Shown: in pieces, positions 1 to 64,000 of the stretch
Layout: each line of letters starts with the position of its first letter
Position numbering within the stretch: the first letter of the stretch is position 1
From: Marinicella litoralis
GTDB taxonomy: Bacteria > Pseudomonadota > Gammaproteobacteria > Xanthomonadales > Marinicellaceae
Assembly: GCF_002591915.1 (NCBI RefSeq)
Contig: NZ_NIHB01000001.1
Span: forward strand, 783,805 to 847,804
Reading direction: 5' to 3'
Length of the DNA: 64,000 bases
Position numbers and translations under genes: made by a program
Notes under the pieces: model-generated
What the model saw: the letters and a program-made list of their open reading frames with translations, nothing else
Databases searched by the model: none
What the model was told of the DNA's origin: nothing

Positions 1-1
1 G

Positions 2-550
2 GTTGTGGGGGCACGTGGTAGTGACTCTCAAGCATCCAAAGCCAGGTTATTTGGCAATGGCCTTTACAATCGGATTGCTGGTTACATGACGGGACAAAAA
101 ATCGCAGATTTAACTTCTGGTTTTCGCGTTGTAGATGCCGCAAAATTCAAAAGTTTTTTGTACCTACTGCCCAATGGTTTTTCTTATCCTACGACCATTA
201 CCATGGCGTTTTTCAGGGCTGGTTTTGGTGTTGCTTATGAACCCATCGTGGCACCAGAAAGGATTGGTAAAAGTCACATCAATTTAATTAAAGATGGGAT
301 GCGTTTCTTTTTAATTATTTTTAAAATAGGTACTTTGTACTCTCCGATGAAACTGTTTTTCCCTGCGAGCTTGGTATTTTTTCTGGTTGGCCTTTTTTAT
401 TATATTTATACTTTTCTTACCGATGGACGGTTTACCAATATGGGCGTTTTGTTGTTCAGTACATCCATATTGATCTTTTTAATGGGACTGATTTCTGAAC
501 AAATCACCTCATTGTTCTATCAGTCAAGTGCACAAAATAAAGAAAATTAG
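2..550 (+). CDS. Glycosyltransferase family 2, C-terminal part (5' end outside window)
   Basis: The reading frame is open to the left edge, so this is the C-terminal part of a longer protein; the GTG at 5 is internal. The visible 182 residues begin with a GARGSDS/DLTSGFRVVD region typical of DPM1/GtrB-like GT2 enzymes that move a sugar from a nucleotide donor to polyprenyl phosphate. Two hydrophobic segments follow at about residues 118-138 and 145-167, as in GT2 enzymes with a C-terminal membrane anchor. It precedes a flippase-like protein and a sugar epimerase, fitting surface-glycan synthesis. The substrate cannot be read from this fragment. Confidence 0.8.
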   Translation, partial: VVGARGSDSQASKARLFGNGLYNRIAGYMTGQKIADLTSGFRVVDAAKFKSFLYLLPNGFSYPTTITMAFFRAGFGVAYEPIVAPERIGKSHINLIKDGMRFFLIIFKIGTLYSPMKLFFPASLVFFLVGLFYYIYTFLTDGRFTNMGVLLFSTSILIFLMGLISEQITSLFYQSSAQNKEN

Positions 551-778
551 TGGTTGAATAATCGAAACTACAAACTTGAGGCTAAAGGAAATTTTTGTTG
601 GTCTGAGGGTTCTGGTTAATCAACGGTTGGTGTTGAGTTGAGTTACGTTCAGTGAACTTATATCAATGATAAACAACGCCAGAAGAAACCCATGGTGATA
701 AAGTCAGAGGACTTTATTTGTTTTTTGCAGTCAATGCTTGTGAATGATATTTATTCAATTTATACAGTGAACTAAATT

Positions 779-1672
779 ATGCGAAAAATAAGCTACACAA
801 CTGCAGCCAAAACGTTGGGCCTCATGCTGACACTGGCATCGCTTTATTATTTGGGTCAGAGTTTATTCCAATATTCAGAAGATGTTTTGTCGGTATTGAA
901 CCAGCCTGCATTTATGGCTATTTTTGTTATTGGCGTTATCATATATGCGTTAACATTTCTTATTGTCGTTATTTCTTGGTACATTCAGTTACATCAAAAG
1001 TGTCCACATTTGAGGTTTGCAGAACTATTTAAAATTGTAGGTATATCGCAAATTGCCAAATATTTACCTGGCAATGTATTTCATATTGCCAGTCGATTTT
1101 ATATGGCAAAGAAACGGGATATCAAAGCCTCGGTCATCACAAGCTCTTTAATTTTCGAGACGATATTGATCATTATTTCTGCATTATTGGTTGGCAGTAT
1201 CTTCTTCTTTTTGCACAGCTTCCCCATTATAAATATTGAAATAAATTATATATATTGGTCGTTGTTTTTGTTTATTTCTACCCTGGTGATGCTCTATTAC
1301 CTGAATAAAAAAGAAAATGTGCTTGAGTTGATATCAGGTTATCGGATTGTCTCCATCTTGACTTTATTTGTTGGATCGCATTTTCTCCTTGGTACCATTG
1401 TCTTTATAGAAAACCACCTTTTATTTTCTGGTGATTCATCCTTGTTTGTTTTAACCTCTATGCTTGCGTTGTCATTTGTTGTTGGGTATGTAACGCCGGG
1501 CTCTCCAGGTGGGATCGGAATTAGAGAGTTTGTTTTTGTTAAACTGGCTGTGGCTGAATTGGACGAAGGTGTTGCCTTAAGTTTAATACTTAGTTTAAGG
1601 CTGATTTCGGTTTGTGGAGATTTATTGATATATTTGATTGCATTGAAATTTAACAGACGGCCTGGGATTTGA
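779..1672 (+). CDS. Flippase-like integral membrane protein (LPG_synthase_TM / UPF0104 family)
   Basis: A 297-residue polytopic membrane protein with about seven to eight hydrophobic segments. Family marks are YLPGNVFHIASRF near residue 95 and the glycine/proline-rich VTPGSPGGIGIREF near 235, typical of the membrane domain of lysylphosphatidylglycerol synthases and of stand-alone UPF0104 proteins often found beside GT2 genes. The soluble aminoacyl-transfer domain of MprF is absent, so a lipid- or polyprenyl-sugar-flipping role is more likely than lysyl transfer. It lies 228 bp after the GT2 gene and I see no Shine-Dalgarno sequence before the ATG. Function is inferred from family and context. 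Confidence 0.75.
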   Translation: MRKISYTTAAKTLGLMLTLASLYYLGQSLFQYSEDVLSVLNQPAFMAIFVIGVIIYALTFLIVVISWYIQLHQKCPHLRFAELFKIVGISQIAKYLPGNVFHIASRFYMAKKRDIKASVITSSLIFETILIIISALLVGSIFFFLHSFPIINIEINYIYWSLFLFISTLVMLYYLNKKENVLELISGYRIVSILTLFVGSHFLLGTIVFIENHLLFSGDSSLFVLTSMLALSFVVGYVTPGSPGGIGIREFVFVKLAVAELDEGVALSLILSLRLISVCGDLLIYLIALKFNRRPGI

Positions 1673-1751
1673 GTCACATTTTAAGTCTATTGTATTAACA
1701 GGGTTTATGGGTTTGAAATGATCAAATGTTTATTGATTTTAGGATTTAAAA

Positions 1752-2846
1752 ATGATTACTTGCATTATTGGAACTAGGGCACAATTGATAAAAATGGCTC
1801 CGGTTATCAAAGAATTGGAATTACATGAGTTGAAATTTCAGATTCTACTGACCGGGCAACACAAGGAAACCATGGATACACTGTTGAATGACTTTGCAAT
1901 CCAAACAAAGCCTATACAACTTGAAAAACCCAACGAAATATCCAGTATTTTCAGAATGGTGTTTTGGTTCCCAAGAACTTTGATTAAGATGTTTATCAAA
2001 CGAAAACAGCTGTTTGAATGCGAGGATCATGCAAAATCATGGATACTTGTTCACGGAGACACCCTTTCGACTTTGCTGGGAGCATTGGTTGGTAAATTCA
2101 CTCGCTGTCAAGTAGCGCATATTGAATCAGGGCTAAGATCAAATTCTTTTTTCAGTCCATTCCCAGAAGAAATTACCAGGGTTTTGACCTTTTACCTTTC
2201 TGATGTTGGGTTTTGTCCTGGACAGTGGGCGGTAGATAACCTTAAAAAATATCGGATAAAAGCAGTAAATACAGAAACGAACACCATCATTGATTCGGTT
2301 AATGTGGCTCTAGCAAGCAATGAAATCAACAATGAAACACCCTCGCAAAAGTATGCGGTTGTATCCATTCATCGATTCGAAAATATATACAAAAAGAAAA
2401 GATTCAGACAAATTCTGGATGTTATTCATCAAATATCAAATGACTATTTAATTTTATTTGTGTTACATCCAACAACCAAAAAAAGGTTGGTGAAATACGA
2501 CTGGATGGATGAATTAACAGCCAACAATAACATTTTCCTGAAACCCAGGATGGGTTATATACATTTCGTAAAGCTGTTGTCACAGTCCTCTTTTGTGATC
2601 ACCGATGGAGGCAGCAACCAGGAAGAGCTTGCTTATCTGAATATACCCACGCTGGTGATGAGAGATGCCACTGAAAGGCCTGAAGGTATTGGTGAAACTG
2701 CCGTATTGAACGGATTCGAACAACCCGTTGTTGAGGCGTTTTTAAATAGAATCAAACTACAAAAAATAAACAAGGAAGCAGCAGTTACTGTCTCACCATC
2801 AAAATTAATAGTTGAATACCTCATCAACAATGAAACGCAAAAATGA
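1752..2846 (+). CDS. UDP-N-acetylglucosamine 2-epimerase family (WecB-like)
   Basis: 364 residues, close to the usual length of about 375. It opens with CIIGTRAQLIKMAPV, carries HGDTLSTLLGALVG, then HIESGLR and SPFPEEITR, a VVSIHRFENI histidine motif, and ITDGGSNQEELAYL followed by MRDATERPEG. These match the UDP-binding and catalytic Asp/Glu/His motifs of WecB/NeuC-type epimerases, which convert UDP-GlcNAc to UDP-ManNAc or hydrolyse it to ManNAc. I cannot decide between the non-hydrolysing and hydrolysing types. The neighbouring GT2 gene and LTA-synthase-like gene place it in surface polysaccharide synthesis. Confidence 0.85.
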   Translation: MITCIIGTRAQLIKMAPVIKELELHELKFQILLTGQHKETMDTLLNDFAIQTKPIQLEKPNEISSIFRMVFWFPRTLIKMFIKRKQLFECEDHAKSWILVHGDTLSTLLGALVGKFTRCQVAHIESGLRSNSFFSPFPEEITRVLTFYLSDVGFCPGQWAVDNLKKYRIKAVNTETNTIIDSVNVALASNEINNETPSQKYAVVSIHRFENIYKKKRFRQILDVIHQISNDYLILFVLHPTTKKRLVKYDWMDELTANNNIFLKPRMGYIHFVKLLSQSSFVITDGGSNQEELAYLNIPTLVMRDATERPEGIGETAVLNGFEQPVVEAFLNRIKLQKINKEAAVTVSPSKLIVEYLINNETQK

Positions 2847-3025
2847 TCGGGGATTAAACTGGGCCTTTGATGTTGCATGAAATCAAAAGGGCTGTACAGC
2901 GGCAAAAACTGGCATTAACTGAGCGAAGCGCTTTTAATCATGTGTATTAAGACTTTAAAGTAGAGTTCAAATCAACCAAGTGATAAATATTAAATGAGAC
3001 AATCAATGATTCAAAACACATTCAC

Positions 3026-5161
3026 ATGTTAGTCAGTTTACATTACAAAAATAATTTGAAAGTATTGGCACCCATTATTGCTTGGATTGCATTCATTGTC
3101 AGTGTGTACATGCCGTATTTGGTTTACCGAGTGAATCATGCTTACTATGCAGAGACATTCCTGCATCTGGTGTTACCAATCGTGATTTTTGTTTTGCCAT
3201 TCATGCTGTGTATTTTGTTGATAACGGCATTTATGCCAAAGAAGATGATGGCATATTTTTCATCGATGTTAACAATGTGTGCGATATTGCTTTGGCTTCA
3301 GGGTGATCTTTTTTCGATCAGTTATGGGCAAATTGATGGCGCCGGAATGTTATTTTATCCTCATGAGATTCGGGGTTTGGTAGAAATTCTTGTGTTAAGT
3401 GCCTGTTTGATTATTGCCGTGCTGTTTCGTAAAAAGCTCAATCGGATCAGCCCAACCTTAATCACTTTGATATTCATTGCACAATTAGGCATAGTTGGTT
3501 ATGGTGTTTTGGCTGATAATAAACAACCCATTAAGCCCAAACAATCAATTGAAGACAGGATTGATGAGGAAATTTTTGCATTTTCATCTGAAGACAATGT
3601 TGTTGTGATTGTTTTGGATGCTTTTGGCAGTGAATTTTTTCAAACAATGCTGCAACAAAATAATGAATTGAGTCATCAGCTTCAAGGCTTTGTCAGTTAT
3701 ACCGATGCCATCAGTCAATATCCGCAAACCAAGAGCAGCTTACCTTCATTCCTTACCGGTAAAATGGTGCCTGAAAATGTTCGGTATGCTGATTATTTGA
3801 GTGGCACAGTGGCAGCGGATGGCATGCCAAAATACTTTGAACAACAAGGTTATGCGGTCAGTGTTATATCGACTGCATTTGTTTGGTTCAATGAATTTTA
3901 TCGAAACAGGTTTCTGTATCGAGTACCGGGTCCGGGCAAACCTGCTTTTTATTCATCAGATTCTATGAAATTACTAGATTATGGCTTGTTCAGAATGTCG
4001 CTGCAGGTGACCAAGCATCATGTTTACAACGGCGGGTTCTGGTTGGTTTCTGATTACATGAGTGGATACAATCGCATACCAGATATCTATCCAACCAGGG
4101 CTGCAGCAATGATGGATTATTACCCAACAAAGTTACATGTGTCAGATGCCAATCCTCGATTTAAATTGATTCATTTTGTACTGCCACACCCTAAATTTGT
4201 GTACAAGCAAAATTGTGAATTCCAATCAAACATTGAATATTCAAATGATGCCATGTTGCAACAGTCTTATTGCACAATGAAGAAGTTATTGGCATTGTTT
4301 GAAGTGATGAAACAATACAATGTCTATGACAACTCATTGCTGGTGGTGATGTCTGATCATGGCGCCAGGATGTTTGATACGCGAGATGAAACAGGAATGC
4401 CGTCAGAATTCGAATTGAAATCATCTGGTATATTGTTAATGATAAAAGATCAGCATGCCACTGGCCAACTGGTACAGGATAACACGCCAGTTTCTTTGAT
4501 AGGTGTCAGTCGTCAATTGAAACAGCTGCTTTCACAAGCTGGCACTGTCAGGTTGAAGCCGGAAAATGAACGACTTTATTATTCATACCGTTCAGACATA
4601 GGGTCAACCAAAGCGAATATTCCAGATGGCGTTGTTTATCAGGTTGAACCAAATTACAGTGAACCGACCAGTTGGCATGCCCTTAAAACTTCAGTCAGTC
4701 ACTGCCCTGCTGTTGAAGTATTGGGGCGTGTTAATCTCGATCAGACCCAAACCGCTTCATATTGTTATAAGTATGGCTTCAATGATTTTTCTGAATCCCT
4801 AGGTGGGCTGGAATTGGTGGGCAGTGGAGGCATCATTGTGTGGCAAACCAATTCGCTTGCAAAACCACAGCTGGGTAATGATTATGAGTTAACAGTGAGC
4901 ATAGAAAGCAACCATGAAATCAGTGCTTTTCTGCAAATCAACAGTGACCAGTCAACAGCTCAAGAATTGACGTATCGTGCAGAAGAGGAATTGTTTACTG
5001 TCCAACTCAATGACTCTATATTTGAAAGCAACACCAAATTAGAATTGTTTTTCAATAAGTCATCTAAGAGAAGGTCGAATGGCAACCCAACCATGGCAGA
5101 TGATACGACTGAATCTGGTCAGGTTGTGATTAAATCAATAGAAATAACAAAAATTAATTGA
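3026..5161 (+). CDS. Membrane-anchored sulfatase/alkaline-phosphatase-fold protein (LTA-synthase-like)
   Basis: 711 residues. Five N-terminal membrane segments lie at about 12-34, 45-69, 73-92, 117-134 and 143-163, followed by a large periplasmic domain. NVVVIVLDAF places a metal-binding Asp at about 198, and QYPQTKSSLPSFLTG holds the expected Thr nucleophile near 235; LPHPKF and VVMSDHGARM supply the later metal ligands. This architecture fits phosphoglycerol or phosphoethanolamine transferases and related sulfatase-fold enzymes acting on envelope glycans. A beta-rich C-terminal extension follows the catalytic domain. An upstream ATG at 3006 stops after eight codons, so 3026 is the start. 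The transferred group is unknown. Confidence 0.75.
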   Translation: MLVSLHYKNNLKVLAPIIAWIAFIVSVYMPYLVYRVNHAYYAETFLHLVLPIVIFVLPFMLCILLITAFMPKKMMAYFSSMLTMCAILLWLQGDLFSISYGQIDGAGMLFYPHEIRGLVEILVLSACLIIAVLFRKKLNRISPTLITLIFIAQLGIVGYGVLADNKQPIKPKQSIEDRIDEEIFAFSSEDNVVVIVLDAFGSEFFQTMLQQNNELSHQLQGFVSYTDAISQYPQTKSSLPSFLTGKMVPENVRYADYLSGTVAADGMPKYFEQQGYAVSVISTAFVWFNEFYRNRFLYRVPGPGKPAFYSSDSMKLLDYGLFRMSLQVTKHHVYNGGFWLVSDYMSGYNRIPDIYPTRAAAMMDYYPTKLHVSDANPRFKLIHFVLPHPKFVYKQNCEFQSNIEYSNDAMLQQSYCTMKKLLALFEVMKQYNVYDNSLLVVMSDHGARMFDTRDETGMPSEFELKSSGILLMIKDQHATGQLVQDNTPVSLIGVSRQLKQLLSQAGTVRLKPENERLYYSYRSDIGSTKANIPDGVVYQVEPNYSEPTSWHALKTSVSHCPAVEVLGRVNLDQTQTASYCYKYGFNDFSESLGGLELVGSGGIIVWQTNSLAKPQLGNDYELTVSIESNHEISAFLQINSDQSTAQELTYRAEEELFTVQLNDSIFESNTKLELFFNKSSKRRSNGNPTMADDTTESGQVVIKSIEITKIN

Positions 5162-5232
5162 CAGTTCACAGTCATGACCGCGAGCAAAAATTTTCCTAAC
5201 TATCAGCACATGTACTTTCTATATGATTGATC

Positions 5233-5238
5233 TATAAT
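5233..5238 (+). promoter_or_regulatory. Possible -10 box upstream of the DUF2333 gene
   Basis: A perfect TATAAT lies 27 bp before the ATG at 5265. The hexamer 16 bp upstream (TGTACT) is a poor -35 match, so this is a weak prediction. It would place the transcript start near 5245, downstream of the alternative TTG start at 5241, and so supports the ATG. Confidence 0.35.
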
Positions 5239-5264
5239 CATTGGATTACACACAATGCTCATTT

Positions 5265-6272
5265 ATGGAAAACAGATACTCAACTGCAAAAAAGAAAACC
5301 AAATGGTGGCTTTATGGCTTGCTTATTTTCGTGGTGATACAATTTTTAGTGGCCATGTATTACGACCAAGAGCCAGATTTTTTTGATGTTAAGCAAAATG
5401 CCAAAGCCCGAGCTGGTTATCATCAACATGAAATGGTGACTGGTTTTACCAGTGGCGCCACTTTCATGGAAGTGACTGATGTGTTGTTGAGTAAACCAGG
5501 GGGGTATTTGTCTAATGATATTTTGCCGCCATTTGTCTTGATGGACAATATACCCAATTGGGAATTTGGTGTATTGGTACAAGTGCGCGATTTTGCCAGG
5601 GTCATGCGCAATGACATCAGCCGTTCGCAAAGTCAATCATCGGAAGATGAACATTTGGCTGAAGCAGATCCTAAATTTCATTATGACAACAGTTCTTGGA
5701 TATTACCTCGAACGGAATCTGAATTTCGCAAAGGGCAAGAATTCTTTCATGAGTATTTAACTCAATTGGCAGACACCACAGACCCTGAGGCACAGTTTTT
5801 TGCTCGGACTGATAACTTGGTCATTTGGTTGAACTTGGTAGAGAAAAGGCTGGGTTCGCTGTCACAAAAGTTAAGTGCCAGTGTGGGACAAGATCGAATC
5901 AATACAGACACCGGTGGCGATGAGGTGGCAACCACTTCCACTTATAAGCCCAGTGAGTTGCGGGTACAAACTTCTTGGTTACAAATTGATGATAATTTTT
6001 ATGAAGCCAGAGGGGCCACGTGGGCGTTGATACATTTCATGAAAGCCATTGAGGTCGATTTTAAAGGCGTTTTAGAAAAAAAGAATGCCTTGGTATCGCT
6101 GAGGCAGATTGTGCGTGAACTGGAAGCTGCACAAGACACCATTTGGACGCCGATGATATTGAATGGATCTGGTTTTGGCTTTTTTGCCAATCATTCATTG
6201 GTTATGGCTTCATATATTTCAAGAGCCAATGCTGGCGTCATTGATTTGCGACAATTGTTAGAAGATGGTTAA
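5265..6272 (+). CDS. DUF2333 family membrane-anchored protein
   Basis: 335 residues from the ATG at 5265; a longer version from TTG 5241 is less likely because a TATAAT box sits just before it. A short basic N-terminus precedes one membrane helix (WWLYGLLIFVVIQFLVAMYY), and the rest is predicted periplasmic. GGYLSNDILPP, the LVQVRDFARVMRNDISRSQS region and the C-terminal ANHSLVMASYISRANA region match the conserved DUF2333 family of gammaproteobacteria, which has no assigned function. Its stop overlaps the stop of the convergent GT39 gene by four bases. Confidence 0.75.
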   Translation: MENRYSTAKKKTKWWLYGLLIFVVIQFLVAMYYDQEPDFFDVKQNAKARAGYHQHEMVTGFTSGATFMEVTDVLLSKPGGYLSNDILPPFVLMDNIPNWEFGVLVQVRDFARVMRNDISRSQSQSSEDEHLAEADPKFHYDNSSWILPRTESEFRKGQEFFHEYLTQLADTTDPEAQFFARTDNLVIWLNLVEKRLGSLSQKLSASVGQDRINTDTGGDEVATTSTYKPSELRVQTSWLQIDDNFYEARGATWALIHFMKAIEVDFKGVLEKKNALVSLRQIVRELEAAQDTIWTPMILNGSGFGFFANHSLVMASYISRANAGVIDLRQLLEDG

Positions 6273-8023
6273 TTGAGATAAAACTTGGTACTTTTTATGT
6301 TTAACCCAAGGTATTCAATCGTTATTTGAAAAGGTCCTGTTTGGACATCATTGGTTTTGAATAGATGCAGGCTATAGTCTTTATCACTTAGCGGCTCGAA
6401 TAATTGGTTTGTCCCCAGCGTTTGTTTCGTTGGATTGAGCACTGTTTTTGTGTCGTCTTGCATGACGCTGACCTTTGCCGTTTGCGACTTTGGTAACAAG
6501 ACCCAACCTGTTAAATGTTGCTCGCTTGTTTCGAGGTAAATGATTGGCGGTAAACTGCAGACTCCGGTGCCGGTTTTGAAATAATAATAGGATTTTATGC
6601 CATCTGAAACATCAAGGTGATCAATCATTTGAATGCCTTTCAGTTTTTCACAGGCTGATAAATAAAATGGAATCATTTGTTCCAATTTCATACCACTGTG
6701 TTCAGTGATCAACAGTCCTTTTTCTGATGTTGCCGATTGGTGATAGCCCATGATCGCCAATTGTTGTTCTCTGCCATGTTTGGTGTTTGAAGGGTGAGTG
6801 AGGCTGGTAAACTTGGTTGGTTCTTTAGAGTAAAACTTCAATGCAGCCAACGTCATAAAATGATCAGTCACAATGAATGTAGAGGGGGTGCTTTGTAACA
6901 GGGAGGTTGTTTTGATTGCCATTTGCTGCCAACCACGAAAATTTTCAGTGAACTGTGCATTGAGCTTTGTGACTGGATTGGCCAAATGCAAGGCATAAAA
7001 CAAGGCAGTAATTAATGCAAAACTGCTGATGACACCAGTGAGTACAGACCATGATTTAAGTTTTTTGTCTGTAGGCACCGAAGAGGCAACCACCAACAGC
7101 AACACATATGAAAAAAGGGTCCAGTGCACATTAAACCTCATGTTATCGGTGAAGAAGCCCAATGCGGCATAGATGATCCAGTGCCCCAGCGCAATGTATG
7201 CCAGGGTTTTTTGCATCTGGTTCAATGATTGCATTTGTATGATTACCTTGGCACAAAGCCAAAAAACCAGGGGCGAAGCCACCAAAAGTTGAATCGGAAA
7301 AAAATTAAAATGCGAGGCCTGAAATGCCCAGGGATGTCGCTCACTGAGTTGAAAGGTCAGCAAGGAAAAATCATTTTGTAAGTTGAAAAGTATGATGGGG
7401 ATAAAGCCAATCAACATGATCGGCAAACTGAAATAAATCAATTTTTTTATGACTTTTTGGTGGTTTCTGAAACGCCATAAAACAACCCAACAAGCCAGAA
7501 AAACAATGATCCAAAAACGGACATGAACGTTGATTCCACAGGCCAGTATGACCCCAAGTAAAATAAAGTCAATATGGCCATGGCTATGGGTGCATTGAAT
7601 CAGTAATAAAACACTCAATAACCCAAAAAACAGCAGCCAAATGTCTGGAACAGCCAGTATTCCGACCACTGACAATAAAGGCAATGCCATTACAAGCAAG
7701 CCTGTTTCCCATGGGTTGAATGACTTGGATTCTGTTAACTTTTGGTTGATTAACATGCCCAGCCAAGGCAGGCTCCACGCCGCCATCAACCCAGGCAATC
7801 TGACTGTCAATTCATGCTGCGGTAGCAGCCATTGGCTCAACGACACGGCCCATTGCGTCCATCCTGGTAATTCTGCATATGACCAAGCCAAATGTTGGCT
7901 TTCCAGCCAGTAAAAGGCTTCGTCACCAAACAGTTGATGATGAAAAGCTGAATATATTTGAAGGCAAACCAATGCGGCAAAAGTCCCAAGGAACAGCCAT
8001 TTTGATTTGTTTTCAATCAGCAT
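6269..8023 (-). CDS. Glycosyltransferase family 39, ArnT/PMT-like polytopic membrane protein
   Basis: 584 residues with about ten membrane segments. The first periplasmic loop contains FGDEAFYWLES, the acidic DE motif of GT39 (PMT_2) enzymes such as ArnT, which transfer a sugar from polyprenyl phosphate to lipid A, proteins or glycans. A soluble periplasmic domain of about 180 residues closes the protein. Its ATG overlaps the TGA of the upstream lytic transglycosylase gene (8017-8023), so translation is probably coupled. The acceptor is not evident: no other arn genes are nearby, so a lipid A aminoarabinose role is not supported. Confidence 0.8.
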   Translation of the reverse strand: MLIENKSKWLFLGTFAALVCLQIYSAFHHQLFGDEAFYWLESQHLAWSYAELPGWTQWAVSLSQWLLPQHELTVRLPGLMAAWSLPWLGMLINQKLTESKSFNPWETGLLVMALPLLSVVGILAVPDIWLLFFGLLSVLLLIQCTHSHGHIDFILLGVILACGINVHVRFWIIVFLACWVVLWRFRNHQKVIKKLIYFSLPIMLIGFIPIILFNLQNDFSLLTFQLSERHPWAFQASHFNFFPIQLLVASPLVFWLCAKVIIQMQSLNQMQKTLAYIALGHWIIYAALGFFTDNMRFNVHWTLFSYVLLLVVASSVPTDKKLKSWSVLTGVISSFALITALFYALHLANPVTKLNAQFTENFRGWQQMAIKTTSLLQSTPSTFIVTDHFMTLAALKFYSKEPTKFTSLTHPSNTKHGREQQLAIMGYHQSATSEKGLLITEHSGMKLEQMIPFYLSACEKLKGIQMIDHLDVSDGIKSYYYFKTGTGVCSLPPIIYLETSEQHLTGWVLLPKSQTAKVSVMQDDTKTVLNPTKQTLGTNQLFEPLSDKDYSLHLFKTNDVQTGPFQITIEYLGLNIKSTKFYLN

Positions 8024-9318
8024 TGAGGTACTTTAAGTTTTTTTCCGGCATTGATTAAATAACGAGGGGCCTTTATTTTATTCAATTGTGCAATTTCTCT
8101 TTTGCTCGAGCACTTAAACTTTCTGCTGATTGTGCTTAATGAATCACCTTGTTTAATTTTGTACCAAGTGAACATCGGGCGATCAGGAAAGTCGGCGTCA
8201 TGAATTTTCTTTGCCAAACCCATCAATTCTGTGTCTTGACAAGTTGAATCAAACACAGGTTTCAATTCATGTGGTATCACTATGACGGCATTTTGTTTGA
8301 TGACCCTTTTGGCCTTGATGGTGGCATTGAGGTTTCTTAAAATTCGATACCAGCCGATGTCGTTGTTGTATTGGCCAAAGCAGACGGCCAGCTCACTCAA
8401 CGAAGTGTCGGTTTTGGCCCTTACGATGGCGGTTGACCCATCAATGTCATTGAGTACCACATTAAAGGCCTCTGGGTTGTCAAATATAAGCTTGGCTGAT
8501 AAGACAATTGCGATGTAGTCTTGGGTTTCGCTGGGTAGGTCATAAAAAAATTGATTGTTCCAAATAGATTGATTTTGGTGCTTCTTATTCAACCGTCTGA
8601 AACGATTTTCACCGGCATTATAAGCGGCCAAGATTTTGGCCAAATCATCACCATATAGGTTGCGCTGTTCCTCAATATAGCTGGCTGCGCCCTTGGCCGC
8701 AGATTCTGGGTGGAACCGGGCATCATAGTCTCCAATGGTGCCTCTGACGCCGAATCGATCGGCAGTGGCCGGCATGAACTGAAATAATCCACTGGCACCA
8801 GCTGAAGACATGGAATGAACACGACCACCTGACTCCTGAGCAATGATGGCCAAGAAAAATGATTCAGGAATGTCCTTTGCAGCAAAAGCAGGATAGATTT
8901 GGGCTTTTAGAAATTGGTAGTTATTCCAAGTTTCTATCAATTTAGGTCTTTTCCAAGTCAACCATTCATTCAATGCCGCTTGTACACGGGTATTTTCTAA
9001 TAAAGGTAATTTTAGGTTTGATTGTGGAATCACGGTCTGCTCATCAAGCATTGCGTTTAGTTCCTCTTCAGGCAAAGCAATGGCCAATTCTTTTTCAATT
9101 TTTGCTTGTTCTGCCAAGTCGGTGAAGTAAGTATTTAAGGTTTCTAAGCAAGTGGTGTCTTTTTGACACTGCTTGATGCCATCAATCAATACATCAGTAC
9201 TCAAAGGTTCGGGTTCTGAATAAGCTTCAGCAATAGTGGCTTTTTTCTGGCAGGCAGAAAAAATGAAGAGGGCAAAAGTGATCAAAAATAGTCGCATATT
9301 TGTCTTGGCAGTTTTCAT
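8017..9318 (-). CDS. Lytic murein transglycosylase lipoprotein with SLT and LysM domains (MltD-like)
   Basis: 433 residues. A signal sequence ends in the lipobox FSAC, predicting an outer-membrane-anchored lipoprotein. The SLT catalytic domain lies around residues 150-260: FLAIIAQESGG supplies the catalytic Glu, followed by SAGASGLFQFMPATADRFG and AAYNAGENRF. A C-terminal LysM domain (WYKIKQGDSLSTISRKF) binds peptidoglycan; the section just before it looks like a degenerate second LysM. It cleaves glycan strands to 1,6-anhydromuramyl products. The start may instead be the inner ATG at 9297, since MRLFLITFALF makes a more typical signal peptide. The downstream GT39 gene overlaps it by seven bases. 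Confidence 0.85.
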   Translation of the reverse strand: MKTAKTNMRLFLITFALFIFSACQKKATIAEAYSEPEPLSTDVLIDGIKQCQKDTTCLETLNTYFTDLAEQAKIEKELAIALPEEELNAMLDEQTVIPQSNLKLPLLENTRVQAALNEWLTWKRPKLIETWNNYQFLKAQIYPAFAAKDIPESFFLAIIAQESGGRVHSMSSAGASGLFQFMPATADRFGVRGTIGDYDARFHPESAAKGAASYIEEQRNLYGDDLAKILAAYNAGENRFRRLNKKHQNQSIWNNQFFYDLPSETQDYIAIVLSAKLIFDNPEAFNVVLNDIDGSTAIVRAKTDTSLSELAVCFGQYNNDIGWYRILRNLNATIKAKRVIKQNAVIVIPHELKPVFDSTCQDTELMGLAKKIHDADFPDRPMFTWYKIKQGDSLSTISRKFKCSSKREIAQLNKIKAPRYLINAGKKLKVPQC

Positions 9319-9367
9319 GGGTATTGTGTATTATCAGTATTTATTTTGTGTCATCAACCATTCTGTC

Positions 9368-9826
9368 ATGAATTTATTGAATTCAATCAAATCACTTATG
9401 AACATCAATTTAGGCGAAAAAGTCCTTAATGCAGATGAAAGCAAGGAATTGAATCATGCGATTGTAGAATTGATGCTAGAAATGGTCAAAGCAGATTTTG
9501 TTGAGCTGCATGCGGAAAAACAAGCTTTGGGCATATATTTGTCACAATCTTTGCATTTACCAAAAGATGAGGTTGCTAATTACATTGAAGCAGCTGAAGA
9601 CAGGATTAACTTTTCAATATCGCTTGAATCTCAAACCAATGTCATTAATAATTACTTAGCCAAAGAACAAAAAATTGAATTGATGAATCATTTATGGCAA
9701 CTTGCCATTGCGGACAATCAAATACATTTGTTGGAAGAAAATTTATTCTATAAAGCGGGTGCCTTGTTGGGTATTAAAAAATCACTCCTTGTAGCGATTT
9801 GTCAACAAACGGGTCAATCTGACTGA
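9368..9826 (+). CDS. TerB-like (tellurite resistance B family) protein
   Basis: 152 residues from ATG 9368. The frame is open further upstream, but starting there would overlap the divergent transglycosylase gene; 9368 leaves a 49-bp divergent spacer. The all-alpha protein shows repeated acidic helices (ESKELNHAIVELMLEMVKADF, IADNQIHLLEENLFYKAGALLGI), the two-fold pattern of the TerB/co-chaperone DjlA N-terminal fold, which can bind metal or act as a scaffold. There is no J domain. PilU follows 20 bp downstream, so the two are probably co-transcribed. Its actual role is unknown. Confidence 0.65.
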   Translation: MNLLNSIKSLMNINLGEKVLNADESKELNHAIVELMLEMVKADFVELHAEKQALGIYLSQSLHLPKDEVANYIEAAEDRINFSISLESQTNVINNYLAKEQKIELMNHLWQLAIADNQIHLLEENLFYKAGALLGIKKSLLVAICQQTGQSD

Positions 9827-9846
9827 TAGAAACAAAAGAGGAAATT

Positions 9847-10935
9847 ATGGATTTAACACACTTTCTGAAAACCATGCGTGAAAGTAATGGTTCTGACATG
9901 TATTTAAGTACAGGTGCCCCAATCAATGTAAAAACCGAAGGTGTGCTTGAATCATTAAGCAGTACAGGCTTGCCACCAGGCATTGTGGAAAAAATCGCAT
10001 ACTCCTTAATGGATGATAGGCAAATAAAGGAATTTGAGGATACCATGGAGTGCAACTTGGCGGTGTCAATCAAAGGTGTGGGCCGTTACCGAGTTAATGT
10101 GTTCAGGCAAAGGGGCGAAGTTTCAATGGTGATTCGGACCATCAAAAGCACGATTCCTAAATTGGACGAATTAAACATGCCGCCACATTTGTATGATTTA
10201 ATCATGGAAAAACGTGGATTGATATTGGTGGTTGGAGCAACCGGTTCAGGAAAATCGACTACCATGGCCTCGATGATTGATTATCGTAATTCCAATGTAT
10301 CAGGTCATATTTTGACCATAGAAGACCCCATTGAGTATGTTCACAAACACAAAAAATCAGTGGTCAATCAAAGAGAAATTGGGATTGACACTCTGGGCTA
10401 TGCGCCGGCTTTAAAAAATGCCCTCAGGGAAGCGCCCGATTTGATCTTAATCGGTGAAATTAATGATGCGGAAACCATGGAAGCAGCGGTTTCATTTGCC
10501 GAAACTGGGCATTTGTGCATGGCCACCTTGCATGCCAACAATTCAGATCAAGCGATGGAGCGGGTGCTTAACTTTTTTCCCAGTGACATGCACAACAATG
10601 TTTTGATGAATTTAGCCTTGAACCTAAAAGCGGTCATCTCTCAGCGTTTGGTGATTGATGTTAAAGGTAAGAGAAGGCCGGCATGTGAAGTATTGATAAA
10701 CACGCCACAAATCAGGGAAATGATTCGTCGTGGTCAAATCAATGAACTTAAAATGGCCATGGATCAGTCGCTTGAAGACGGCATGCAAACTTTTGACCAA
10801 GCCCTTTATGACATGTATAAAAATGGCATCATCAATCTTGAAGAAGCCCTTTCCAATGCCGATTCTGCACAAGGTCTTGAAGTTAAGATCAACCTTTCAA
10901 GTGAGGATGACACGGCTGGAGATGATTACTATTGA
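9847..10935 (+). CDS. pilU: Type IV pilus retraction ATPase PilU
   Basis: 362 residues, within the PilT/PilU size range. Walker A is VVGATGSGKST (about 128-138), the Asp box TIEDPIEYVH and Walker B LILIGEI follow, then the His box ETGHLCMATLHANN. The acidic C-terminal tail (SSEDDTAGDDYY) and FAETGHLC...FFP signatures are PilU-like rather than PilT-like. PilU assists PilT in pilus depolymerisation and force generation. No pilT is adjacent, whereas they are neighbours in many gammaproteobacteria. Walker B is followed by GEIND where relatives usually have GEIRD. An upstream SD-like GAGGAAAT fits the ATG at 9847. Confidence 0.88.
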   Translation: MDLTHFLKTMRESNGSDMYLSTGAPINVKTEGVLESLSSTGLPPGIVEKIAYSLMDDRQIKEFEDTMECNLAVSIKGVGRYRVNVFRQRGEVSMVIRTIKSTIPKLDELNMPPHLYDLIMEKRGLILVVGATGSGKSTTMASMIDYRNSNVSGHILTIEDPIEYVHKHKKSVVNQREIGIDTLGYAPALKNALREAPDLILIGEINDAETMEAAVSFAETGHLCMATLHANNSDQAMERVLNFFPSDMHNNVLMNLALNLKAVISQRLVIDVKGKRRPACEVLINTPQIREMIRRGQINELKMAMDQSLEDGMQTFDQALYDMYKNGIINLEEALSNADSAQGLEVKINLSSEDDTAGDDYY

Positions 10936-10977
10936 TCATTGTTGGGAGCGGATTCTCAGTTGATTGAATCATTAATG

Positions 10978-11009
10978 TCAATCTGCTTGGATATAGATCG
11001 GCAGATTGA
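10978..11009. other. Inverted repeat downstream of pilU
   Basis: A perfect nine-base inverted repeat (TCAATCTGC / GCAGATTGA) with a 14-base loop lies 43 bp after the pilU stop. No U-tract follows on either strand, so it is not a textbook intrinsic terminator; it may protect the transcript 3' end. The rest of 10936-11107 shows no recognisable gene. Confidence 0.35.
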
Positions 11010-11107
11010 TTGAAATCCCCTTGTCACATTTAAAGTGATCACTGACGAGACCTGAGTCTGAGGCTGAAGAGCTGAACTTAACATTCCTCAGGCAAATGCT
11101 AAAACCC

Positions 11108-11135
11108 GCTTACAAATGAAGTGAATCATGTATAA
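11108..11135 (+). promoter_or_regulatory. Sigma-70-like promoter of the YIDPGSGS/polymer cluster
   Basis: CTTACA (11108-11113, four of six -35 matches), a 16-bp spacer and a perfect TATAAT (11130-11135). The transcript would start near 11142, 26 bases before the ATG at 11168. This is the best candidate promoter for the operon beginning there. Confidence 0.5.
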
Positions 11136-11167
11136 TTTCACATGATTTTTATCCGAATGATTGTTTT

Positions 11168-11383
11168 ATGAATAAATTATTTAATATTTTGATTTTAATT
11201 TTGTTGCCTACAGTCAGTTTTGCATACATTGATCCAGGCTCCGGCAGTGCAATTATGTCTGCAATCATCGGCTTTTTTGTTGCCATTGGATTGGCCGTTA
11301 AAACTTATTGGTATAAGTTGAAGTCGTTTTTTGTTAAAAGTAAAAAGCATGATAAGCAAGATCAGAATGATGCAGAAGATTAA
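11168..11383 (+). CDS. Small membrane protein with YIDPGSGS motif
   Basis: 71 residues. The N-terminal hydrophobic segment ends in VSFA followed by YIDPGSGSAIMS, so it is either a cleaved signal peptide or a first membrane helix. A second helix (AIIGFFVAIGLAVKTYWY) is followed by a basic stretch and a charged KHDKQDQNDAED tail. I recall the YIDPGSGS start from short proteins encoded near surface-polymer genes, but I know no assigned function. It heads the operon with its own candidate promoter and is followed 15 bp later by a methyltransferase. Its small size and two helices make it a reasonable client for the YidC encoded three genes downstream (inference). Confidence 0.75.
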   Translation: MNKLFNILILILLPTVSFAYIDPGSGSAIMSAIIGFFVAIGLAVKTYWYKLKSFFVKSKKHDKQDQNDAED

Positions 11384-11398
11384 TTAAAAGGAATTTTC

Positions 11399-12061
11399 AT
11401 GACTGAAAAAAACATTGATTACAACAAACAATATTGGAATGAATTTTACAAGAATAACCACAAGTTAACCCCATCGCAATTTTGTGTCAGTGTACTGACT
11501 GAATTGGCTGATCAAACGTGTTTGGTTGAATTAGGCAGTGGTAATGGCAGAGATTCATTTTATTTTTCAAGCCAAGGGTTTGTGACCGTAGCCATGGACT
11601 TGTCAAAACAAGCCATTGAAAGTTGTAAGCAACAAGCCACCCAAAGAAAAATCAAGCATGCTTCATTTTATCAAGGTGATCTGACTTCGAGCAGCGATGT
11701 AGGTCATGTCATTGCAAAGGCCAGAACAGACAAAAAAGAAGGTGGGGACATGGCATTTTATTCCCGATTTGTGATGCATTCATTGGACGATGAGCAAGAA
11801 CAAGCCTTTTTAGGCATTTTATCTGAACAGGTCTTGTCGGGTGAAAAGGTCTATTTTGAATTCAGGTCTAAAGAAGATGAAAACTTGGACAAGCATTTTG
11901 GTAATCACTACAGAAGGTATGTTGACACTGCTGTGTTCAAACAAAGGCTTGATGCCGCTGGCTTTGAATTGGAATATGAAGTGATTGGACAAGGAATGGC
12001 CAAATACAAAGAAGAAGACCCTTTTGTGGCCAGGTTTATCGCCAGAAAAGTAAACAATTGA
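11399..12061 (+). CDS. Class I SAM-dependent methyltransferase
   Basis: 220 residues. LVELGSGNGRDSFYF (about 40-55) is SAM motif I with the glycine-rich loop, and VAMDLSKQAIESCK is motif II with the ribose-binding Asp; MAFYSRFVMHSL marks the motif IV region. The N-terminal YNKQYWNEFYKNN resembles TehB/methyltransf_11-type small-molecule methyltransferases. An AAAGGAATTTTC ribosome-binding site precedes the ATG. Its place between the YIDPGSGS protein and a polyol-phosphate transferase suggests methylation of a sugar, nucleotide or polymer end, but no substrate can be assigned. Confidence 0.75.
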   Translation: MTEKNIDYNKQYWNEFYKNNHKLTPSQFCVSVLTELADQTCLVELGSGNGRDSFYFSSQGFVTVAMDLSKQAIESCKQQATQRKIKHASFYQGDLTSSSDVGHVIAKARTDKKEGGDMAFYSRFVMHSLDDEQEQAFLGILSEQVLSGEKVYFEFRSKEDENLDKHFGNHYRRYVDTAVFKQRLDAAGFELEYEVIGQGMAKYKEEDPFVARFIARKVNN

Positions 12062-12083
12062 TTGTTTGAATCTGGAATAAATA

Positions 12084-13235
12084 ATGAAATTTTTCAAGCA
12101 CCTGAAAAATGTAATTGCTTTCAATCAACTTGATGTCAAGAACCGTCAAATCGTTTTTTATTCAGAAGGTAAAAATTACTGGGTACACTTAAAGGGCTTG
12201 GTGGAAAAGCTGTTAGAGCAAGGCCAGACCGGTGTTTGTTATGTCAGCTCTGGAGCCAATGATCCCGGCTTAGCGGTCGAACATGAAAATTACCACAGTT
12301 TTTTAATTGATGAAGGTTGGGTAAGGAATTGGTGGTTTGAAAATTTAAAAGCTGATTTATTGGTATTGAGCATGCCTGACATTCATCAATACCAAGTTAA
12401 ACGGTCCAAGTTTCCAGTACATTATGTTTATGTTCAACACTCTCTGGTCAGTAAACACATGGTTTATCGAAAGGGTGCTTTTGATTATTATGATTCAATT
12501 TTCTGTGCCGGACCACACCACATCAAAGAAATCAAAGCCATAGAGTCCTTGTATAAATTGCCTGAAAAAGCGTTGTATAAACATGGTTATTCAAGACTGG
12601 ATTCAATCATAAAAAATGCATCGAGAAGGCCAAACAAAACAACACCTGACAATCAAAACCATGTGCTGATTGCACCTTCATGGGGGCAAGTTAATGTGGT
12701 TGAGGAATTTGGGCTGCAAATAGTTGAAGACTTGTTAAACAATGGCTTCAAAGTCACATTGAGACCACACCCACAAACCATTAAATTTTCACAGGCTAAA
12801 GTGGCAGAGATTGTTGCTCAGTTTAAGCATGATTCAAATTTTAGTTTTGAAGGCTCGGTGGATGGTGAACAATCATTGCATCAATCAGATGTGATGATCA
12901 GTGATTGGTCTGGAGCCGCATTGGATTACGCCTTTGGCTTGGGCAAACCGGTGTTATTTATTGATGTTCCAAGAAAGGTTAATAACGCAGAATATGAGAA
13001 AATTGACATCATTCCATTTGAAGATTCAATAAGAACTCAAATTGGTGAAGTGATGCCGTTGCATGAAGTGGCCAATGTCTCAAAATGGATCCGTCAATGT
13101 TTAGCTAAAAAGTCAGCAACGGGTTTTGACCACGGTATTTACAATGTGGGCTGTTCTGATCAAGTTGGTGCAGACCTGATTGTAGAAATTTTAGAAAAAG
13201 TTCAACAGGCCAAATCAATGGATTCAAATGCATAA
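12084..13235 (+). CDS. CDP-glycerol glycerophosphotransferase-like (TagB/TagF family)
   Basis: 383 residues with a GT-B-like architecture. Family motifs are HYVYVQHSL (about 112-120), the catalytic-type histidine in TLRPHPQTIK (about 228), and the C-terminal SDWSGAALDYAFGLGKPVLFID region that binds the CDP-polyol donor. Family members transfer glycerol phosphate or ribitol phosphate from a CDP donor to build teichoic-acid or capsule backbones. It lacks the long N-terminal extension of TagF polymerases, so it could be a primase or single-addition enzyme. No tagD/CDP-glycerol synthase is in the window. The last eight bases overlap the yidC-like gene, implying coupled translation. Confidence 0.8.
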   Translation: MKFFKHLKNVIAFNQLDVKNRQIVFYSEGKNYWVHLKGLVEKLLEQGQTGVCYVSSGANDPGLAVEHENYHSFLIDEGWVRNWWFENLKADLLVLSMPDIHQYQVKRSKFPVHYVYVQHSLVSKHMVYRKGAFDYYDSIFCAGPHHIKEIKAIESLYKLPEKALYKHGYSRLDSIIKNASRRPNKTTPDNQNHVLIAPSWGQVNVVEEFGLQIVEDLLNNGFKVTLRPHPQTIKFSQAKVAEIVAQFKHDSNFSFEGSVDGEQSLHQSDVMISDWSGAALDYAFGLGKPVLFIDVPRKVNNAEYEKIDIIPFEDSIRTQIGEVMPLHEVANVSKWIRQCLAKKSATGFDHGIYNVGCSDQVGADLIVEILEKVQQAKSMDSNA

Positions 13236-14349
13236 ATTCAGTTGTTTGATGTTTGTTTTGATGGCTGTTATGGGAACTCCCGTGCTGCAGGCCAAAGCCA
13301 TTAATTTGCCAACTAACAACCAAGAACTGAACCAAGTCATCAGCACTCAAGTGGTTGAAACCTACGAATTTTCAGGAATGGCGCTGTACCTTAATCAAGT
13401 GTCTTTTTTTGCCTACCAGCAAAATCAACTGAGTCAGTTGGATGGAGAAAATTTTGAAAGTGAAGTTGAATCCATAGAACAAATTATTGTTGTCGGGCGC
13501 TTCAATGCGATGATTATCGATATAAATCGCAGCAGCCTAAGCATCCGTAATGGTCAGCTGAACATTGATGACTATCCTGCAGCGGTAAATGGAGTCAGTG
13601 TTTATCATAAAAAAGAATTGGCAAACCTGAATCCAGCCTATAAATCCATCAGGTATCATCATTTGTGGTGGCCACTGGCGCAACTGTCAATATTTTTTGA
13701 ATCAGTACTGGAAATCCTGGGCAGTTGGGTTAATCAACATTGGGGCTGGGCCATATTTATATTTGCAGCATTGGTTAAAATTGTATTTATTCCGCTGTCA
13801 ATAGTCACCAGAAAGGTACAGGCACAGGTCAATAAAATTCAAGGTGTTTTGGATCCCGAGTTGAAATTAATCAAAACGCAATTTGATGGTGAACAAGCAC
13901 ACCTTAAAATCATGGCCGCACATAAAAAGCATGGCGTGTCACCGTTCTATACCATGAAACCCTTATTGATGACATTGATTCAAATTCCATTTCTGATTGC
14001 GATTTTCAATACATTGGGTGAAATGCACGAGTTAAAAGGTGCTGGTTTTTTATGGGTGTCAGACCTTTCATTACCAGACAGGCTATTTAGTTTAGGCTTT
14101 GCCATTCCAATGTTTGGTGATTGGTTTAATCTGTTTCCCTTTTTAATGACAGGTATTACACTCTTGACGACAGTAAAGTATGGCGATGATTCATTGCCAG
14201 AGTCACTTGTCAAAAACCAACGTCGCAGGTTGTATTTAATGGCAGTGGTGTTTTTTATATTGTTTTATCCATTTCCTGCAGCCATGGTGATGTATTGGGC
14301 GTTGGCTAATTTTTGGCAGTTTTTTATTTCAAGAGTTTTTCTTAATTAA
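13228..14349 (+). CDS. YidC/Oxa1-family membrane protein insertase paralogue
   Basis: 373 residues, much shorter than housekeeping gammaproteobacterial YidC (about 550). A signal peptide (MHKFSCLMFVLMAVM...LQAKA) is followed by a small periplasmic region to about 145, not the large beta-supersandwich P1 domain. The conserved Oxa1 core runs from about 150 to 373 with five hydrophobic segments, LKIMAAHKKHGVSPFYTMKP and LLMTLIQIPFLIAIFNTL. The groove position normally held by Arg (ALVKIVFIPL, residue 184) is Lys. It overlaps the TagB-like gene by eight bases, so it looks dedicated to this polymer cluster rather than general membrane insertion (inference). Confidence 0.85.
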   Translation: MHKFSCLMFVLMAVMGTPVLQAKAINLPTNNQELNQVISTQVVETYEFSGMALYLNQVSFFAYQQNQLSQLDGENFESEVESIEQIIVVGRFNAMIIDINRSSLSIRNGQLNIDDYPAAVNGVSVYHKKELANLNPAYKSIRYHHLWWPLAQLSIFFESVLEILGSWVNQHWGWAIFIFAALVKIVFIPLSIVTRKVQAQVNKIQGVLDPELKLIKTQFDGEQAHLKIMAAHKKHGVSPFYTMKPLLMTLIQIPFLIAIFNTLGEMHELKGAGFLWVSDLSLPDRLFSLGFAIPMFGDWFNLFPFLMTGITLLTTVKYGDDSLPESLVKNQRRRLYLMAVVFFILFYPFPAAMVMYWALANFWQFFISRVFLN

Positions 14350-14459
14350 AAAAGTAGAATTGTAGTGGTCAAGTAATTTTGGCCACGGTTTTAAATTCCA
14401 GCCGGTGCTTTCGCTCTGACTCATTAGGTGTCAGGTCAATATTATTTGTAAGCAAAACA

Positions 14460-14662
14460 ATGAAAATAGAAGATAATACATGCAATTGTCAAAAATACAG
14501 TGCAGCTAAAGATTGCAGGTGTCCAGATTTTCAAGGCGTTTTGAATGATGTGTGAAAAAGACAGCTACTTATCACAAAAAACGGTGGGAATTTGTTATAT
14601 ATTTGAATTTATACTTAATAATAAAATCGATAAAAAATGGCTGGTGCTTTATTTGCTGGTAG
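14460..14662 (+). pseudogene. Decayed 5' remnant of a SAM methyltransferase related to the next gene
   Basis: The 355 bp between genes (14350-14704) contain two broken reading fragments. ATG 14460 reads 31 codons ending KDCRCPDFQGVLNDV and stops at 14553-14555. A shifted frame from 14552 reads TATYHKKRWEFVIYLNL before stopping at 14660. The second piece aligns with TFHRKQWEFVVIYLNL near the N-terminus of the intact methyltransferase at 14705, and the DNA is clearly alignable at 14575-14645 versus 14813-14885. I read this as a truncated, frameshifted duplicate or replaced allele. The rest of the gap shows nothing recognisable. Confidence 0.6.
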
Positions 14663-14704
14663 AGAGCCATTATTTTATTTGATTAAATACCAGAGGATTA
14701 ACAA

Positions 14705-16033
14705 ATGAAGTTTATTAAGAATTGGCAAAAAGTTTGTGTTTCGCAGGATTATTTTAACGATGAGTTTCAATATATTTTAGAAAAGAAGTTCAATCAAGTC
14801 CCGACATTTCACAGAAAACAGTGGGAATTTGTTGTTATATATCTCAACCTATTAAAGAATGGAAAACTCAATAAAGAGTCCATTGGTGCATCATTTGGGG
14901 CAGGTCGTGAGCGGTTAATATTTGATGTTTCTAAGGTTGTTAAAGAGTTTACGGCCACAGATTTATATGTTTACAATACAGCCTGGGCAACTGCCAAGGT
15001 CGAAAAAGACATGTCTTGTTTGGATTTCGTACTGGAAAAAGCACCTAAAAACTTTGATGACAGTAATTTAACTGTCAAAGAAATGGATATGAGGGATTTA
15101 GATTTCTCTGATAATTCTTTAGATTTTGCATATTCATCCTGTGCCTTTGAACATATTGGGCATTTTGATGATTTTGTTCAACATCTTAAAGAAGTCAAAA
15201 GAACGCTAAAAGAAGGTGGTGTTTATGTGATGACCACAGAACATTTATTTTTGCATGAAACCCTGAAAATGGAAGGTAATTATAAGTTTCAGTTTTCTTT
15301 TTTGATGGATATTTTTAAGGCAGCGGACTTTTATCCTGAAAAATCATTTGATGCAGAACTTAAACGGAACGGATTAAATATGCCCGGACCTGATTTATTG
15401 CCATTACTGGGGGTTGATCAATCAATTCAAAATGAAACTAAATCACTTATCATTGATCGACATGGTATACCGCATACATCGAGTTGTTATGTATTCAAAA
15501 AAGGGTCAGATACACGGCATGTTGAACTGTTAGGCAACTTAGAACAAAGTTCACGATTTTTTAATAGAGTCTTAAAACAAAAAGTTAAAGTTTTGTTCGA
15601 TGATGTGAAAAGCATTGACCCAAGGCATAATTTGTCACCACAAGGGCGATCTACCTTGAGTGATCACATTGATTATTTGGCCGATGATTTTGAAAAACAA
15701 GTTAAACTGTTTCCGCAAGATGACAGTGAATTTGTTTATACTGATTTTATTTATTTTGATGATTTCTCTTTTAATTTTACTGTGTATTTAAGTGTGGAGT
15801 CAGCGGTTGAAGTTAAAGTTAAACTTATTGAACGGCCTCAAGTTGATTTTGAAAATAGAACCGAGGTTAAATCAGTGACAAAATCCATCAATAATGAGGC
15901 AAAAATATCCATCAATTATTCTGCCAATAAATCTTGTGTTTATGCCTTGGCTGTTTCAACTGAAAATGGCGATGAAATTAAGCTGCATTACTTGGATGTT
16001 AGGGCAAGGTTGGTATCAGAGTATGAGGAATGA
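14705..16033 (+). CDS. SAM-dependent methyltransferase with C-terminal extension
   Basis: 442 residues. The N-terminal FHRKQWEFVVIYLNLL helix and SIGASFGAGRERLIF (motif I-like, about 60-74) mark a methyltransferase subfamily common in sugar-modifying clusters. MDMRDLDFSDNSLDFAYSS (motifs III-IV) and the EVKRTLKEGGVYVMTTEH motif follow. Residues from about 340 onward form a separate beta-rich domain with no recognised family. A decayed related copy lies directly upstream. GAGGATTAACAA before the ATG is an SD-like sequence. Substrate unknown; context suggests glycan methylation. Confidence 0.75.
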   Translation: MKFIKNWQKVCVSQDYFNDEFQYILEKKFNQVPTFHRKQWEFVVIYLNLLKNGKLNKESIGASFGAGRERLIFDVSKVVKEFTATDLYVYNTAWATAKVEKDMSCLDFVLEKAPKNFDDSNLTVKEMDMRDLDFSDNSLDFAYSSCAFEHIGHFDDFVQHLKEVKRTLKEGGVYVMTTEHLFLHETLKMEGNYKFQFSFLMDIFKAADFYPEKSFDAELKRNGLNMPGPDLLPLLGVDQSIQNETKSLIIDRHGIPHTSSCYVFKKGSDTRHVELLGNLEQSSRFFNRVLKQKVKVLFDDVKSIDPRHNLSPQGRSTLSDHIDYLADDFEKQVKLFPQDDSEFVYTDFIYFDDFSFNFTVYLSVESAVEVKVKLIERPQVDFENRTEVKSVTKSINNEAKISINYSANKSCVYALAVSTENGDEIKLHYLDVRARLVSEYEE

Positions 16034-16115
16034 TAAAATATCCTTGTACTGATTTGTTAGAGGTTATCGGGTCAACTGATACAGTTATTTTTCCAAGCTA
16101 ATAAATAGGCCGATA

Positions 16116-17525
16116 ATGCTTTTTAACAGTGTCTCATTCTTTGTTTTCTTATTTTTTGTTTTAATTATCAGTGCCGTATTGAGGCGATATTCAGCAAAAA
16201 GCGAACTGTGGTTTTTGGTTTTAGCAAGCGCTTTCTTTTATGGTCAGTGGAGTTGGAAATACCTAATACTCATTTACACCACTATATGTGTTGATTACCT
16301 GTTAGGGCTCAGGTATTACAAAAGTGAACATCCGCAAAAGTATTTAACCATCAGCTTATGTGTCAACTTAGGCATATTGAGCCTATTCAAGTATTTTAAT
16401 TTTTTAATGGATTCTGTCAATCAAGTCATCGAGGTGAGTGGATTTGATTATCATTTTTCAGCCATAGAAGTATTGTTGCCTGTGGGTATCTCTTTTTATA
16501 CCTTTCAAAGCATGAGCTATATGATTGATATTCACCGCCAAACACTTAAGCCGCGGAAAAATTTTGTTGACTATGCATTGTTTGTCTCATTTTTCCCGCA
16601 GTTGGTTGCTGGACCGATTGTTCGTGCCTCTGAGTTTTTTAAGCAATTGGATGAAAAAAGGCATTTCAGCTTTAAAATGGCTCAAGCAGGAACCCTTTTA
16701 ATTGTTGTTGGTTTAGTCAAAAAAGTGGTGTTTGCGGATAATCTAGCTTTGTTTGTCGATCCGATTTTTAACCAACCAGAGAATTATTCGGGTCTTATGA
16801 CGCTTTTGGCCGTTTATGGATTTGCTTTTCAAATATACTTTGATTTTTCAGGGTACACAGATATTGCCATCGGTGTTGCCAAGTTGTTAGGATTTAATTT
16901 TCCCCGAAATTTCATGCATCCTTATGTGTCATTATCCATTAGAGATTTCTGGCGCCGTTGGCATATGACATTATCACGCTGGCTAAGGGATTATCTTTAT
17001 ATCAGTTTAGGCGGTAACAGACAGGGTACTTACAAAACGGCGCGTAATCTATTTCTAACCATGTTTTTAGGTGGGCTTTGGCACGGTGCTTCCTGGAACT
17101 TCGCTATTTGGGGTGTATTACATGGGGTATATTTATCTATAGAACGGTTCAATGATCATTACAAGTTGATACGATTAAATCCCGATAATAAGCTGGTGCG
17201 TTTAATTCAGTGGTTTTGGGTTTTTCACTTAGTGTGTTTTGCATGGATATTTTTTAGGGCTGAAAATTTTAAGGACAGTGCCATAATCTTAAACAATATT
17301 GTTTTTTGGAAAAGCCATGTAGGCATGACTTCTAGCGCTGTGCTTTACATGGCATTTATCATGTTTTGTCCACTTTTGCACTGGTTCAGTTCACGCTTTG
17401 ATGTATCAAAGAATGCCGGAAACTTAGGTGCGTCAAAGTATGTTTGTCTACAGGTGGTTTTGCTGTTTCTGTTAATCTTTTTCAGCACCCAGCAGTCTGA
17501 TTCTTTTATCTACTTTCAATTCTAA
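16116..17525 (+). CDS. MBOAT-family O-acyltransferase (AlgI-like)
   Basis: 469 residues with about ten to twelve membrane segments. VSFFPQLVAGPIVRA, RDFWRRWHMTLSRWLRDYLY and the catalytic-His region GGLWHGASWNFAIWGVLHG are hallmarks of AlgI/DltB/PatA-type MBOAT proteins, which pass an acyl group, usually acetyl, across the inner membrane. Length matches AlgI. The next gene starts one base after its stop and encodes an SGNH-type periplasmic protein, the usual partner that places the acyl group on the polymer. Confidence 0.88.
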   Translation: MLFNSVSFFVFLFFVLIISAVLRRYSAKSELWFLVLASAFFYGQWSWKYLILIYTTICVDYLLGLRYYKSEHPQKYLTISLCVNLGILSLFKYFNFLMDSVNQVIEVSGFDYHFSAIEVLLPVGISFYTFQSMSYMIDIHRQTLKPRKNFVDYALFVSFFPQLVAGPIVRASEFFKQLDEKRHFSFKMAQAGTLLIVVGLVKKVVFADNLALFVDPIFNQPENYSGLMTLLAVYGFAFQIYFDFSGYTDIAIGVAKLLGFNFPRNFMHPYVSLSIRDFWRRWHMTLSRWLRDYLYISLGGNRQGTYKTARNLFLTMFLGGLWHGASWNFAIWGVLHGVYLSIERFNDHYKLIRLNPDNKLVRLIQWFWVFHLVCFAWIFFRAENFKDSAIILNNIVFWKSHVGMTSSAVLYMAFIMFCPLLHWFSSRFDVSKNAGNLGASKYVCLQVVLLFLLIFFSTQQSDSFIYFQF

Positions 17526-17526
17526 T

Positions 17527-18645
17527 ATGATTAAATTTTTTTTACATAAAAAGTTTTGGTTGCCAATGATAATTATTTTGTTGATGTTTTTGGTGCTGGA
17601 GCTTTTGTTGAGAATGGGGGTATACAATCCATTATTAAAGCCCACTTCTTATCTGGGTAGTTCCTATGAACGACTGGCCGCATTAAAAGATTTTGGCCTT
17701 AATGACATAGACTGGATAACAACCGGTGATTCAAGAATTGATTGGGGTATTAACCATGAAAAACTCAGGCAAGCACAAAAACAAAGGGGGGTGAATCATC
17801 TCAGAATGTCATTTGGTGGTGCCGATTTTATGGTTTTACAATCGTTAATTGACTGGTCAATCAAACACATGGATTCATTGGATGGTGTGGTACTTGGGGT
17901 ATCAGAACATAAATTAACAAATAACAGTACATTCACAAAATTATATCCTATCGCTTGGCCTTTCAGGGAATCGCTTAATTTCGAGCGGTATAATATTATG
18001 CCGGCTGATTTAAAAAGAAGGCGACACTATTACGGGCTTGCTGTGGTGAACTATATAAGTGACATTAAAGATTTCATCACAAATCCTCTTGATCGGATAA
18101 AAGAACTTAAAAAAGCGCAACAACAAAAACCTGTGAATATTTTCGATTACAACAATAAGCTAGTGGGTGATTTATGCGCCTATAGCCTTGATTCACCAGA
18201 GTCTTGTATCCAAACAGCAAAGCAATTAATGAACAAAAAGCCCATACCATCTGGCTTTAAGTCGCCTGTTAGGTTATGTGGTGCGCCTAACGCCAAGTTG
18301 CGCATAAATTCAAACAGAACCACTGCACCCATTAAAGATAAAAGGCGGCTGATCAATGGATGGCGTTCTCTGATTAGGGGTGTGCTTAATAAAGACAAAA
18401 AACTGTTATTTGTTTTATTGCCTGATCATGAAATGTATAACTATTTATTGAAACCTAAAAACGCGCATCAGATAACAAAACAAATTATAGCGCCGTTTAA
18501 AAGCAATCCAAACTTTATGCTTTTGGATCTCAGGGAGTTTATTCCGCAGCAAGAACAATGTAAATATTATAACGACCCATTACACCTTAATGATAAAGGT
18601 GGGCGTTTGCTGACGAAGAAAGTCATTCAAAAGCTCATCAATTAA
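17527..18645 (+). CDS. Membrane-anchored SGNH-hydrolase-like acetyltransferase partner
   Basis: 372 residues with one N-terminal membrane anchor (about 10-31). ITTGDSRIDWG (about 64-74) gives the nucleophilic Ser of a GDS motif and the C-terminal NDPLHLNDKGG supplies the Asp-x-x-His pair, as in AlgX/AlgJ/PatB/DltD-like proteins. The catalytic domain faces the periplasm. Tight spacing with the MBOAT gene supports a two-protein O-acetylation unit. I could not assign it to a named subfamily, and the central part (about 150-290) lacks recognised motifs. Confidence 0.7.
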   Translation: MIKFFLHKKFWLPMIIILLMFLVLELLLRMGVYNPLLKPTSYLGSSYERLAALKDFGLNDIDWITTGDSRIDWGINHEKLRQAQKQRGVNHLRMSFGGADFMVLQSLIDWSIKHMDSLDGVVLGVSEHKLTNNSTFTKLYPIAWPFRESLNFERYNIMPADLKRRRHYYGLAVVNYISDIKDFITNPLDRIKELKKAQQQKPVNIFDYNNKLVGDLCAYSLDSPESCIQTAKQLMNKKPIPSGFKSPVRLCGAPNAKLRINSNRTTAPIKDKRRLINGWRSLIRGVLNKDKKLLFVLLPDHEMYNYLLKPKNAHQITKQIIAPFKSNPNFMLLDLREFIPQQEQCKYYNDPLHLNDKGGRLLTKKVIQKLIN

Positions 18646-18698
18646 ATTGTTCTTTCGAAGATCTGCATGTGAACCGATTAAGGCAGTCTTTTAACTAT

Positions 18699-18704
18699 TA
18701 TAAT
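18699..18704 (+). promoter_or_regulatory. Possible -10 box before the first sulfotransferase gene
   Basis: A perfect TATAAT lies directly before ATG 18706. The transcript would start near 18711, inside the longest reading frame, which favours the later ATG at 18766 as the translation start. No convincing -35 hexamer is present. Confidence 0.35.
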
Positions 18705-18765
18705 CATGTTTTATTTTCACAGTAAAACTCTGTTAAAATGTGACGTTTGCTTTTTAACAAATATT

Positions 18766-19737
18766 ATGAAAATTTTTAATCGTCAATTTTCCGTCGCAAA
18801 AAGTCAAACACGTAAGTGGTATTCCAAAAGTATTGCTGATAGAAATCAACTGAACAATGAAGCCATTGATGAGCGATTGATAGGTTGGGATGAAATGTTG
18901 GATAACATACCGGATAGAAAAATAAAGCCTTTTCATGAAAAAACCCATGTGGTTTTTTTTCACATTCCAAAAACTGCCGGTACAACAATGGATTTTGTGA
19001 TTAGTAAAAACTTAGCTGTCTGGGGTATGTTTAAACACAACGATGGTGATTTCGATCAAAACATTGCTGGGTTTTATAAATTGGGCAAGGCACCCAGAAC
19101 AATCATGGGGCATCATGACTTAACCAGTTATTTTTATCAATTGTTAGAACGAGAACGTATGGTTCAGTTTACCTGTGTCAGGGAGCCCGTGTCTCGGGTG
19201 GTTTCCTATTATGATTTTGTCAAAACTCATCCAGGACATCCGAATTACAAACTAGCGAATCAACTGAGTTTAAAAGAATTTGTTAAGTCACCCAAAAGTG
19301 ATGAAATGCATAATGCTCAATCATTGAGGCTGTTAGGTTTATTAAATGGTCAGGCGTTTAAAAAAGACAAGCGCACTGATGCTGAATTGATTAGCGATTC
19401 AGTGAATCAATTAAAGAACCGGTATTCCTTTTTTGGAGTAACCGAACAATTTGATGCCTTTTTGATGACCTTAGCCAAATTGATGAAATGGCATGATAAT
19501 TATTATCAACGAAAAAATGTAACTAATAAAAAACTAAAAACCAATATAGATGAAATTGATACTGAAACGATAGATTTGATTAAACAATACAATGCTATAG
19601 ACATTGAAGTGTATCGACAGGCCAAAGAAATATTTGAACAGCGATGTCAAACGCTTCAAATTACAGATCAGGTTGTCCGTGACTTTCAATCGCGTAATGT
19701 AGAGTTTCACCAGTTAGTTAAGGCCAACAAGATATAG
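18766..19737 (+). CDS. Sulfotransferase family 2-like protein
   Basis: 323 residues from ATG 18766; the frame extends to 18706, but a TATAAT box just before that ATG makes the later start more likely. VVFFHIPKTAGTTMDFVI is the 5'-phosphosulfate-binding loop for PAPS and FTCVREPVSRVVSYYDF is the 3'-phosphate-binding motif, both typical of carbohydrate sulfotransferases (Sulfotransfer_2). The enzyme should be cytoplasmic and transfer sulfate to a glycan. No PAPS synthesis genes are in the window. It sits seven bases before the ABC exporter genes, so the sulfated product is probably the exported polymer. Confidence 0.8.
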   Translation: MKIFNRQFSVAKSQTRKWYSKSIADRNQLNNEAIDERLIGWDEMLDNIPDRKIKPFHEKTHVVFFHIPKTAGTTMDFVISKNLAVWGMFKHNDGDFDQNIAGFYKLGKAPRTIMGHHDLTSYFYQLLERERMVQFTCVREPVSRVVSYYDFVKTHPGHPNYKLANQLSLKEFVKSPKSDEMHNAQSLRLLGLLNGQAFKKDKRTDAELISDSVNQLKNRYSFFGVTEQFDAFLMTLAKLMKWHDNYYQRKNVTNKKLKTNIDEIDTETIDLIKQYNAIDIEVYRQAKEIFEQRCQTLQITDQVVRDFQSRNVEFHQLVKANKI

Positions 19738-19743
19738 TTTTAA

Positions 19744-20526
19744 ATGGATTTTATCACTGACATTAAAGAGGGCTTTAAACGCAGGCGCTTGTGGAAACGC
19801 CTCGCAGTATTGGAATTAAAATCCCGCTATCAGGGTGCTTTTATTGGCACCTCGTGGATATTGTTGACGCTGATATTAAAAGTAGGCATGCTTTCTTTGG
19901 TCTATTCCATGGTGCTACAACGCGATATCAAAGAGTATGTCTTGTTTTTGGCCATTGGTGTCTTGACTTGGAATTTTATTTCGGCAGCTATTATCAGTAG
20001 TGGCATGGTATTTTCAAAAGGCTCAAGTCTTATGCAACAAATGAAATTACCACAGTCAATTTTTGTATTTCAAAACGTCTATCGAGAAACCTTAATTCTT
20101 ATTTTATATCAGCTTTTTGCCATTCCCTTGTTGATTGCCTTGAAAGGCTTCGCTTTTATCAGTGTGCTCTGGCTGGTGGCTTTGGCAGGCTTTGTATTGA
20201 TTGTGTTAAATGCATTCTTCGTAAATATGTGGCTGGGCTGGCTGGCTGTCAGGTACAAAGACGTTCAGCCGTTCTTAGGGAGTGTTGTGTTAATTTTGTT
20301 TTTAGTTACACCTGTATTATGGCCATTACCTGAGAAATTTAATGATAGTTTATTATTTCTTCTTAATCCATTTTATCATTTATTGGAATTAATTCGAGCA
20401 CCGGTTCTAAATAACGAAATTCCCGTGTTGTCTTTTTTGGTTGGCATAGGCTGTCTGTTGTTTAATGTTGTCATTTGTATAATCTTTTATCCACGGGTAA
20501 AAAATAAATTAGTTCTGTGGTTGTAA
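19744..20526 (+). CDS. ABC-2 type polysaccharide export permease (Wzm/KpsM-like)
   Basis: 260 residues with six membrane segments. The amphipathic N-terminus (KRRRLWKRLAVLELKSRYQG) and GTSWILLTLILKVGMLSLVYS opening, plus VLWPLPEKFNDSLLFLLNPFYHLLELIRAPVL, are characteristic of ABC-2 permeases that export O-antigen, teichoic acid or capsule. The ATPase gene begins two bases after its stop. With the sulfotransferase and GT4 genes around it, this is the export step of the cluster across the inner membrane. Confidence 0.85.
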   Translation: MDFITDIKEGFKRRRLWKRLAVLELKSRYQGAFIGTSWILLTLILKVGMLSLVYSMVLQRDIKEYVLFLAIGVLTWNFISAAIISSGMVFSKGSSLMQQMKLPQSIFVFQNVYRETLILILYQLFAIPLLIALKGFAFISVLWLVALAGFVLIVLNAFFVNMWLGWLAVRYKDVQPFLGSVVLILFLVTPVLWPLPEKFNDSLLFLLNPFYHLLELIRAPVLNNEIPVLSFLVGIGCLLFNVVICIIFYPRVKNKLVLWL

Positions 20527-20527
20527 T

Positions 20528-21265
20528 ATGGCTTCTATTTCATTAAATAATGTTACGTTTTCTTATCAGTATTTCCCATCCATTAGTGGTGGTTTATTTA
20601 AAAGTAATGCCGGGTTGAAGCAGAACACGGCGTTAAGTGCATTTAATCTGACTATTAAAGATGGTGATCGGGTGGCATTATTAGGTGTTAATGGTGCCGG
20701 AAAATCCACCTTGCTAAAAGTCATTGCAGGCGTCATTCAGCCCGAAAGCGGCGTGGTAAAAACAGAAGGTCAAATTTATTCTTTTTTTGGGCGAAGTATT
20801 GGTGTTATGCCACAATTATCAGGTTTGGAAAATCTATATTTGCGCGGCTTATTGCTTGATTTAGACGACCAAAGGATAGAACAGAAAATCCAAGAGATTA
20901 TCGAGTTTACTGAATTAGGCCATGATATTGAGCGCCCAGTATCAACTTATTCACAAGGTATGAAGGCTCGACTGACATTTGGTATGCTGATGTTTGTTGA
21001 AGCCGATATCATGTTACTGGATGAAGGTTTGGCAGCCGGTGATCAATTTTTTATTGAAAAAGCCAAAAAGTTTATAGACTCACTTCTGGATAAGTCAAAA
21101 ATATTGGTCTTTGCCAGTCACTCTAACCATTTATTAAAAAGGTTTTGTAATAAAGCCATTTTAATTGATAAGGGTCAAATCAAAGATTTTGGTGAGCTTG
21201 GTACTATAATGAAGCGCTATAGTCATATTAAAGATACAAAGAAGGCAAATGAAAAAGAAACCTAA
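20528..21265 (+). CDS. Polysaccharide ABC exporter ATPase (Wzt/KpsT-like)
   Basis: 245 residues. Walker A is LLGVNGAGKSTLLK (about 52-65), the signature is TYSQGMKARL, and Walker B with the catalytic region is DIMLLDEGLAAGD. The protein ends soon after the H-loop (FASHSNHLLKRF), so it lacks the C-terminal carbohydrate-binding domain of long Wzt proteins; recognition of the polymer must come from the permease or another protein. It overlaps the next gene by 17 bases. Family: exporters of O-antigen, capsule and wall teichoic acid. Confidence 0.88.
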   Translation: MASISLNNVTFSYQYFPSISGGLFKSNAGLKQNTALSAFNLTIKDGDRVALLGVNGAGKSTLLKVIAGVIQPESGVVKTEGQIYSFFGRSIGVMPQLSGLENLYLRGLLLDLDDQRIEQKIQEIIEFTELGHDIERPVSTYSQGMKARLTFGMLMFVEADIMLLDEGLAAGDQFFIEKAKKFIDSLLDKSKILVFASHSNHLLKRFCNKAILIDKGQIKDFGELGTIMKRYSHIKDTKKANEKET

Positions 21266-22541
21266 CATTCTTGTTGATGGATTTAACCTTGGATTAAGAA
21301 AAGGTTCGGGAATTAAAACCTATGGTATGACTTTATTGGATGCATATAAAGCCTTGGGATTTGAGGTGGGTGTGCTGCTGGACAATAACTTTGTGTCAGG
21401 AAAAGATCAATTAATAGATGAGGTGAGTCTTTTTGACCAAGATGAAGTTCGTCCTGTGCCGATGTTAAATTATCAATGGTTCAGGAATTTAAAAACCTTG
21501 AGTTATTTGTTTCGTCAAAGAAAGGCCCATTCTGTGATTCCTCATGTAACTGAACCAGATCCTGAAAATTATTTATCGCGTGTCGGTGGTGACAAATACC
21601 AGTACATCGAAAATATCGGTGATGTGTTCAATAATGCCACCAGATTGTTTGCGTTCACGAAAAAAGTCACAAAAATAAAACCCAAAATCAAACCAGACAT
21701 ACTTCACCTGACCACCCCATGGCCAATCAAAATTTCAGGGGTGAAAACGGTGGTAACCATCCATGATTTAATACCTTTGAAGGTGCCTTTTACCACTTTA
21801 GATATGAAAGTGCATTTTTATGAATTGTTTAAATGGGCAGCCGAATCAGCCGATTTGATTTTGTCGGTATCGGAGCATACCAAAAAAGACATCATGGAAA
21901 TTTATGGTGTACCTGAAGAAAAAATCAAAGTCACCTATCAATCTTTCAAGGGCGGTGAAGTTAAAGTCAACAAAGAAGATTCAGAATTGTATCTGAAATC
22001 AAGAAAATTGGTGCCTGAAAAATATATTTTATTTGTAGGCAATATAGAACCCAAGAAAAATATCAAACAATTGATTCGGGCTTTTGCCTATATTAAAAAG
22101 GGATATAAATTAGCCATTGTTGGTCACAAAGCATGGATGTCTGAGTCTCAATTATTTGGTTTGCAAAAATACTTGAAGAAAAAAGAGTATGTGATGTTAG
22201 ATTATGTCACTGAAGAAGAGTTGGCGATGCTGTATTCAAATGCATTTTGTATGGTTTTTCCTTCTTTGTATGAGGGTTTTGGCTTACCTGTTTTAGAGGC
22301 CATGCAGAACAACTGCCCTGTCATTTGTTCTGACCGTTCTTCATTGCCAGAAGTGGGTGGGGATGCTGCTTTGTATGTTGATCCTTACAAGTTTTCCGAT
22401 ATCAGAATGCAATTAGACAAACTCATTACCAATCCAGCTTTGAGGCTACAAATGATAGAAAAGGGAAAAGCAAGGGTGAAGTTTTTTAGCCCTGAAAATT
22501 ATGCCAAGCGGATTAAAGAAGCTTATGAAGGACTGGTTTAA
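21249..22541 (+). CDS. Glycosyltransferase family 4
   Basis: 430 residues, GT-B fold. The N-terminus starts NILVDGFNLGLRKGSGIKTYG, with VVTIHDLIPLKVP and SVSEHTKKDI in the acceptor domain. The donor domain has ILFVGNIEPKKNIKQLI and the E-x7-E motif YEGFGLPVLEAMQNNCPVI (about 340-358) that binds the nucleotide sugar. Mannosyl- or glucosyl-transferases are common in this group, but the sugar is not readable. Its start overlaps the ABC ATPase gene, indicating one operon. Confidence 0.85.
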   Translation: MKKKPNILVDGFNLGLRKGSGIKTYGMTLLDAYKALGFEVGVLLDNNFVSGKDQLIDEVSLFDQDEVRPVPMLNYQWFRNLKTLSYLFRQRKAHSVIPHVTEPDPENYLSRVGGDKYQYIENIGDVFNNATRLFAFTKKVTKIKPKIKPDILHLTTPWPIKISGVKTVVTIHDLIPLKVPFTTLDMKVHFYELFKWAAESADLILSVSEHTKKDIMEIYGVPEEKIKVTYQSFKGGEVKVNKEDSELYLKSRKLVPEKYILFVGNIEPKKNIKQLIRAFAYIKKGYKLAIVGHKAWMSESQLFGLQKYLKKKEYVMLDYVTEEELAMLYSNAFCMVFPSLYEGFGLPVLEAMQNNCPVICSDRSSLPEVGGDAALYVDPYKFSDIRMQLDKLITNPALRLQMIEKGKARVKFFSPENYAKRIKEAYEGLV

Positions 22542-22553
22542 TCAGCGTGAAAA

Positions 22554-23888
22554 ATGATGAGTCATTGGTTTAAGTTTTTCCAACAGAAGGACCGGAAACC
22601 AGCATGTTATTTTGCTCACATTCCAAAAACAGCAGGCACCAGTTTTATTGTTTTGTTGGATCGATTTTATCAAGCCAATCAGATATACCCACATCAATTG
22701 TGGCGAGATGCTGGATGCATTGATGTCGTTGATAACAATAAATACAGGTTGTATCGAGGGCATTTTGGCGGGGGTGGTGTAGACGTATTGACTGATCGTC
22801 CATTGACTTATTTAACCATTTTGAGAAATCCGCATTCATTGGCATTGTCTACGTATCAATTTGTTAAACGGGAAAGTAACACCAAAGTCCATCAATTGTT
22901 GAATGAACTTAACATGAGTTTTTCAGATTTTCTTGGGCACCCGATGACTCAGCCTTTGGTACAAAACCGAATGGTGAGGAACCTGTCTTTTGACTTCAAA
23001 AAAGACCCAGCAGCTCAAGAAGTGTTTCTATCGGCTGAAACCATTGAATACTTACAACCCATTATTCAAAATCACAATAAACCCATTTCAGAATCAAAGC
23101 GATTACAACGTGCCAAAGCATTTATAAAACGATGTCATTGGTTTGGTTTGTTGGAACGGTTTGAGGAGTCATTACAGTTGCTGTGTTATCAGATGCATTG
23201 GCCACCATTCGGACAAACCCAGAAGCTCAATACGCACAACAATAAAATTGAGTTCAAAGATCAGGAAATGTCGTTACTGAGCAAAGTCAATCAACAGGAC
23301 AGTGAATTGTATGCATTTTCTGAAGCTGTTTTTGTAAAAAAAGTACAGCAGATGAAGCACGGTTTACAACGATTCATGTCGCAACCTGGTCAGGGCATTG
23401 ATGAATTATTGGATTTGTCTTATCAGCATCATCATGCAAAAAAAGTAGCCAATAGTTTAAATGTAAGTTTTAAATATGGCTTTGATCAAATTTTGTTGGG
23501 CAATCAGTGGCATCGACGAGAATTGATGCATCCTGAAAATGAGTACTTCAGATGGACTGGCCCTGGAACAACTTCAAGTATTGATTTTTGGTTAAAGCCA
23601 CAAAATTATGACATCAGTATACGGGTTATAAACGCAACTTCAATTGACGTTTTGAATCAACTACTCATTGAAATTAACGGTCAGCAGGTCGATTGGCAAA
23701 CCAGTGATACGGGTGTGGTAAGGATACTGCAGTTAAGCTGTCCTGAAGTTTACATAAAAGACAATGGCTTGCTAAGATTGACAATGACTTGTCATTCCAT
23801 GATCAGTCATCAAGAGGCATTTGATTCAGATGATGAAAGGCTTGTTGGATTGGCCGTTCATTGGATACAATTTAAACATGTCAGTTGA
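22554..23888 (+). CDS. Sulfotransferase-like protein with extra C-terminal domain
   Basis: 444 residues. ACYFAHIPKTAGTSFIVLL (about 19-37) is a PAPS 5'-phosphosulfate loop and LTYLTILRNPHSLALSTYQF the 3'-phosphate motif, as in Sulfotransfer_2 enzymes. From about residue 290 a second, probably beta-rich domain appears (KYGFDQILLGNQWHRRE...YFRWTGPGTTSSIDFWL), not part of the sulfotransferase core; it could recognise glycan. A second ATG at 22557 is an equally possible start. It overlaps the third sulfotransferase gene by 11 bases. Confidence 0.72.
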   Translation: MMSHWFKFFQQKDRKPACYFAHIPKTAGTSFIVLLDRFYQANQIYPHQLWRDAGCIDVVDNNKYRLYRGHFGGGGVDVLTDRPLTYLTILRNPHSLALSTYQFVKRESNTKVHQLLNELNMSFSDFLGHPMTQPLVQNRMVRNLSFDFKKDPAAQEVFLSAETIEYLQPIIQNHNKPISESKRLQRAKAFIKRCHWFGLLERFEESLQLLCYQMHWPPFGQTQKLNTHNNKIEFKDQEMSLLSKVNQQDSELYAFSEAVFVKKVQQMKHGLQRFMSQPGQGIDELLDLSYQHHHAKKVANSLNVSFKYGFDQILLGNQWHRRELMHPENEYFRWTGPGTTSSIDFWLKPQNYDISIRVINATSIDVLNQLLIEINGQQVDWQTSDTGVVRILQLSCPEVYIKDNGLLRLTMTCHSMISHQEAFDSDDERLVGLAVHWIQFKHVS

Positions 23889-24948
23889 AAACCAAGCCAT
23901 TTTTATCACTGGAAGGTTCCGTTCGGGAACTTCTTTTTTGTGGCAGTTGTTTGACCAACTTGATGGTTACTGTGCCTGGTATGAGCCATTACATCCACAG
24001 TTATTAGCTGCCATCAACCACATACAACCCAAACAGGACCATGTGGGGATTCAAGATTATTGGACGACTTATCGGCAACACCCTGGTTTTGAAAAATACC
24101 ACGACATGTCTTTTGCCACCCAAAATTTATACCTAGAAGCCAATGATGATGAAGCAAGATTGGCAGCATACATCAATCAATTGATCGAACTTTCTGGGGA
24201 TGAAGTGCCTGTGTTGCAATTCAACCGAGTGGATTTTCGTTTACCTTGGTTGCGTGCCAATTTTCCAAACGCAAAGATCATTCATATAGCAAGAAATCCC
24301 TTACAGCTATACCATTCTCAGCGCAAACACATAAATTCAGCATGTCGTCATGATGTGAATTATTGGGATGCCTATGAATTATTGCCATGGTGTTATGCTT
24401 TGAGCAATGAGTTTCCTTTTCTTTTGAAGGCTAACAGCAAGCATGCCTTTTACCCATTTTACGCACTGTACCAATTATCGAATAGGGTGGCTGAAATTTA
24501 TGCAGATGTTTCTATCAACCTAGATAAGCATGTGTTTCAAAGTGATGAATTTATTGCAAAATTGAGCCAAGTTGTCAAACTCAATGATCAGCAAAAGCAT
24601 CACATCAAAACTTTAACTCATGTTCCAGATTTTCCTCTGTTTAATGATGAATTGACTGATGAACTGTCGGTACTGATGACTGAAGTGGATTTGGAATTAA
24701 CTTCATCTGGTTTAATGGATCATTTTGCCCAATGGCCTTTGTCAAAGATAAAACAGCAATACCAATCTTATTGGCGAAAACACACAGCAGGAACTGGCTG
24801 CTATCAGCAGCTACTTCTGCATATACATCAATTGAACAGTGAAATGACAAGAATCTTGGCTGAAAATGATGCCATTAAAAAGCAACTTCATTGTTTGCAA
24901 GACCAAATTGAGGTAATGAAAAATAAAGCCCCAACGAATCATGAATAA
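23878..24948 (+). CDS. Sulfotransferase family protein
   Basis: 356 residues from ATG 23878. The frame is open back to 23821, but the later start gives MSVENQAIFITGRFRSGTSFLWQ, where GRFRSGTSFLW at once forms the PAPS 5'-phosphosulfate loop, and overlaps the preceding gene by 11 bases. IIHIARNPLQLYHSQRKH is the 3'-phosphate-binding motif. The C-terminal 50 residues form a heptad-like coiled coil (LNSEMTRILAENDAIKKQL). The second sulfotransferase motif set differs from the two genes upstream, so the three are distinct enzymes. Its stop overlaps the start of nth. Confidence 0.75.
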   Translation: MSVENQAIFITGRFRSGTSFLWQLFDQLDGYCAWYEPLHPQLLAAINHIQPKQDHVGIQDYWTTYRQHPGFEKYHDMSFATQNLYLEANDDEARLAAYINQLIELSGDEVPVLQFNRVDFRLPWLRANFPNAKIIHIARNPLQLYHSQRKHINSACRHDVNYWDAYELLPWCYALSNEFPFLLKANSKHAFYPFYALYQLSNRVAEIYADVSINLDKHVFQSDEFIAKLSQVVKLNDQQKHHIKTLTHVPDFPLFNDELTDELSVLMTEVDLELTSSGLMDHFAQWPLSKIKQQYQSYWRKHTAGTGCYQQLLLHIHQLNSEMTRILAENDAIKKQLHCLQDQIEVMKNKAPTNHE

Positions 24949-25581
24949 AACCAAACGAACTGAGATTTTTACTCGGCTGAGGAACATCAACCCAAACCCC
25001 ACCACTGAATTAGAGTTTTCAAGTCCATTCGAGTTGTTGGTCGCAGTGGCATTATCGGCACAATCAACCGATGTGGGCGTCAACAAAGCCACCAGGCGAC
25101 TGTTTCCTGTTGCCAATACACCAGAAGCCATTCTGGCGTTAGGAGAAGCGGGTTTAAAGGATTACATTAAAACCATAGGATTATATAACTCCAAAGCCAA
25201 ACACATCATTCAAACCTGTCGTATATTGGTTGAAAAATTTGACTCAGTTATTCCAGAAAACAGGGAAGATTTAGAGTCGTTGCCGGGTGTGGGTCGAAAA
25301 ACAGCCAATGTGATATTAAATACGGCATTTGGTCACCCAACCATGGCAGTGGATACCCACATTTACCGAGTTGCCAATCGCACCAAAATCGCTCCAGGTA
25401 AAAATGTATTGGAAGTTGAAAAACGCTTGCTTAAGCTGATTCCTCAGGAATTTTTGATCGACGCGCACCATTGGTTGATTCTACATGGTCGTTATGTGTG
25501 CAAAGCACGCAAACCGCTTTGTGGTGAATGTGTGATTGTCGATTTGTGTGAATTTAATAAAAAAATCTTACCTGAAAAGTC

Positions 25582-25585
<4 letters not shown>
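24941..25585 (+). CDS. nth: Endonuclease III (DNA glycosylase/AP lyase)
   Basis: 214 residues, normal length. The helix-hairpin-helix is LPGVGRKTANVIL with the catalytic Lys, followed by AVDTHIYRVANR with the catalytic Asp, and the C-terminal 4Fe-4S cluster ligands lie in the pattern C-x6-C-x2-C-x5-C (CKARKPLCGECVIVDLC). It removes oxidised pyrimidines and nicks abasic sites in base-excision repair. Its start overlaps the sulfotransferase stop by eight bases; otherwise it is a housekeeping gene at the right edge of the polymer cluster, and it converges with aroE. Confidence 0.95.
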
Positions 25586-27350
<1,765 letters not shown>

Positions 27351-27437
27351 TCACTAACAAAGGTAAGAATAGGTGATAGTTTAGATAAAATAAGCTAAAA
27401 TTTCATCCAATTACTTACAATCAACAAAAACAAACCT

Positions 27438-28208
27438 ATGGCCATAGTTATCAAAACACCTGAACAAATTGAAAAAATGCGTGAAGCAGGAAAGAATGCT
27501 GCTGAAGTATTGGATTTAATTGGTGAATACGTAAAACCAGGTGTTTCAACATTGGAGTTGGATGACATTTGTCACCAGCACATTGTTGACGTGCAAAAGT
27601 GCATTCCTGCTCCATTGAATTACCGAGGATTTCCGAAGTCAATATGCACTTCAGTCAACCAAGTGATTTGTCATGGTATTCCTGATGCTAAAAAAATCCT
27701 CAAAGACGGCGACATCATCAATATAGATGTGACAGTGATCAAAGATGGTTGGCATGGTGACACTTCTCGAATGTATTATGTCGGTGAACCAAAGCCACGT
27801 GCCAAAAAATTGGTTGATGTTACCTATGAAGCGATGAAACAAGGGATTCAAATGGTTAAACCGGGCGTGAGGTTAGGTGATATTGGTGCTGCCATTCAGG
27901 CTTTGGCTTATAAAAATCGTTTTTCTGTGGTCTATGAATACTGTGGGCATGGGATAGGACAAACCTTTCACGAAGATCCTCAAGTTTTGCATTATGGCCG
28001 AGCGGGAACTGGTGTTGTGTTGGAGAAAGGCATGACTTTCACCATTGAGCCGATGATTAATTTGGGGAAACGTCACAGTAAGTTGTTGGGCGATGGTTGG
28101 ACCGTCGTGACCAAAGACAGGAGTTTATCTGCCCAATTTGAGCACACCATAGCAGTCACAGATGATGGTTATGACGTGTTAACCGAATCTAAAAATTTTC
28201 CTTTATAG
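27438..28208 (+). CDS. map: Methionine aminopeptidase, type I
   Basis: 256 residues, single-domain type I form. IINIDVTVIKDGWHGDTSRMYYVG gives two Asp metal ligands, GHGIGQTFHEDPQVLHYG the His ligand, MTFTIEPMI one Glu and AQFEHTIAVTDDG the last Glu. It removes initiator methionine from nascent proteins in the cytoplasm. glnD begins three bases after the stop, as in many gammaproteobacteria (map-glnD). Confidence 0.95.
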   Translation: MAIVIKTPEQIEKMREAGKNAAEVLDLIGEYVKPGVSTLELDDICHQHIVDVQKCIPAPLNYRGFPKSICTSVNQVICHGIPDAKKILKDGDIINIDVTVIKDGWHGDTSRMYYVGEPKPRAKKLVDVTYEAMKQGIQMVKPGVRLGDIGAAIQALAYKNRFSVVYEYCGHGIGQTFHEDPQVLHYGRAGTGVVLEKGMTFTIEPMINLGKRHSKLLGDGWTVVTKDRSLSAQFEHTIAVTDDGYDVLTESKNFPL

Positions 28209-28211
28209 TCA

Positions 28212-30797
28212 ATGGCTTTATTGGCACCACCAGATCATGCCGATGAATATCTAGATTTGGTAGATTTGACGGCCATCAAAGGTCGGCCAATCAGTGAGTA
28301 TAAAAAACTGTTACAACAATCAGATGAAAAGCTGAATCAAGCGTTTTACTTGTGGCAAAACATTTCCCGTTTGGTGCGAACGCGCGCTTGGATCATTGAA
28401 CAGTTGGTTCTTGAGTTGTGGCAGCGCAATGAATTAGACCAAAGCCAATTAACTTTGGTCGCTGTTGGTGGTTTTGGCAGGGGTGATTTACAGCCGCATT
28501 CGGATGTGGATTTATTGATTTTATATCACCAAGACTTACCAGAAAATGCAGTCAGTGCCTTTGTGCAAAACCTTTGGGATTTGGGACTTGATGTGGGTCA
28601 AGCCGTCAGGACAGTGGAAGAATCTGTTCAATTGGCTCGCAAAGACATCACGGTTGCTACCAATCTGATGGAAAGTCGTTTTATGCAAGGCGAGCATCAG
28701 CTGTATAACGACATGTATGAAAAAACCAATGACCAACACATGTGGTCAGGAAGAGATTTTTTTCAAGCCAAATACCAAGAACAAATCAATCGACACGAAA
28801 AATGTGGTGGCACTGCTTATAACCTTGAACCCAACATCAAAGAGGGCCAAGGTGGCTTGCGGGATATTCAAATGGTCACTTGGGTGGCTCAGCGACATTA
28901 TCATGTTTCCTCTATGCATGGTTTGGTTGATGTCGGTTTTTTACATCCTGAAGAATATTTGCAGTTGCAAAAAGGCATGAGAAAACTGTGGAAAATCCGA
29001 TATGCCTTACATTTACTGGCAGGCCGTAAAGAGGACCGATTGTTGTTTGAGCATCAAAAAGATTTAGCAAAAATATTTTCATATCAAGACGATGATGAAT
29101 CACTGGCTGTAGAAAAATTTATGCAAAGTCATTATCGCAATGCGATGCAGCTAGAACAATTGAACATGCGTTTGTTACAACTGTTCCAAGAAGACATCAT
29201 ACAAAGTCATGAAGACAAAAAAGTGACTCCATTGAATGATGACTTCCAAATCATCAATCACTATTTAGATGTCACCAATCAAGATGTTTTTACCAATCGC
29301 CCTCAAGCCATGTTGGAAGTCTTTCATCATTACCAACAAAACCCACAAATTCATGGAATCAGGGCCAATACATTGCGTCACATCAGTCAGAGTTTGTACC
29401 TGATTAATGACCAATTCAGAGCAGACAAAACCAATAAAATTTTGTTTTTGGATATTTTTAAACACAGAAACTTGGTGTTCAAACAATTAAAATTAATGAA
29501 TGCTTTGGGTGTATTGGGTGCTTATTTACCCGTCTTCGGTCGAATTGTAGGACGCATGCAATATGATTTGTTTCATATGTATACAGTGGACCAGCACACC
29601 TTGTTTGTTTTGCGCAACATCCGTAAGATATTCCTTACACAAGAACCACACCAGCATGCGCATCAAGTTTCTCAGCAGATCACCGAGCCTTATGTATTGA
29701 ATCTGGCCGGTTTCTTTCATGACATTGCCAAAGGCCGTGGCGGTGACCATGCTGAGCTGGGTGCAGTTGAGGCTGGACAGTTTGTCAATGATTTTGATAT
29801 TAACCCAACTGATGGTGAATTATTGGTATGGTTGGTTAAGTACCATTTGATCATGTCTGTGGTTGCGCAAAAACAAGACATCAGTGACCCACAAGTGATC
29901 GCTCAATTTGCTCATTTAGTTCGCAGCCAAAAATATTTGGATCACCTGTATATCCTGACCATTGCAGATATATCAGGCACAGACCCTAAGCTTTGGAACT
30001 CATACAAAGACAGCTTATTGCAAGAGTTGTATGTAAGAACCACCCAGTACTTATCGGCAGAACAATCAGATGTGGTGCAAACCACCAAAGCAGAAGCGAT
30101 GGATTTGGTGGATCAAAAGTTACACAAAGAACTGGAGGATCTGTGGCAGCACATTCCAGATCGCTTTTTCGACTATTCATCACCAGAACAAATTGCCCAA
30201 ATCAGTCAAGCCATCACCAAAAATAACAACGAAGCAACCGTGTGTGTTACAGACTTACATGACGATGGTTTTGAATTGATGCTGTACGGTCGCGATCAGG
30301 TTGGGTTATTTCATCATGTAGTGGAAGTGCTTGCCGACCAGAATATCAGTGTGGCCAATGCCAGAATTTACAGTGGCAGCAATGGTTTTGTGATGGATTA
30401 TTTTCATTGTTTAGGCGATTATGATGCATCCATTGTTGCGCAAATAGAAAAGGCATTGATGCATGTGTTGACTTCTGATAATGAACAAACCAGTCAGCGT
30501 GAATTGGTGGTTAGTCGAAGAGAGCGGTTGTTTCTTGAGCAACCGCAACTGAGTTTTTCTGGTGGTCGGCATGATCAAGAGTCTCGTTTTGAAATCAAGT
30601 GCACAGATTATGCGGGTTTACTGGTCAATATCACGCAAATATTCGTCGATCAGGGAATTGATATCCATGCGGCAAAAATTGGTACTTTTGGTCATCGGGC
30701 AGAAGATGTGTTTTGGCTTTCATACCAAAATAAAAAATTAACTGATGACATCCAGCAAACCTTAAAAGCGGCATTGTTGGATCTGTTGAGTGGATAA
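28212..30797 (+). CDS. glnD: Bifunctional uridylyltransferase/uridylyl-removing enzyme GlnD
   Basis: 861 residues, close to the typical 860-890. The nucleotidyltransferase motif GGFGRGDLQPHSDVDLLIL lies at about 85-103, an HD domain with FFHDIAKGRGGDHAELG at about 506-522, and two ACT domains occupy the C-terminus from about 685 and 795. It uridylylates and de-uridylylates PII proteins in response to glutamine to control nitrogen assimilation. It is three bases after map and probably co-transcribed. No PII gene is nearby. Confidence 0.95.
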   Translation: MALLAPPDHADEYLDLVDLTAIKGRPISEYKKLLQQSDEKLNQAFYLWQNISRLVRTRAWIIEQLVLELWQRNELDQSQLTLVAVGGFGRGDLQPHSDVDLLILYHQDLPENAVSAFVQNLWDLGLDVGQAVRTVEESVQLARKDITVATNLMESRFMQGEHQLYNDMYEKTNDQHMWSGRDFFQAKYQEQINRHEKCGGTAYNLEPNIKEGQGGLRDIQMVTWVAQRHYHVSSMHGLVDVGFLHPEEYLQLQKGMRKLWKIRYALHLLAGRKEDRLLFEHQKDLAKIFSYQDDDESLAVEKFMQSHYRNAMQLEQLNMRLLQLFQEDIIQSHEDKKVTPLNDDFQIINHYLDVTNQDVFTNRPQAMLEVFHHYQQNPQIHGIRANTLRHISQSLYLINDQFRADKTNKILFLDIFKHRNLVFKQLKLMNALGVLGAYLPVFGRIVGRMQYDLFHMYTVDQHTLFVLRNIRKIFLTQEPHQHAHQVSQQITEPYVLNLAGFFHDIAKGRGGDHAELGAVEAGQFVNDFDINPTDGELLVWLVKYHLIMSVVAQKQDISDPQVIAQFAHLVRSQKYLDHLYILTIADISGTDPKLWNSYKDSLLQELYVRTTQYLSAEQSDVVQTTKAEAMDLVDQKLHKELEDLWQHIPDRFFDYSSPEQIAQISQAITKNNNEATVCVTDLHDDGFELMLYGRDQVGLFHHVVEVLADQNISVANARIYSGSNGFVMDYFHCLGDYDASIVAQIEKALMHVLTSDNEQTSQRELVVSRRERLFLEQPQLSFSGGRHDQESRFEIKCTDYAGLLVNITQIFVDQGIDIHAAKIGTFGHRAEDVFWLSYQNKKLTDDIQQTLKAALLDLLSG

Positions 30798-30909
30798 GCA
30801 TTGATCACATATTTTAAATTGAACCATGGCAACAAATTTTCAACGTACCAAAGCCTACTAACAGGCTGTTTATATCAATTTAATCTTTACCAGGTTTAGA
30901 CATTTTATG

Positions 30910-31668
30910 TCAAAAAAACTTATACAAGAAGCCGGCAAAAACTGACAACCTTTGGTCGTCTTCTACAATTGGGCTGTTGCTGATTTCATCGCCATAAAAC
31001 TCATTTTGAATGTTGCCGACGAATGACCATTTTTCATTGATCTCTCGTAAACCCAAAACACTTAATTGTATGTTATTGACTGCACCAGTTTGGTAGGCTG
31101 GGAGTGACAATGTGGCATCTACAGTATTGACGCCATAAAAATAATTAACCACCTCTTGGCTGTGGTGTTCATAACTGATTTTTGGCATGATCAGCCATTG
31201 GCCTTTAAAAATAGGTGCAGCATAACTGATGCTACTGGAGTTTCCGTTGTGTTTATTGTTGATTTCATAGTCATGTTTGACTTTGAATAGACCCATTTTT
31301 GATTTGTATTGGGCTGAAATAAAGCCACTGACAGGAAGGCTTAGGTTGGGTAAATCTTTCAATAGTCGGCTGTCGCCTCGATCGGTGTCACCTACCAGGT
31401 TTACGCCCATGCCAAAATCAATTTCCCAATCCTTACTGTCTATTAAATTGAAACCAATGTCACCGGCTTGAAAATAAAACCGTTTATATTGGTAATCTAT
31501 GGCTGGAAAAATGCGGTTTTGACTTTTGCCGCCCAAATATATGGATTGACTGCTGACGCCAGCCAAACCAATTTGCAGTTCATGTTCATAGGCTGGTGAA
31601 TCGGGAACGGGTTGTGCCAAAAGGCAACTTGATATCAGGATTAAGGTAGCTGTGATTGTTTTTTTCAT
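30910..31668 (-). CDS. MipA/OmpV family outer-membrane protein
   Basis: 252 residues with a cleavable signal peptide (MKKTITATLILISSCLLAQP). The rest is an alternating polar/aromatic beta-barrel pattern ending in FAGFLYKFF, the terminal aromatic typical of outer-membrane insertion. HELQIGLAGVSSQSIYLGGK and SFVGNIQNEFYGDEISNSPIV are MipA/OmpV-like regions. E. coli MipA links murein hydrolase to synthase; OmpV homologues are porin-like. No cognate murein enzyme lies adjacent. A good candidate promoter lies just upstream. Confidence 0.8.
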   Translation of the reverse strand: MKKTITATLILISSCLLAQPVPDSPAYEHELQIGLAGVSSQSIYLGGKSQNRIFPAIDYQYKRFYFQAGDIGFNLIDSKDWEIDFGMGVNLVGDTDRGDSRLLKDLPNLSLPVSGFISAQYKSKMGLFKVKHDYEINNKHNGNSSSISYAAPIFKGQWLIMPKISYEHHSQEVVNYFYGVNTVDATLSLPAYQTGAVNNIQLSVLGLREINEKWSFVGNIQNEFYGDEISNSPIVEDDQRLSVFAGFLYKFF

Positions 31669-31705
31669 GATGTTACCAATGTCAGTGAATAGGTTGTAAT
31701 CTATT

Positions 31706-31733
31706 ATTATAAACCAGACCGGTGCTTTGTCTG
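31706..31733 (-). promoter_or_regulatory. Sigma-70-like promoter of the MipA/OmpV gene
   Basis: On the minus strand, CAGACA (31733-31728, four of six -35 matches), a 16-bp spacer and a perfect TATAAT (31711-31706), 38 bp before the start codon. The rest of the 31734-31967 gap shows no gene or conserved site that I can recognise. Confidence 0.45.
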
Positions 31734-31967
31734 CTGAATACGTTTTATTTCAATTGTGATTGATCATCTGAAAAAGCATGACCGTCATAGGACTTTGATG
31801 ACTTCACGAGCGCATGATAGTGTAAATGCAGTGAAAATGTTGTAGAGGAGCTCAATTAAATACCGTTTTTCGAACAATTGATTGATATTTAATAACTGTG
31901 TCGTGAATGATTGATTGGGGCTTTGTAACTTGGTGTTTATTTAGTTGGCCTTGATCCATATTACAAG

Positions 31968-31997
31968 CAGCGAATCATCCGTGATTCTCCACCGCTG
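31968..31997. other. Nested hairpin downstream of the small lipoprotein gene
   Basis: An outer inverted repeat CAGCG/CGCTG encloses GAATCA-TCCG-TGATTC. It lies nine bases beyond the stop of the minus-strand lipoprotein gene. No T-tract follows on either strand, so a 3'-end stabiliser or Rho-linked end is as likely as an intrinsic terminator. Confidence 0.35.
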
Positions 31998-32005
31998 TGT
32001 TCTAA

Positions 32006-32323
32006 TTATAGGTTGTCACCTTTGCTTTCGATGATTCTTCTGTTGTTCAATACATCTCCACTGTTGATGGTCTCTTGAGCTGCTTTTCTTTCTCTTTCTC
32101 TTTCAGCCACTGTTGAGCACACTTTTTCTTTTCTGTGTGAGCCGGTCACAATTCTTCTTTCGCAAACAAGGCGCTCTTTGGATCCGGTGTCTATAGCCAT
32201 GGCAGCAGATCTGTCTGGTTTGTATAGTTCATCACCCACTTTGACAGCAGCAACCCTGTCCTTGGTGTTTGAGCCACAGGCTGACAGACCAAAGAATAAA
32301 ATAATTAAAAGTAATGTTTTCAT
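32006..32323 (-). CDS. Small predicted lipoprotein
   Basis: 105 residues from the ATG at 32323 (an upstream in-frame start at 32341 would add six residues before the signal peptide). The signal MKTLLLIILFFGLSAC ends in the lipobox LSAC. The mature part is strongly charged, with two cysteines (VCERRI, VCSTVAERERERKAAQ) that could form a disulfide and an Arg/Glu-rich helix. I do not recognise the family. It stands alone between a MipA/OmpV gene and an FG-GAP protein gene. Confidence 0.65.
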   Translation of the reverse strand: MKTLLLIILFFGLSACGSNTKDRVAAVKVGDELYKPDRSAAMAIDTGSKERLVCERRIVTGSHRKEKVCSTVAERERERKAAQETINSGDVLNNRRIIESKGDNL

Positions 32324-32473
32324 AATGCCTCCGTACGACATAGTTAGTAGATAGGAATTACACTATAAACCAAATGTATATTAAGTTCAACCTGGAATTT
32401 TTCTACGGTTAAAAAACAAGTTTACAATGTCTACAATTTACATTTTTTTCAATGACTTATGCCAATCAAAGGC

Positions 32474-34402
32474 TCATTCAAATCGGTCGACAAAGATGAT
32501 GTCATTATTCCATTTGATTAATGAGCGGCATATTTGTGCTTGGTTGTCATGGTTAAAGGAATAACTGATGCGATCTGTACCTACTGCATTGCTGTTGACG
32601 GTAAATATGGCTCTACCCAGGGGGTCGGTGGTTGAATTGATGACTACGCCAGTATTGGGTCCTTTGTTAATGGTTAATGAAACCGCTTGTGAACTCAGTG
32701 GAAGCCCCATTAAGTCGTGTAGGTAGACAGCCACTTCAGTCGTTTGGTTACTGATGTCTGCCGATTGTATAAAAGTGGTGTGACAGTAACGACCAATACT
32801 GATTATTTCATTGACTGATAGGTTGTTTGTAATGTTTTGTTGCATGCCATCTGGCCATGTCACCTCGATGCTGTTTATGCTTGTGGCCAAGCCTAAGCCA
32901 AAGTGCTGTTGTAATGGATTGTTTGATACATAGTTGTTGCTGCTAGAGACTTCTCTTAACTGACTCATGCCAGTGGTATTGACTTTAATTTTGGCATTGA
33001 TGGCATAGGGATTCGGCCCATGATCAAATAAATTGACTGAAAGGTAATTATTGCTGTTGTTGCTGGTGTTTTTATACAATTGATAAGCTTCATTGTTCGG
33101 GATAATGAGGATATCAAGATCTCCATCCAAGTCATAATCAACACAGCTGATACCTCGGCCTTGACCAGTGAAATGCAACCCCGCTGAGGCGGAAGATTCG
33201 GTGAAGGTTCCGTTGCCGTTGGACATGAACAAGCGAGCAGGGTCGTTCAGAAATTCACCAGCATGGAGCTCATTGGCAAAGCCATTTTCATGATAAATGT
33301 CTAAATAACCGTCGTTGTTGAAATCGGCAAAACAAGCGCCCCATCCCCAATAGCCTTCGCGAACTCCAGCTTCATCAGTGGCATCCTCAAATACCCCAGA
33401 CCCCAAGTTTTTATACAGCCTGTTACCTGTTACACCCCAGTTTCCTTCGGGAATCCCATTGGGGTCCCAAATGCTGGTGACAAACCAATCCAAATCTCCG
33501 TCATTGTCATAATCAGCCACTGCTGATCCCATGCCGTTTTCATCTGAAATAAAACTGGGTTGACTGACCATGTATAAAGGTGTGTCAGGGCCGGGTAGGC
33601 CGCCAGTTCCATAAAAGATTCTTGTGGTTTCAAAATCAGCTGCCAACAAAACATCGATCCAACCATCTTCATTGATGTCAGTGATGTGAGGGGTGAAGCT
33701 CCATTTGTTGAGATTGGCGTTTTGTGTAAACCCCAAATAATCAATGGTGACATCAGTGAATTGTCCGCTGCCATTGTTTTGCCAAAACAGTTGTTTACTG
33801 GTTGTTTCTGAGTCAGAAGACCAATGGGTCATGAATAAATCAAGGTCGCCGTCTTGATCCAAGTCGGCAAAGGAGCCTGCATAAGAAGGCATACCGGAAT
33901 AAAAGCCTGAGCTTGTTGTGGTGTCTAGAAAAGTACCGTCGTTTTGATTGATGAAAAGCCTGGGTCGGTTTTCTATCAAGTCTACATCACTGCCAAAGGG
34001 TTGGTCCCAAAGGTTGATGGAAAAAACCATTAAATCCAAATCGAAATCACCATCCACATCAGCAAAAGTGGGGCCAGATCCCAAAATATTAAATAAATCA
34101 ACCCCAGCTTGATTTGCAATGTTGGTAAAAGTGCCGTCATTGTTGTTTTTAAACAGGGCATTGTTTTGATCTGAACCGCCCAGCAAATAAAAATCAGGAT
34201 AACCATCGAAATCAAAATCTGCAACGGCACCACCAGCAATGACCATGGTGGCTTCTCTTGGTTGTTCAGCAGCATTGATGTGGGAGAAAATTAACTGGCT
34301 TTCTTGATTGGCCAGAACAAATTGTTGGGCATGTCCAGTTCCATTGCTCCCAAGGATTAAAAACGATCCCAATAAGTAAATCTTGTTGATTTTCAAAGCC
34401 AA
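32474..34402 (-). CDS. Secreted FG-GAP/VCBS repeat protein with ASPIC/UnbV domain (CRTAC1-like)
   Basis: 642 residues with a signal peptide ending HAQQ. Repeated calcium-loop units such as VADFDFDGYPDFYLLGG, FADLDQDGDLDLFMTHW and SCVDYDLDGDLDILII form a beta-propeller; at least seven are visible between about 55 and 430. An ASPIC/UnbV domain (SIEVTWPDGMQQNIT) follows at about 510, then an Ig-like region. Such proteins are extracellular, often adhesive. The protein ends IIFVDRFE, a short C-terminus resembling the terminal F-x-D-x-FE ending I recall from secreted proteins of Xanthomonadales relatives. Confidence 0.82.
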   Translation of the reverse strand: MALKINKIYLLGSFLILGSNGTGHAQQFVLANQESQLIFSHINAAEQPREATMVIAGGAVADFDFDGYPDFYLLGGSDQNNALFKNNNDGTFTNIANQAGVDLFNILGSGPTFADVDGDFDLDLMVFSINLWDQPFGSDVDLIENRPRLFINQNDGTFLDTTTSSGFYSGMPSYAGSFADLDQDGDLDLFMTHWSSDSETTSKQLFWQNNGSGQFTDVTIDYLGFTQNANLNKWSFTPHITDINEDGWIDVLLAADFETTRIFYGTGGLPGPDTPLYMVSQPSFISDENGMGSAVADYDNDGDLDWFVTSIWDPNGIPEGNWGVTGNRLYKNLGSGVFEDATDEAGVREGYWGWGACFADFNNDGYLDIYHENGFANELHAGEFLNDPARLFMSNGNGTFTESSASAGLHFTGQGRGISCVDYDLDGDLDILIIPNNEAYQLYKNTSNNSNNYLSVNLFDHGPNPYAINAKIKVNTTGMSQLREVSSSNNYVSNNPLQQHFGLGLATSINSIEVTWPDGMQQNITNNLSVNEIISIGRYCHTTFIQSADISNQTTEVAVYLHDLMGLPLSSQAVSLTINKGPNTGVVINSTTDPLGRAIFTVNSNAVGTDRISYSFNHDNQAQICRSLIKWNNDIIFVDRFE

Positions 34403-34473
34403 TACACTTTATTTAAAAATGCCATTCTATCGCATTTGATATGACATGCCTAAAAACAAGTGCTTAATGACTG

Positions 34474-37008
34474 TCAAATCACAAACTCCTTAGCAGGTTC
34501 GCGCAAATTATAATTTGAAGCCATGACTGCACCATAGGCACCGGTATTGGCAATTAAAATGGTGTCTCCAACGGATGTTCGAGGCATCTTCCTGTCCACC
34601 CCAAGTACATCTCCAGATTCACACATGGGACCTACCACAGTGGCTGTATATTCAGCGTCCTGGTTTAATCGGCTTAAGTTAACGATGTTATGCCATGCAC
34701 CATATAAAGCAGGCCTGATCAATGAATTCATACCCGTTTCAATGCCTATATAGCCATGGCTGGACTTCCATTTGGTTTGCGTCACTTTGGCCATCAAGAC
34801 CCCACTGTGAGCGACTAAAAACCTACCAGGTTCCATCCACAACTCGATTGATGGGTTTGATTTTTTAAATGTCAGTAAAGCATTGTTTAAAGCTTGTAAA
34901 TCGAGCCCCATATCACCTGGGTTTTCACGAATGCCCAGGCCGCCTCCTACGTTGACTATTTTGGCTGTTGGAAAGAAGGACAAACAACTGCCTAAGTATT
35001 CTGCAATTCTGGGCCAATTGCTGTGATCCAGAATGCCGCTGCCAGAATGTGCATGCAATCCAATGACTTTGACTTGATGATCCTTGCACCATTGAGCAAT
35101 TTGTTCAATATCAGATGAAGGAATGCCAAACTTTGAATGTGAGCCAGCTGTTCTGACATAACGATGGTGTCCACTGCCATGTCCTGGGTCTAAACGAAGT
35201 ATCACTTCTTGGTTTTGAAATACTTCTGGGTTGTCATAAAGTAATGATGGGTTATCAATGGTGACAAATAATCCTTGATCCAGTGCATCCTGATACTCAT
35301 GGATTGGGGCAAAGTTTGGAGTGAACAGCATACTTTCAGCTTTGATACCTTTACAACTTTTAAGCACCCTTTCTATTTCGCCTGGTGAAACAGTTTCCAG
35401 GGAAATTTGCTGTTGGTGCATGAAGTTCAATATTTGCGGGTGTGAATTGGCTTTGCTGGCATAAAAGATCCGGTCAATAGCCGTTAAGGACTTGAGTTGA
35501 TCGATTTGATGTTTGATGGTATCCAAGTGATATACATAGCAAGGAGAATGTGTGTTGCTGAGTTCAATTAATGGTTGTTGTTGTGTTTGCCACCATGCGG
35601 GGCTGATGTGGGTTGGTTTTGACTTTTCAGCAACCAATTCAGCCCAGGTTGGACCAAAATCATCAATCTCTTTGTCTTCAATAATCAACACTTCATGCAA
35701 CGCCCGAGCGAGTTTGTCGGCTTGGTCTTCGTCAACAACAAAGGTCTGGTTTAAATCATTTGAAGATTGGGTGGTGATGTAAATTCTTTGGTCGGCAAAA
35801 GATGAAATAACAGGTGAAATTTTATCGGCCAAGGCCCTGATTCGATATCCGACCAATGTCACCGCTGAACAGTTTTGATAGATTTCAACTTCGCACAACG
35901 GGGTCAATTCAGCTTGTAAATTTGACAATATTTCCGGGTTCAATATGTTGTCAATGTTATCAAGTGATATGGTGACATTGGTTTGTGCGGTTGAAACCAA
36001 ATCAATGGACAATCCCAGTTTTTTGTAAATGTTGAAAACATCACCCATAAAACCAGCTTGGTGCCACATGTTCATTGATTCCATAGAAACCAAGGTGACT
36101 TGGTGGCGACTGTTGATTGCAGAGACCCTCGGCTTGGTCGCGCTGTGCTGTGAAGCCAATACCGTGCCAGCTGCTTGTGGGTGGTTGGTGTTTTTGATCA
36201 ACAACGGAATGTCGTGTTGTTCAACCGGTAATATGCAACGCGGGTGCAACACTTTACCACCACTGGCTGCAATCTCTCTGGCTTCCTGGTAGCCGAGGTT
36301 TAACAACAGTCTGGCGTTGGGGATGCTGTGAGGGTTGGCGCTAAAAATACCATGAACATCAGTCCAAATTTCAAGTTGTTTGGCATTTAATATAACGGCC
36401 ATATAAGCCGCTGTGGTGTCTGAGCCGCCACGGCCTAAAAGTACGGTGTTACCAGCAGAGTCACTGGCGACGAAACCTGGCATCACATAGAAAGGGTCAG
36501 TTAGCGTGTCGTTGATGTTTTCAAGCGGGTTGATGTCGCATTTTGCAGACAATATTTGCGCATCTTGATGCCTTTTGTCATGACGTGAGCTGACCAGCCA
36601 TTTTTTTGGATCTAGGCTGTGGGTTTTGAGCTGATTTTGTAAATAGGCCAATATCACTTGATGGGTGCACAATTCACCCATAGCGAGTAATTCAGCTTGT
36701 TGCTTGATTGACAATTGGCTCAAGTCATTGAGGCGTTTAAGATGAGTCAATTGATTTTCAATTAAGTCGATGTCCACAGACAAATCGATGGCTAATTTCG
36801 ATAATTGTGCAACAAATTCAGTATAGATGGATTGCTTATTGGTGATTTTTCGTGTCAATAAATTGGTCAGTCCTTGGGCGGCAGAATGTACCACCAGAAC
36901 TTTATATCCTTGTTTAATTCTTTGTTTGACCACATCGACAATCACTTGCCATTTTTTGAGGTCAGAAACAGAGGTCCCACCAAATTTTAATACCACCCAA
37001 GAATTCAA
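34474..37008 (-). CDS. lysAC: Bifunctional aspartate kinase / diaminopimelate decarboxylase
   Basis: 844 residues from a TTG at 37008. The frame runs to an ATG at 37068, but AAGGTGAA sits seven bases before the TTG and the protein then begins NSWVVLKFGGTSVSD as aspartokinases do. Residues 1 to about 460 are aspartokinase with GRGGSDTTAAYMAV and two ACT domains; about 480-844 are a PLP-dependent decarboxylase with IFYASKANSHP (PLP Lys), HAHSGSGI, GGGLGI, EPGRFLVA and GPMCESGD. It runs the first and last steps of lysine synthesis from aspartate. The fusion is known from Xanthomonadales; here feedback control likely rests on the ACT domains. Confidence 0.93.
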   Translation of the reverse strand: MNSWVVLKFGGTSVSDLKKWQVIVDVVKQRIKQGYKVLVVHSAAQGLTNLLTRKITNKQSIYTEFVAQLSKLAIDLSVDIDLIENQLTHLKRLNDLSQLSIKQQAELLAMGELCTHQVILAYLQNQLKTHSLDPKKWLVSSRHDKRHQDAQILSAKCDINPLENINDTLTDPFYVMPGFVASDSAGNTVLLGRGGSDTTAAYMAVILNAKQLEIWTDVHGIFSANPHSIPNARLLLNLGYQEAREIAASGGKVLHPRCILPVEQHDIPLLIKNTNHPQAAGTVLASQHSATKPRVSAINSRHQVTLVSMESMNMWHQAGFMGDVFNIYKKLGLSIDLVSTAQTNVTISLDNIDNILNPEILSNLQAELTPLCEVEIYQNCSAVTLVGYRIRALADKISPVISSFADQRIYITTQSSNDLNQTFVVDEDQADKLARALHEVLIIEDKEIDDFGPTWAELVAEKSKPTHISPAWWQTQQQPLIELSNTHSPCYVYHLDTIKHQIDQLKSLTAIDRIFYASKANSHPQILNFMHQQQISLETVSPGEIERVLKSCKGIKAESMLFTPNFAPIHEYQDALDQGLFVTIDNPSLLYDNPEVFQNQEVILRLDPGHGSGHHRYVRTAGSHSKFGIPSSDIEQIAQWCKDHQVKVIGLHAHSGSGILDHSNWPRIAEYLGSCLSFFPTAKIVNVGGGLGIRENPGDMGLDLQALNNALLTFKKSNPSIELWMEPGRFLVAHSGVLMAKVTQTKWKSSHGYIGIETGMNSLIRPALYGAWHNIVNLSRLNQDAEYTATVVGPMCESGDVLGVDRKMPRTSVGDTILIANTGAYGAVMASNYNLREPAKEFVI

Positions 37009-37127
37009 AAGTTCACCTTTGTAATGAAGGTTAAAAAAAGCAAACTTTAGGTAAAAAGAATAAATCATGCAAGTAATATCGTTTAATATGTTTCTAAGTT
37101 ATGAGTAATTAATACAACCAGGATTTT

Positions 37128-39497
37128 ATGATTGAACACACTAAATTAAATTGGCAACAAGTCAGATGGCATTGTGATGCCGAAAAATTAGGCTTTAAAA
37201 CCACCAAAGAGGTAGAGCCTGTCGATGTCATTATTGGTCAAGATGATGCATTAGAAGCTTTGCAGTTTGCTATTGAATGTGAAGCCTATGGTCAAAATGT
37301 TTATGTCCGAGGATTGAGTGGAACTGGACGAATGAGCATGGTTTCAAAAATTTTAAGGGATGTGAAACCAAAGCTTAAGCAGAAAACAGAACATTGTTAT
37401 GTGGCAAATTTTGCTCAGCCTGACCGCCCCAGGCTTATCAGCTTGCCTGCTGGACAGGGAGTGAAGTTTAAAAACATGATGGATAAGTTAAGCCTGTTTA
37501 TCAGTGAAGATTTGAAGAAAGCAATGGAATCTGATTCTTTGATTCAAGCCAAAAATAAGGTTGAAGAAAATTTACAATCAAAAATTTCTAAAATTACCGA
37601 ACCCTTTGAAACTGAATTAAGTGAGCATTCAATGGCCATGCTGAATGTCAATTCACAACAGGGTCAACAAACCATTATCGCACCAGTGATGGAAGAAAAA
37701 GTTTTGGACCCCAATGCGTGGCAACAAAAGGTCGCAGCAGGAGAGATTAACGAGGCGGAACAAAAAGCGCTGATGGATACCCAGCAAGTGTTCAGCAAAA
37801 AATTAGAAGAAGTGGGGCGTAAAGTCAATGAATTAAAAGAGCAAGGCGTTGTTGCCATTAGGTCCTTGTATGAAAAACACGTATCCAAGTTGATTGATCA
37901 AGAAGTGGCCAGTTTTGCGAAACAATTTAAAGTCAAAGCTGTGTTGCAATTTTTGGAGTCTGTCAAAGAGGATTTATTGGATCAATATTTTTCACCCAAA
38001 AAGAAAGCGTTCAATCCTTATGAGCGCTATGCAGTCAATGTTTTGTTGCAGCATGATGATAAAAAAGACTGTCCTGTTTTGGTTGAAAGGGTACCTTCTT
38101 TGCAAAACTTATTGGGTTCGATTGAAAGTAAATGGTCTGAAAATGGACCGGTATTGGCAGATCATATGAGCATAGTCGGTGGTTCATTGCTGCGTGCCGA
38201 TGGTGGGTTTTTGGTGCTCGATGCCCGTGATTTATTGGCAGAGCAGGGTGCATGGAAAACTTTAATCAGAACCATCAAAAATGAATTGTTGGAGATTGTT
38301 CCAGCTGAAATGAGTTGGCCATTTGGTCAGCCATCTTTGAAACCTGAGCCCATACCGGTTGACATCCGTGTGATTTTATTGGGAGATTCAAGCGTTTATT
38401 ATCACCTTGATAATCAAGACCCCGATTTTCCTGAGTTGTTCAAAGTGTTGGCAGATTTCGATTCAGTGATCAGCCGTGATCAAGAAGGTTTTGACAATTA
38501 TGCGGGTATCATTGCGAAAATCATTAAAGAGGATGGTTTATTACCCTTCGATCGATTTGCCATTGCCCGTTTGATTGAGCATGGCGCCAGGGTGTGCTCT
38601 CAAGACAATAAATTAACAGCTAAATTCTCCAGAGTGGCCGACTTAGCCAGAGAAGCCAGTTACCTTGCCAACAAGGAAAAAAACAAGTTGGTCAGTGGTG
38701 ATGATGTGGTGCATGCGGTTCGAAGAACCAAAAAAAGAGCCGGACTGTCATCAAGAAAGTTTCAAGAGCGGTTACAAGATGGCACCATAAATTTGGATAC
38801 CGATGGCTTTACAATTGGACAAATTAATGGGCTGGCTGTGATCCATGCGGGCCCCATCGTCTATGGCTTTCCATCCAGGATAACAGCCTCTATAGGGCCA
38901 GGTCGATCTGGAGTCATTGACATTGAAGGCATGGCAGGGAAATCGGGTTCCATTCATACCAAAGGATTTCATATTTTAGGTGGCTTGTTGCGGTATATGT
39001 TACCAGTGGAGCATCCATTGACTTTTTCGGCATCAATTGCATTCGAACAAAGTTACGGTGGGATAGATGGTGATTCGGCCTCGGGAGCGGAGTTCTGTTG
39101 TTTAATGTCAGCTTTGACGCAGGTTCCAATCAACCAAGGATTTGCCATGACGGGCGCGATAGATCAGCATGGAAGGCTGCAAGCCATTGGAGGAGTGAAT
39201 GAAAAAATAGAAGGTTTTTTTGACACCTGTCATTACCGTGGATTAACCGGTAAGCAAGGGGTCATTATTCCCAGAGCCAATGCCGGTGAACTGATGTTGA
39301 GGACTGATGTCCAAGAAGCTTGTAAAAACAATTTATTTTCGATACATGCAGTTTCACACATCACAGAGGCCATTGAGGTGTTGATGGAAGAATCGGCAGG
39401 TATTCTAATTGATGGGTTTTATGCTGAGAACAGTGTCATGGGGAAAGCGATGATAATGGCGAAAAAGTATTGGCAAAACACCCAAGCAAAAGTGTAA
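37128..39497 (+). CDS. Lon-like ATP-dependent protease (AAA_32/LonP family)
   Basis: 789 residues. A Walker A-like loop GLSGTGRMSMV lies at about 63-73, with Arg where most P-loops have Lys, a feature I associate with this family. A coiled middle region (about 120-290) precedes the AAA core (GGFLVLDARDLL is Walker B-like). The C-terminal Lon protease domain has the catalytic Ser in DGDSASGAEFCC and Lys in GGVNEKIEGFF. It differs from LonA by lacking the LAN domain. Substrates of this family are unknown. It is divergent from lysAC with a 119-bp spacer. Confidence 0.88.
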   Translation: MIEHTKLNWQQVRWHCDAEKLGFKTTKEVEPVDVIIGQDDALEALQFAIECEAYGQNVYVRGLSGTGRMSMVSKILRDVKPKLKQKTEHCYVANFAQPDRPRLISLPAGQGVKFKNMMDKLSLFISEDLKKAMESDSLIQAKNKVEENLQSKISKITEPFETELSEHSMAMLNVNSQQGQQTIIAPVMEEKVLDPNAWQQKVAAGEINEAEQKALMDTQQVFSKKLEEVGRKVNELKEQGVVAIRSLYEKHVSKLIDQEVASFAKQFKVKAVLQFLESVKEDLLDQYFSPKKKAFNPYERYAVNVLLQHDDKKDCPVLVERVPSLQNLLGSIESKWSENGPVLADHMSIVGGSLLRADGGFLVLDARDLLAEQGAWKTLIRTIKNELLEIVPAEMSWPFGQPSLKPEPIPVDIRVILLGDSSVYYHLDNQDPDFPELFKVLADFDSVISRDQEGFDNYAGIIAKIIKEDGLLPFDRFAIARLIEHGARVCSQDNKLTAKFSRVADLAREASYLANKEKNKLVSGDDVVHAVRRTKKRAGLSSRKFQERLQDGTINLDTDGFTIGQINGLAVIHAGPIVYGFPSRITASIGPGRSGVIDIEGMAGKSGSIHTKGFHILGGLLRYMLPVEHPLTFSASIAFEQSYGGIDGDSASGAEFCCLMSALTQVPINQGFAMTGAIDQHGRLQAIGGVNEKIEGFFDTCHYRGLTGKQGVIIPRANAGELMLRTDVQEACKNNLFSIHAVSHITEAIEVLMEESAGILIDGFYAENSVMGKAMIMAKKYWQNTQAKV

Positions 39498-39659
39498 AAT
39501 TGTGACCGGTTTCACATTGCTTGAGAATTGTTTTAAAAAAAGCTTATATCTTTCTGATTTTGCTTGAAATAATCAAAGTTGTTTGATAATATTATTGTTG
39601 TACGAAACTATTTGTACTATGGGTTGTCTTAATGGGTAATTGTTTTTTTGGGGACGAAG

Positions 39660-40424
39660 GTGTTTTTAAAGTCTAAATGTAAAGGTTTATTATGTACGCT
39701 TGCTTTTGCCGGTTTGGCTCAAGCACAAGACGTTAAGCCGTTTCAGCCTTTTGAAATTTCAGTCAACAAATCCCTAAGCAGCCCTACATTTTCTGCCATG
39801 GATCGCGAATCATTTTTCCAAAACTCACTGCAATCCAATCATTCTGGTTTCGATTTTTTAAATCCACAAAAAAAGGGATATCACCTGTCGACCAAATCTG
39901 ATGGCATGTTTGGCGAAGAATTGATTGTTGGAATGAAATTTGCTGATTGGTTGACCCTAAGGTTGAATGTTATCGATGAAGATCAAGCCTTTGATTTATT
40001 TTCAGGTCCATCAATGAGTCATCAATCAGGTCAAGCAGCCACAGATTTAATGGGCTATCAAGTAGGTGTCAGTTCAGTTTTGAACCTCAGTAATAAATGG
40101 CGCTTAGGTATAGATGTTGGAATGGGCCGTGTCGGTGGTGAATGGCTTGGTTTGTACCAAGATCAAGTAGAAACCACACGATTGGGATTTGGCATTCGAA
40201 ACAGTAAATTTGGCGCCACTTTTCAATCTGACTTCATGAACGGTGCAACACAAAATGACCTAGAGCAATCCACCATAGATTTGCAAGTAGATTGGCATTT
40301 TACCAAAGATGGTACCATTTCATTTGGTGCCAGAAGGAATATCAGGGAAAATACCACCAACGGAACGTCATTGGATGAATTGACGGGTACTGTTCCTTAC
40401 ATCAAATTCAAGCACAACCTTTAA
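39660..40424 (+). CDS. Hypothetical exported, probable outer-membrane beta-barrel protein
   Basis: 254 residues from GTG 39660, which has GGGGA five bases upstream; TTG 39648 is an alternative start. The signal peptide LKSKCKGLLCTLAFAGLAQA ends at AQA-QD. The mature part alternates polar and hydrophobic residues (LTLRLNVIDEDQAFDLF, WRLGIDVGMGRVGGEW, DGTISFGARRNIRENT) and ends IKFKHNL, consistent with a small beta-barrel, but the terminal residue is Leu rather than Phe. I do not recognise a family. It lies 48 bp before lolB on the same strand. Confidence 0.6.
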   Translation: MFLKSKCKGLLCTLAFAGLAQAQDVKPFQPFEISVNKSLSSPTFSAMDRESFFQNSLQSNHSGFDFLNPQKKGYHLSTKSDGMFGEELIVGMKFADWLTLRLNVIDEDQAFDLFSGPSMSHQSGQAATDLMGYQVGVSSVLNLSNKWRLGIDVGMGRVGGEWLGLYQDQVETTRLGFGIRNSKFGATFQSDFMNGATQNDLEQSTIDLQVDWHFTKDGTISFGARRNIRENTTNGTSLDELTGTVPYIKFKHNL

Positions 40425-40472
40425 AATCACCTTCCTGCTATCTCTAGTTGCCATCCTCACATTTTTTGTGTC

Positions 40473-41051
40473 ATGAAAAGATTTGTTTATTTGTTGCTGC
40501 TAATCGCATTGTGTTCTATTCAGTTGTCATGTTCAAGCAACCGTCAATTGAAACCAGGTGCTCTGCCTGTAATAACCGACTTATCAACAATTCAAGAGTA
40601 TACGTTTAACGGTAAGATGTCGTTTTCTGACGGTGTTGAAGGGGGCAGTGGCCAAGTTTCCTGGAACCAGAACCATGATCGGATAGCGGTCACTTTAAAG
40701 GCGCCTCTGAGTAACAAAAGCTGGACCCTGATAGATGCGCCAGGTCATGCTGAAATCCAGTTGTCGAATGGAGAAACCATCTATGGTTTAACTGCAGGTG
40801 ATTTAATCAGTGAACAAATTGGTTGGGATTTGCCATGGAAAGACCTTCAAGCGTGGGTAATCGGCCAAAAATCACCTTCTGGAAGAATATTGAATAAGCA
40901 CACCAATGGCGATTTTGAAATATTGGACCAAGGGTGGTTCATCTCTTATTCGAAAATAAAAACCAATGGCAACGGCATCGTGCCACACAAAATAATTGCC
41001 CGTAAAGACCCTTATTCAATCAAACTAATCATTAAAAATTGGCAATGGTAA
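40473..41051 (+). CDS. lolB: Outer-membrane lipoprotein receptor LolB
   Basis: 192 residues. The signal peptide ends in the lipobox QLSC and the mature protein starts CSSNRQ. YTFNGKMSFSDG and GSGQVSWNQNHDRIAVTLKAPL are typical of LolB, which accepts lipoproteins from LolA and inserts them into the outer membrane. Length and the immediately overlapping ispE downstream (seven bases) match the conserved lolB-ispE-prs arrangement of gammaproteobacteria. Sequence is divergent, as usual for LolB, so position supports the call. Confidence 0.88.
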   Translation: MKRFVYLLLLIALCSIQLSCSSNRQLKPGALPVITDLSTIQEYTFNGKMSFSDGVEGGSGQVSWNQNHDRIAVTLKAPLSNKSWTLIDAPGHAEIQLSNGETIYGLTAGDLISEQIGWDLPWKDLQAWVIGQKSPSGRILNKHTNGDFEILDQGWFISYSKIKTNGNGIVPHKIIARKDPYSIKLIIKNWQW

Positions 41052-41875
41052 AACAATCCGTCTTAAGTCGAGCAAAAATTAATTTGATGTTACGAATCAT
41101 CGGACAACGCAAGGATGGTTATCACCAATTACAAACATGTTTCCAAATACTAGAATGGGGTGATTCAATTGATTTTTGCTGCATCAGAGAAAAAGGCAAC
41201 AACCATATTGATATCAAGGGCTTTACCGGATTAAAAAAAGAAGATAACTTGATTTATCGAGCGGCCTTATCATTGGTACCCTATGCACGTGTATCATCAG
41301 ATTGGTCCATTCTTGTAGAAAAGAATATTCCGACAGGTGCTGGATTGGGTGGAGGCAGTTCAAATGCGGCAGAAACCTTGAAATTTTTAAACACCCATTG
41401 GAAATGCGGCTTGACCCAAATGGAACTGCAGAAAATTGGTAGCAAACTTGGGGCGGACATACCCGTGTTTATATCAGGTCATTCAGCATTGGCTTCAGGC
41501 ATTGGTGATGAATTGGTACAAATGGAATTCAATACCCCATATATCTTGCTGATTTTTGCAGGTACTCATATCAGTACCCAATCAATATTCCAACACCCAA
41601 GATTAAATAGAAATCAAGTTGAATTAACGGCAGAGGAACTGGACAATCGTGATCTGTGGATCAATGACTTTTTTCCACTGGTGTTAAATAATTACGCAGA
41701 TATGAATACCCTGTACCAACAATTAAGCAAGCACATCCATGTTAGATTGTCTGGTTCAGGCTCAACCCTGTTTGCTGTATACAATGATGAATCAGCAGCC
41801 CAGACAGCCCTAAAATGGGCTGATAAATATGCAAACTGTATGCTGGTTAGACCTAAAATAAATACGGTTGTCTAA
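41045..41875 (+). CDS. ispE: 4-diphosphocytidyl-2-C-methyl-D-erythritol kinase
   Basis: 276 residues from ATG 41045; a TTG two codons upstream is less likely. SRAKINLMLRIIGQRKDGYH is the N-terminal substrate motif and NIPTGAGLGGGSSNAAETL is the GHMP-kinase ATP loop; LSGSGSTLFAVY is the C-terminal glycine motif. It phosphorylates CDP-methylerythritol in the MEP isoprenoid pathway. It overlaps lolB by seven bases, so translation is probably coupled. The tRNA-Gln gene follows. Confidence 0.95.
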   Translation: MVKQSVLSRAKINLMLRIIGQRKDGYHQLQTCFQILEWGDSIDFCCIREKGNNHIDIKGFTGLKKEDNLIYRAALSLVPYARVSSDWSILVEKNIPTGAGLGGGSSNAAETLKFLNTHWKCGLTQMELQKIGSKLGADIPVFISGHSALASGIGDELVQMEFNTPYILLIFAGTHISTQSIFQHPRLNRNQVELTAEELDNRDLWINDFFPLVLNNYADMNTLYQQLSKHIHVRLSGSGSTLFAVYNDESAAQTALKWADKYANCMLVRPKINTVV

Positions 41876-41914
41876 AAATAAAAGCAAAAAGAGATTATTT
41901 TTATTATTTTGCCT

Positions 41915-41942
41915 TTGCAATCAAATTTTATCTGGTTATAAT
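41915..41942 (+). promoter_or_regulatory. Promoter of tRNA-Gln
   Basis: TTGCAA (41915-41920), a 16-bp spacer and a perfect TATAAT (41937-41942). The bases just after the -10 box (ATGCCGCC) are GC-rich, as in stringently controlled stable-RNA promoters, though this control is inference. The tRNA begins 56 bp after the -10 box. Confidence 0.65.
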
Positions 41943-41997
41943 ATGCCGCCTTTGGAGCTGATTGTTAAGCTTTAAAGAATGAGTCTATCTCACTAAT

Positions 41998-42073
41998 TGG
42001 GATGTCGCCAAGTGGTTAAGGCACCAGGTTTTGATCCTGGCATTCGGAGGTTCGAATCCTCCCATCCCAGCCA
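41998..42073 (+). tRNA. tRNA-Gln (anticodon TTG)
   Basis: A full cloverleaf of 76 nt including encoded CCA. The acceptor stem TGGGATG pairs with CATCCCA, the D-stem is GCC/GGC, the anticodon stem CCAGG/CCTGG encloses TTTTGAT with anticodon TTG at 42031-42033, and the T-arm is GGAGG-TTCGAAT-CCTCC. The 5' T-A end pair is typical of tRNA-Gln. Its position between ispE and prs is common in gammaproteobacteria. Confidence 0.96.
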
Positions 42074-42127
42074 TATTTATGTCATGCCCGTCCCATGTAC
42101 GGGCATACTTGTATCTGAGGCTGTAAA

Positions 42128-43081
42128 ATGTTCGATCGTGGAATCAGGTTGTTTTCAGGTAACGCCAATCCAGCATTGGGACAGAAAATTGCTGACAACT
42201 TAGGCGTACCATTGGGACGCGCTAAGGTGGGTCGTTTCAGTGATGGTGAAGTGTCTGTTGAAATCAGAGACAATGTCCGAGGGCAAGATATTTTCTTGAT
42301 ACAACCCACATGCCGACCGACCGCAGATAACTTTATGGAACTGGTCGTTATGGTAGATGCCTTGAAAAGGGCCTCAGCCAGGACAGTTACCGCAGTCATT
42401 CCCTATTTTGGGTATGCCAGACAAGACAGAAGACCCAGGTCATCACGAGTACCCATTACTGCAAAAGTGGCTGCAAAAATGATTGCAGCGGTGGGCGTTG
42501 ATCGTGTTTTAACCGTTGATTTACATGCCGATCAAATCCAAGGTTTTTTTGACATTCCTGTGGACAATGTTTATGCATCACCATTGACTTTGGCTGATAT
42601 GTGGCAACGTTTTGATAGCAAGGACGTCACCATAGTTTCACCAGACATAGGTGGTGTTGTAAGGGCCAGAGCCATTGCCAAAAGATTGGGTTGTGAACTG
42701 GCAATTATAGATAAAAGAAGACCCAAGCCAAATATGGCCAAAGTGATGAACATCATTGGGGAGGTTAAAGACCAAATTTGTATCTTGGTTGATGACATGA
42801 TTGATACGGCTGGTACTTTATGTGCTGCATCAACTGCATTGAAAGAGTTTGGTGCAAAAGAAGTCCATGCCTATTGTGTGCACCCTGTGTTATCAGGTGA
42901 TGCTATAAAGAATATTGAAGGTTCAGGTTTAACTGAACTGGTGGTGACCGATACCATCCCTTTGAGGCAAGAAGCGCTCGATTGTAAAAAAATACGTCAA
43001 TTGTCCGTGGCAGAAATGCTGGGAGAGACAATCAGACGAATCGCTAACAGAGAGTCTGTTAGTTCAATGTACATCGATTGA
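42128..43081 (+). CDS. prs: Ribose-phosphate pyrophosphokinase (PRPP synthetase)
   Basis: 317 residues. [19 protein letters not shown] opens the protein, with [17 protein letters not shown], the flexible-loop [11 protein letters not shown], and the PRPP-binding loop [12 protein letters not shown] near 215-228; [12 protein letters not shown] is also conserved. It makes PRPP from ribose 5-phosphate and ATP for nucleotides, His and Trp. It lies 54 bp after tRNA-Gln. Confidence 0.96.
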
Positions 43082-43096
43082 TAGATCGATGATTTT

Positions 43097-43117
43097 ACAC
43101 CCTGGTCGCAAGGGTGT
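43097..43117 (+). terminator. Hairpin between prs and rplY
   Basis: A seven-base stem ACACCCT/AGGGTGT with a seven-base loop, followed by TACTGTTTTATAGG. The T-rich tail is short, so termination may be partial and let rplY be read through. Placed 15 bp after the prs stop and 22 bp before the rplY ATG. Confidence 0.45.
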
Positions 43118-43139
43118 TACTGTTTTATAGGAAATTATT

Positions 43140-43811
43140 ATGGCTATATTTAAAGTAGAAGCGGAAATCCGCTCAGACGTTGGGAAAGGTGCGAGCCGCC
43201 GCTTACGTCATGCAGGTTTGGTACCGGTTGTGTTATACGGTGGTGACAAGGAACCAAGAAATTTGACCTTGCAACATCATAAAGTACTCCATTTGGTTGA
43301 AGATGAAGCTTTCTTTTCAAGCATCATTGAGTTCTCAGCTGATGGTGGCAAAAAACAAAAAGTGGTATTGAAAGATGTACAAAGACATCCAGCAAAACAA
43401 TTAATTATGCACATGGATTTCATGCGTGTTAATGATAAAAATGAAATTGTAATGAATGTTCCATTGCATTTTGAAGGTGGTGAAAACTCACCTGCTGGTA
43501 AATCTTCACGTGTGATGATTGATTACCAAATGAATGAAGTTGAAATCACATGTTTCCCTAAAGATTTGCCAGAGTTCATCAGTGTTGATGTTTCTGAATT
43601 TGATGCAGGTGATAATTTACATTTAAGTGATTTGAAATTGCCAAAAGGTGTTACTTTGGTTGCATTCACTCATGGTGACAATGATGCTTATGATGCAGTG
43701 GTTGTATCTACATCAGTGGTTGGTCAAGTTGAAACAGAAGAAGACGAAGTTGAAGAAGTTTCTGTTGAAGTTGAAGCAACAAAACAATCTAAAGACGATT
43801 CAGCTGAGTAA
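43140..43811 (+). CDS. rplY: 50S ribosomal protein L25 (general stress protein Ctc type)
   Basis: 223 residues, the long CTC form with an N-terminal L25 domain (about 1-95) and a C-terminal TL5-like beta domain. GKGASRRLRHAGLVPVVLYGG is the 5S-rRNA-binding start, and VQRHPAKQLIMHMDFMRV closes the L25 domain. The C-terminus is acidic (EEDEVEEVSVEVEATK). It binds 5S rRNA in the central protuberance. An AGGAAATTATT ribosome-binding region precedes the ATG. Followed by a strong inverted repeat, then pth. Confidence 0.95.
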   Translation: MAIFKVEAEIRSDVGKGASRRLRHAGLVPVVLYGGDKEPRNLTLQHHKVLHLVEDEAFFSSIIEFSADGGKKQKVVLKDVQRHPAKQLIMHMDFMRVNDKNEIVMNVPLHFEGGENSPAGKSSRVMIDYQMNEVEITCFPKDLPEFISVDVSEFDAGDNLHLSDLKLPKGVTLVAFTHGDNDAYDAVVVSTSVVGQVETEEDEVEEVSVEVEATKQSKDDSAE

Positions 43812-43824
43812 AATCAGTTGATAC

Positions 43825-43852
43825 AAAGGGAAGCGTATTTGCGCTTCCCTTT
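43825..43852. terminator. Strong inverted repeat between rplY and pth
   Basis: A perfect 11-base inverted repeat AAAGGGAAGCG / CGCTTCCCTTT with a six-base loop, 13 bp after rplY. The arm ends in TTT and is followed by GTGC, so the U-tract is built into the stem. It could act in both directions; the pth ATG lies 21 bp further. Confidence 0.6.
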
Positions 43853-43873
43853 GTGCTTCTCATAATACCTAAA

Positions 43874-44440
43874 ATGCAAGTTATATTTGGCCTGGGCAAT
43901 CCAGGTGAAAAATACCAACAAACCCGACACAATGCCGGCTTTTGGTATATTGATGCATTGGCAAAAAAACACAATTGCATTTTCAAACCTGAAAAAAAAT
44001 TCAAAGCAGAAGTCGCCATATGGAATTTTATGGGAAAAAAGATATGGTTGGTGAAACCACAGGCTTTTATGAACTGTTCTGCTCAAAGTGTAGTCCCTTT
44101 TATCCATTTTTACCGCATTCCGGTTGATGAAGTGTTGGTGGCTTATGATGAGCTTGATATCCCTGTTGGTACGGCTAAGTTAAAAAAATCGGGAGGCCAC
44201 GGAGGCCATAATGGTTTGCGTGACATCATTCCAACCCTTGGTAAAGATTTCAAAAGGTTGCGGATTGGTATCGGTCACCCTGGTGACAAATCTAAAGTGA
44301 CTCCATGGGTCCTCGGCAGACCTGGTCTTGATGATTCAATTGAGATTGAGCGTTGCATTGATCGATGTATTGACGTTACTGATGACTTGATCAAAGGAGA
44401 TTGGGATAAGGCCATGAAATTACTTCATACTGCTGACTGA
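43874..44440 (+). CDS. pth: Peptidyl-tRNA hydrolase
   Basis: 188 residues from ATG 43874; a GTG at 43853 lies at the hairpin edge and is unlikely. VIFGLGNPGEKYQQTRHNAGFWYID holds the catalytic His and Asn, followed by VKPQAFMNCS, AYDELDIPVG (catalytic Asp) and KSGGHGGHNGLRDI. It recycles peptidyl-tRNAs released prematurely from ribosomes. Its 3' end overlaps the convergent metX gene by 16 bases. The usual downstream ychF is replaced by metX here. Confidence 0.94.
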   Translation: MQVIFGLGNPGEKYQQTRHNAGFWYIDALAKKHNCIFKPEKKFKAEVAIWNFMGKKIWLVKPQAFMNCSAQSVVPFIHFYRIPVDEVLVAYDELDIPVGTAKLKKSGGHGGHNGLRDIIPTLGKDFKRLRIGIGHPGDKSKVTPWVLGRPGLDDSIEIERCIDRCIDVTDDLIKGDWDKAMKLLHTAD

Positions 44441-45522
44441 ACCAGGTAATCTCCGACCAATTGAGTAAATGTTTGCTGGTCGACTAAAAATGCATCGTGT
44501 CCTTGGATTGAATTTGTTATGACCAATTCACTTTTTATACCTGCTTTCTGCAATAATTGGTGTAATTCTGTTTGTAACGCCACCGGAAATAGTAAGTCGG
44601 TTTCGGCGCCTATAATTAATGCCCCATCCAATTTAACCCGACCCAATGGGTTGCTTCCCCTTGGTTGTGCGTAGGAATGGCCATCAAACCAATCCATCGC
44701 TCGCGATAAATAAAGGTAACTGATTGGATCAAATTTATGTACGAATTGGTTGGCATGGTGTTCCAAATAGCTTTCTATTGGAAACTCACTACCAAAAGCA
44801 TGTTCAGGTACTTTTTTCAAACTGCGGGGAAAGCGATCTGCCCATTCGGTCGCTGAACGGTAACTCAACATACCAATTTTCCTGGCAAACTTCATACCTT
44901 CTTCTGGCCAATTTGCTGCTGAGTAGTGACCTTGGTTGAAGTTTTCATCTTTCAGAATGGCTTCACGCTGGAGGGACCTTATGGCTGTGCTGAAAGGTGG
45001 TGAAGCCATGCCAGATGCGATATGGACCAGGTGTTTACAGTATTCGCTGTGCTTTAATAATAAGGCCAATGCTGTCATCCCACCCATTGATGGTCCAATG
45101 GTTGCATGTAATCGATCGATGCCTAATGATTGGCAGAGTAGGACAGATGTGTTGGCAATGTCCTCTAAACATAAATCAGGAAAATCAAAACGATAGGCTT
45201 GCCCAGTTCTGGGATTGGGTGAGCATGGACCGGTTGAGCCTTTACAGCTGCCCAATGAACTGGCACAGATGACAAACCATTGATTGGTGTCTATGGCCTT
45301 TCCTGGACCAATCATGTATTCCCACCACCCTGCAGTGTCATTTGCAGAATGTCTGGCTGCATGCGAGTCTGCTGACAGTCCAGTAAGAATTAATAAGGCA
45401 TTGGATTTGTTTTGATTTAATTGGCCCCAGGTTTCATAAGCAATTATACCGTTATCAATTTGACCACCTCGGTGAAATTGATAATGATTGGGTATATTAA
45501 ATATTTTTAGATAGTTGGCCAT
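44425..45522 (-). CDS. metX: Homoserine O-acyltransferase, MetX family
   Basis: 365 residues from ATG 45522, preceded by GGGGACAAC as ribosome-binding site; a TTG at 45540 is less likely and lies within a hairpin. The alpha/beta hydrolase fold shows ILTGLSADSHA near the start, the nucleophile elbow ATIGPSMGGMTAL (Ser about 140), and catalytic Asp and His in AETDLLFP and NSIQGHDAFLVD. It acylates homoserine for methionine synthesis. In gammaproteobacteria, MetX proteins can use succinyl-CoA rather than acetyl-CoA, and I cannot settle this from sequence alone. The leader holds a terminator-like hairpin. Confidence 0.9.
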   Translation of the reverse strand: MANYLKIFNIPNHYQFHRGGQIDNGIIAYETWGQLNQNKSNALLILTGLSADSHAARHSANDTAGWWEYMIGPGKAIDTNQWFVICASSLGSCKGSTGPCSPNPRTGQAYRFDFPDLCLEDIANTSVLLCQSLGIDRLHATIGPSMGGMTALALLLKHSEYCKHLVHIASGMASPPFSTAIRSLQREAILKDENFNQGHYSAANWPEEGMKFARKIGMLSYRSATEWADRFPRSLKKVPEHAFGSEFPIESYLEHHANQFVHKFDPISYLYLSRAMDWFDGHSYAQPRGSNPLGRVKLDGALIIGAETDLLFPVALQTELHQLLQKAGIKSELVITNSIQGHDAFLVDQQTFTQLVGDYLVQSAV

Positions 45523-45531
45523 GTTGTCCCC

Positions 45532-45568
45532 AAAAAACAAACGGCCCAGAAAATTAACCAGACCGTTT
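45532..45568 (-). terminator. Terminator-like hairpin in the metX leader
   Basis: On the minus strand AAACGGTC (from 45568) pairs with GGCCGTTT (to 45539), extended by TGG/CTG with wobble pairs around an eight-base loop, then TGTTTTTT down to 45532. The metX ATG follows ten bases later at 45522, and its SD abuts the T-tract. A transcript from the upstream TACAAT (45586-45581) would carry this structure, so it may be an attenuator rather than a gene-end terminator. Confidence 0.5.
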
Positions 45569-45580
45569 TTTGATTGAAGT

Positions 45581-45586
45581 ATTGTA
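45581..45586 (-). promoter_or_regulatory. Possible -10 box of metX
   Basis: TACAAT on the minus strand, 59 bases before the metX ATG. No clear -35 hexamer is present at the right distance. It abuts the hairpin at 45587-45619. Confidence 0.3.
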
Positions 45587-45619
45587 ACAAAGAGGTTTCA
45601 TGATAAGAAGCCTCTTTGT
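45587..45619. terminator. Inverted repeat after the ABC permease gene
   Basis: A perfect nine-base stem ACAAAGAGG/CCTCTTTGT, extended by TTC/GAA after a bulge, directly downstream of the ABC operon on the minus strand. No T-tract follows, so termination efficiency is uncertain. Confidence 0.45.
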
Positions 45620-45626
45620 GACTCAA

Positions 45627-46577
45627 TTATGTGGTATTGCGAAAACGCCTGACGTAAATGGCAACTGCCACTGCTATTACTGCAAAAATCAAACCATAAT
45701 ATAAACTGGTGTTTGATAATCCGTTAATCATTGAATAAATGACCTCTAAGCCTGATTGATCTCTAGGGTCAAAATCAATTTCATCTGCTGAAAAACTAAT
45801 ACCAGATGTAAAAGGAGATGCAGCTTTAGAAAATAAAAATAGTATGGTCTTAAATAATCCAGCTTGAATAACATCAAAGTTTGTAAATGCAACATACCAG
45901 TACCATGCAAACGCAACAGTTAAAGGTGCAAATATTGCTAACAAAAACGGTCTTCTTTTAGAAAATGATGATGAAAATAACAACCATCCATAAATAGGTA
46001 AAGCCCATAAAGATTGAATAAAGCAACCTATTATGAAAGCACCCCAATTGCTAATAAAATTAATATTGGCCCATATAAAAGAGAACGGGTTAATACCATT
46101 AAGTAAAAGTATACCGCTTAATAACATAAATATTAGTATGTGACTTAGAATCAGTCCAACAGTAAAAATTAATGGGGCAACAATTGTCGCTGTAATTAAC
46201 TTTGATAATACAGTTTGGGTGTCTGATACAGGCAGTGATTTCCAAAATAAAATACTACCGTCCTTTCTGTCATCGTATAAACTTCCTAACAAAAAGAAAA
46301 ATACAATAATAAAAAGAATGAAGTGATAAATGTATGCTGTAAATAGCATAAATGCATCGAGTCCCAATTTAATATTTTTTGGATCTATGGCGCTCAATGA
46401 TTTAGAACCTAGTTCAGATAATTGCCCACTGTTCATTACAAGATCAACTCGATCTGTAAAAAAGTAAATCAAAAGTAATGTAATACCCATTACAATACCA
46501 ATAATCAAGGGTGTTTTAAGAAACGCACCTCGGTGCTCCCAATACTCACGTTGTAGCAAAGCTTTGAAAGTACTCAT
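45627..46577 (-). CDS. ABC-2 type transporter permease
   Basis: 316 residues with six predicted membrane segments. FKALLQREYWEHRGAFLKTPLII, the acidic DDRKDGSILFWKSLPVSD loop after the second helix and the LSKLITATIVAPLIF region are typical of ABC-2 permeases paired with YtrB-like ATPases. Substrate unknown. The gene overlaps its ATPase gene by four bases at the start. Its codon usage and AT-richness look slightly higher than its neighbours, by eye only. Confidence 0.8.
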   Translation of the reverse strand: MSTFKALLQREYWEHRGAFLKTPLIIGIVMGITLLLIYFFTDRVDLVMNSGQLSELGSKSLSAIDPKNIKLGLDAFMLFTAYIYHFILFIIVFFFLLGSLYDDRKDGSILFWKSLPVSDTQTVLSKLITATIVAPLIFTVGLILSHILIFMLLSGILLLNGINPFSFIWANINFISNWGAFIIGCFIQSLWALPIYGWLLFSSSFSKRRPFLLAIFAPLTVAFAWYWYVAFTNFDVIQAGLFKTILFLFSKAASPFTSGISFSADEIDFDPRDQSGLEVIYSMINGLSNTSLYYGLIFAVIAVAVAIYVRRFRNTT

Positions 46578-47431
46578 GCTTGGTCCTCCTGCATCAAAGC
46601 AACAAATAAATCAGATACAGACGGTCGCTGTACTTCTCCAAGGGTTTCAATCACATCTCTGGAAGTGGAATTAAACAGCATGATGTGTTTGCCGAAAACT
46701 TTTCGCATCGTTAAGGGTTTGTGAGACAAAGCTTCTTCGTAATTATCTTGACCCACCATGACTTCAAAATATGAATTGGTTAATTCATCCATGTTGGCGT
46801 TCAACACGATTTCACCTTCTCGTATAAACACCACATCCGTTAATATGTGCTCAATTTCTTCCACTTGATGGGTGGTGATGATGATGGTCCTTTCATTGTC
46901 AAAATAGTCATTCAGTAAGTTGTCATAAAATTGTTTCCTGAATAAAATATCTAAGCCCAATGTGGGCTCATCTAATACCAGTAATTTGGCATTGATAGAC
47001 ATCACAATGGCAAGGTGTAACTGTGCTGTCATGCCTTTAGACAGTTCCTTGACTTTATGATCCATTTTGATTTTGGTTTTGCTCAAGAACTGTTTGGCTT
47101 GATCCAGTGAAAAATTAGGGTGTGTCTGTTCTGTAAATGTCAGTAGTTGAGACACTTTGATCCATTTTGGCAAAACCGCCACATCAGCAATGAAACAGAT
47201 TTCTTTCATCAAGTCAGAACGCTTCTTATAAGGGTCAATGCCCAAAACTTTAAGCTCACCTTCGCAAGAATCAAGGCCCAGGACGGATTTCAGTAATGTG
47301 GTTTTTCCTGCGCCGTTGGGACCAATTAAGCCCACAATCTTACCTTTACTGATGTTGATGTTTACATTTTTCAATGCTTGGAAACTGCCAAATTTTTTAT
47401 TGACGTTTTGCGCCGATAAGATATGACTCAT
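46574..47431 (-). CDS. ABC transporter ATP-binding protein (YtrB-like)
   Basis: 285 residues. Walker A is GLIGPNGAGKTTLLK (about 36-50), the signature is ELSKGMTAQLHLA, Walker B LLVLDEPTLGLD, and the H-loop ITTHQVEEIEH. A C-terminal domain of about 70 residues follows. It pairs with the permease downstream and is overlapped by the GntR gene, giving the regulator-ATPase-permease order of YtrA-type operons that respond to cell-envelope stress in Firmicutes. The function here is inferred by analogy only. Confidence 0.88.
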   Translation of the reverse strand: MSHILSAQNVNKKFGSFQALKNVNINISKGKIVGLIGPNGAGKTTLLKSVLGLDSCEGELKVLGIDPYKKRSDLMKEICFIADVAVLPKWIKVSQLLTFTEQTHPNFSLDQAKQFLSKTKIKMDHKVKELSKGMTAQLHLAIVMSINAKLLVLDEPTLGLDILFRKQFYDNLLNDYFDNERTIIITTHQVEEIEHILTDVVFIREGEIVLNANMDELTNSYFEVMVGQDNYEEALSHKPLTMRKVFGKHIMLFNSTSRDVIETLGEVQRPSVSDLFVALMQEDQA

Positions 47432-47799
47432 TGATTTCTCCCAATCTCTTTTAACGAGTTTATTAGTTGTGAAGTATCTAGGTTGAGGTGTTGGATTTTT
47501 AATAAAATTTTAGGCCAATCCTCATTGATGAATTGCTGATTTTCATTCACTTGTAGTTTTTCCACAGCGCCTTTTTGCACAAACATACCCAAACCACGTC
47601 TCTTTTCAACCAAATGCTCATCCACCAATATTTGGTATGATTTTGAGACTGTGATTGGATTGACCTTGTACTCAATAGCCACTTGCCTGACTGAGGGCAG
47701 TGCTTCTCCTTCAACAATATCACCTGACAACACCATTTCTTTGATTTTGTCTTTCAACTGCAAGTAAATAGGTTCTTTGTCATTCCACTGAAAGCTCAT
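47428..47799 (-). CDS. GntR family transcriptional regulator, YtrA subfamily
   Basis: 123 residues, the short YtrA size. The winged-helix domain covers about 10-78 with IYLQLKDKIKEMVLSG, LPSVRQVAIEYKVNPITVSKSYQ (recognition helix) and LVEKRRGLGMFV. The C-terminal part is a short helical dimerisation tail, too small for a ligand domain. It overlaps the ATPase gene by four bases. It probably represses its own operon through the inverted repeat at 48037-48060. Confidence 0.88.
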   Translation of the reverse strand: MSFQWNDKEPIYLQLKDKIKEMVLSGDIVEGEALPSVRQVAIEYKVNPITVSKSYQILVDEHLVEKRRGLGMFVQKGAVEKLQVNENQQFINEDWPKILLKIQHLNLDTSQLINSLKEIGRNQ

Positions 47800-47800
47800 A

Positions 47801-48010
47801 TTATTTGCTCACCATTGGTATCAGCAAGTTCAAGGTTTCATTGATATTAAATCTAAGTTGTTTTTTATCAATGGATAAATTAATTTCCAATCCTTTGCTT
47901 GGCTTGGGTGTTTCATTGACAGGGGTGATTGCATAACACAAAGCCACTGATGTGATCAATGACAAAAATAATATGCCAGCTGCTATTAAATTTTTAATGA
48001 ATTGATGCAT
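47801..48010 (-). CDS. Small membrane or exported protein heading the GntR/ABC operon
   Basis: 69 residues with one hydrophobic segment (LIAAGILFLSLITSVALCYA) after a short basic start, then a soluble tail (NLSIDKKQLRFNINETLNLLIP). It ends one base before the GntR gene. I do not recognise the family. As the first gene behind the operator it should be co-regulated with the transporter and may be a membrane partner. Confidence 0.6.
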   Translation of the reverse strand: MHQFIKNLIAAGILFLSLITSVALCYAITPVNETPKPSKGLEINLSIDKKQLRFNINETLNLLIPMVSK

Positions 48011-48036
48011 GTCAATACTCCAAGTGGTTACTTAAG

Positions 48037-48060
48037 TGTTATACTTTACTACAACACTAC
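48037..48060. promoter_or_regulatory. Probable operator of the YtrA-type regulator
   Basis: The inverted repeat AGTGTT-N12-AACACT lies 27 bp before the first gene of the minus-strand operon. I recall the B. subtilis YtrA site as AGTGTA-N13-TACACT; this arrangement differs by one spacer base and the inner base of each arm. It overlaps the region where a promoter is expected (TTGACT lies on the minus strand just upstream, around 48072-48077). Confidence 0.55.
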
Positions 48061-48118
48061 TGATATAGTCAAGTATGCCAAAGGTCATGAGGCAGTGTAA
48101 GCCTGACTATTGGTTTAA

Positions 48119-48571
48119 TCATCGATAACTGTTTTGCTCTCCTGGAATACGATATATGGTGGCTTTTGATATGATGTGTTCTTTCATGAATGTGCTTGAA
48201 AACAAAAAACAATCCAGTACATACGGTAACGCTTTGTACTGTTTTAGGCTGGCGTTTAATTGTGTAGACTTGAAAGTAGATTGAACCGTTTCAGTGGCAA
48301 AGGTCGTCAGATCTGGTATTTTCAAAGCTTGCAATGTGATGGGTGCAAAATCCTTAACTGCCAGCTGACAACTCAGTTGATTGTCCAGCCTTGGAGATTG
48401 ATTGCGATGTGAAATTCGGAGTTTAATGGTTTGTTGGTTCAGATCAAGCGCCACTATCTCAATTAAGCTGGGCAAGTTTTGTAAATCTTTTCTGGTATTG
48501 GGAGTGCCACAGGCGGTTAACAGCAGCAATAAAAATGTGCTGATGAAGGCTTTATATATCAATTGATTCAT
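48119..48571 (-). CDS. Hypothetical lipoprotein
   Basis: 150 residues. The signal FISTFLLLLLTACGTP ends in the lipobox LTAC. The mature part has two cysteines (LSCQLAV, LDCFLFS) and mixed alpha/beta character, with no motif I recognise. It begins two bases after the stop of the oligopeptide permease gene, so it is the last gene of that operon; many such small lipoproteins are LEA-like, and SLIEIVALDLNQQTIKLRI is compatible with that fold, but this is weak. Confidence 0.65.
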   Translation of the reverse strand: MNQLIYKAFISTFLLLLLTACGTPNTRKDLQNLPSLIEIVALDLNQQTIKLRISHRNQSPRLDNQLSCQLAVKDFAPITLQALKIPDLTTFATETVQSTFKSTQLNASLKQYKALPYVLDCFLFSSTFMKEHIISKATIYRIPGEQNSYR

Positions 48572-48573
48572 AA

Positions 48574-49452
48574 TTATTTTTGTAGTTTAGGATCCAAAGC
48601 ATCTTGTAGTGCGTCAGAAAAAAGGTTGAAACCTATGACCAGTATGAACAACAGGCCAGAAGCCACGAAGAAATTCAGAAAATACCCTGCTTGGATGTCA
48701 TTGGTAGATTCTGCGATCATTAATCCCCAACTGATGCCATCTTTAACGCCTAAACCAAGAAAGCTAAGAATAACTTCTGATTTTATCGCCGCGACGAAAA
48801 TTAGCGTTGATTGAATGATCAGTAAATGACTTACATTGGGGATGATGTGTTTCAGTAAAATTTTAATCTGACTTTGACCCATTGCCACAGCAGACTCAAT
48901 AAATTCAAGCTGATTGAGTTTGATGACTTCGCCACGTATCACCCGGGCAGTTTCGGTCCAGAAAACCAAAATCATTGCCATATGCATAGAAAAAATAAAA
49001 CCTTTCATGGCATAAGCTATGGCCGCTACAAATAAATAAAAGGGTATGGAGTCAATAACACCCATTAACCAAAGAAGGCTAGAATCAAGCCATGTGTTGT
49101 TTTTAAAACCAGCAACGGCCCCTACCAATGTGCCAAGTAAGCTGGCACAAACAGCCACCAACAAACCGACTTCAAAAGCCACTTTGGTGGCATATATGCC
49201 ACGTGATGCGATGTCCTGTCCAATCGCATTGGTACCAAACCAATGTCTTAATGATGGGCTCTGGTTGAAAAAGTCACTGGTTTCGCTCCAATTTTGTCCC
49301 CACAGCCCCAGCCAAACTCCAATCGTTATGAAAAGAAACAACAAAACTATGGTTGCACCCAAAATACCCAATTTATCGCTTATTAATTGCTGCCCGGCAC
49401 GAAACCACAGATCATGTGAAGGTTGCGCTTTGTATGTAGCCTGATGGTTCAT
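48574..49452 (-). CDS. Peptide ABC transporter permease (OppC/DppC-like)
   Basis: 292 residues with six membrane helices. HWFGTNAIGQDIASRGIYATKVAFEVGLL and the EAA-loop region ESAVAMGQSQIKILLKHIIPNV are typical of OppC/DppC, as is FLGLGVKDGISWGLMIAES. It carries one subunit of an inner-membrane importer. It overlaps the oppB-like gene by four bases. No ATPase subunits are encoded in this operon. Confidence 0.9.
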   Translation of the reverse strand: MNHQATYKAQPSHDLWFRAGQQLISDKLGILGATIVLLFLFITIGVWLGLWGQNWSETSDFFNQSPSLRHWFGTNAIGQDIASRGIYATKVAFEVGLLVAVCASLLGTLVGAVAGFKNNTWLDSSLLWLMGVIDSIPFYLFVAAIAYAMKGFIFSMHMAMILVFWTETARVIRGEVIKLNQLEFIESAVAMGQSQIKILLKHIIPNVSHLLIIQSTLIFVAAIKSEVILSFLGLGVKDGISWGLMIAESTNDIQAGYFLNFFVASGLLFILVIGFNLFSDALQDALDPKLQK

Positions 49453-50426
49453 GTCGAAACTTTGCCCATTCTGGGGTCAAAAACCCTATACAACAACTCG
49501 GCCATTATTAGAACCAGTACAAATAAAACAGAAGTTAAGCCAACCACGGCCTTAAGAACGGGTTGGTCACCGGCAATGATGGCGTCATAAGTAACTAAGC
49601 CAATGCCAGGAATGCCAAAATAACTTTCGATCAACAGAGAACCACTGATGACAACCAATGGAATGGAAAACATGACGCGAGTGATGATTGGAATCATGGC
49701 ATTTTTAAGTATGTATTTATACATGACTTGGCTGGGTTTATGACCATATGCTTTGGCTGTAGTTATATAACCTTTATTCAATTCTTCAACCAAGACTGCT
49801 CGGTAAAATCGTGTGTTATAACCAACCGCAACAAAAACTGTCGCCAAGGTAGGGACAGTCACATACGACAGATACCTTACGCCATCAAAATCACCATCGG
49901 CTGTAAAGATTTCCCAGCCTCTGACAGGAAACCAGTCAAGGCCATAACTTGAGGAAAGAGAAATTTGAAAAACAATGATCACCACCAAGAATGAAATACT
50001 CATGCCAACGACTGAGAATGTCATGATGGTTTTATCTCGCCATTGTCCGCGGAACTGAACGGCTTTGATTGCCAGAGCAATTGCCAGTATGTTACCCAAT
50101 ATAAAACCGGGAATCATCAGCAGCAAGGAAACAGGAATGGCCAGTTTTAACATGTCAGCAACAGGCTGGTCTTTCATCATTGACATGCCAAAATCCAAAG
50201 TAACTAATTCTTGGAGGTAATTAAAATAACGAGTCCAAAAGGATTGGTCGTATCCCAATAAATGACGAATTTGACTGATGTCCTCAGCCGAGGGGTTTTT
50301 GCCAAGCAATTCGAAGGTTAAATCAGGTCCAAAATAAACCATTAATACAAAAGAAATAAAAGTCACGCCGAGAATCAGCGGAATCCCGCCCAGTAACATT
50401 TGGAAAGCGAATTGCCAGTTGTTCAT
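49449..50426 (-). CDS. Peptide ABC transporter permease (OppB/DppB-like)
   Basis: 325 residues with six membrane helices. VTFISFVLMVYFGPDL near the N-terminus, LGYDQSFWTRYFNYLQELVTLDFG, the EAA loop YITTAKAYGHKPSQVMYKYILKNAMIPII, and LIESYFGIPGIGLVTYDAI are OppB/DppB marks. It sits between the binding-protein gene (overlap four bases) and the oppC-like gene (overlap four bases). Confidence 0.92.
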   Translation of the reverse strand: MNNWQFAFQMLLGGIPLILGVTFISFVLMVYFGPDLTFELLGKNPSAEDISQIRHLLGYDQSFWTRYFNYLQELVTLDFGMSMMKDQPVADMLKLAIPVSLLLMIPGFILGNILAIALAIKAVQFRGQWRDKTIMTFSVVGMSISFLVVIIVFQISLSSSYGLDWFPVRGWEIFTADGDFDGVRYLSYVTVPTLATVFVAVGYNTRFYRAVLVEELNKGYITTAKAYGHKPSQVMYKYILKNAMIPIITRVMFSIPLVVISGSLLIESYFGIPGIGLVTYDAIIAGDQPVLKAVVGLTSVLFVLVLIMAELLYRVFDPRMGKVST

Positions 50427-52222
50427 TGCTTGATGTCAACATACCTTAGGTGAAAACCACCGACAATTTCACGGTCTGGAAATGTAATGACGTTTTTATG
50501 CCAAAGGTTAATTTTATTTCGGGCCAGACCTGAAATAACCACACAATCATCAATGACCATTTGGTTCATTTGTCGGTACAAAGCCGTCCTTTGAGGCGAG
50601 GGTAGCATGGTACTGCTTTGTTCGAACAGTTGATCGAATGCAGGATTTGAATAATTGAAATTATTTGAACCTGGAGTTTGGTTGGGACCATAGAATAATT
50701 GCAGGGTGTTTTCAGCATCTGGATAATCTAGTGTCCACCCTAAAAAGAAAAATGGACTTTGTCGGTTCTTAATGGCTTTGTTGAATTGACCAAAGCTTGG
50801 ATAAGGCTTGTATTTGATTAAATTAGAAGGGTAGCCAATTTTATTGAGAAAGCCCCTCATTTGTTCATAGAATTGTTTTTGTAAAACACTGCCGGTTACA
50901 TGGTATTCAAACTCAGGTAATGTGTCATTGTTCCAGCCATGTTCTGCCAATAAGGTTTTGGCGCCTTCTATGTCCAACTCTATTGATTCGGTGCTTAAAT
51001 TGGGATCAAATTCAGGTACCGATGGGGGGATGATTCCAGGGAAAACCTGACCTAAACCAAAATAAAAGGCACGGTTTTTTTGTGACCAGTTGTGTGCTTT
51101 CCTGATGGCACAACGCAAGGCATGACTGTTTTTATCATGTTCTTCATCGCCTCTCATCCCAAAAGTGGGATCATCCATGTTAAAGCCGTGGTAAACAAAA
51201 CCCGCTTCGGTGCCATATGTGTAGTGATAATTTTTACTGATCTGAGGATGAACCAAAATGGGGTCATGTTGTAATATGACGGCATTCTGTTTGTCTTTAG
51301 GTACGGTTGTGTATTGAATTTCATTGCCTTTGGTGAATGAATGCCACCGCGATGATGATTCATTGATAAAGTGGACTTCAAGCTCATCAATAAATGGTGC
51401 ATTTTTCCCCTGTAATGATTCTAGGCCATAGGATTTGTGCTTCGCTGGGTCATACCCTTCAAAATAGATATCAAGCGGTTCAGCTCTGAAATCTTGGTTC
51501 TTTATCAGGTAAGCGGTTTCTGAATTGAACGAAGTTAAAATAAATGGTCCTGAACCAATTGGTTTAGAACCAAATTCTTGGCCCAATGATTCAACCACTT
51601 CTCTGGGTGTTATGGCAGAAAATCCCATCGCCAAGGTGTAAATAAGTTGAGGGTAAGGTTGAGTCAGTTTGATCTGAATGGTGTAATCATCAAGTGCTTT
51701 TAGTCCTTCTATGACTTGGTCATAATTGGCGCCGTCTGCTTTCCACTGATCAATGCCCAGAATTTTTCCTTGCCATAACCAAGCACCTGTACCTCCGTTG
51801 GCAGGATCAAATGAACGTTTTATAGAATAAACAAAATCTTTCGCTTTGACTTCTCGCCCTAGCCCACCTGCAAAAGAAGCATGCGGCGTGAAATAGACAT
51901 TCGGTTTGATTTCAATGGTATAGGTCAATCCATCGTCACTGATAGTAGGCATTTGTGTTGCCAAATTTGGTTTTAATTCATAAGGTCTTTTGAGGTATTT
52001 ATATGCATACAAGGTGTCAAATATATTAACAGCCATCAGGTTACTGTAAATTGTTGAGGCTTTGATAGGGTCTAAACTGGTGGGTTTTCCATCTTCAGAG
52101 TGGCGATAAATTTTCTTGTCAACTTGCGCCTCATGGTTCATGTTTCCATCATTATTATCCTGTTGTTGGCAAGCTGACAACAACCCAAGAAATAAAAACA
52201 GTAACAGTTGATTTAACTTCAT
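50423..52222 (-). CDS. Peptide ABC transporter substrate-binding lipoprotein (OppA/DppA-like)
   Basis: 599 residues from ATG 52222; the frame is open to 52252, but the later start gives MKLNQLLLFLFLGLLSAC with lipobox LSAC. The SBP_bac_5 fold shows DGKPTSLDPIKASTIYSN, LSDDG-like MPTISDDGLTYTIEIKPNVYF and YPDAENTLQLFYGPNQTPGSN. As a lipoprotein in a Gram-negative it is membrane-tethered, unlike free periplasmic OppA. It heads the operon. Substrate (oligopeptide, murein peptide or other) is unknown. Confidence 0.88.
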   Translation of the reverse strand: MKLNQLLLFLFLGLLSACQQQDNNDGNMNHEAQVDKKIYRHSEDGKPTSLDPIKASTIYSNLMAVNIFDTLYAYKYLKRPYELKPNLATQMPTISDDGLTYTIEIKPNVYFTPHASFAGGLGREVKAKDFVYSIKRSFDPANGGTGAWLWQGKILGIDQWKADGANYDQVIEGLKALDDYTIQIKLTQPYPQLIYTLAMGFSAITPREVVESLGQEFGSKPIGSGPFILTSFNSETAYLIKNQDFRAEPLDIYFEGYDPAKHKSYGLESLQGKNAPFIDELEVHFINESSSRWHSFTKGNEIQYTTVPKDKQNAVILQHDPILVHPQISKNYHYTYGTEAGFVYHGFNMDDPTFGMRGDEEHDKNSHALRCAIRKAHNWSQKNRAFYFGLGQVFPGIIPPSVPEFDPNLSTESIELDIEGAKTLLAEHGWNNDTLPEFEYHVTGSVLQKQFYEQMRGFLNKIGYPSNLIKYKPYPSFGQFNKAIKNRQSPFFFLGWTLDYPDAENTLQLFYGPNQTPGSNNFNYSNPAFDQLFEQSSTMLPSPQRTALYRQMNQMVIDDCVVISGLARNKINLWHKNVITFPDREIVGGFHLRYVDIKQ

Positions 52223-52291
52223 CAGATAAGGTGCTTTGAATAGACAGATCAAAGATTATAACCTTTCAATTTGATATGGTAAACTGATGAA

Positions 52292-52606
52292 ATGACAGAT
52301 CAACCTCAAAAATTCGAATCATTCAAAGCGTTTTATCCTTTTTATTTGGCTGAGCACCAAAATAAAATCAGCCGCAGATTGCATGTCACAGGATCAATAT
52401 TGGTGTTGCTGGTTTTGGCCTTTTCACTCATCAGTCAAAGCTGGGGATTGCTGATATTGTTGCCCATTATTGGTTATGGGTTTGCTTGGGTGGGGCATTT
52501 TTTCTTTGAAAAAAACAAACCAGCCACCTTTAAATATCCACTATACAGTTTTGTCGGTGATTGGGTGATGTTGTGGCAAGTCCTTACAGGCAAGCTTAAA
52601 CTTTGA
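52292..52606 (+). CDS. DUF962/Mpo1-like membrane protein
   Basis: 104 residues. FKAFYPFYLAEHQNKISRRLHVTGS contains the paired histidines of the DUF962 family, with a second histidine in WVGHFFFEKNKPATFKYPLYS; two hydrophobic segments lie between. The yeast member Mpo1 is an Fe-dependent dioxygenase in phytosphingosine alpha-oxidation, while bacterial roles are unknown. Its 3' end overlaps the convergent prmC by 11 bases. Confidence 0.85.
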   Translation: MTDQPQKFESFKAFYPFYLAEHQNKISRRLHVTGSILVLLVLAFSLISQSWGLLILLPIIGYGFAWVGHFFFEKNKPATFKYPLYSFVGDWVMLWQVLTGKLKL

Positions 52607-53426
52607 GGTAAGCCCAAGTGACTCGATTGTGTTGCAACAGGTCTTTTTGTGTTGAGGTATTAACCAAACCAGCATTTTCCAATATTTTTGTAACCGATTC
52701 AGCTTGTTGCCAACCATGTTCAAACATCAAAACACCGCCTGGTTTAAGGAATTGGCTGGCGGCCAGACTGATTTTTTTGAAGTCTGACAAGCCATGGTCT
52801 GATGCCACCAGCGCACTCAAGGGTTCATACGACAAGTTGACTAGGTGTTCGTCCTCCGAATCAATATAAGGTGGATTGCTGACAATGAGGTCAAAGCAAT
52901 CGGCATTGATGTCGTCGAACCAATTTGATTGAATGAATGTTACATTATTAATTTGGTTTGATTTTGCATTCAGTGCTGCCACCTTTAAAGCTGCTGCGGA
53001 TTGGTCGGATGCGGTGATTTCAGCATCGGGATAAAGCGTGGCCAAAGACAAAGCTATGGCGCCACTGCCTGTACCCAGGTCTAGAATTTTTGCGGGTGAC
53101 AAGTCAAGTTGTTCTATGACCTCAATCAATAATTCAGTTTCCGGGCGGGGGATCAAAGTGTGTTGATTGACATGTAGACGCAATGTCCAAAAATCTTTAT
53201 TTCCAGTAATATAAGCCAGTGGTTTGCCAGCTTTGAGTTCTTCAACCCACAGGTCTAACTGATGGATTTGCTTTGCTGTCAGTAGGTGTTCTTGATGGGC
53301 ATACAACCAAGCCGTGTTTATGGATAACAAGTGACACAACAACAAATTGATGTCGTTTTGATCAAATTGAGTGACTTGGTTTAAATGGTTTGATTGGTTT
53401 TTGATCCAATCATGGATACTGGTCAA
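52596..53426 (-). CDS. prmC: Release factor glutamine methyltransferase
   Basis: 276 residues. A helical N-terminal domain precedes the SAM domain: ILDLGTGSGAIALSLATLYP (motif I), LIVSNPPYIDSED (the NPPY motif that methylates the GGQ glutamine), and GGVLMFEHGWQQA. It methylates peptide-release factors RF1 and RF2. prfA is not adjacent, unlike in many gammaproteobacteria. It lies eight bases after the membrane-protein gene upstream, so it may be read from the ankyrin/ECF operon. Confidence 0.93.
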   Translation of the reverse strand: MTSIHDWIKNQSNHLNQVTQFDQNDINLLLCHLLSINTAWLYAHQEHLLTAKQIHQLDLWVEELKAGKPLAYITGNKDFWTLRLHVNQHTLIPRPETELLIEVIEQLDLSPAKILDLGTGSGAIALSLATLYPDAEITASDQSAAALKVAALNAKSNQINNVTFIQSNWFDDINADCFDLIVSNPPYIDSEDEHLVNLSYEPLSALVASDHGLSDFKKISLAASQFLKPGGVLMFEHGWQQAESVTKILENAGLVNTSTQKDLLQHNRVTWAYLKV

Positions 53427-53434
53427 TGGGTTGA

Positions 53435-53920
53435 TTATCCAAAATTGCCATCAAACAGTGAATCATTGGGTTTCTCACCGCCGTCAAAATCACTTTTATT
53501 CAATACATCGGCTTTGTTTTCAAAGTGATTATTACTGATCACATCATTGGTGATGTTGTTTTGAATGGGTTGCAAGTTTGTTTGATCTTGCTTGAATTCT
53601 GGCATGGCCACGACAAAAGCAACAGCAAGGGCGCCAGTTGCGACAGCTGTTTTTAACGGGCTGTCCATTCCCAGAAAACTGAACCATGGTTGCTGTGATT
53701 TCTGTACAGATTCGGCCACAATGTCTGACCACTGTTTCAAATCAATTGCCATTTTCATTCCTTGAGCAGCAGCATAATCATTGATTAATCCTTCTGCTTT
53801 AATCAACCGATTTGAAGATGCTGGTAAAGCATTCAGACACTCATCGACATCACCGCTTGCTTGGTTTAACTTGGTGCTGTTGGTAAATATTTCAGCCAAT
53901 TGTTTTTCAGTTAATTTCAT
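53435..53920 (-). CDS. Membrane-anchored candidate anti-sigma factor
   Basis: 161 residues from ATG 53920; a TTG two codons upstream is less likely. An N-terminal helical region (1 to about 90) with SSNRLIKAEGLINDYAAAQG precedes one membrane helix (TAVATGALAVAFVVAMPEF) and a polar Asn/Asp-rich periplasmic tail. This N-in topology with a sigma-proximal helical domain matches RseA-type anti-sigma factors. It overlaps the ECF sigma gene by 14 bases. I did not see a known anti-sigma signature such as a ZAS zinc motif. Confidence 0.6.
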   Translation of the reverse strand: MKLTEKQLAEIFTNSTKLNQASGDVDECLNALPASSNRLIKAEGLINDYAAAQGMKMAIDLKQWSDIVAESVQKSQQPWFSFLGMDSPLKTAVATGALAVAFVVAMPEFKQDQTNLQPIQNNITNDVISNNHFENKADVLNKSDFDGGEKPNDSLFDGNFG

Positions 53921-54455
53921 AATCAATGTTCATTAATTTTAATTTTTCTTTCAATGCTGCCATTGAGCGTTTTGACAAGTTCTCTGCTTTGTAATAAGGC
54001 CAACCTGTCAATTCCACCATTTCTTTTACAGAATACCCTTGTAGCCTCATTTTTATAGCAATCCTACGACTTTCAGGCAGTGATTCAATGGCTTGCAGTA
54101 CTTTCATTTGCGTTTCATTGTCAATCAATTGTTGGTCAGGTTCAGACTCCTGACTGATTAAATCTGCTCGATAATGTTGTTCTTCATTTTGTTGATCAGG
54201 GAGTGGAATGTCATTCAAATGCCTGTTCTGCTTCCTGGCCAAATCAACAATGACATTAGCCGTTGTTCTGTATATATAAGACGAAAGGTTTTCAATTTGT
54301 CGGTCACTTTCTAAAACTTTAAATAATCGAATCGAAACTTCTTGAAACACATCATCGGCTGTTATGCCTGAAATTTGAATCTTTTTACTGTATACAGCCT
54401 TTTCAATTAAGTGCTGATGCTGTAAAAATATTTGATCAAGTTTTCGTTTCTTCAT
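53907..54455 (-). CDS. ECF-type RNA polymerase sigma factor
   Basis: 182 residues from ATG 54455 (TTG 54467 would overlap the ankyrin gene). Region 2 has ITADDVFQEVSIRLFKVL and the -10-reading SSYIYRTTANVIVDLARKQ; region 4 has LPESRRIAIKMRLQGYSVKEMVELTGW with a helix-turn-helix. It lies five bases after an ankyrin-repeat gene and overlaps a candidate anti-sigma gene, giving a three-gene unit. The target promoters cannot be read from here. Confidence 0.85.
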   Translation of the reverse strand: MKKRKLDQIFLQHQHLIEKAVYSKKIQISGITADDVFQEVSIRLFKVLESDRQIENLSSYIYRTTANVIVDLARKQNRHLNDIPLPDQQNEEQHYRADLISQESEPDQQLIDNETQMKVLQAIESLPESRRIAIKMRLQGYSVKEMVELTGWPYYKAENLSKRSMAALKEKLKLMNIDYEIN

Positions 54456-54460
54456 CTCAT

Positions 54461-56005
54461 TTACCAAGCTTCAAGAAATGAAAGAATAACCCCTTTGGTG
54501 TTCAGTAAACCATGCTGTTTTGCATATTGAATGGCTGTGAAACCTTGGTGGTTCACTATTTTGGGATTGACACCTGACTTCAAAAACTCATGTGCGATGG
54601 TGGCGAGTTGACTGTCATCTGCGGCATAATTTTTGGCTTTATTGGCACCGCACAATATGTGTAAACAGGTATTGCCTTGTTTATTCACTTTATTGATATC
54701 TAAGCCATTTTGTATGATAAGTCTGGTGGTGTTTTTGGCTTTGGCTGTGTTGCTGTAATATTCGGCAGCAATTGCAATGTGGTGGTATAAATTCATGCCA
54801 TTCAAATCCAAAGTTTCAACACTGGCGCCGGCATCTAGCAGCATACTGACACAGGCTTCATTCCATTGAGAAGCGGCCAAGGAAATGTACGGGTAATCTC
54901 CAGGGCCAGTCCCATTTGGATTGGCATTGTTTTCTAACAACAAGCCAGCCACTGATCGAGAATTGCTGATGATTGCACTTGATAAGGGGGTACTGCCGTT
55001 ATTGGACTGGTGTTCAATATTGGCATTGTTCTGAATTAAATAGGATGCCACCGCTCGCAAGCCTCTGCCAGCTGCATGAATCAATGCTGTACATCCTTTG
55101 TGATCGACCAAATCAACGGGCACACCATTGACTTTGATTTTGTTGAGTTTGCCCAAGTTACCTTCAGATACTGCGATGAACCAACTATGATCATACGCTC
55201 CTACTGGTTGGTTAGGTGTTGATTTTTCATGGCTGGGTTCTTTGGCTGTTTCCTTGGTTTTGGATTGCTCATCTGGTTCCATACTGAACATCGGTAATTC
55301 CATTTGTTTATCCGCTTCAATTTTGGCAGCGAACATTTTGTGAATAAGTGGGTGTTTGTTTTCTGCCACAGAGTGCGCAGATTTCCCTGCATGGTTTTTT
55401 TGACAACAATCTATGTCATGTTCAAGCAGTGTTTTAATTAATTTTGTACTGGGATTTTTTGTTTGTACTGCAATCAATAAAGCATTGTCACCTTGGGCAT
55501 TTTGGTGGTGAATATCAAGATCAAACTTAAGTAAATAATCAACGATGTGTGTAGATTGGCTGATGATGGCGTCTAAAAAGGCATTCATTCCCATCTGGTC
55601 TTGATTGCTTAAACTGCTTGGTTCGGATAACAGGTATTTTACTTTTTTCTCATGGCCTAATAAGCAAGCCGTCATCAATGCAGTCCTGCCATTTTTATCA
55701 ACCACTGCTAAATCACCGGTGTGAGCAAAAATCAATTCAATGCCAGTGGTTAAATCTTTGTTGTACTGAGTGGCTGCAATCAATGGAGGGTTGTCACTTT
55801 TGATTGGAACGGTGTTATTTTGTAACAGATACCTGGCAATCTTCCAGCGGCCATTTCTCAGTGCTACATTTAATGGTAAAAATTCAGGGTGATTGACATC
55901 ATCGATATCGATGCCAGATTCAAGGTGTTTCTCCAGGTAGTCTAATTGCCCTTGACGACAGCATTGAAGGATTTTTTTTGCTGATTCTGATAGTGGTTGA
56001 TTCAC
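54461..56005 (-). CDS. Ankyrin-repeat protein
   Basis: 514 residues without signal peptide or membrane helix. About 11 ankyrin units can be counted in two blocks, roughly 15-225 and 285-514 (for example NGRTALMTACLLGHEKKVKYLL and KGCTALIHAAGRGLRAVASYLI). A Lys/Glu/Pro-rich linker at about 235-270 separates the blocks. It is presumably a cytoplasmic protein-binding scaffold. Being first in an operon with an ECF sigma factor, it may sense or hold a partner of that system, but no partner is identified. Confidence 0.85.
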   Translation of the reverse strand: MNQPLSESAKKILQCCRQGQLDYLEKHLESGIDIDDVNHPEFLPLNVALRNGRWKIARYLLQNNTVPIKSDNPPLIAATQYNKDLTTGIELIFAHTGDLAVVDKNGRTALMTACLLGHEKKVKYLLSEPSSLSNQDQMGMNAFLDAIISQSTHIVDYLLKFDLDIHHQNAQGDNALLIAVQTKNPSTKLIKTLLEHDIDCCQKNHAGKSAHSVAENKHPLIHKMFAAKIEADKQMELPMFSMEPDEQSKTKETAKEPSHEKSTPNQPVGAYDHSWFIAVSEGNLGKLNKIKVNGVPVDLVDHKGCTALIHAAGRGLRAVASYLIQNNANIEHQSNNGSTPLSSAIISNSRSVAGLLLENNANPNGTGPGDYPYISLAASQWNEACVSMLLDAGASVETLDLNGMNLYHHIAIAAEYYSNTAKAKNTTRLIIQNGLDINKVNKQGNTCLHILCGANKAKNYAADDSQLATIAHEFLKSGVNPKIVNHQGFTAIQYAKQHGLLNTKGVILSFLEAW

Positions 56006-56084
56006 TTGTTTAATCCGTTATAGACGTGTGTCAGGTGTGCGCATTATTTTGAGACCTTTTAAAGTTGTGTCAACTCAAAATCAT

Positions 56085-57374
56085 TTAAAATGTTAATTTA
56101 GCAGATAACCCAGTCGTTTTATTGCGTTTAATTTCTATCTTCCAATTATACAGGTCGCACAGGCGTTTGACGATAGCTAATCCTAGCCCCGATCCTTTGC
56201 TGTTGGATTTGCCGGCTCGATAATGGCGGTCAAACAATTTTGGAAGTTCAGATTCAGTGACGCCGACACCTTCGTCTTCAACAATGATGTGGTCTTTGTT
56301 GAGTATGATATGCACTGTTCCTTCAGTGGTGTATTTAATGGCATTGCCAATTAAATTACTCAATACCACAGACACCACAGATTCTGGTGCTTTGACTTGT
56401 AGCCATTCATTCTCGGTGATTTTGGTTTTGACTGGTTTGAGTTTTAATGTGGGTTCAAATCCAGCCACTATGTTACGAATGATTAATCCGGGTTGCGTGC
56501 GTTCATGTCCTTTGTGTTCTTTGCGTTCTTCTCTGGCTAGTAGCAGTAAGGTTTCGGTTAATTCTGAGGACTGTTTGGTGGCACGTTCAATTCGATTGAT
56601 GCGATCAAGTTCCTTGGGTGTGATGTTCGGATTAGATTTAATCAGTTCTACTGTGCTGCGTATAACCGTTAAAGGCGTTCTTAATTCATGGCTGACATCG
56701 GCATTGAATTCTTTGTCACGGATGACATAATCGGTTAATTTTTGGGCGTATGCATCCAGCGCGGTAGCAATCTTACCCACTTCATCCTCATGAAAATGTG
56801 GGGCCAATGGTTCAAGGTGGGTGTCAGCCGTCAAGTGTTCTAACATGGATGCCAACTTACTCAGCGGTTTCAATGCCTTTTTTGACACATAAATCGCCAA
56901 TAAATACGCCAATAATAAAAACACCAAGAACATGGCACCAAAAGCAATCAATAAAGACTGGTTGTTTTGCCCCATGTGGCTGATGTCATATTTGATATAC
57001 CCCCACACCGGTTGCTCTTCGATTTTATGGCTCTTATTAACTGCGACAATAAATTTTTTACTGTCTTCCGTTAATATATGGGTGCCTTCTGACAATTCAG
57101 AATAATGCAACGGTAAGTCTAAGTGAAAATTATCTGGGGTGGTGATGATGCCAACCACATTGGTTGAGATCGGCTCTTCTCGGATGACATTGGGGTTGGA
57201 GCTGACTCTGAGCATGTAACTGTCCAGGTCCTCTTGAATGGTCTGGGCAATTAAATCTGTTTGTAAACTCTGCCGAATGCTCAGTGAGCTGATCGCAAAT
57301 AGTGTCGTTAAGATGGTACTAAAAGCCAGAAATCCGATGATTATCCGGCTTTTAATGCTACTCCGAAAGTTCAT
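56085..57374 (-). CDS. Sensor histidine kinase
   Basis: 429 residues from ATG 57374; an earlier ATG at 57431 would overlap the response regulator by 74 bases, whereas 57374 gives a 17-base overlap and begins MNFRSSIKSRIIIGFLAF as a membrane helix. Two helices flank a periplasmic sensor of about 110 residues; a HAMP-like region follows. NADVSHELRTPLTVIRSTVEL carries the phospho-His, and NLIGNAIKYT, IIVEDEGVGV and GSGLGLAIVKRL are the N, G1 and G2 boxes. The stimulus is unknown. Paired with the OmpR-type regulator upstream. Confidence 0.92.
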   Translation of the reverse strand: MNFRSSIKSRIIIGFLAFSTILTTLFAISSLSIRQSLQTDLIAQTIQEDLDSYMLRVSSNPNVIREEPISTNVVGIITTPDNFHLDLPLHYSELSEGTHILTEDSKKFIVAVNKSHKIEEQPVWGYIKYDISHMGQNNQSLLIAFGAMFLVFLLLAYLLAIYVSKKALKPLSKLASMLEHLTADTHLEPLAPHFHEDEVGKIATALDAYAQKLTDYVIRDKEFNADVSHELRTPLTVIRSTVELIKSNPNITPKELDRINRIERATKQSSELTETLLLLAREERKEHKGHERTQPGLIIRNIVAGFEPTLKLKPVKTKITENEWLQVKAPESVVSVVLSNLIGNAIKYTTEGTVHIILNKDHIIVEDEGVGVTESELPKLFDRHYRAGKSNSKGSGLGLAIVKRLCDLYNWKIEIKRNKTTGLSAKLTF

Positions 57375-58044
57375 CCGGATCAGAGATGTGGTATCCAATG
57401 CCATGTCTGGTATGGATGAGGTTTTTTTCAAATGGTTTGTCTATGGTGGTTCTTAAACCGTGGATATGTACCCTCAATGAATCAGAATCAGGCATTTCTT
57501 CGCCCCAAACTTTGACTTCCAGTTCTTCTCGTGGAACCACATATGGACTGGCTTCCATCAAAATTTGTAATAGTTTTAATCCTGTAGGGTTCATTTTTAT
57601 TGGTTTGCTGGCACGTTTAACAGTTAAGCTGTTTAAATTGTACTCTAAATCTGCAACGGTCAGGATTCTGTTTAGGTTCTGCTTTTTGCGATTGCCTAAC
57701 ACCGTTACTCTGGCTTCTAATTCCTGCAAAGCAAAAGGTTTAACCATGTAATCATCAGCACCAAATTCAAAACCTTCCAGTTTTTGTTCCAAGGTGTCTC
57801 GGGCAGTTAACATGATGATTGGTGTGTTCTTTTTGGCATCTTTGCGTAATTTTTTACATAGGTCCAGACCATCCATACCAGGTAACATCAAATCGAGTAT
57901 GATGACATCAAAATCATTGGTAACTGCAAGGTGTAAACCAGTAATGCCATCACCGGCATAATCAACAATGTGGTCCCTGTCTTCAAAATAATCAACTATA
58001 TTAGCCGCAATATCCGTGTTGTCTTCTACTACAAGTATTTTCAT
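57358..58044 (-). CDS. OmpR/PhoB-family response regulator
   Basis: 228 residues from ATG 58044, where the protein starts MKILVVEDNTDIAANIV. The receiver domain has DFDVIILDLMLPGMDG (phospho-Asp about 51), MLTARDTLEQK and DDYMVKPFALQELEARV; the C-terminal winged helix has VWGEEMPDSDSLRVHIHGLRTTI and RHGIGYHI. The frame is open to 58101, but that runs into a terminator hairpin. It is the first gene of the pair with the kinase. A leader hairpin and a palindrome/direct repeat lie upstream. Confidence 0.93.
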   Translation of the reverse strand: MKILVVEDNTDIAANIVDYFEDRDHIVDYAGDGITGLHLAVTNDFDVIILDLMLPGMDGLDLCKKLRKDAKKNTPIIMLTARDTLEQKLEGFEFGADDYMVKPFALQELEARVTVLGNRKKQNLNRILTVADLEYNLNSLTVKRASKPIKMNPTGLKLLQILMEASPYVVPREELEVKVWGEEMPDSDSLRVHIHGLRTTIDKPFEKNLIHTRHGIGYHISDPDELSE

Positions 58045-58087
58045 AATTATATGATCTCTTTGGGTGTCGTTTTTTGTTGTGAGTGGC

Positions 58088-58123
58088 AAAAAAAATCCCA
58101 AGGGTTGTTAAAACGCCTTGGGA
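58088..58123 (-). terminator. Intrinsic terminator in the response-regulator leader
   Basis: On the minus strand TCCCAAGG-N12-CCTTGGGA (58123 to 58096), then eight T residues (58095-58088). It is a textbook intrinsic terminator shape, yet no minus-strand gene lies upstream of it; the next gene upstream on that side is the plus-strand exosortase. The regulator ATG is 44 bases downstream. It may be an attenuator, or end a short leader or antisense RNA. Confidence 0.65.
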
Positions 58124-58199
58124 AATATGATTAGATGCCCAGTAATAGTCAAAATCATTTGGAGAACTCTGACGTTGAATTCATTTTACTAACATTTCT

Positions 58200-58219
58200 G
58201 TTAAGAAATCGTTAACGAT
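58200..58219. promoter_or_regulatory. Candidate OmpR-type binding site in the divergent spacer
   Basis: GTTAA-N6-GTTAA repeats with an 11-bp period (58200-58215) overlap the perfect 12-bp palindrome ATCGTTAACGAT (58208-58219). Direct repeats of about 11 bp are the usual sites of OmpR/PhoB-type regulators, so autoregulation and control of the divergent exosortase gene are plausible. Confidence 0.4.
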
Positions 58220-58320
58220 AAATTAATTGATTGTAAATTAACGGCCCGATTTTACTATTCTTACTCAATCGTGAATTTGTTTTGATACAATCCAGTTTCT
58301 TTATCAATAGTCACAATCAT

Positions 58321-58863
58321 ATGCTGAGATTTTCAGTGCTTTTTATCACCCTTATTCTTGGGCTTTTTATTTTAGAAATATATGAACCGGTTCGCCAAGC
58401 GGTGATCCTGCCATTTACTTCGATGATTGCTACAGCATGTTCTTGGATGATCCAATTATTTGATTCTAATGTGATTGCTGAGGGAGACATTATACGCAAT
58501 GCCGTCACCTATCAAGGGATACAGATTGCACCAGGGTGTAATGGTGTTGAGGCAATGATTATATTATTTGCGGCATTGATGGCATTTCCTTCTTCTTTTG
58601 GCTACAAGTTGAAAGGTTTGTTTTGGGGATTTATAGCCATTCAAGCACTGAACTCAGTCAGAATTATTTCACTGTTTTATTTGTTACAGTGGGATAAAGT
58701 TTGGTTTGATTGGTTCCATCTATATTTGTGGCAGGCTTTAATCATTCTTGATGCTTTGGTGGTGTGGTTGATTTGGTTGCGGTATTTACCAAAAAATTCA
58801 GACAAGTCAAATATATCAGACAACAACAACGATCAGTTGGCTGCCAGCGAAAGCGCAGCATAA
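58321..58863 (+). CDS. Exosortase (XrtH-like)
   Basis: 180 residues from ATG 58321; a TTG at 58282 is excluded by a TACAAT box at 58286-58291. About six membrane helices. The catalytic triad pattern of exosortases is visible: Cys in APGCNGVEAMIILFAALMAF, Arg in ALNSVRIISLFYLL, and His in FDWFHLYLWQ. The short single-domain form, without the C-terminal EpsI domain, resembles exosortase H, which processes IPTLxxWG-CTERM tails. No such tail is visible in the window. The last 25 residues are polar and Asn/Asp/Ser-rich. Confidence 0.82.
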   Translation: MLRFSVLFITLILGLFILEIYEPVRQAVILPFTSMIATACSWMIQLFDSNVIAEGDIIRNAVTYQGIQIAPGCNGVEAMIILFAALMAFPSSFGYKLKGLFWGFIAIQALNSVRIISLFYLLQWDKVWFDWFHLYLWQALIILDALVVWLIWLRYLPKNSDKSNISDNNNDQLAASESAA

Positions 58864-58891
58864 GACCGTTACCTCATCAGACAAGTACACA

Positions 58892-59173
58892 CTAAGTTTG
58901 GGCTTTGGGCCTTGCTTCATGCATTAACTGTGTCAAACGCTTAACATCAGTTTGTAGCTTTGGGTTATCAGTGGATGATAAATTGAGTAATTGCGCCTCA
59001 ATCTCTATACACAGAGTAGAAATTGTGGTGAATCCATAGCTACCACTTGAACCTATCAATTGATGTATTAAGGTCGAGAGCACTTGAATATCTGATGACT
59101 CAAGTGCATTCTCAATTTTGTTTATTTTATCTGTAAAAGATGACAGATAATTTTGTTTCAAAGTATCAAACAA
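58892..59173 (-). CDS. Histidine phosphotransfer (Hpt) domain protein
   Basis: 93 residues, a single Hpt domain. LIHQLIGSSGSYGFTTIS matches the HxLKG-S-x-GF pattern with His at about 37 as the phospho-acceptor; Ile replaces the usual Lys two positions before Gly, so the pairing with a receiver may be altered. It has no kinase or receiver of its own and lies four bases after the OmpA-like gene on the same strand. It could relay phosphate to a distant regulator. Confidence 0.78.
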   Translation of the reverse strand: MFDTLKQNYLSSFTDKINKIENALESSDIQVLSTLIHQLIGSSGSYGFTTISTLCIEIEAQLLNLSSTDNPKLQTDVKRLTQLMHEARPKAQT

Positions 59174-59177
59174 TCTA

Positions 59178-61475
59178 TTAATCCAATATTTGTATGGTTA
59201 CAGTGGCTGTCGATTGTTGGGTGCCATCAGTGATGGTGTAGGTAAACGAGTCTAGACCACACCAATCTGCTGGAGGTACGTAAGTCACTGTACCATCTGC
59301 ATTGATATCAATGACTGTACCTAATGAACCTTCAGTATTGACAGACACCAAGGTAATCATGTCGCCATCTGGATCCGAATCATTGCTCAACAAATTAATG
59401 GTTGTTGAACGATTGATGGTAGTGAAGTAATGGTCATTAACTGCAATGGGTGCTTCATTCGGATCGTTCACCGTAACCGTGATGGTCGCAGAGGCGGTGG
59501 CTCCATCTGAATCTTGGATGGTATAGGTAAAATCAGTCACCCCAGTAAAGCCAGGTTCAAACACAAAGGTAATGGTCCCACCATCAACCGAACCGCTATA
59601 CAGTATTCCTGGTGTTTGATTTGTAATGTCTACCAATTCTAAGTCAGCGTCATCGCCATCTGGATCAGAATCATTGCTGAGAAAGTTGATAACTACAGGG
59701 ATACCAATTTGCGCCATGGCAGAATCGTTGTTGGCTATGGGCGCAACATTGTTCACAGTTATTGTGACAGTGGCGGTGTCTGAGCCACCTTCACCATCGG
59801 TGATGGTATAAGTGAATGTATCGGTACCGATAAAACCTTGGATGGGGGTGTAAGTGATGGCTGTGCCATTATTGACGACTGTCCCAAAAGAGGCTGGTGA
59901 GGTCGATTCAATTGACAATGTATCGTCTTCATCTTCATCGTTGTCGTTTGACAACACATCAATGACTGTTCCTGATGAATTGCGATCGATGGTTATACCA
60001 TCATCATTGGCGACAGGTTCTGCATTTAAGAAGATGACCTCACCCAAGGTAGTGTTGGTTTCAGTTTCTTGGTATTTATAGACATCAACAGTTCGTTTGT
60101 GTTGGGCAGGATTCCGCAGAGCTCGATTGATCCAGGCGGCAGGTGCATCAACTTTACGCTTAACCCATTTCATTGGCAAATCTTCATCAGCAATGTCCAC
60201 TTCGACATATTCATTTTCAATGGTTAAGAAAGTGATTTCAACCCGTCGGTTTTTGGCTTGGTCTGGGCCGTTGTTGTCATAAGCCGGTTGTGATTCACCC
60301 ATGCCATTGGTTTGAATGATGTCTGCATTGATGCCATGATCAGCGAAAAAGGCTTTGGCACTGTTGGCGCGTCTTTTAGACAAATCTAAATTATAGGCTT
60401 CTGAAGCAATGTCACAGGTATGTCCCACAATATTGATGCTGCTGGCCAATTCAGTTGTTTTGATTTGTTCTACCAATGATTTTAATTCAGCGGCTGCATC
60501 AGACCTGATTTCTGCTTTGTCTAAATCAAAGAAAGCCATAGAAGACAGATCCACTTGATTTTGAATCAATTGGCGATTTTCCAGTTTCAATTGTTTTAAT
60601 CGGTCTTCATCCAAAACCTGTACTTCTTCATCAACGGTGGTTGGTAAGTAAGATTGACCAAAATCATAGCGGTACATTAAATTGGCTCGGGTGTCTGACT
60701 TATCTGTTTCAAAGTCCCCTGATTTCTCAATTTGTTCTACAGAAAGTGCCAAGCTGTGCCCAGTATTTTTGAAATACTTTTCTAAGTTAATGCTACCAGT
60801 CAATTGGTCGGAACTGAAATCACCTTGTTCATAGTCTAAGCCACCGGTTAAGCGCACCATTTGATTTTCAAAAAACTTACCTATTCGACCGCCCAATCCC
60901 CAATCATAGGGATGTTCATAATTTCTGATGATGGTTTCAATGGTTTGAGACTGTCTGAAGTCACGATTATCTAGTTGGCCGAATATGTCTGAAGTCACAG
61001 AACTTGAAGCTTGGTTAACCAAACGAGAACCTGTGATGGCTGAGCTCAGATTGACATTCCAAAATTTGTCTCTTGCTTCTGAGCCAAAACCGACAGTGAA
61101 TTTTCTGTCATCAAAAGTGTTTTGATCAACTGCAGCAAAATACTTCCAAATTCGTACATTTTCCTCATTGTTGATTAAGTCGCCTTTTATGCTGGCACCA
61201 GACAACTTGTGGTAATCAAGTTTTAATCCACCTGCACCATCAGACAACCAAACCTCTCCCATCCAATTGCTGTTCCAATTGGTATTGAATGACTTAAGAA
61301 AATCACCAATCAGCTCACCCTCGTTGTCAATGCCAATGCCAAAACGAGTGTCATCACCTGCATAAGCAAAATTAATTTGATCTTCCGATCCAGAAACAGA
61401 TGTTTGTTCTTGTGCACCAGCAGTGAAAGCCACCAGCATAGATGCCAGTAACAAAGTGGTTTTGTGGTTTTTCAT
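59178..61475 (-). CDS. OmpA-family protein with C-terminal cadherin-like repeats
   Basis: 765 residues from ATG 61475 (MKNHKTTLLLASML signal peptide, cut near AGAQ). Residues about 20-290 are a beta-rich region of barrel type. An OmpA peptidoglycan-binding domain follows at about 310-425 (FFDLDKAEIRSDAAAELK, INIVGHTCDIASEAYN, RRANSAKAFF, MGESQPAYDNNGPDQAKNRRVEI). Three tandem cadherin-like/Big_9 repeats close the protein, each with an SNDSDPDGD-type calcium loop and TFTYTITDGEGGSD motif. Putting adhesion repeats after the OmpA domain is unusual. It is the last of a unit behind an ECF sigma gene. Confidence 0.82.
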   Translation of the reverse strand: MKNHKTTLLLASMLVAFTAGAQEQTSVSGSEDQINFAYAGDDTRFGIGIDNEGELIGDFLKSFNTNWNSNWMGEVWLSDGAGGLKLDYHKLSGASIKGDLINNEENVRIWKYFAAVDQNTFDDRKFTVGFGSEARDKFWNVNLSSAITGSRLVNQASSSVTSDIFGQLDNRDFRQSQTIETIIRNYEHPYDWGLGGRIGKFFENQMVRLTGGLDYEQGDFSSDQLTGSINLEKYFKNTGHSLALSVEQIEKSGDFETDKSDTRANLMYRYDFGQSYLPTTVDEEVQVLDEDRLKQLKLENRQLIQNQVDLSSMAFFDLDKAEIRSDAAAELKSLVEQIKTTELASSINIVGHTCDIASEAYNLDLSKRRANSAKAFFADHGINADIIQTNGMGESQPAYDNNGPDQAKNRRVEITFLTIENEYVEVDIADEDLPMKWVKRKVDAPAAWINRALRNPAQHKRTVDVYKYQETETNTTLGEVIFLNAEPVANDDGITIDRNSSGTVIDVLSNDNDEDEDDTLSIESTSPASFGTVVNNGTAITYTPIQGFIGTDTFTYTITDGEGGSDTATVTITVNNVAPIANNDSAMAQIGIPVVINFLSNDSDPDGDDADLELVDITNQTPGILYSGSVDGGTITFVFEPGFTGVTDFTYTIQDSDGATASATITVTVNDPNEAPIAVNDHYFTTINRSTTINLLSNDSDPDGDMITLVSVNTEGSLGTVIDINADGTVTYVPPADWCGLDSFTYTITDGTQQSTATVTIQILD

Positions 61476-61540
61476 GAAAGCCCCTGTTGAAAAAATGTAC
61501 ATAAAGCGCAATTTTAACAACACACCATTTTAAAGTCATG

Positions 61541-61571
61541 TTTAATTACATGAATTAACCTTTAATTACAT
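61541..61571. repeat. Direct repeats upstream of the OmpA-like gene
   Basis: TTTAATTACAT occurs at 61541-61551 and 61561-61571, 20 bp apart, about two helical turns. They lie 66-96 bp before the OmpA-like start codon. A TAAAAT-like -10 lies between them and the gene on the minus strand, so they could be a regulator site. Confidence 0.45.
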
Positions 61572-61601
61572 TAAATAAGGTGGCATTCAAAAAACAGGCA
61601 A

Positions 61602-62297
61602 TTATTGAATGGGTTTCAAAGACTTCAATAAGGTGGTTTCAATTTGTGCGGTGCTTTCATGGGGTCTGGCGATGATGGCTGCAGAACCTTGTTCCAAAGC
61701 AATGATTTTGCCTTTGAAACCATCCATTTGCATTTTAACGGCTTCATCTACAGGCGAATTGGGCATGTAAAGGACTGTGATGGGTTGATTTAAATCATTC
61801 ATCATAACCATCCGAGCACCTTGACCATTGAGTGTAGGACAAATTTTCATAAAATGTACTTTACCCAGGTCACCATTGAGGCTGGTATTGATACTGGCAA
61901 ATAAAGGCGCCAACTCACCGTGTGGAATTTCATTTTCTGACATGTATACAGCAGGCTCCATCAACAAAGCTTCATTGATGAACTTTTCTAAATCAGAGCT
62001 TTGACTGTTGTTGATTACAAACAGGCTTGCGCCAAACAATAAAATCACAGAAGCAGCCATGGCAAACAATCGATGCGATCGATTGGTTTGCTTATATTGT
62101 GCTTGGTGGAATTTAATATGCTCAATCTCCATAGCAGGTACAGGAATGTTCAAAGCAGCTTTGATTGTTTGCTCTTTTTCCATGGCTTCCTTATAAGCCT
62201 TTAAACATTTTTTGTCATTGGTTTTGGCGGTTAAAAACGCTGGGTTTTGCGAATACGGGTCGGCATTCAATATTTTTATAAATTCAAAATAATTCAT
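61602..62297 (-). CDS. DUF3379 protein, candidate anti-sigma factor
   Basis: 231 residues. An N-terminal cytoplasmic helical region (residues 1-75, NYFEFIKILNADPYSQ...CLKAYKEAMEKEQTIK) precedes one membrane helix (RLFAMAASVILLFGASLFVI), then a periplasmic domain with MKICPTLNGQGARMVMM and AIIARP. This layout and position match DUF3379 proteins, which follow ECF sigma genes and are thought to be anti-sigma factors. It overlaps the sigma gene by four bases. The OmpA-like gene is the next on the strand. Confidence 0.78.
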   Translation of the reverse strand: MNYFEFIKILNADPYSQNPAFLTAKTNDKKCLKAYKEAMEKEQTIKAALNIPVPAMEIEHIKFHQAQYKQTNRSHRLFAMAASVILLFGASLFVINNSQSSDLEKFINEALLMEPAVYMSENEIPHGELAPLFASINTSLNGDLGKVHFMKICPTLNGQGARMVMMNDLNQPITVLYMPNSPVDEAVKMQMDGFKGKIIALEQGSAAIIARPHESTAQIETTLLKSLKPIQ

Positions 62298-62809
62298 GAT
62301 CTACTTCCTATTTTACTTTCCCTGTTTAAATGTGTGGTTAATTGTTTTCTGGCTCTAAAGAGCTGGGTCATTACAGCGCTGGGGCTGATATCCAATTGAG
62401 TCGCTATTTCATCGCAGCTGAAACCGCCGATGACTTGCAGCATCAGTGGTTCTGCATATTTGGATTCTAAGTTCATCATGGCTTGTCGAGTGATGTTGAT
62501 GTCCATCAATTCATCAGGCGAATGTTGCTTTTGGTCTTCAATGTCAACAACCATGTCATCCAGGCTATTGATGATGGGTTTTTTCTTTTCAAATTGCCTG
62601 GCAAATTCACGCCTGAGGATGGTAAAAATCCAACTTTTTGCGGCTTTTTCATCTTTCAATGAATCGATGGCTTTCCAGGCACGAAGATAAGTCTCTTGCA
62701 CCAAATCTTTGGCCATGTGTTCATCCTTACCCAGCCAATAAGCAAATCGATACAAATCTTTATAATAGATTCCCAATAAGGCATCAAATTTTCTTTCTTT
62801 TATACTCAT
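62294..62809 (-). CDS. ECF-type RNA polymerase sigma factor
   Basis: 171 residues. Region 2 contains YRFAYWLGKDEHMAKDLVQETYLRAWKAI and SWIFTILRREFARQFEKKK; region 4 has LDISPSAVMTQLFRARKQL with a helix-turn-helix. Paired with a DUF3379 protein by a four-base overlap. It belongs to the ECF group seen beside DUF3379 in marine gammaproteobacteria. The OmpA-like gene behind the pair is a possible target, though no matching promoter motif was proved. Confidence 0.88.
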   Translation of the reverse strand: MSIKERKFDALLGIYYKDLYRFAYWLGKDEHMAKDLVQETYLRAWKAIDSLKDEKAAKSWIFTILRREFARQFEKKKPIINSLDDMVVDIEDQKQHSPDELMDINITRQAMMNLESKYAEPLMLQVIGGFSCDEIATQLDISPSAVMTQLFRARKQLTTHLNRESKIGSRS

Positions 62810-62935
62810 AAATCAATAGACCTAACAATTCAAAATTCATTACAAATTAACATGCCTAAAGTCATGTTTTTTCCATATATGACTTCAGATGACTTGATTT
62901 CATAGTAAGCTATTGGATTTTATCCAGAGAAAACC

Positions 62936-64000
62936 ATGAAAACTTCAATCATTTGGGTGGCCGCATTGACTTTAATGGGTTGTCAGAATCAACCAGAAGA
63001 GCAATCCAGCTCAGCCAATAATACAGCAAAGTCAGTGGAAGTTTCTCCAGAGGAACCTATGAATTCAAAACAAACACCCAGCGCAGAAAAAAGACCGCAT
63101 GTTTTTCAAGAGCATGGACTAGAAAGAGTCGATAATTACCATTGGTTGAGAGACGATACCCGATCAGACCCTGATGTATTGGCCTATTTGAACGCAGAAA
63201 ATGATTATTTAGAATCCACCATGGCTGATACCGATGCATTTACCGACAGGGTTTACAATGAAATTGTGAATCGCATTGTACAAAATGATGAGTCGGTGCC
63301 TTATAAATTGGGAGATTATTGGTATTTTAAACAATACAAAGAAGGCCAAGAATACCCTATTTACGTCAGAAAGAAAGGGTCAATGGATGCCGCTGATGAA
63401 GTTTTGATTGATGTCAACGAATTGGCTGCTGGCCATGCTTATTACGCATCGAACACCCAAAGTGTCAGTCATGATCATAAGCTGTATGCTTTTTCAGAAG
63501 ATACCGTAAGTCGCCGTAAATATGACATCAAATTTAAAAACTTAACAACAGGTGAAATGTTGCCAGATGTGATCACCAACACAACAGGATCGATCGCTTG
63601 GGCCAAAGACAATAAAACCGTGTTTTATACCCGCAAGCACCCCAAAACCTTGTTACCTTATCAAGTCTATCGCCATGAACTTGGCACTTCTACTGATGAA
63701 GATGTGTTGGTCTATGAGGAAGCCGATAACACATTTTATGTTGCTTGTTATACCTCGAGATCAAATGAATACATCATGATCTATACCGGTGCAACCACTT
63801 TAACTGAAATCTTGTACCTGCCTGCGGACCAGCCACAAGGTGAGTTTAAATCGGTGTTACCCAGAGCGCCTAAACATGAATATACAGTTGAAGATTTCAA
63901 TGGGGACTGGATCATCAAAACCAACTGGAATGCATTGAACTCACGAATCATGAAAGCGCCTATAGGCGAGTCGACTGATAAAGACCAATGGCAAGAATTG
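62936..64000 (+). CDS. Prolyl oligopeptidase family S9A (oligopeptidase B-like), 5' part, runs off window
   Basis: The frame is open from ATG 62936 through the right edge, giving 355 residues. MKTSIIWVAALTLMGCQNQ is a lipoprotein signal with lipobox LMGC. A polar linker (about 20-48) leads to KRPHVFQEHGLERVDNYHWLRDDT, the conserved S9A start, and YLNAENDYLE, then a beta-propeller (IAWAKDNKTVFYTRKHPK). The catalytic domain is outside the window. Oligopeptidase B cuts after basic residues in short peptides; here the enzyme is probably envelope-anchored. Confidence 0.88.
   Translation, partial: MKTSIIWVAALTLMGCQNQPEEQSSSANNTAKSVEVSPEEPMNSKQTPSAEKRPHVFQEHGLERVDNYHWLRDDTRSDPDVLAYLNAENDYLESTMADTDAFTDRVYNEIVNRIVQNDESVPYKLGDYWYFKQYKEGQEYPIYVRKKGSMDAADEVLIDVNELAAGHAYYASNTQSVSHDHKLYAFSEDTVSRRKYDIKFKNLTTGEMLPDVITNTTGSIAWAKDNKTVFYTRKHPKTLLPYQVYRHELGTSTDEDVLVYEEADNTFYVACYTSRSNEYIMIYTGATTLTEILYLPADQPQGEFKSVLPRAPKHEYTVEDFNGDWIIKTNWNALNSRIMKAPIGESTDKDQWQEL

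Follow-up and report, generated by a model that had tools for sequence, protein, structure and literature searches.

A second YidC linked to a TagB-like transferase in a putative surface phosphorus-tailoring system

A YidC paralogue, here called YidC2, a TagB-like transferase and a small YIDPGxGS membrane protein form a conserved and co-inherited unit in bacteria of several phyla. The best explanation for the four-gene operon that encodes them, judging from sequence, is that it represents the core of a patchily inherited envelope-tailoring system. It would tailor surfaces with phosphorus groups by a machinery with an unexpected YidC component. We consider it quite probable that the groups are CMP- or CDP-linked and that the small protein is the partner of TagB. 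There are also hints that the YidC insertion machine has been reused here for surface chemistry.

The operon was found in a 64,000-nucleotide stretch of the Marinicella litoralis genome, referred to as the window. A preliminary description of this DNA had named the four genes and an eight-base overlap between the transferase and YidC, and both were recovered. The ORFs are intact, in the order small protein, methyltransferase, TagB-like transferase and YidC2, and the last two (12084-13235 and 13228-14349) have 8 bases in common. The features relevant for the analysis are as follows.

11168..11383, + strand: small YIDPGSGS protein, 71 aa; putative TagB anchor or partner, found as an N-terminal TagB fusion in 23 loci
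11225..11248, + strand: YIDPGSGS motif, residues 20-27, immediately behind a signal peptidase site of the AxA type
11399..12061, + strand: class I SAM methyltransferase, 220 aa; Pfam Methyltransf_31/25 over cut-off
12084..13235, + strand: TagB-like transferase, 383 aa; PF04464, with RPHP and SDWSG motifs
13228..14349, + strand: YidC2, a YidC/Oxa1 paralogue, 373 aa; small periplasmic domain and five-helix core
13777..13779, + strand: codon of YidC2 Lys184, the basic residue at the groove position (E. coli YidC Arg366), by alignment
3026..5161, + strand: AP-superfamily membrane enzyme, 711 aa; Sulfatase PF00884, candidate periplasmic transferase of the module

The linkage was followed first among close relatives. 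A protein search of 60 relatives retrieved TagB from 8 further genomes. YidC2 directly followed TagB in 7 of these 8, and an AP-superfamily gene intervened in the eighth (G041). Every genome with TagB in this set also had YidC2 and the small protein, and the small protein was present in all 11 genomes with YidC2 (61 relatives). Two genomes, G057 and G058, had YidC2 and the small protein with no match to TagB.

A scan of named genomes with the TagB alignment, conditioned neither on YidC nor on the small protein, yielded 80 loci, 78 of them usable. A YidC was located at most three genes from TagB in 56 of the 78 loci. The YIDPGxGS protein occurred in 66, as a separate gene in 43 and fused to TagB in 23, and both it and YidC lay within five genes of TagB in 51; several loci without YidC or the small protein are contig ends. 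With about two YidC genes per roughly 3000, simple arithmetic predicts that far fewer than 1% of loci would by chance have a YidC at most three genes away from TagB. Because the linkage recurs in most of the 78 TagB loci, which were unselected for YidC, it is not due to chance. Nor is the trio restricted to close relatives. The loci come from Gammaproteobacteria, Alphaproteobacteria, Bacteroidota, Fibrobacterota, Spirochaetota, Acidobacteriota and Thermodesulfobacteriota, many of them from metagenome assemblies, so that the phyla with a single genome (Acidobacteriota L051, Dadabacteria L029) could reflect binning errors. Repeated occurrences come from Bacteroidota, Fibrobacterota and Pseudomonadota.

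Co-inheritance paints the same picture. The evolutionary distances of TagB and YidC2 were correlated in the 25 genomes that carried TagB, YidC2 and a canonical YidC (r 0.87). The partial correlation after controlling for canonical YidC was 0.79, a value reached by none of 5000 permutations, and it was 0.76 among the 20 stand-alone forms. The earlier proposal that YidC, TagB and the YIDPGSGS protein act as a functional unit is thus supported by conservation across many genera and phyla and by common inheritance, and so is its tie to surface chemistry. Nearly all genomes tested had a canonical YidC alongside YidC2. Some loci with TagB and the small protein have no YidC2, therefore YidC2 is not indispensable. 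Carriage by plasmids or viruses was rejected: TagB relatives were absent from the plasmid and viral collections, and the plasmid YidC matches were ordinary YidCs.

The neighbouring donor-synthesis genes indicate which groups the system may handle. A hydroxyethylphosphonate type, with PEP mutase with a fused cytidylyltransferase, phosphonopyruvate decarboxylase and an Fe-ADH, was found in 20 of the 78 loci. An aminoethylphosphonate type (18/78) has a PEP mutase-nucleotidyltransferase, the decarboxylase and an AEP transaminase, and a phosphoramidate type (13/78) has a glutamine-kinase-like protein, an amidotransferase-fold protein and a LicC-like cytidylyltransferase. Seven loci, plus the window, have a lone methyltransferase. 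In four of the 78, a phosphonate importer (PhnD/C/E) replaces the donor cassette, and 16 of the 78 TagB loci had none of the typed donor cassettes within five genes. PEP mutase, with its cytidylyltransferase domain, scored 399 bits (cut-off 319.6), the phosphonopyruvate decarboxylase 481 bits (cut-off 312.5), and the glutamine-kinase-like protein was recognized as PRK05849 with 970 bits. The best family for the amidotransferase-fold protein is gamma-glutamyl-CDP-amidate hydrolase (NF045546), to which the congeners' best matches, 149-157 bits, stay under the 250-bit cut-off.

The transferase of the window matched the Glyphos_transf profile PF04464 with 38.7 bits (cut-off 22.1), and the RPHP and SDxSG motifs are kept in the TagB alignments, which places it in the CDP-glycerol glycerophosphotransferase (TagB/TagF) family by profile. 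The TagB profile had no match among PDB sequences. Together with the polymer genes and Wzm/Wzt in the window, the PF04464 match would suit a teichoic-acid-like polymer made from CDP-glycerol, with YidC2 as a passenger in a polysaccharide locus. We regard this explanation as very improbable, because the linkage recurs over many phyla, in varied surroundings and in rearranged gene orders (L025, L038, L041), and because the typed donor cassettes are those for phosphonates or phosphoramidate. No TagD-type or glycerol-phosphate cytidylyltransferase cassette was seen among the typed neighbour genes of the relatives. The label "CDP-glycerol-type", used for this transferase in the preliminary description, finds no support here, as the linked donor genes of relatives make CMP-phosphonates or a phosphoramidate.

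YidC2 is a clear member of its family, with 97.4 bits against YidC PF02096 (cut-off 35) and 105.4 bits against TIGR03592 (cut-off 84.3). Since a second, canonical YidC of 561 aa is encoded about 550 kb away in the same genome, the window gene is a true paralogue. The predicted model (AlphaFold2, pLDDT 92) has a beta domain at about residues 23-135, followed by a five-helix Oxa1 core, and matches the YidC of E. coli (6al2, E 1.3e-12) and of B. halodurans (3wo6, TMt 0.71). The periplasmic domain comprises about 110-120 residues, in place of the large P1 of Gram-negative YidC, and the early reading of a P1 reduced to about 120 residues with the Oxa1 core kept agrees with this model. Membership of the wider YidC/Oxa1/Alb3 family does not depend on a large P1. 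The phylogenetic tree separates the canonical YidCs from YidC2 as a single group with full support. The YidC2 tree has long branches and is compatible with one origin or with separate origins of the fused and stand-alone forms.

The groove position equivalent to E. coli Arg366 is a Lys or Arg in 28 of 28 canonical YidCs sampled from these genomes. Most stand-alone YidC2 proteins, including that of the window (Lys184), have a Lys there. Asn or Gly is found in the stand-alone forms of L028 and of a Lysobacterales group, and in every fused YidC2 the basic residue is lost to Ser or Asn. A groove Lys was rejected as a marker of YidC2, because most canonical YidCs sampled carry Lys there too. Overall, YidC2 resembles the YidC/Oxa1 insertases, including the Gram-positive YidC1/YidC2 pairs, in its Oxa1 core, predicted fold and domain families. 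It differs from them in the reduced or absent P1, in the loss of groove charge in many members, in being additional to a canonical YidC, and in its linkage or fusion to envelope-modification enzymes.

In the same lineages that have TagB fusions, YidC is the N-terminal domain (1-215) of a protein of about 1000 residues, which continues with about ten predicted helices (227-604) and then with an AP-superfamily domain (636-1024); the pTM of the model is only 0.55, which makes the placement of the domains unreliable. The nearest solved folds of the AP domain are PbgA, MCR-1, sulfatases and LtaS. In the alignment, Thr680, Asn636, Asp643 and Asp904-His905-Gly906 are invariant in 16 of 16 fused proteins, all of which have the Thr nucleophile and the Asp and Asp-His metal ligands without the sulfatase CxPSR, a pattern shared by the enzyme at 3026-5161. 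Motif positions were taken from alignments; pattern matching picked the wrong site in some rows. The partner domain is thus like EptA/MCR, LtaS and PbgA/YejM in fold and in the position of its conserved Thr nucleophile, but unlike them the fused form carries YidC at its N terminus and has about ten more membrane helices. Stand-alone AP-superfamily enzymes are encoded between TagB and YidC2 in many gammaproteobacteria. In the window, the nearest such gene is 3026-5161, and congeners have homologues immediately upstream of the small protein. The AP enzymes beside most cassettes for aminoethylphosphonate resemble YejM, which may lack catalytic activity. As YidC is fused to an AP-superfamily membrane enzyme in Bacteroidales, YidC2 looks like the partner of a periplasmic enzyme of this EptA/PbgA-like kind.

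Such a partner might also be passive. The fusions, the loss of groove charge and the co-inheritance would all be expected if YidC2 moved nothing and only docked the AP-superfamily enzyme and TagB with the small protein at one membrane site. However, the Pro, Gly, Asp and Trp columns of the Oxa1 core are conserved between YidC2 and canonical YidC in the alignment, beyond the need of a bare scaffold, which makes this explanation rather unlikely.

The small protein has a signal peptide ending in VSFA, a mature N terminus YIDPGSGS, one membrane span and a basic cytoplasmic tail, and no Pfam family matched it in the Pfam/NCBIfam profile search. The alignment shows that TagB itself starts with a YIDPxSxS span in Bacteroidales, in a spirochaete and in a few other bacteria. 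This suggests a topology with the motif outside, one span, and TagB inside. The motif of the Bacteroidales fused forms lies a few residues from the N terminus. A signal-peptidase-like site precedes it in nearly all separate copies of the locus set, so the mature separate protein would also begin at or near the motif. A strict YIDPGSGS DNA pattern gave 3 matches across 274 genomes of the class; it is too strict, as the motif drifts to YLDPGTGS, YLDPSTGS and YIDPASTS.

The preliminary description had favoured the 71-residue protein as the client of this YidC, a proposal that fits poorly with the fusion to TagB in 23 loci, with strong homologues in G049 and G047, relatives in which canonical YidC is the only YidC, and with YidC2's own fusion partner being the AP-superfamily enzyme. 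Several of the 78 loci have the small protein and TagB with no YidC2 nearby. Since it is fused to TagB and also occurs without YidC2, the separate small protein looks most simply like a membrane anchor or partner of TagB, not a special client of YidC.

Nevertheless, the main rival explanation takes YidC2 as a specialised insertase or chaperone for the small protein or for the multi-span AP-superfamily enzyme, a serious possibility that we lean against. YidC2 still has the YidC fold, and that of the window also the groove Lys, the small protein is present in each of the 11 YidC2 genomes among the relatives, and its layout of signal, span and basic tail resembles M13 procoat, a YidC-only client (review PMC7618853). 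On the other hand, homologues of the small protein exist beside canonical YidC alone (G049, G047), the fusions join the small protein to TagB and YidC to the AP enzyme and not the small protein to YidC, and the basic groove residue is gone from all fused and several stand-alone YidC2 proteins. Fusion in cis to one enzyme would moreover mean a very narrow insertase task. An insertase role is a live possibility especially for the window type: having kept the groove Lys and a good YidC fold, its YidC2 may still insert proteins.

We prefer a model in which the TagB-like transferase would be cytoplasmic, with the YIDPGSGS protein and its single span tethering it to the inner membrane. It would take a small phosphorus group from a cytidine nucleotide, presumably hydroxyethylphosphonate, aminoethylphosphonate or phosphoramidate in the relatives, and load it onto a membrane carrier. 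YidC2 would cooperate with an outer-face membrane enzyme of the AP superfamily, most likely by letting the loaded carrier cross the membrane, and the AP enzyme would then transfer the group to a surface glycan. To this sequence of loading, aided crossing and transfer we assign a probability of about 0.5. A role of YidC2 in carrier crossing is favoured because phospholipid scrambling in vitro has been shown for Oxa1 proteins, E. coli YidC among them (PMC10491306), an activity also mentioned as a possible role in a review (PMC7618853). Placing YidC2 at the lipid-crossing or presentation step is nonetheless tentative. A bolder version, which we find doubtful, sees YidC2 as a member of the Oxa1 superfamily that gave up protein insertion to serve a surface phosphonate/phosphoramidate transferase as its lipid- or headgroup-crossing subunit; the Bacteroidales YidC-AP fusions would then be a flip-and-transfer enzyme in a single chain. 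The module offers a natural test of the YidC fold as a lipid mover.

Phosphonates on cell surfaces are a source for marine methane production and for the cycling of phosphorus. The route of CMP-activated phosphonates to the bacterial surface is an open step, for which the module provides candidate enzymes in several phyla. The loci of the relatives resemble phosphonyl tailoring (Pnt) gene clusters, which likewise have Ppd, AEP transaminase and a PEP mutase that is either fused to a nucleotidyltransferase or encoded next to one (Rice et al. 2019, PMC6697681). Pnt clusters are predicted to decorate cell surfaces with AEP via CMP-phosphonate, with later steps called enigmatic, and their description names LicD-like and glycosyl transferases in a text without YidC or glycerophosphotransferase (PMC6697681). 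Unlike in Pnt clusters, here the TagB-like enzyme with its YIDPGxGS anchor, the AP-superfamily enzyme and YidC2 follow, and the window is without phosphonate genes. The phosphoramidate cassette of relatives is like the O-methyl phosphoramidate capsule pathway of Campylobacter jejuni, with glutamine-kinase-like and gamma-glutamyl-CDP-amidate hydrolase-like enzymes and a cytidylyltransferase. It differs in its occurrence in Marinicella, Vibrio and others, where TagB and YidC2 come after it, and is absent from the window genome. A 2019 review knew phosphoramidate capsule modification only from Campylobacter (PMC6429109); the loci described here show a Campylobacter-like cassette to be more widespread. 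Among the open-access papers searched, we found no description of YidC in phosphonate, phosphoramidate or TagB-type loci.

The window itself has no donor-synthesis gene. Its genome had a best PEP mutase match (TIGR02320) of 117.8 bits against a cut-off of 319.55, which was exceeded in the relatives L031 and L061 and in the L050 genome, and direct phosphonate production by the window module was therefore rejected. The best match to gamma-glutamyl-CDP-amidate hydrolase (NF045546) in the window genome, 43.6 bits, is at the level of generic amidotransferases. The methyltransferase-type genomes tested had neither a PEP mutase over cut-off, except that of L050, nor a strong amidate hydrolase. In the TagB tree, the window TagB nests among phosphoramidate and phosphonate types, and in four congeners of its genus a phosphoramidate cassette occupies the same pilT-side site. 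The core thus stays the same while the donor part is exchanged. The methyltransferase occupies the place where relatives have donor-synthesis cassettes, and matched PDB relatives only weakly and generically. The donor might be made or altered by this enzyme; a fitting guess is a one-gene route in which, for example, cytidine diphosphate or the transferred phosphate is methylated. The operon sits inside a larger polymer region of the window, with an MBOAT protein, sulfotransferases, Wzm/Wzt and glycosyltransferases.

A phosphoramidate cassette resembling that of Campylobacter is also present outside this genus, in loci from congeners of the window organism (L018-L021) and from Vibrio hepatarius (L028). 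In several of these loci, a 450-residue formyltransferase-like gene follows downstream of YidC2, the YidC paralogue.

1000-5395, L018-L021 and L028: phosphoramidate cassette, with glutamine-kinase-like, amidate-hydrolase-like and cytidylyltransferase genes

In three alphaproteobacterial loci (L044-L046), the TagB-like gene is immediately preceded by the phosphonate importer genes PhnD/PhnC/PhnE, and its vicinity lacks YidC2; in L044 and L046 the other strand carries a gene for a YLDPGTGS protein. In the genome of L050, which is of the methyltransferase type, the contig that holds YidC2 (G339:C45) also encodes a PEP mutase (401 bits), approximately 72 kb away from YidC2.

A small-protein variant, YIGPGAG, is encoded in L173-L178, loci without YidC2, where its neighbours are a sulfotransferase-like gene and one for a type I phosphodiesterase (PF01663). 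The context there is related, yet separate. In L166, L169, L170 and L172, the small protein and an alkaline-phosphatase-superfamily enzyme are paired with a 465-490 residue protein with the N terminus GSFRDRDG and a weak methyltransferase match, whose partners in L169 also include a 638-residue YidC.

Two further window proteins have no Pfam family.

16116-18645: MBOAT acyltransferase, then a 372-residue protein without Pfam family
22554-23888: 444-residue protein without Pfam family, inside a glycosyltransferase operon

The 372-residue protein is probably an SGNH/AlgX-like acetyl-transfer partner. For the 444-residue protein, the corresponding operon of L019 holds three paralogues (29-48% identity).
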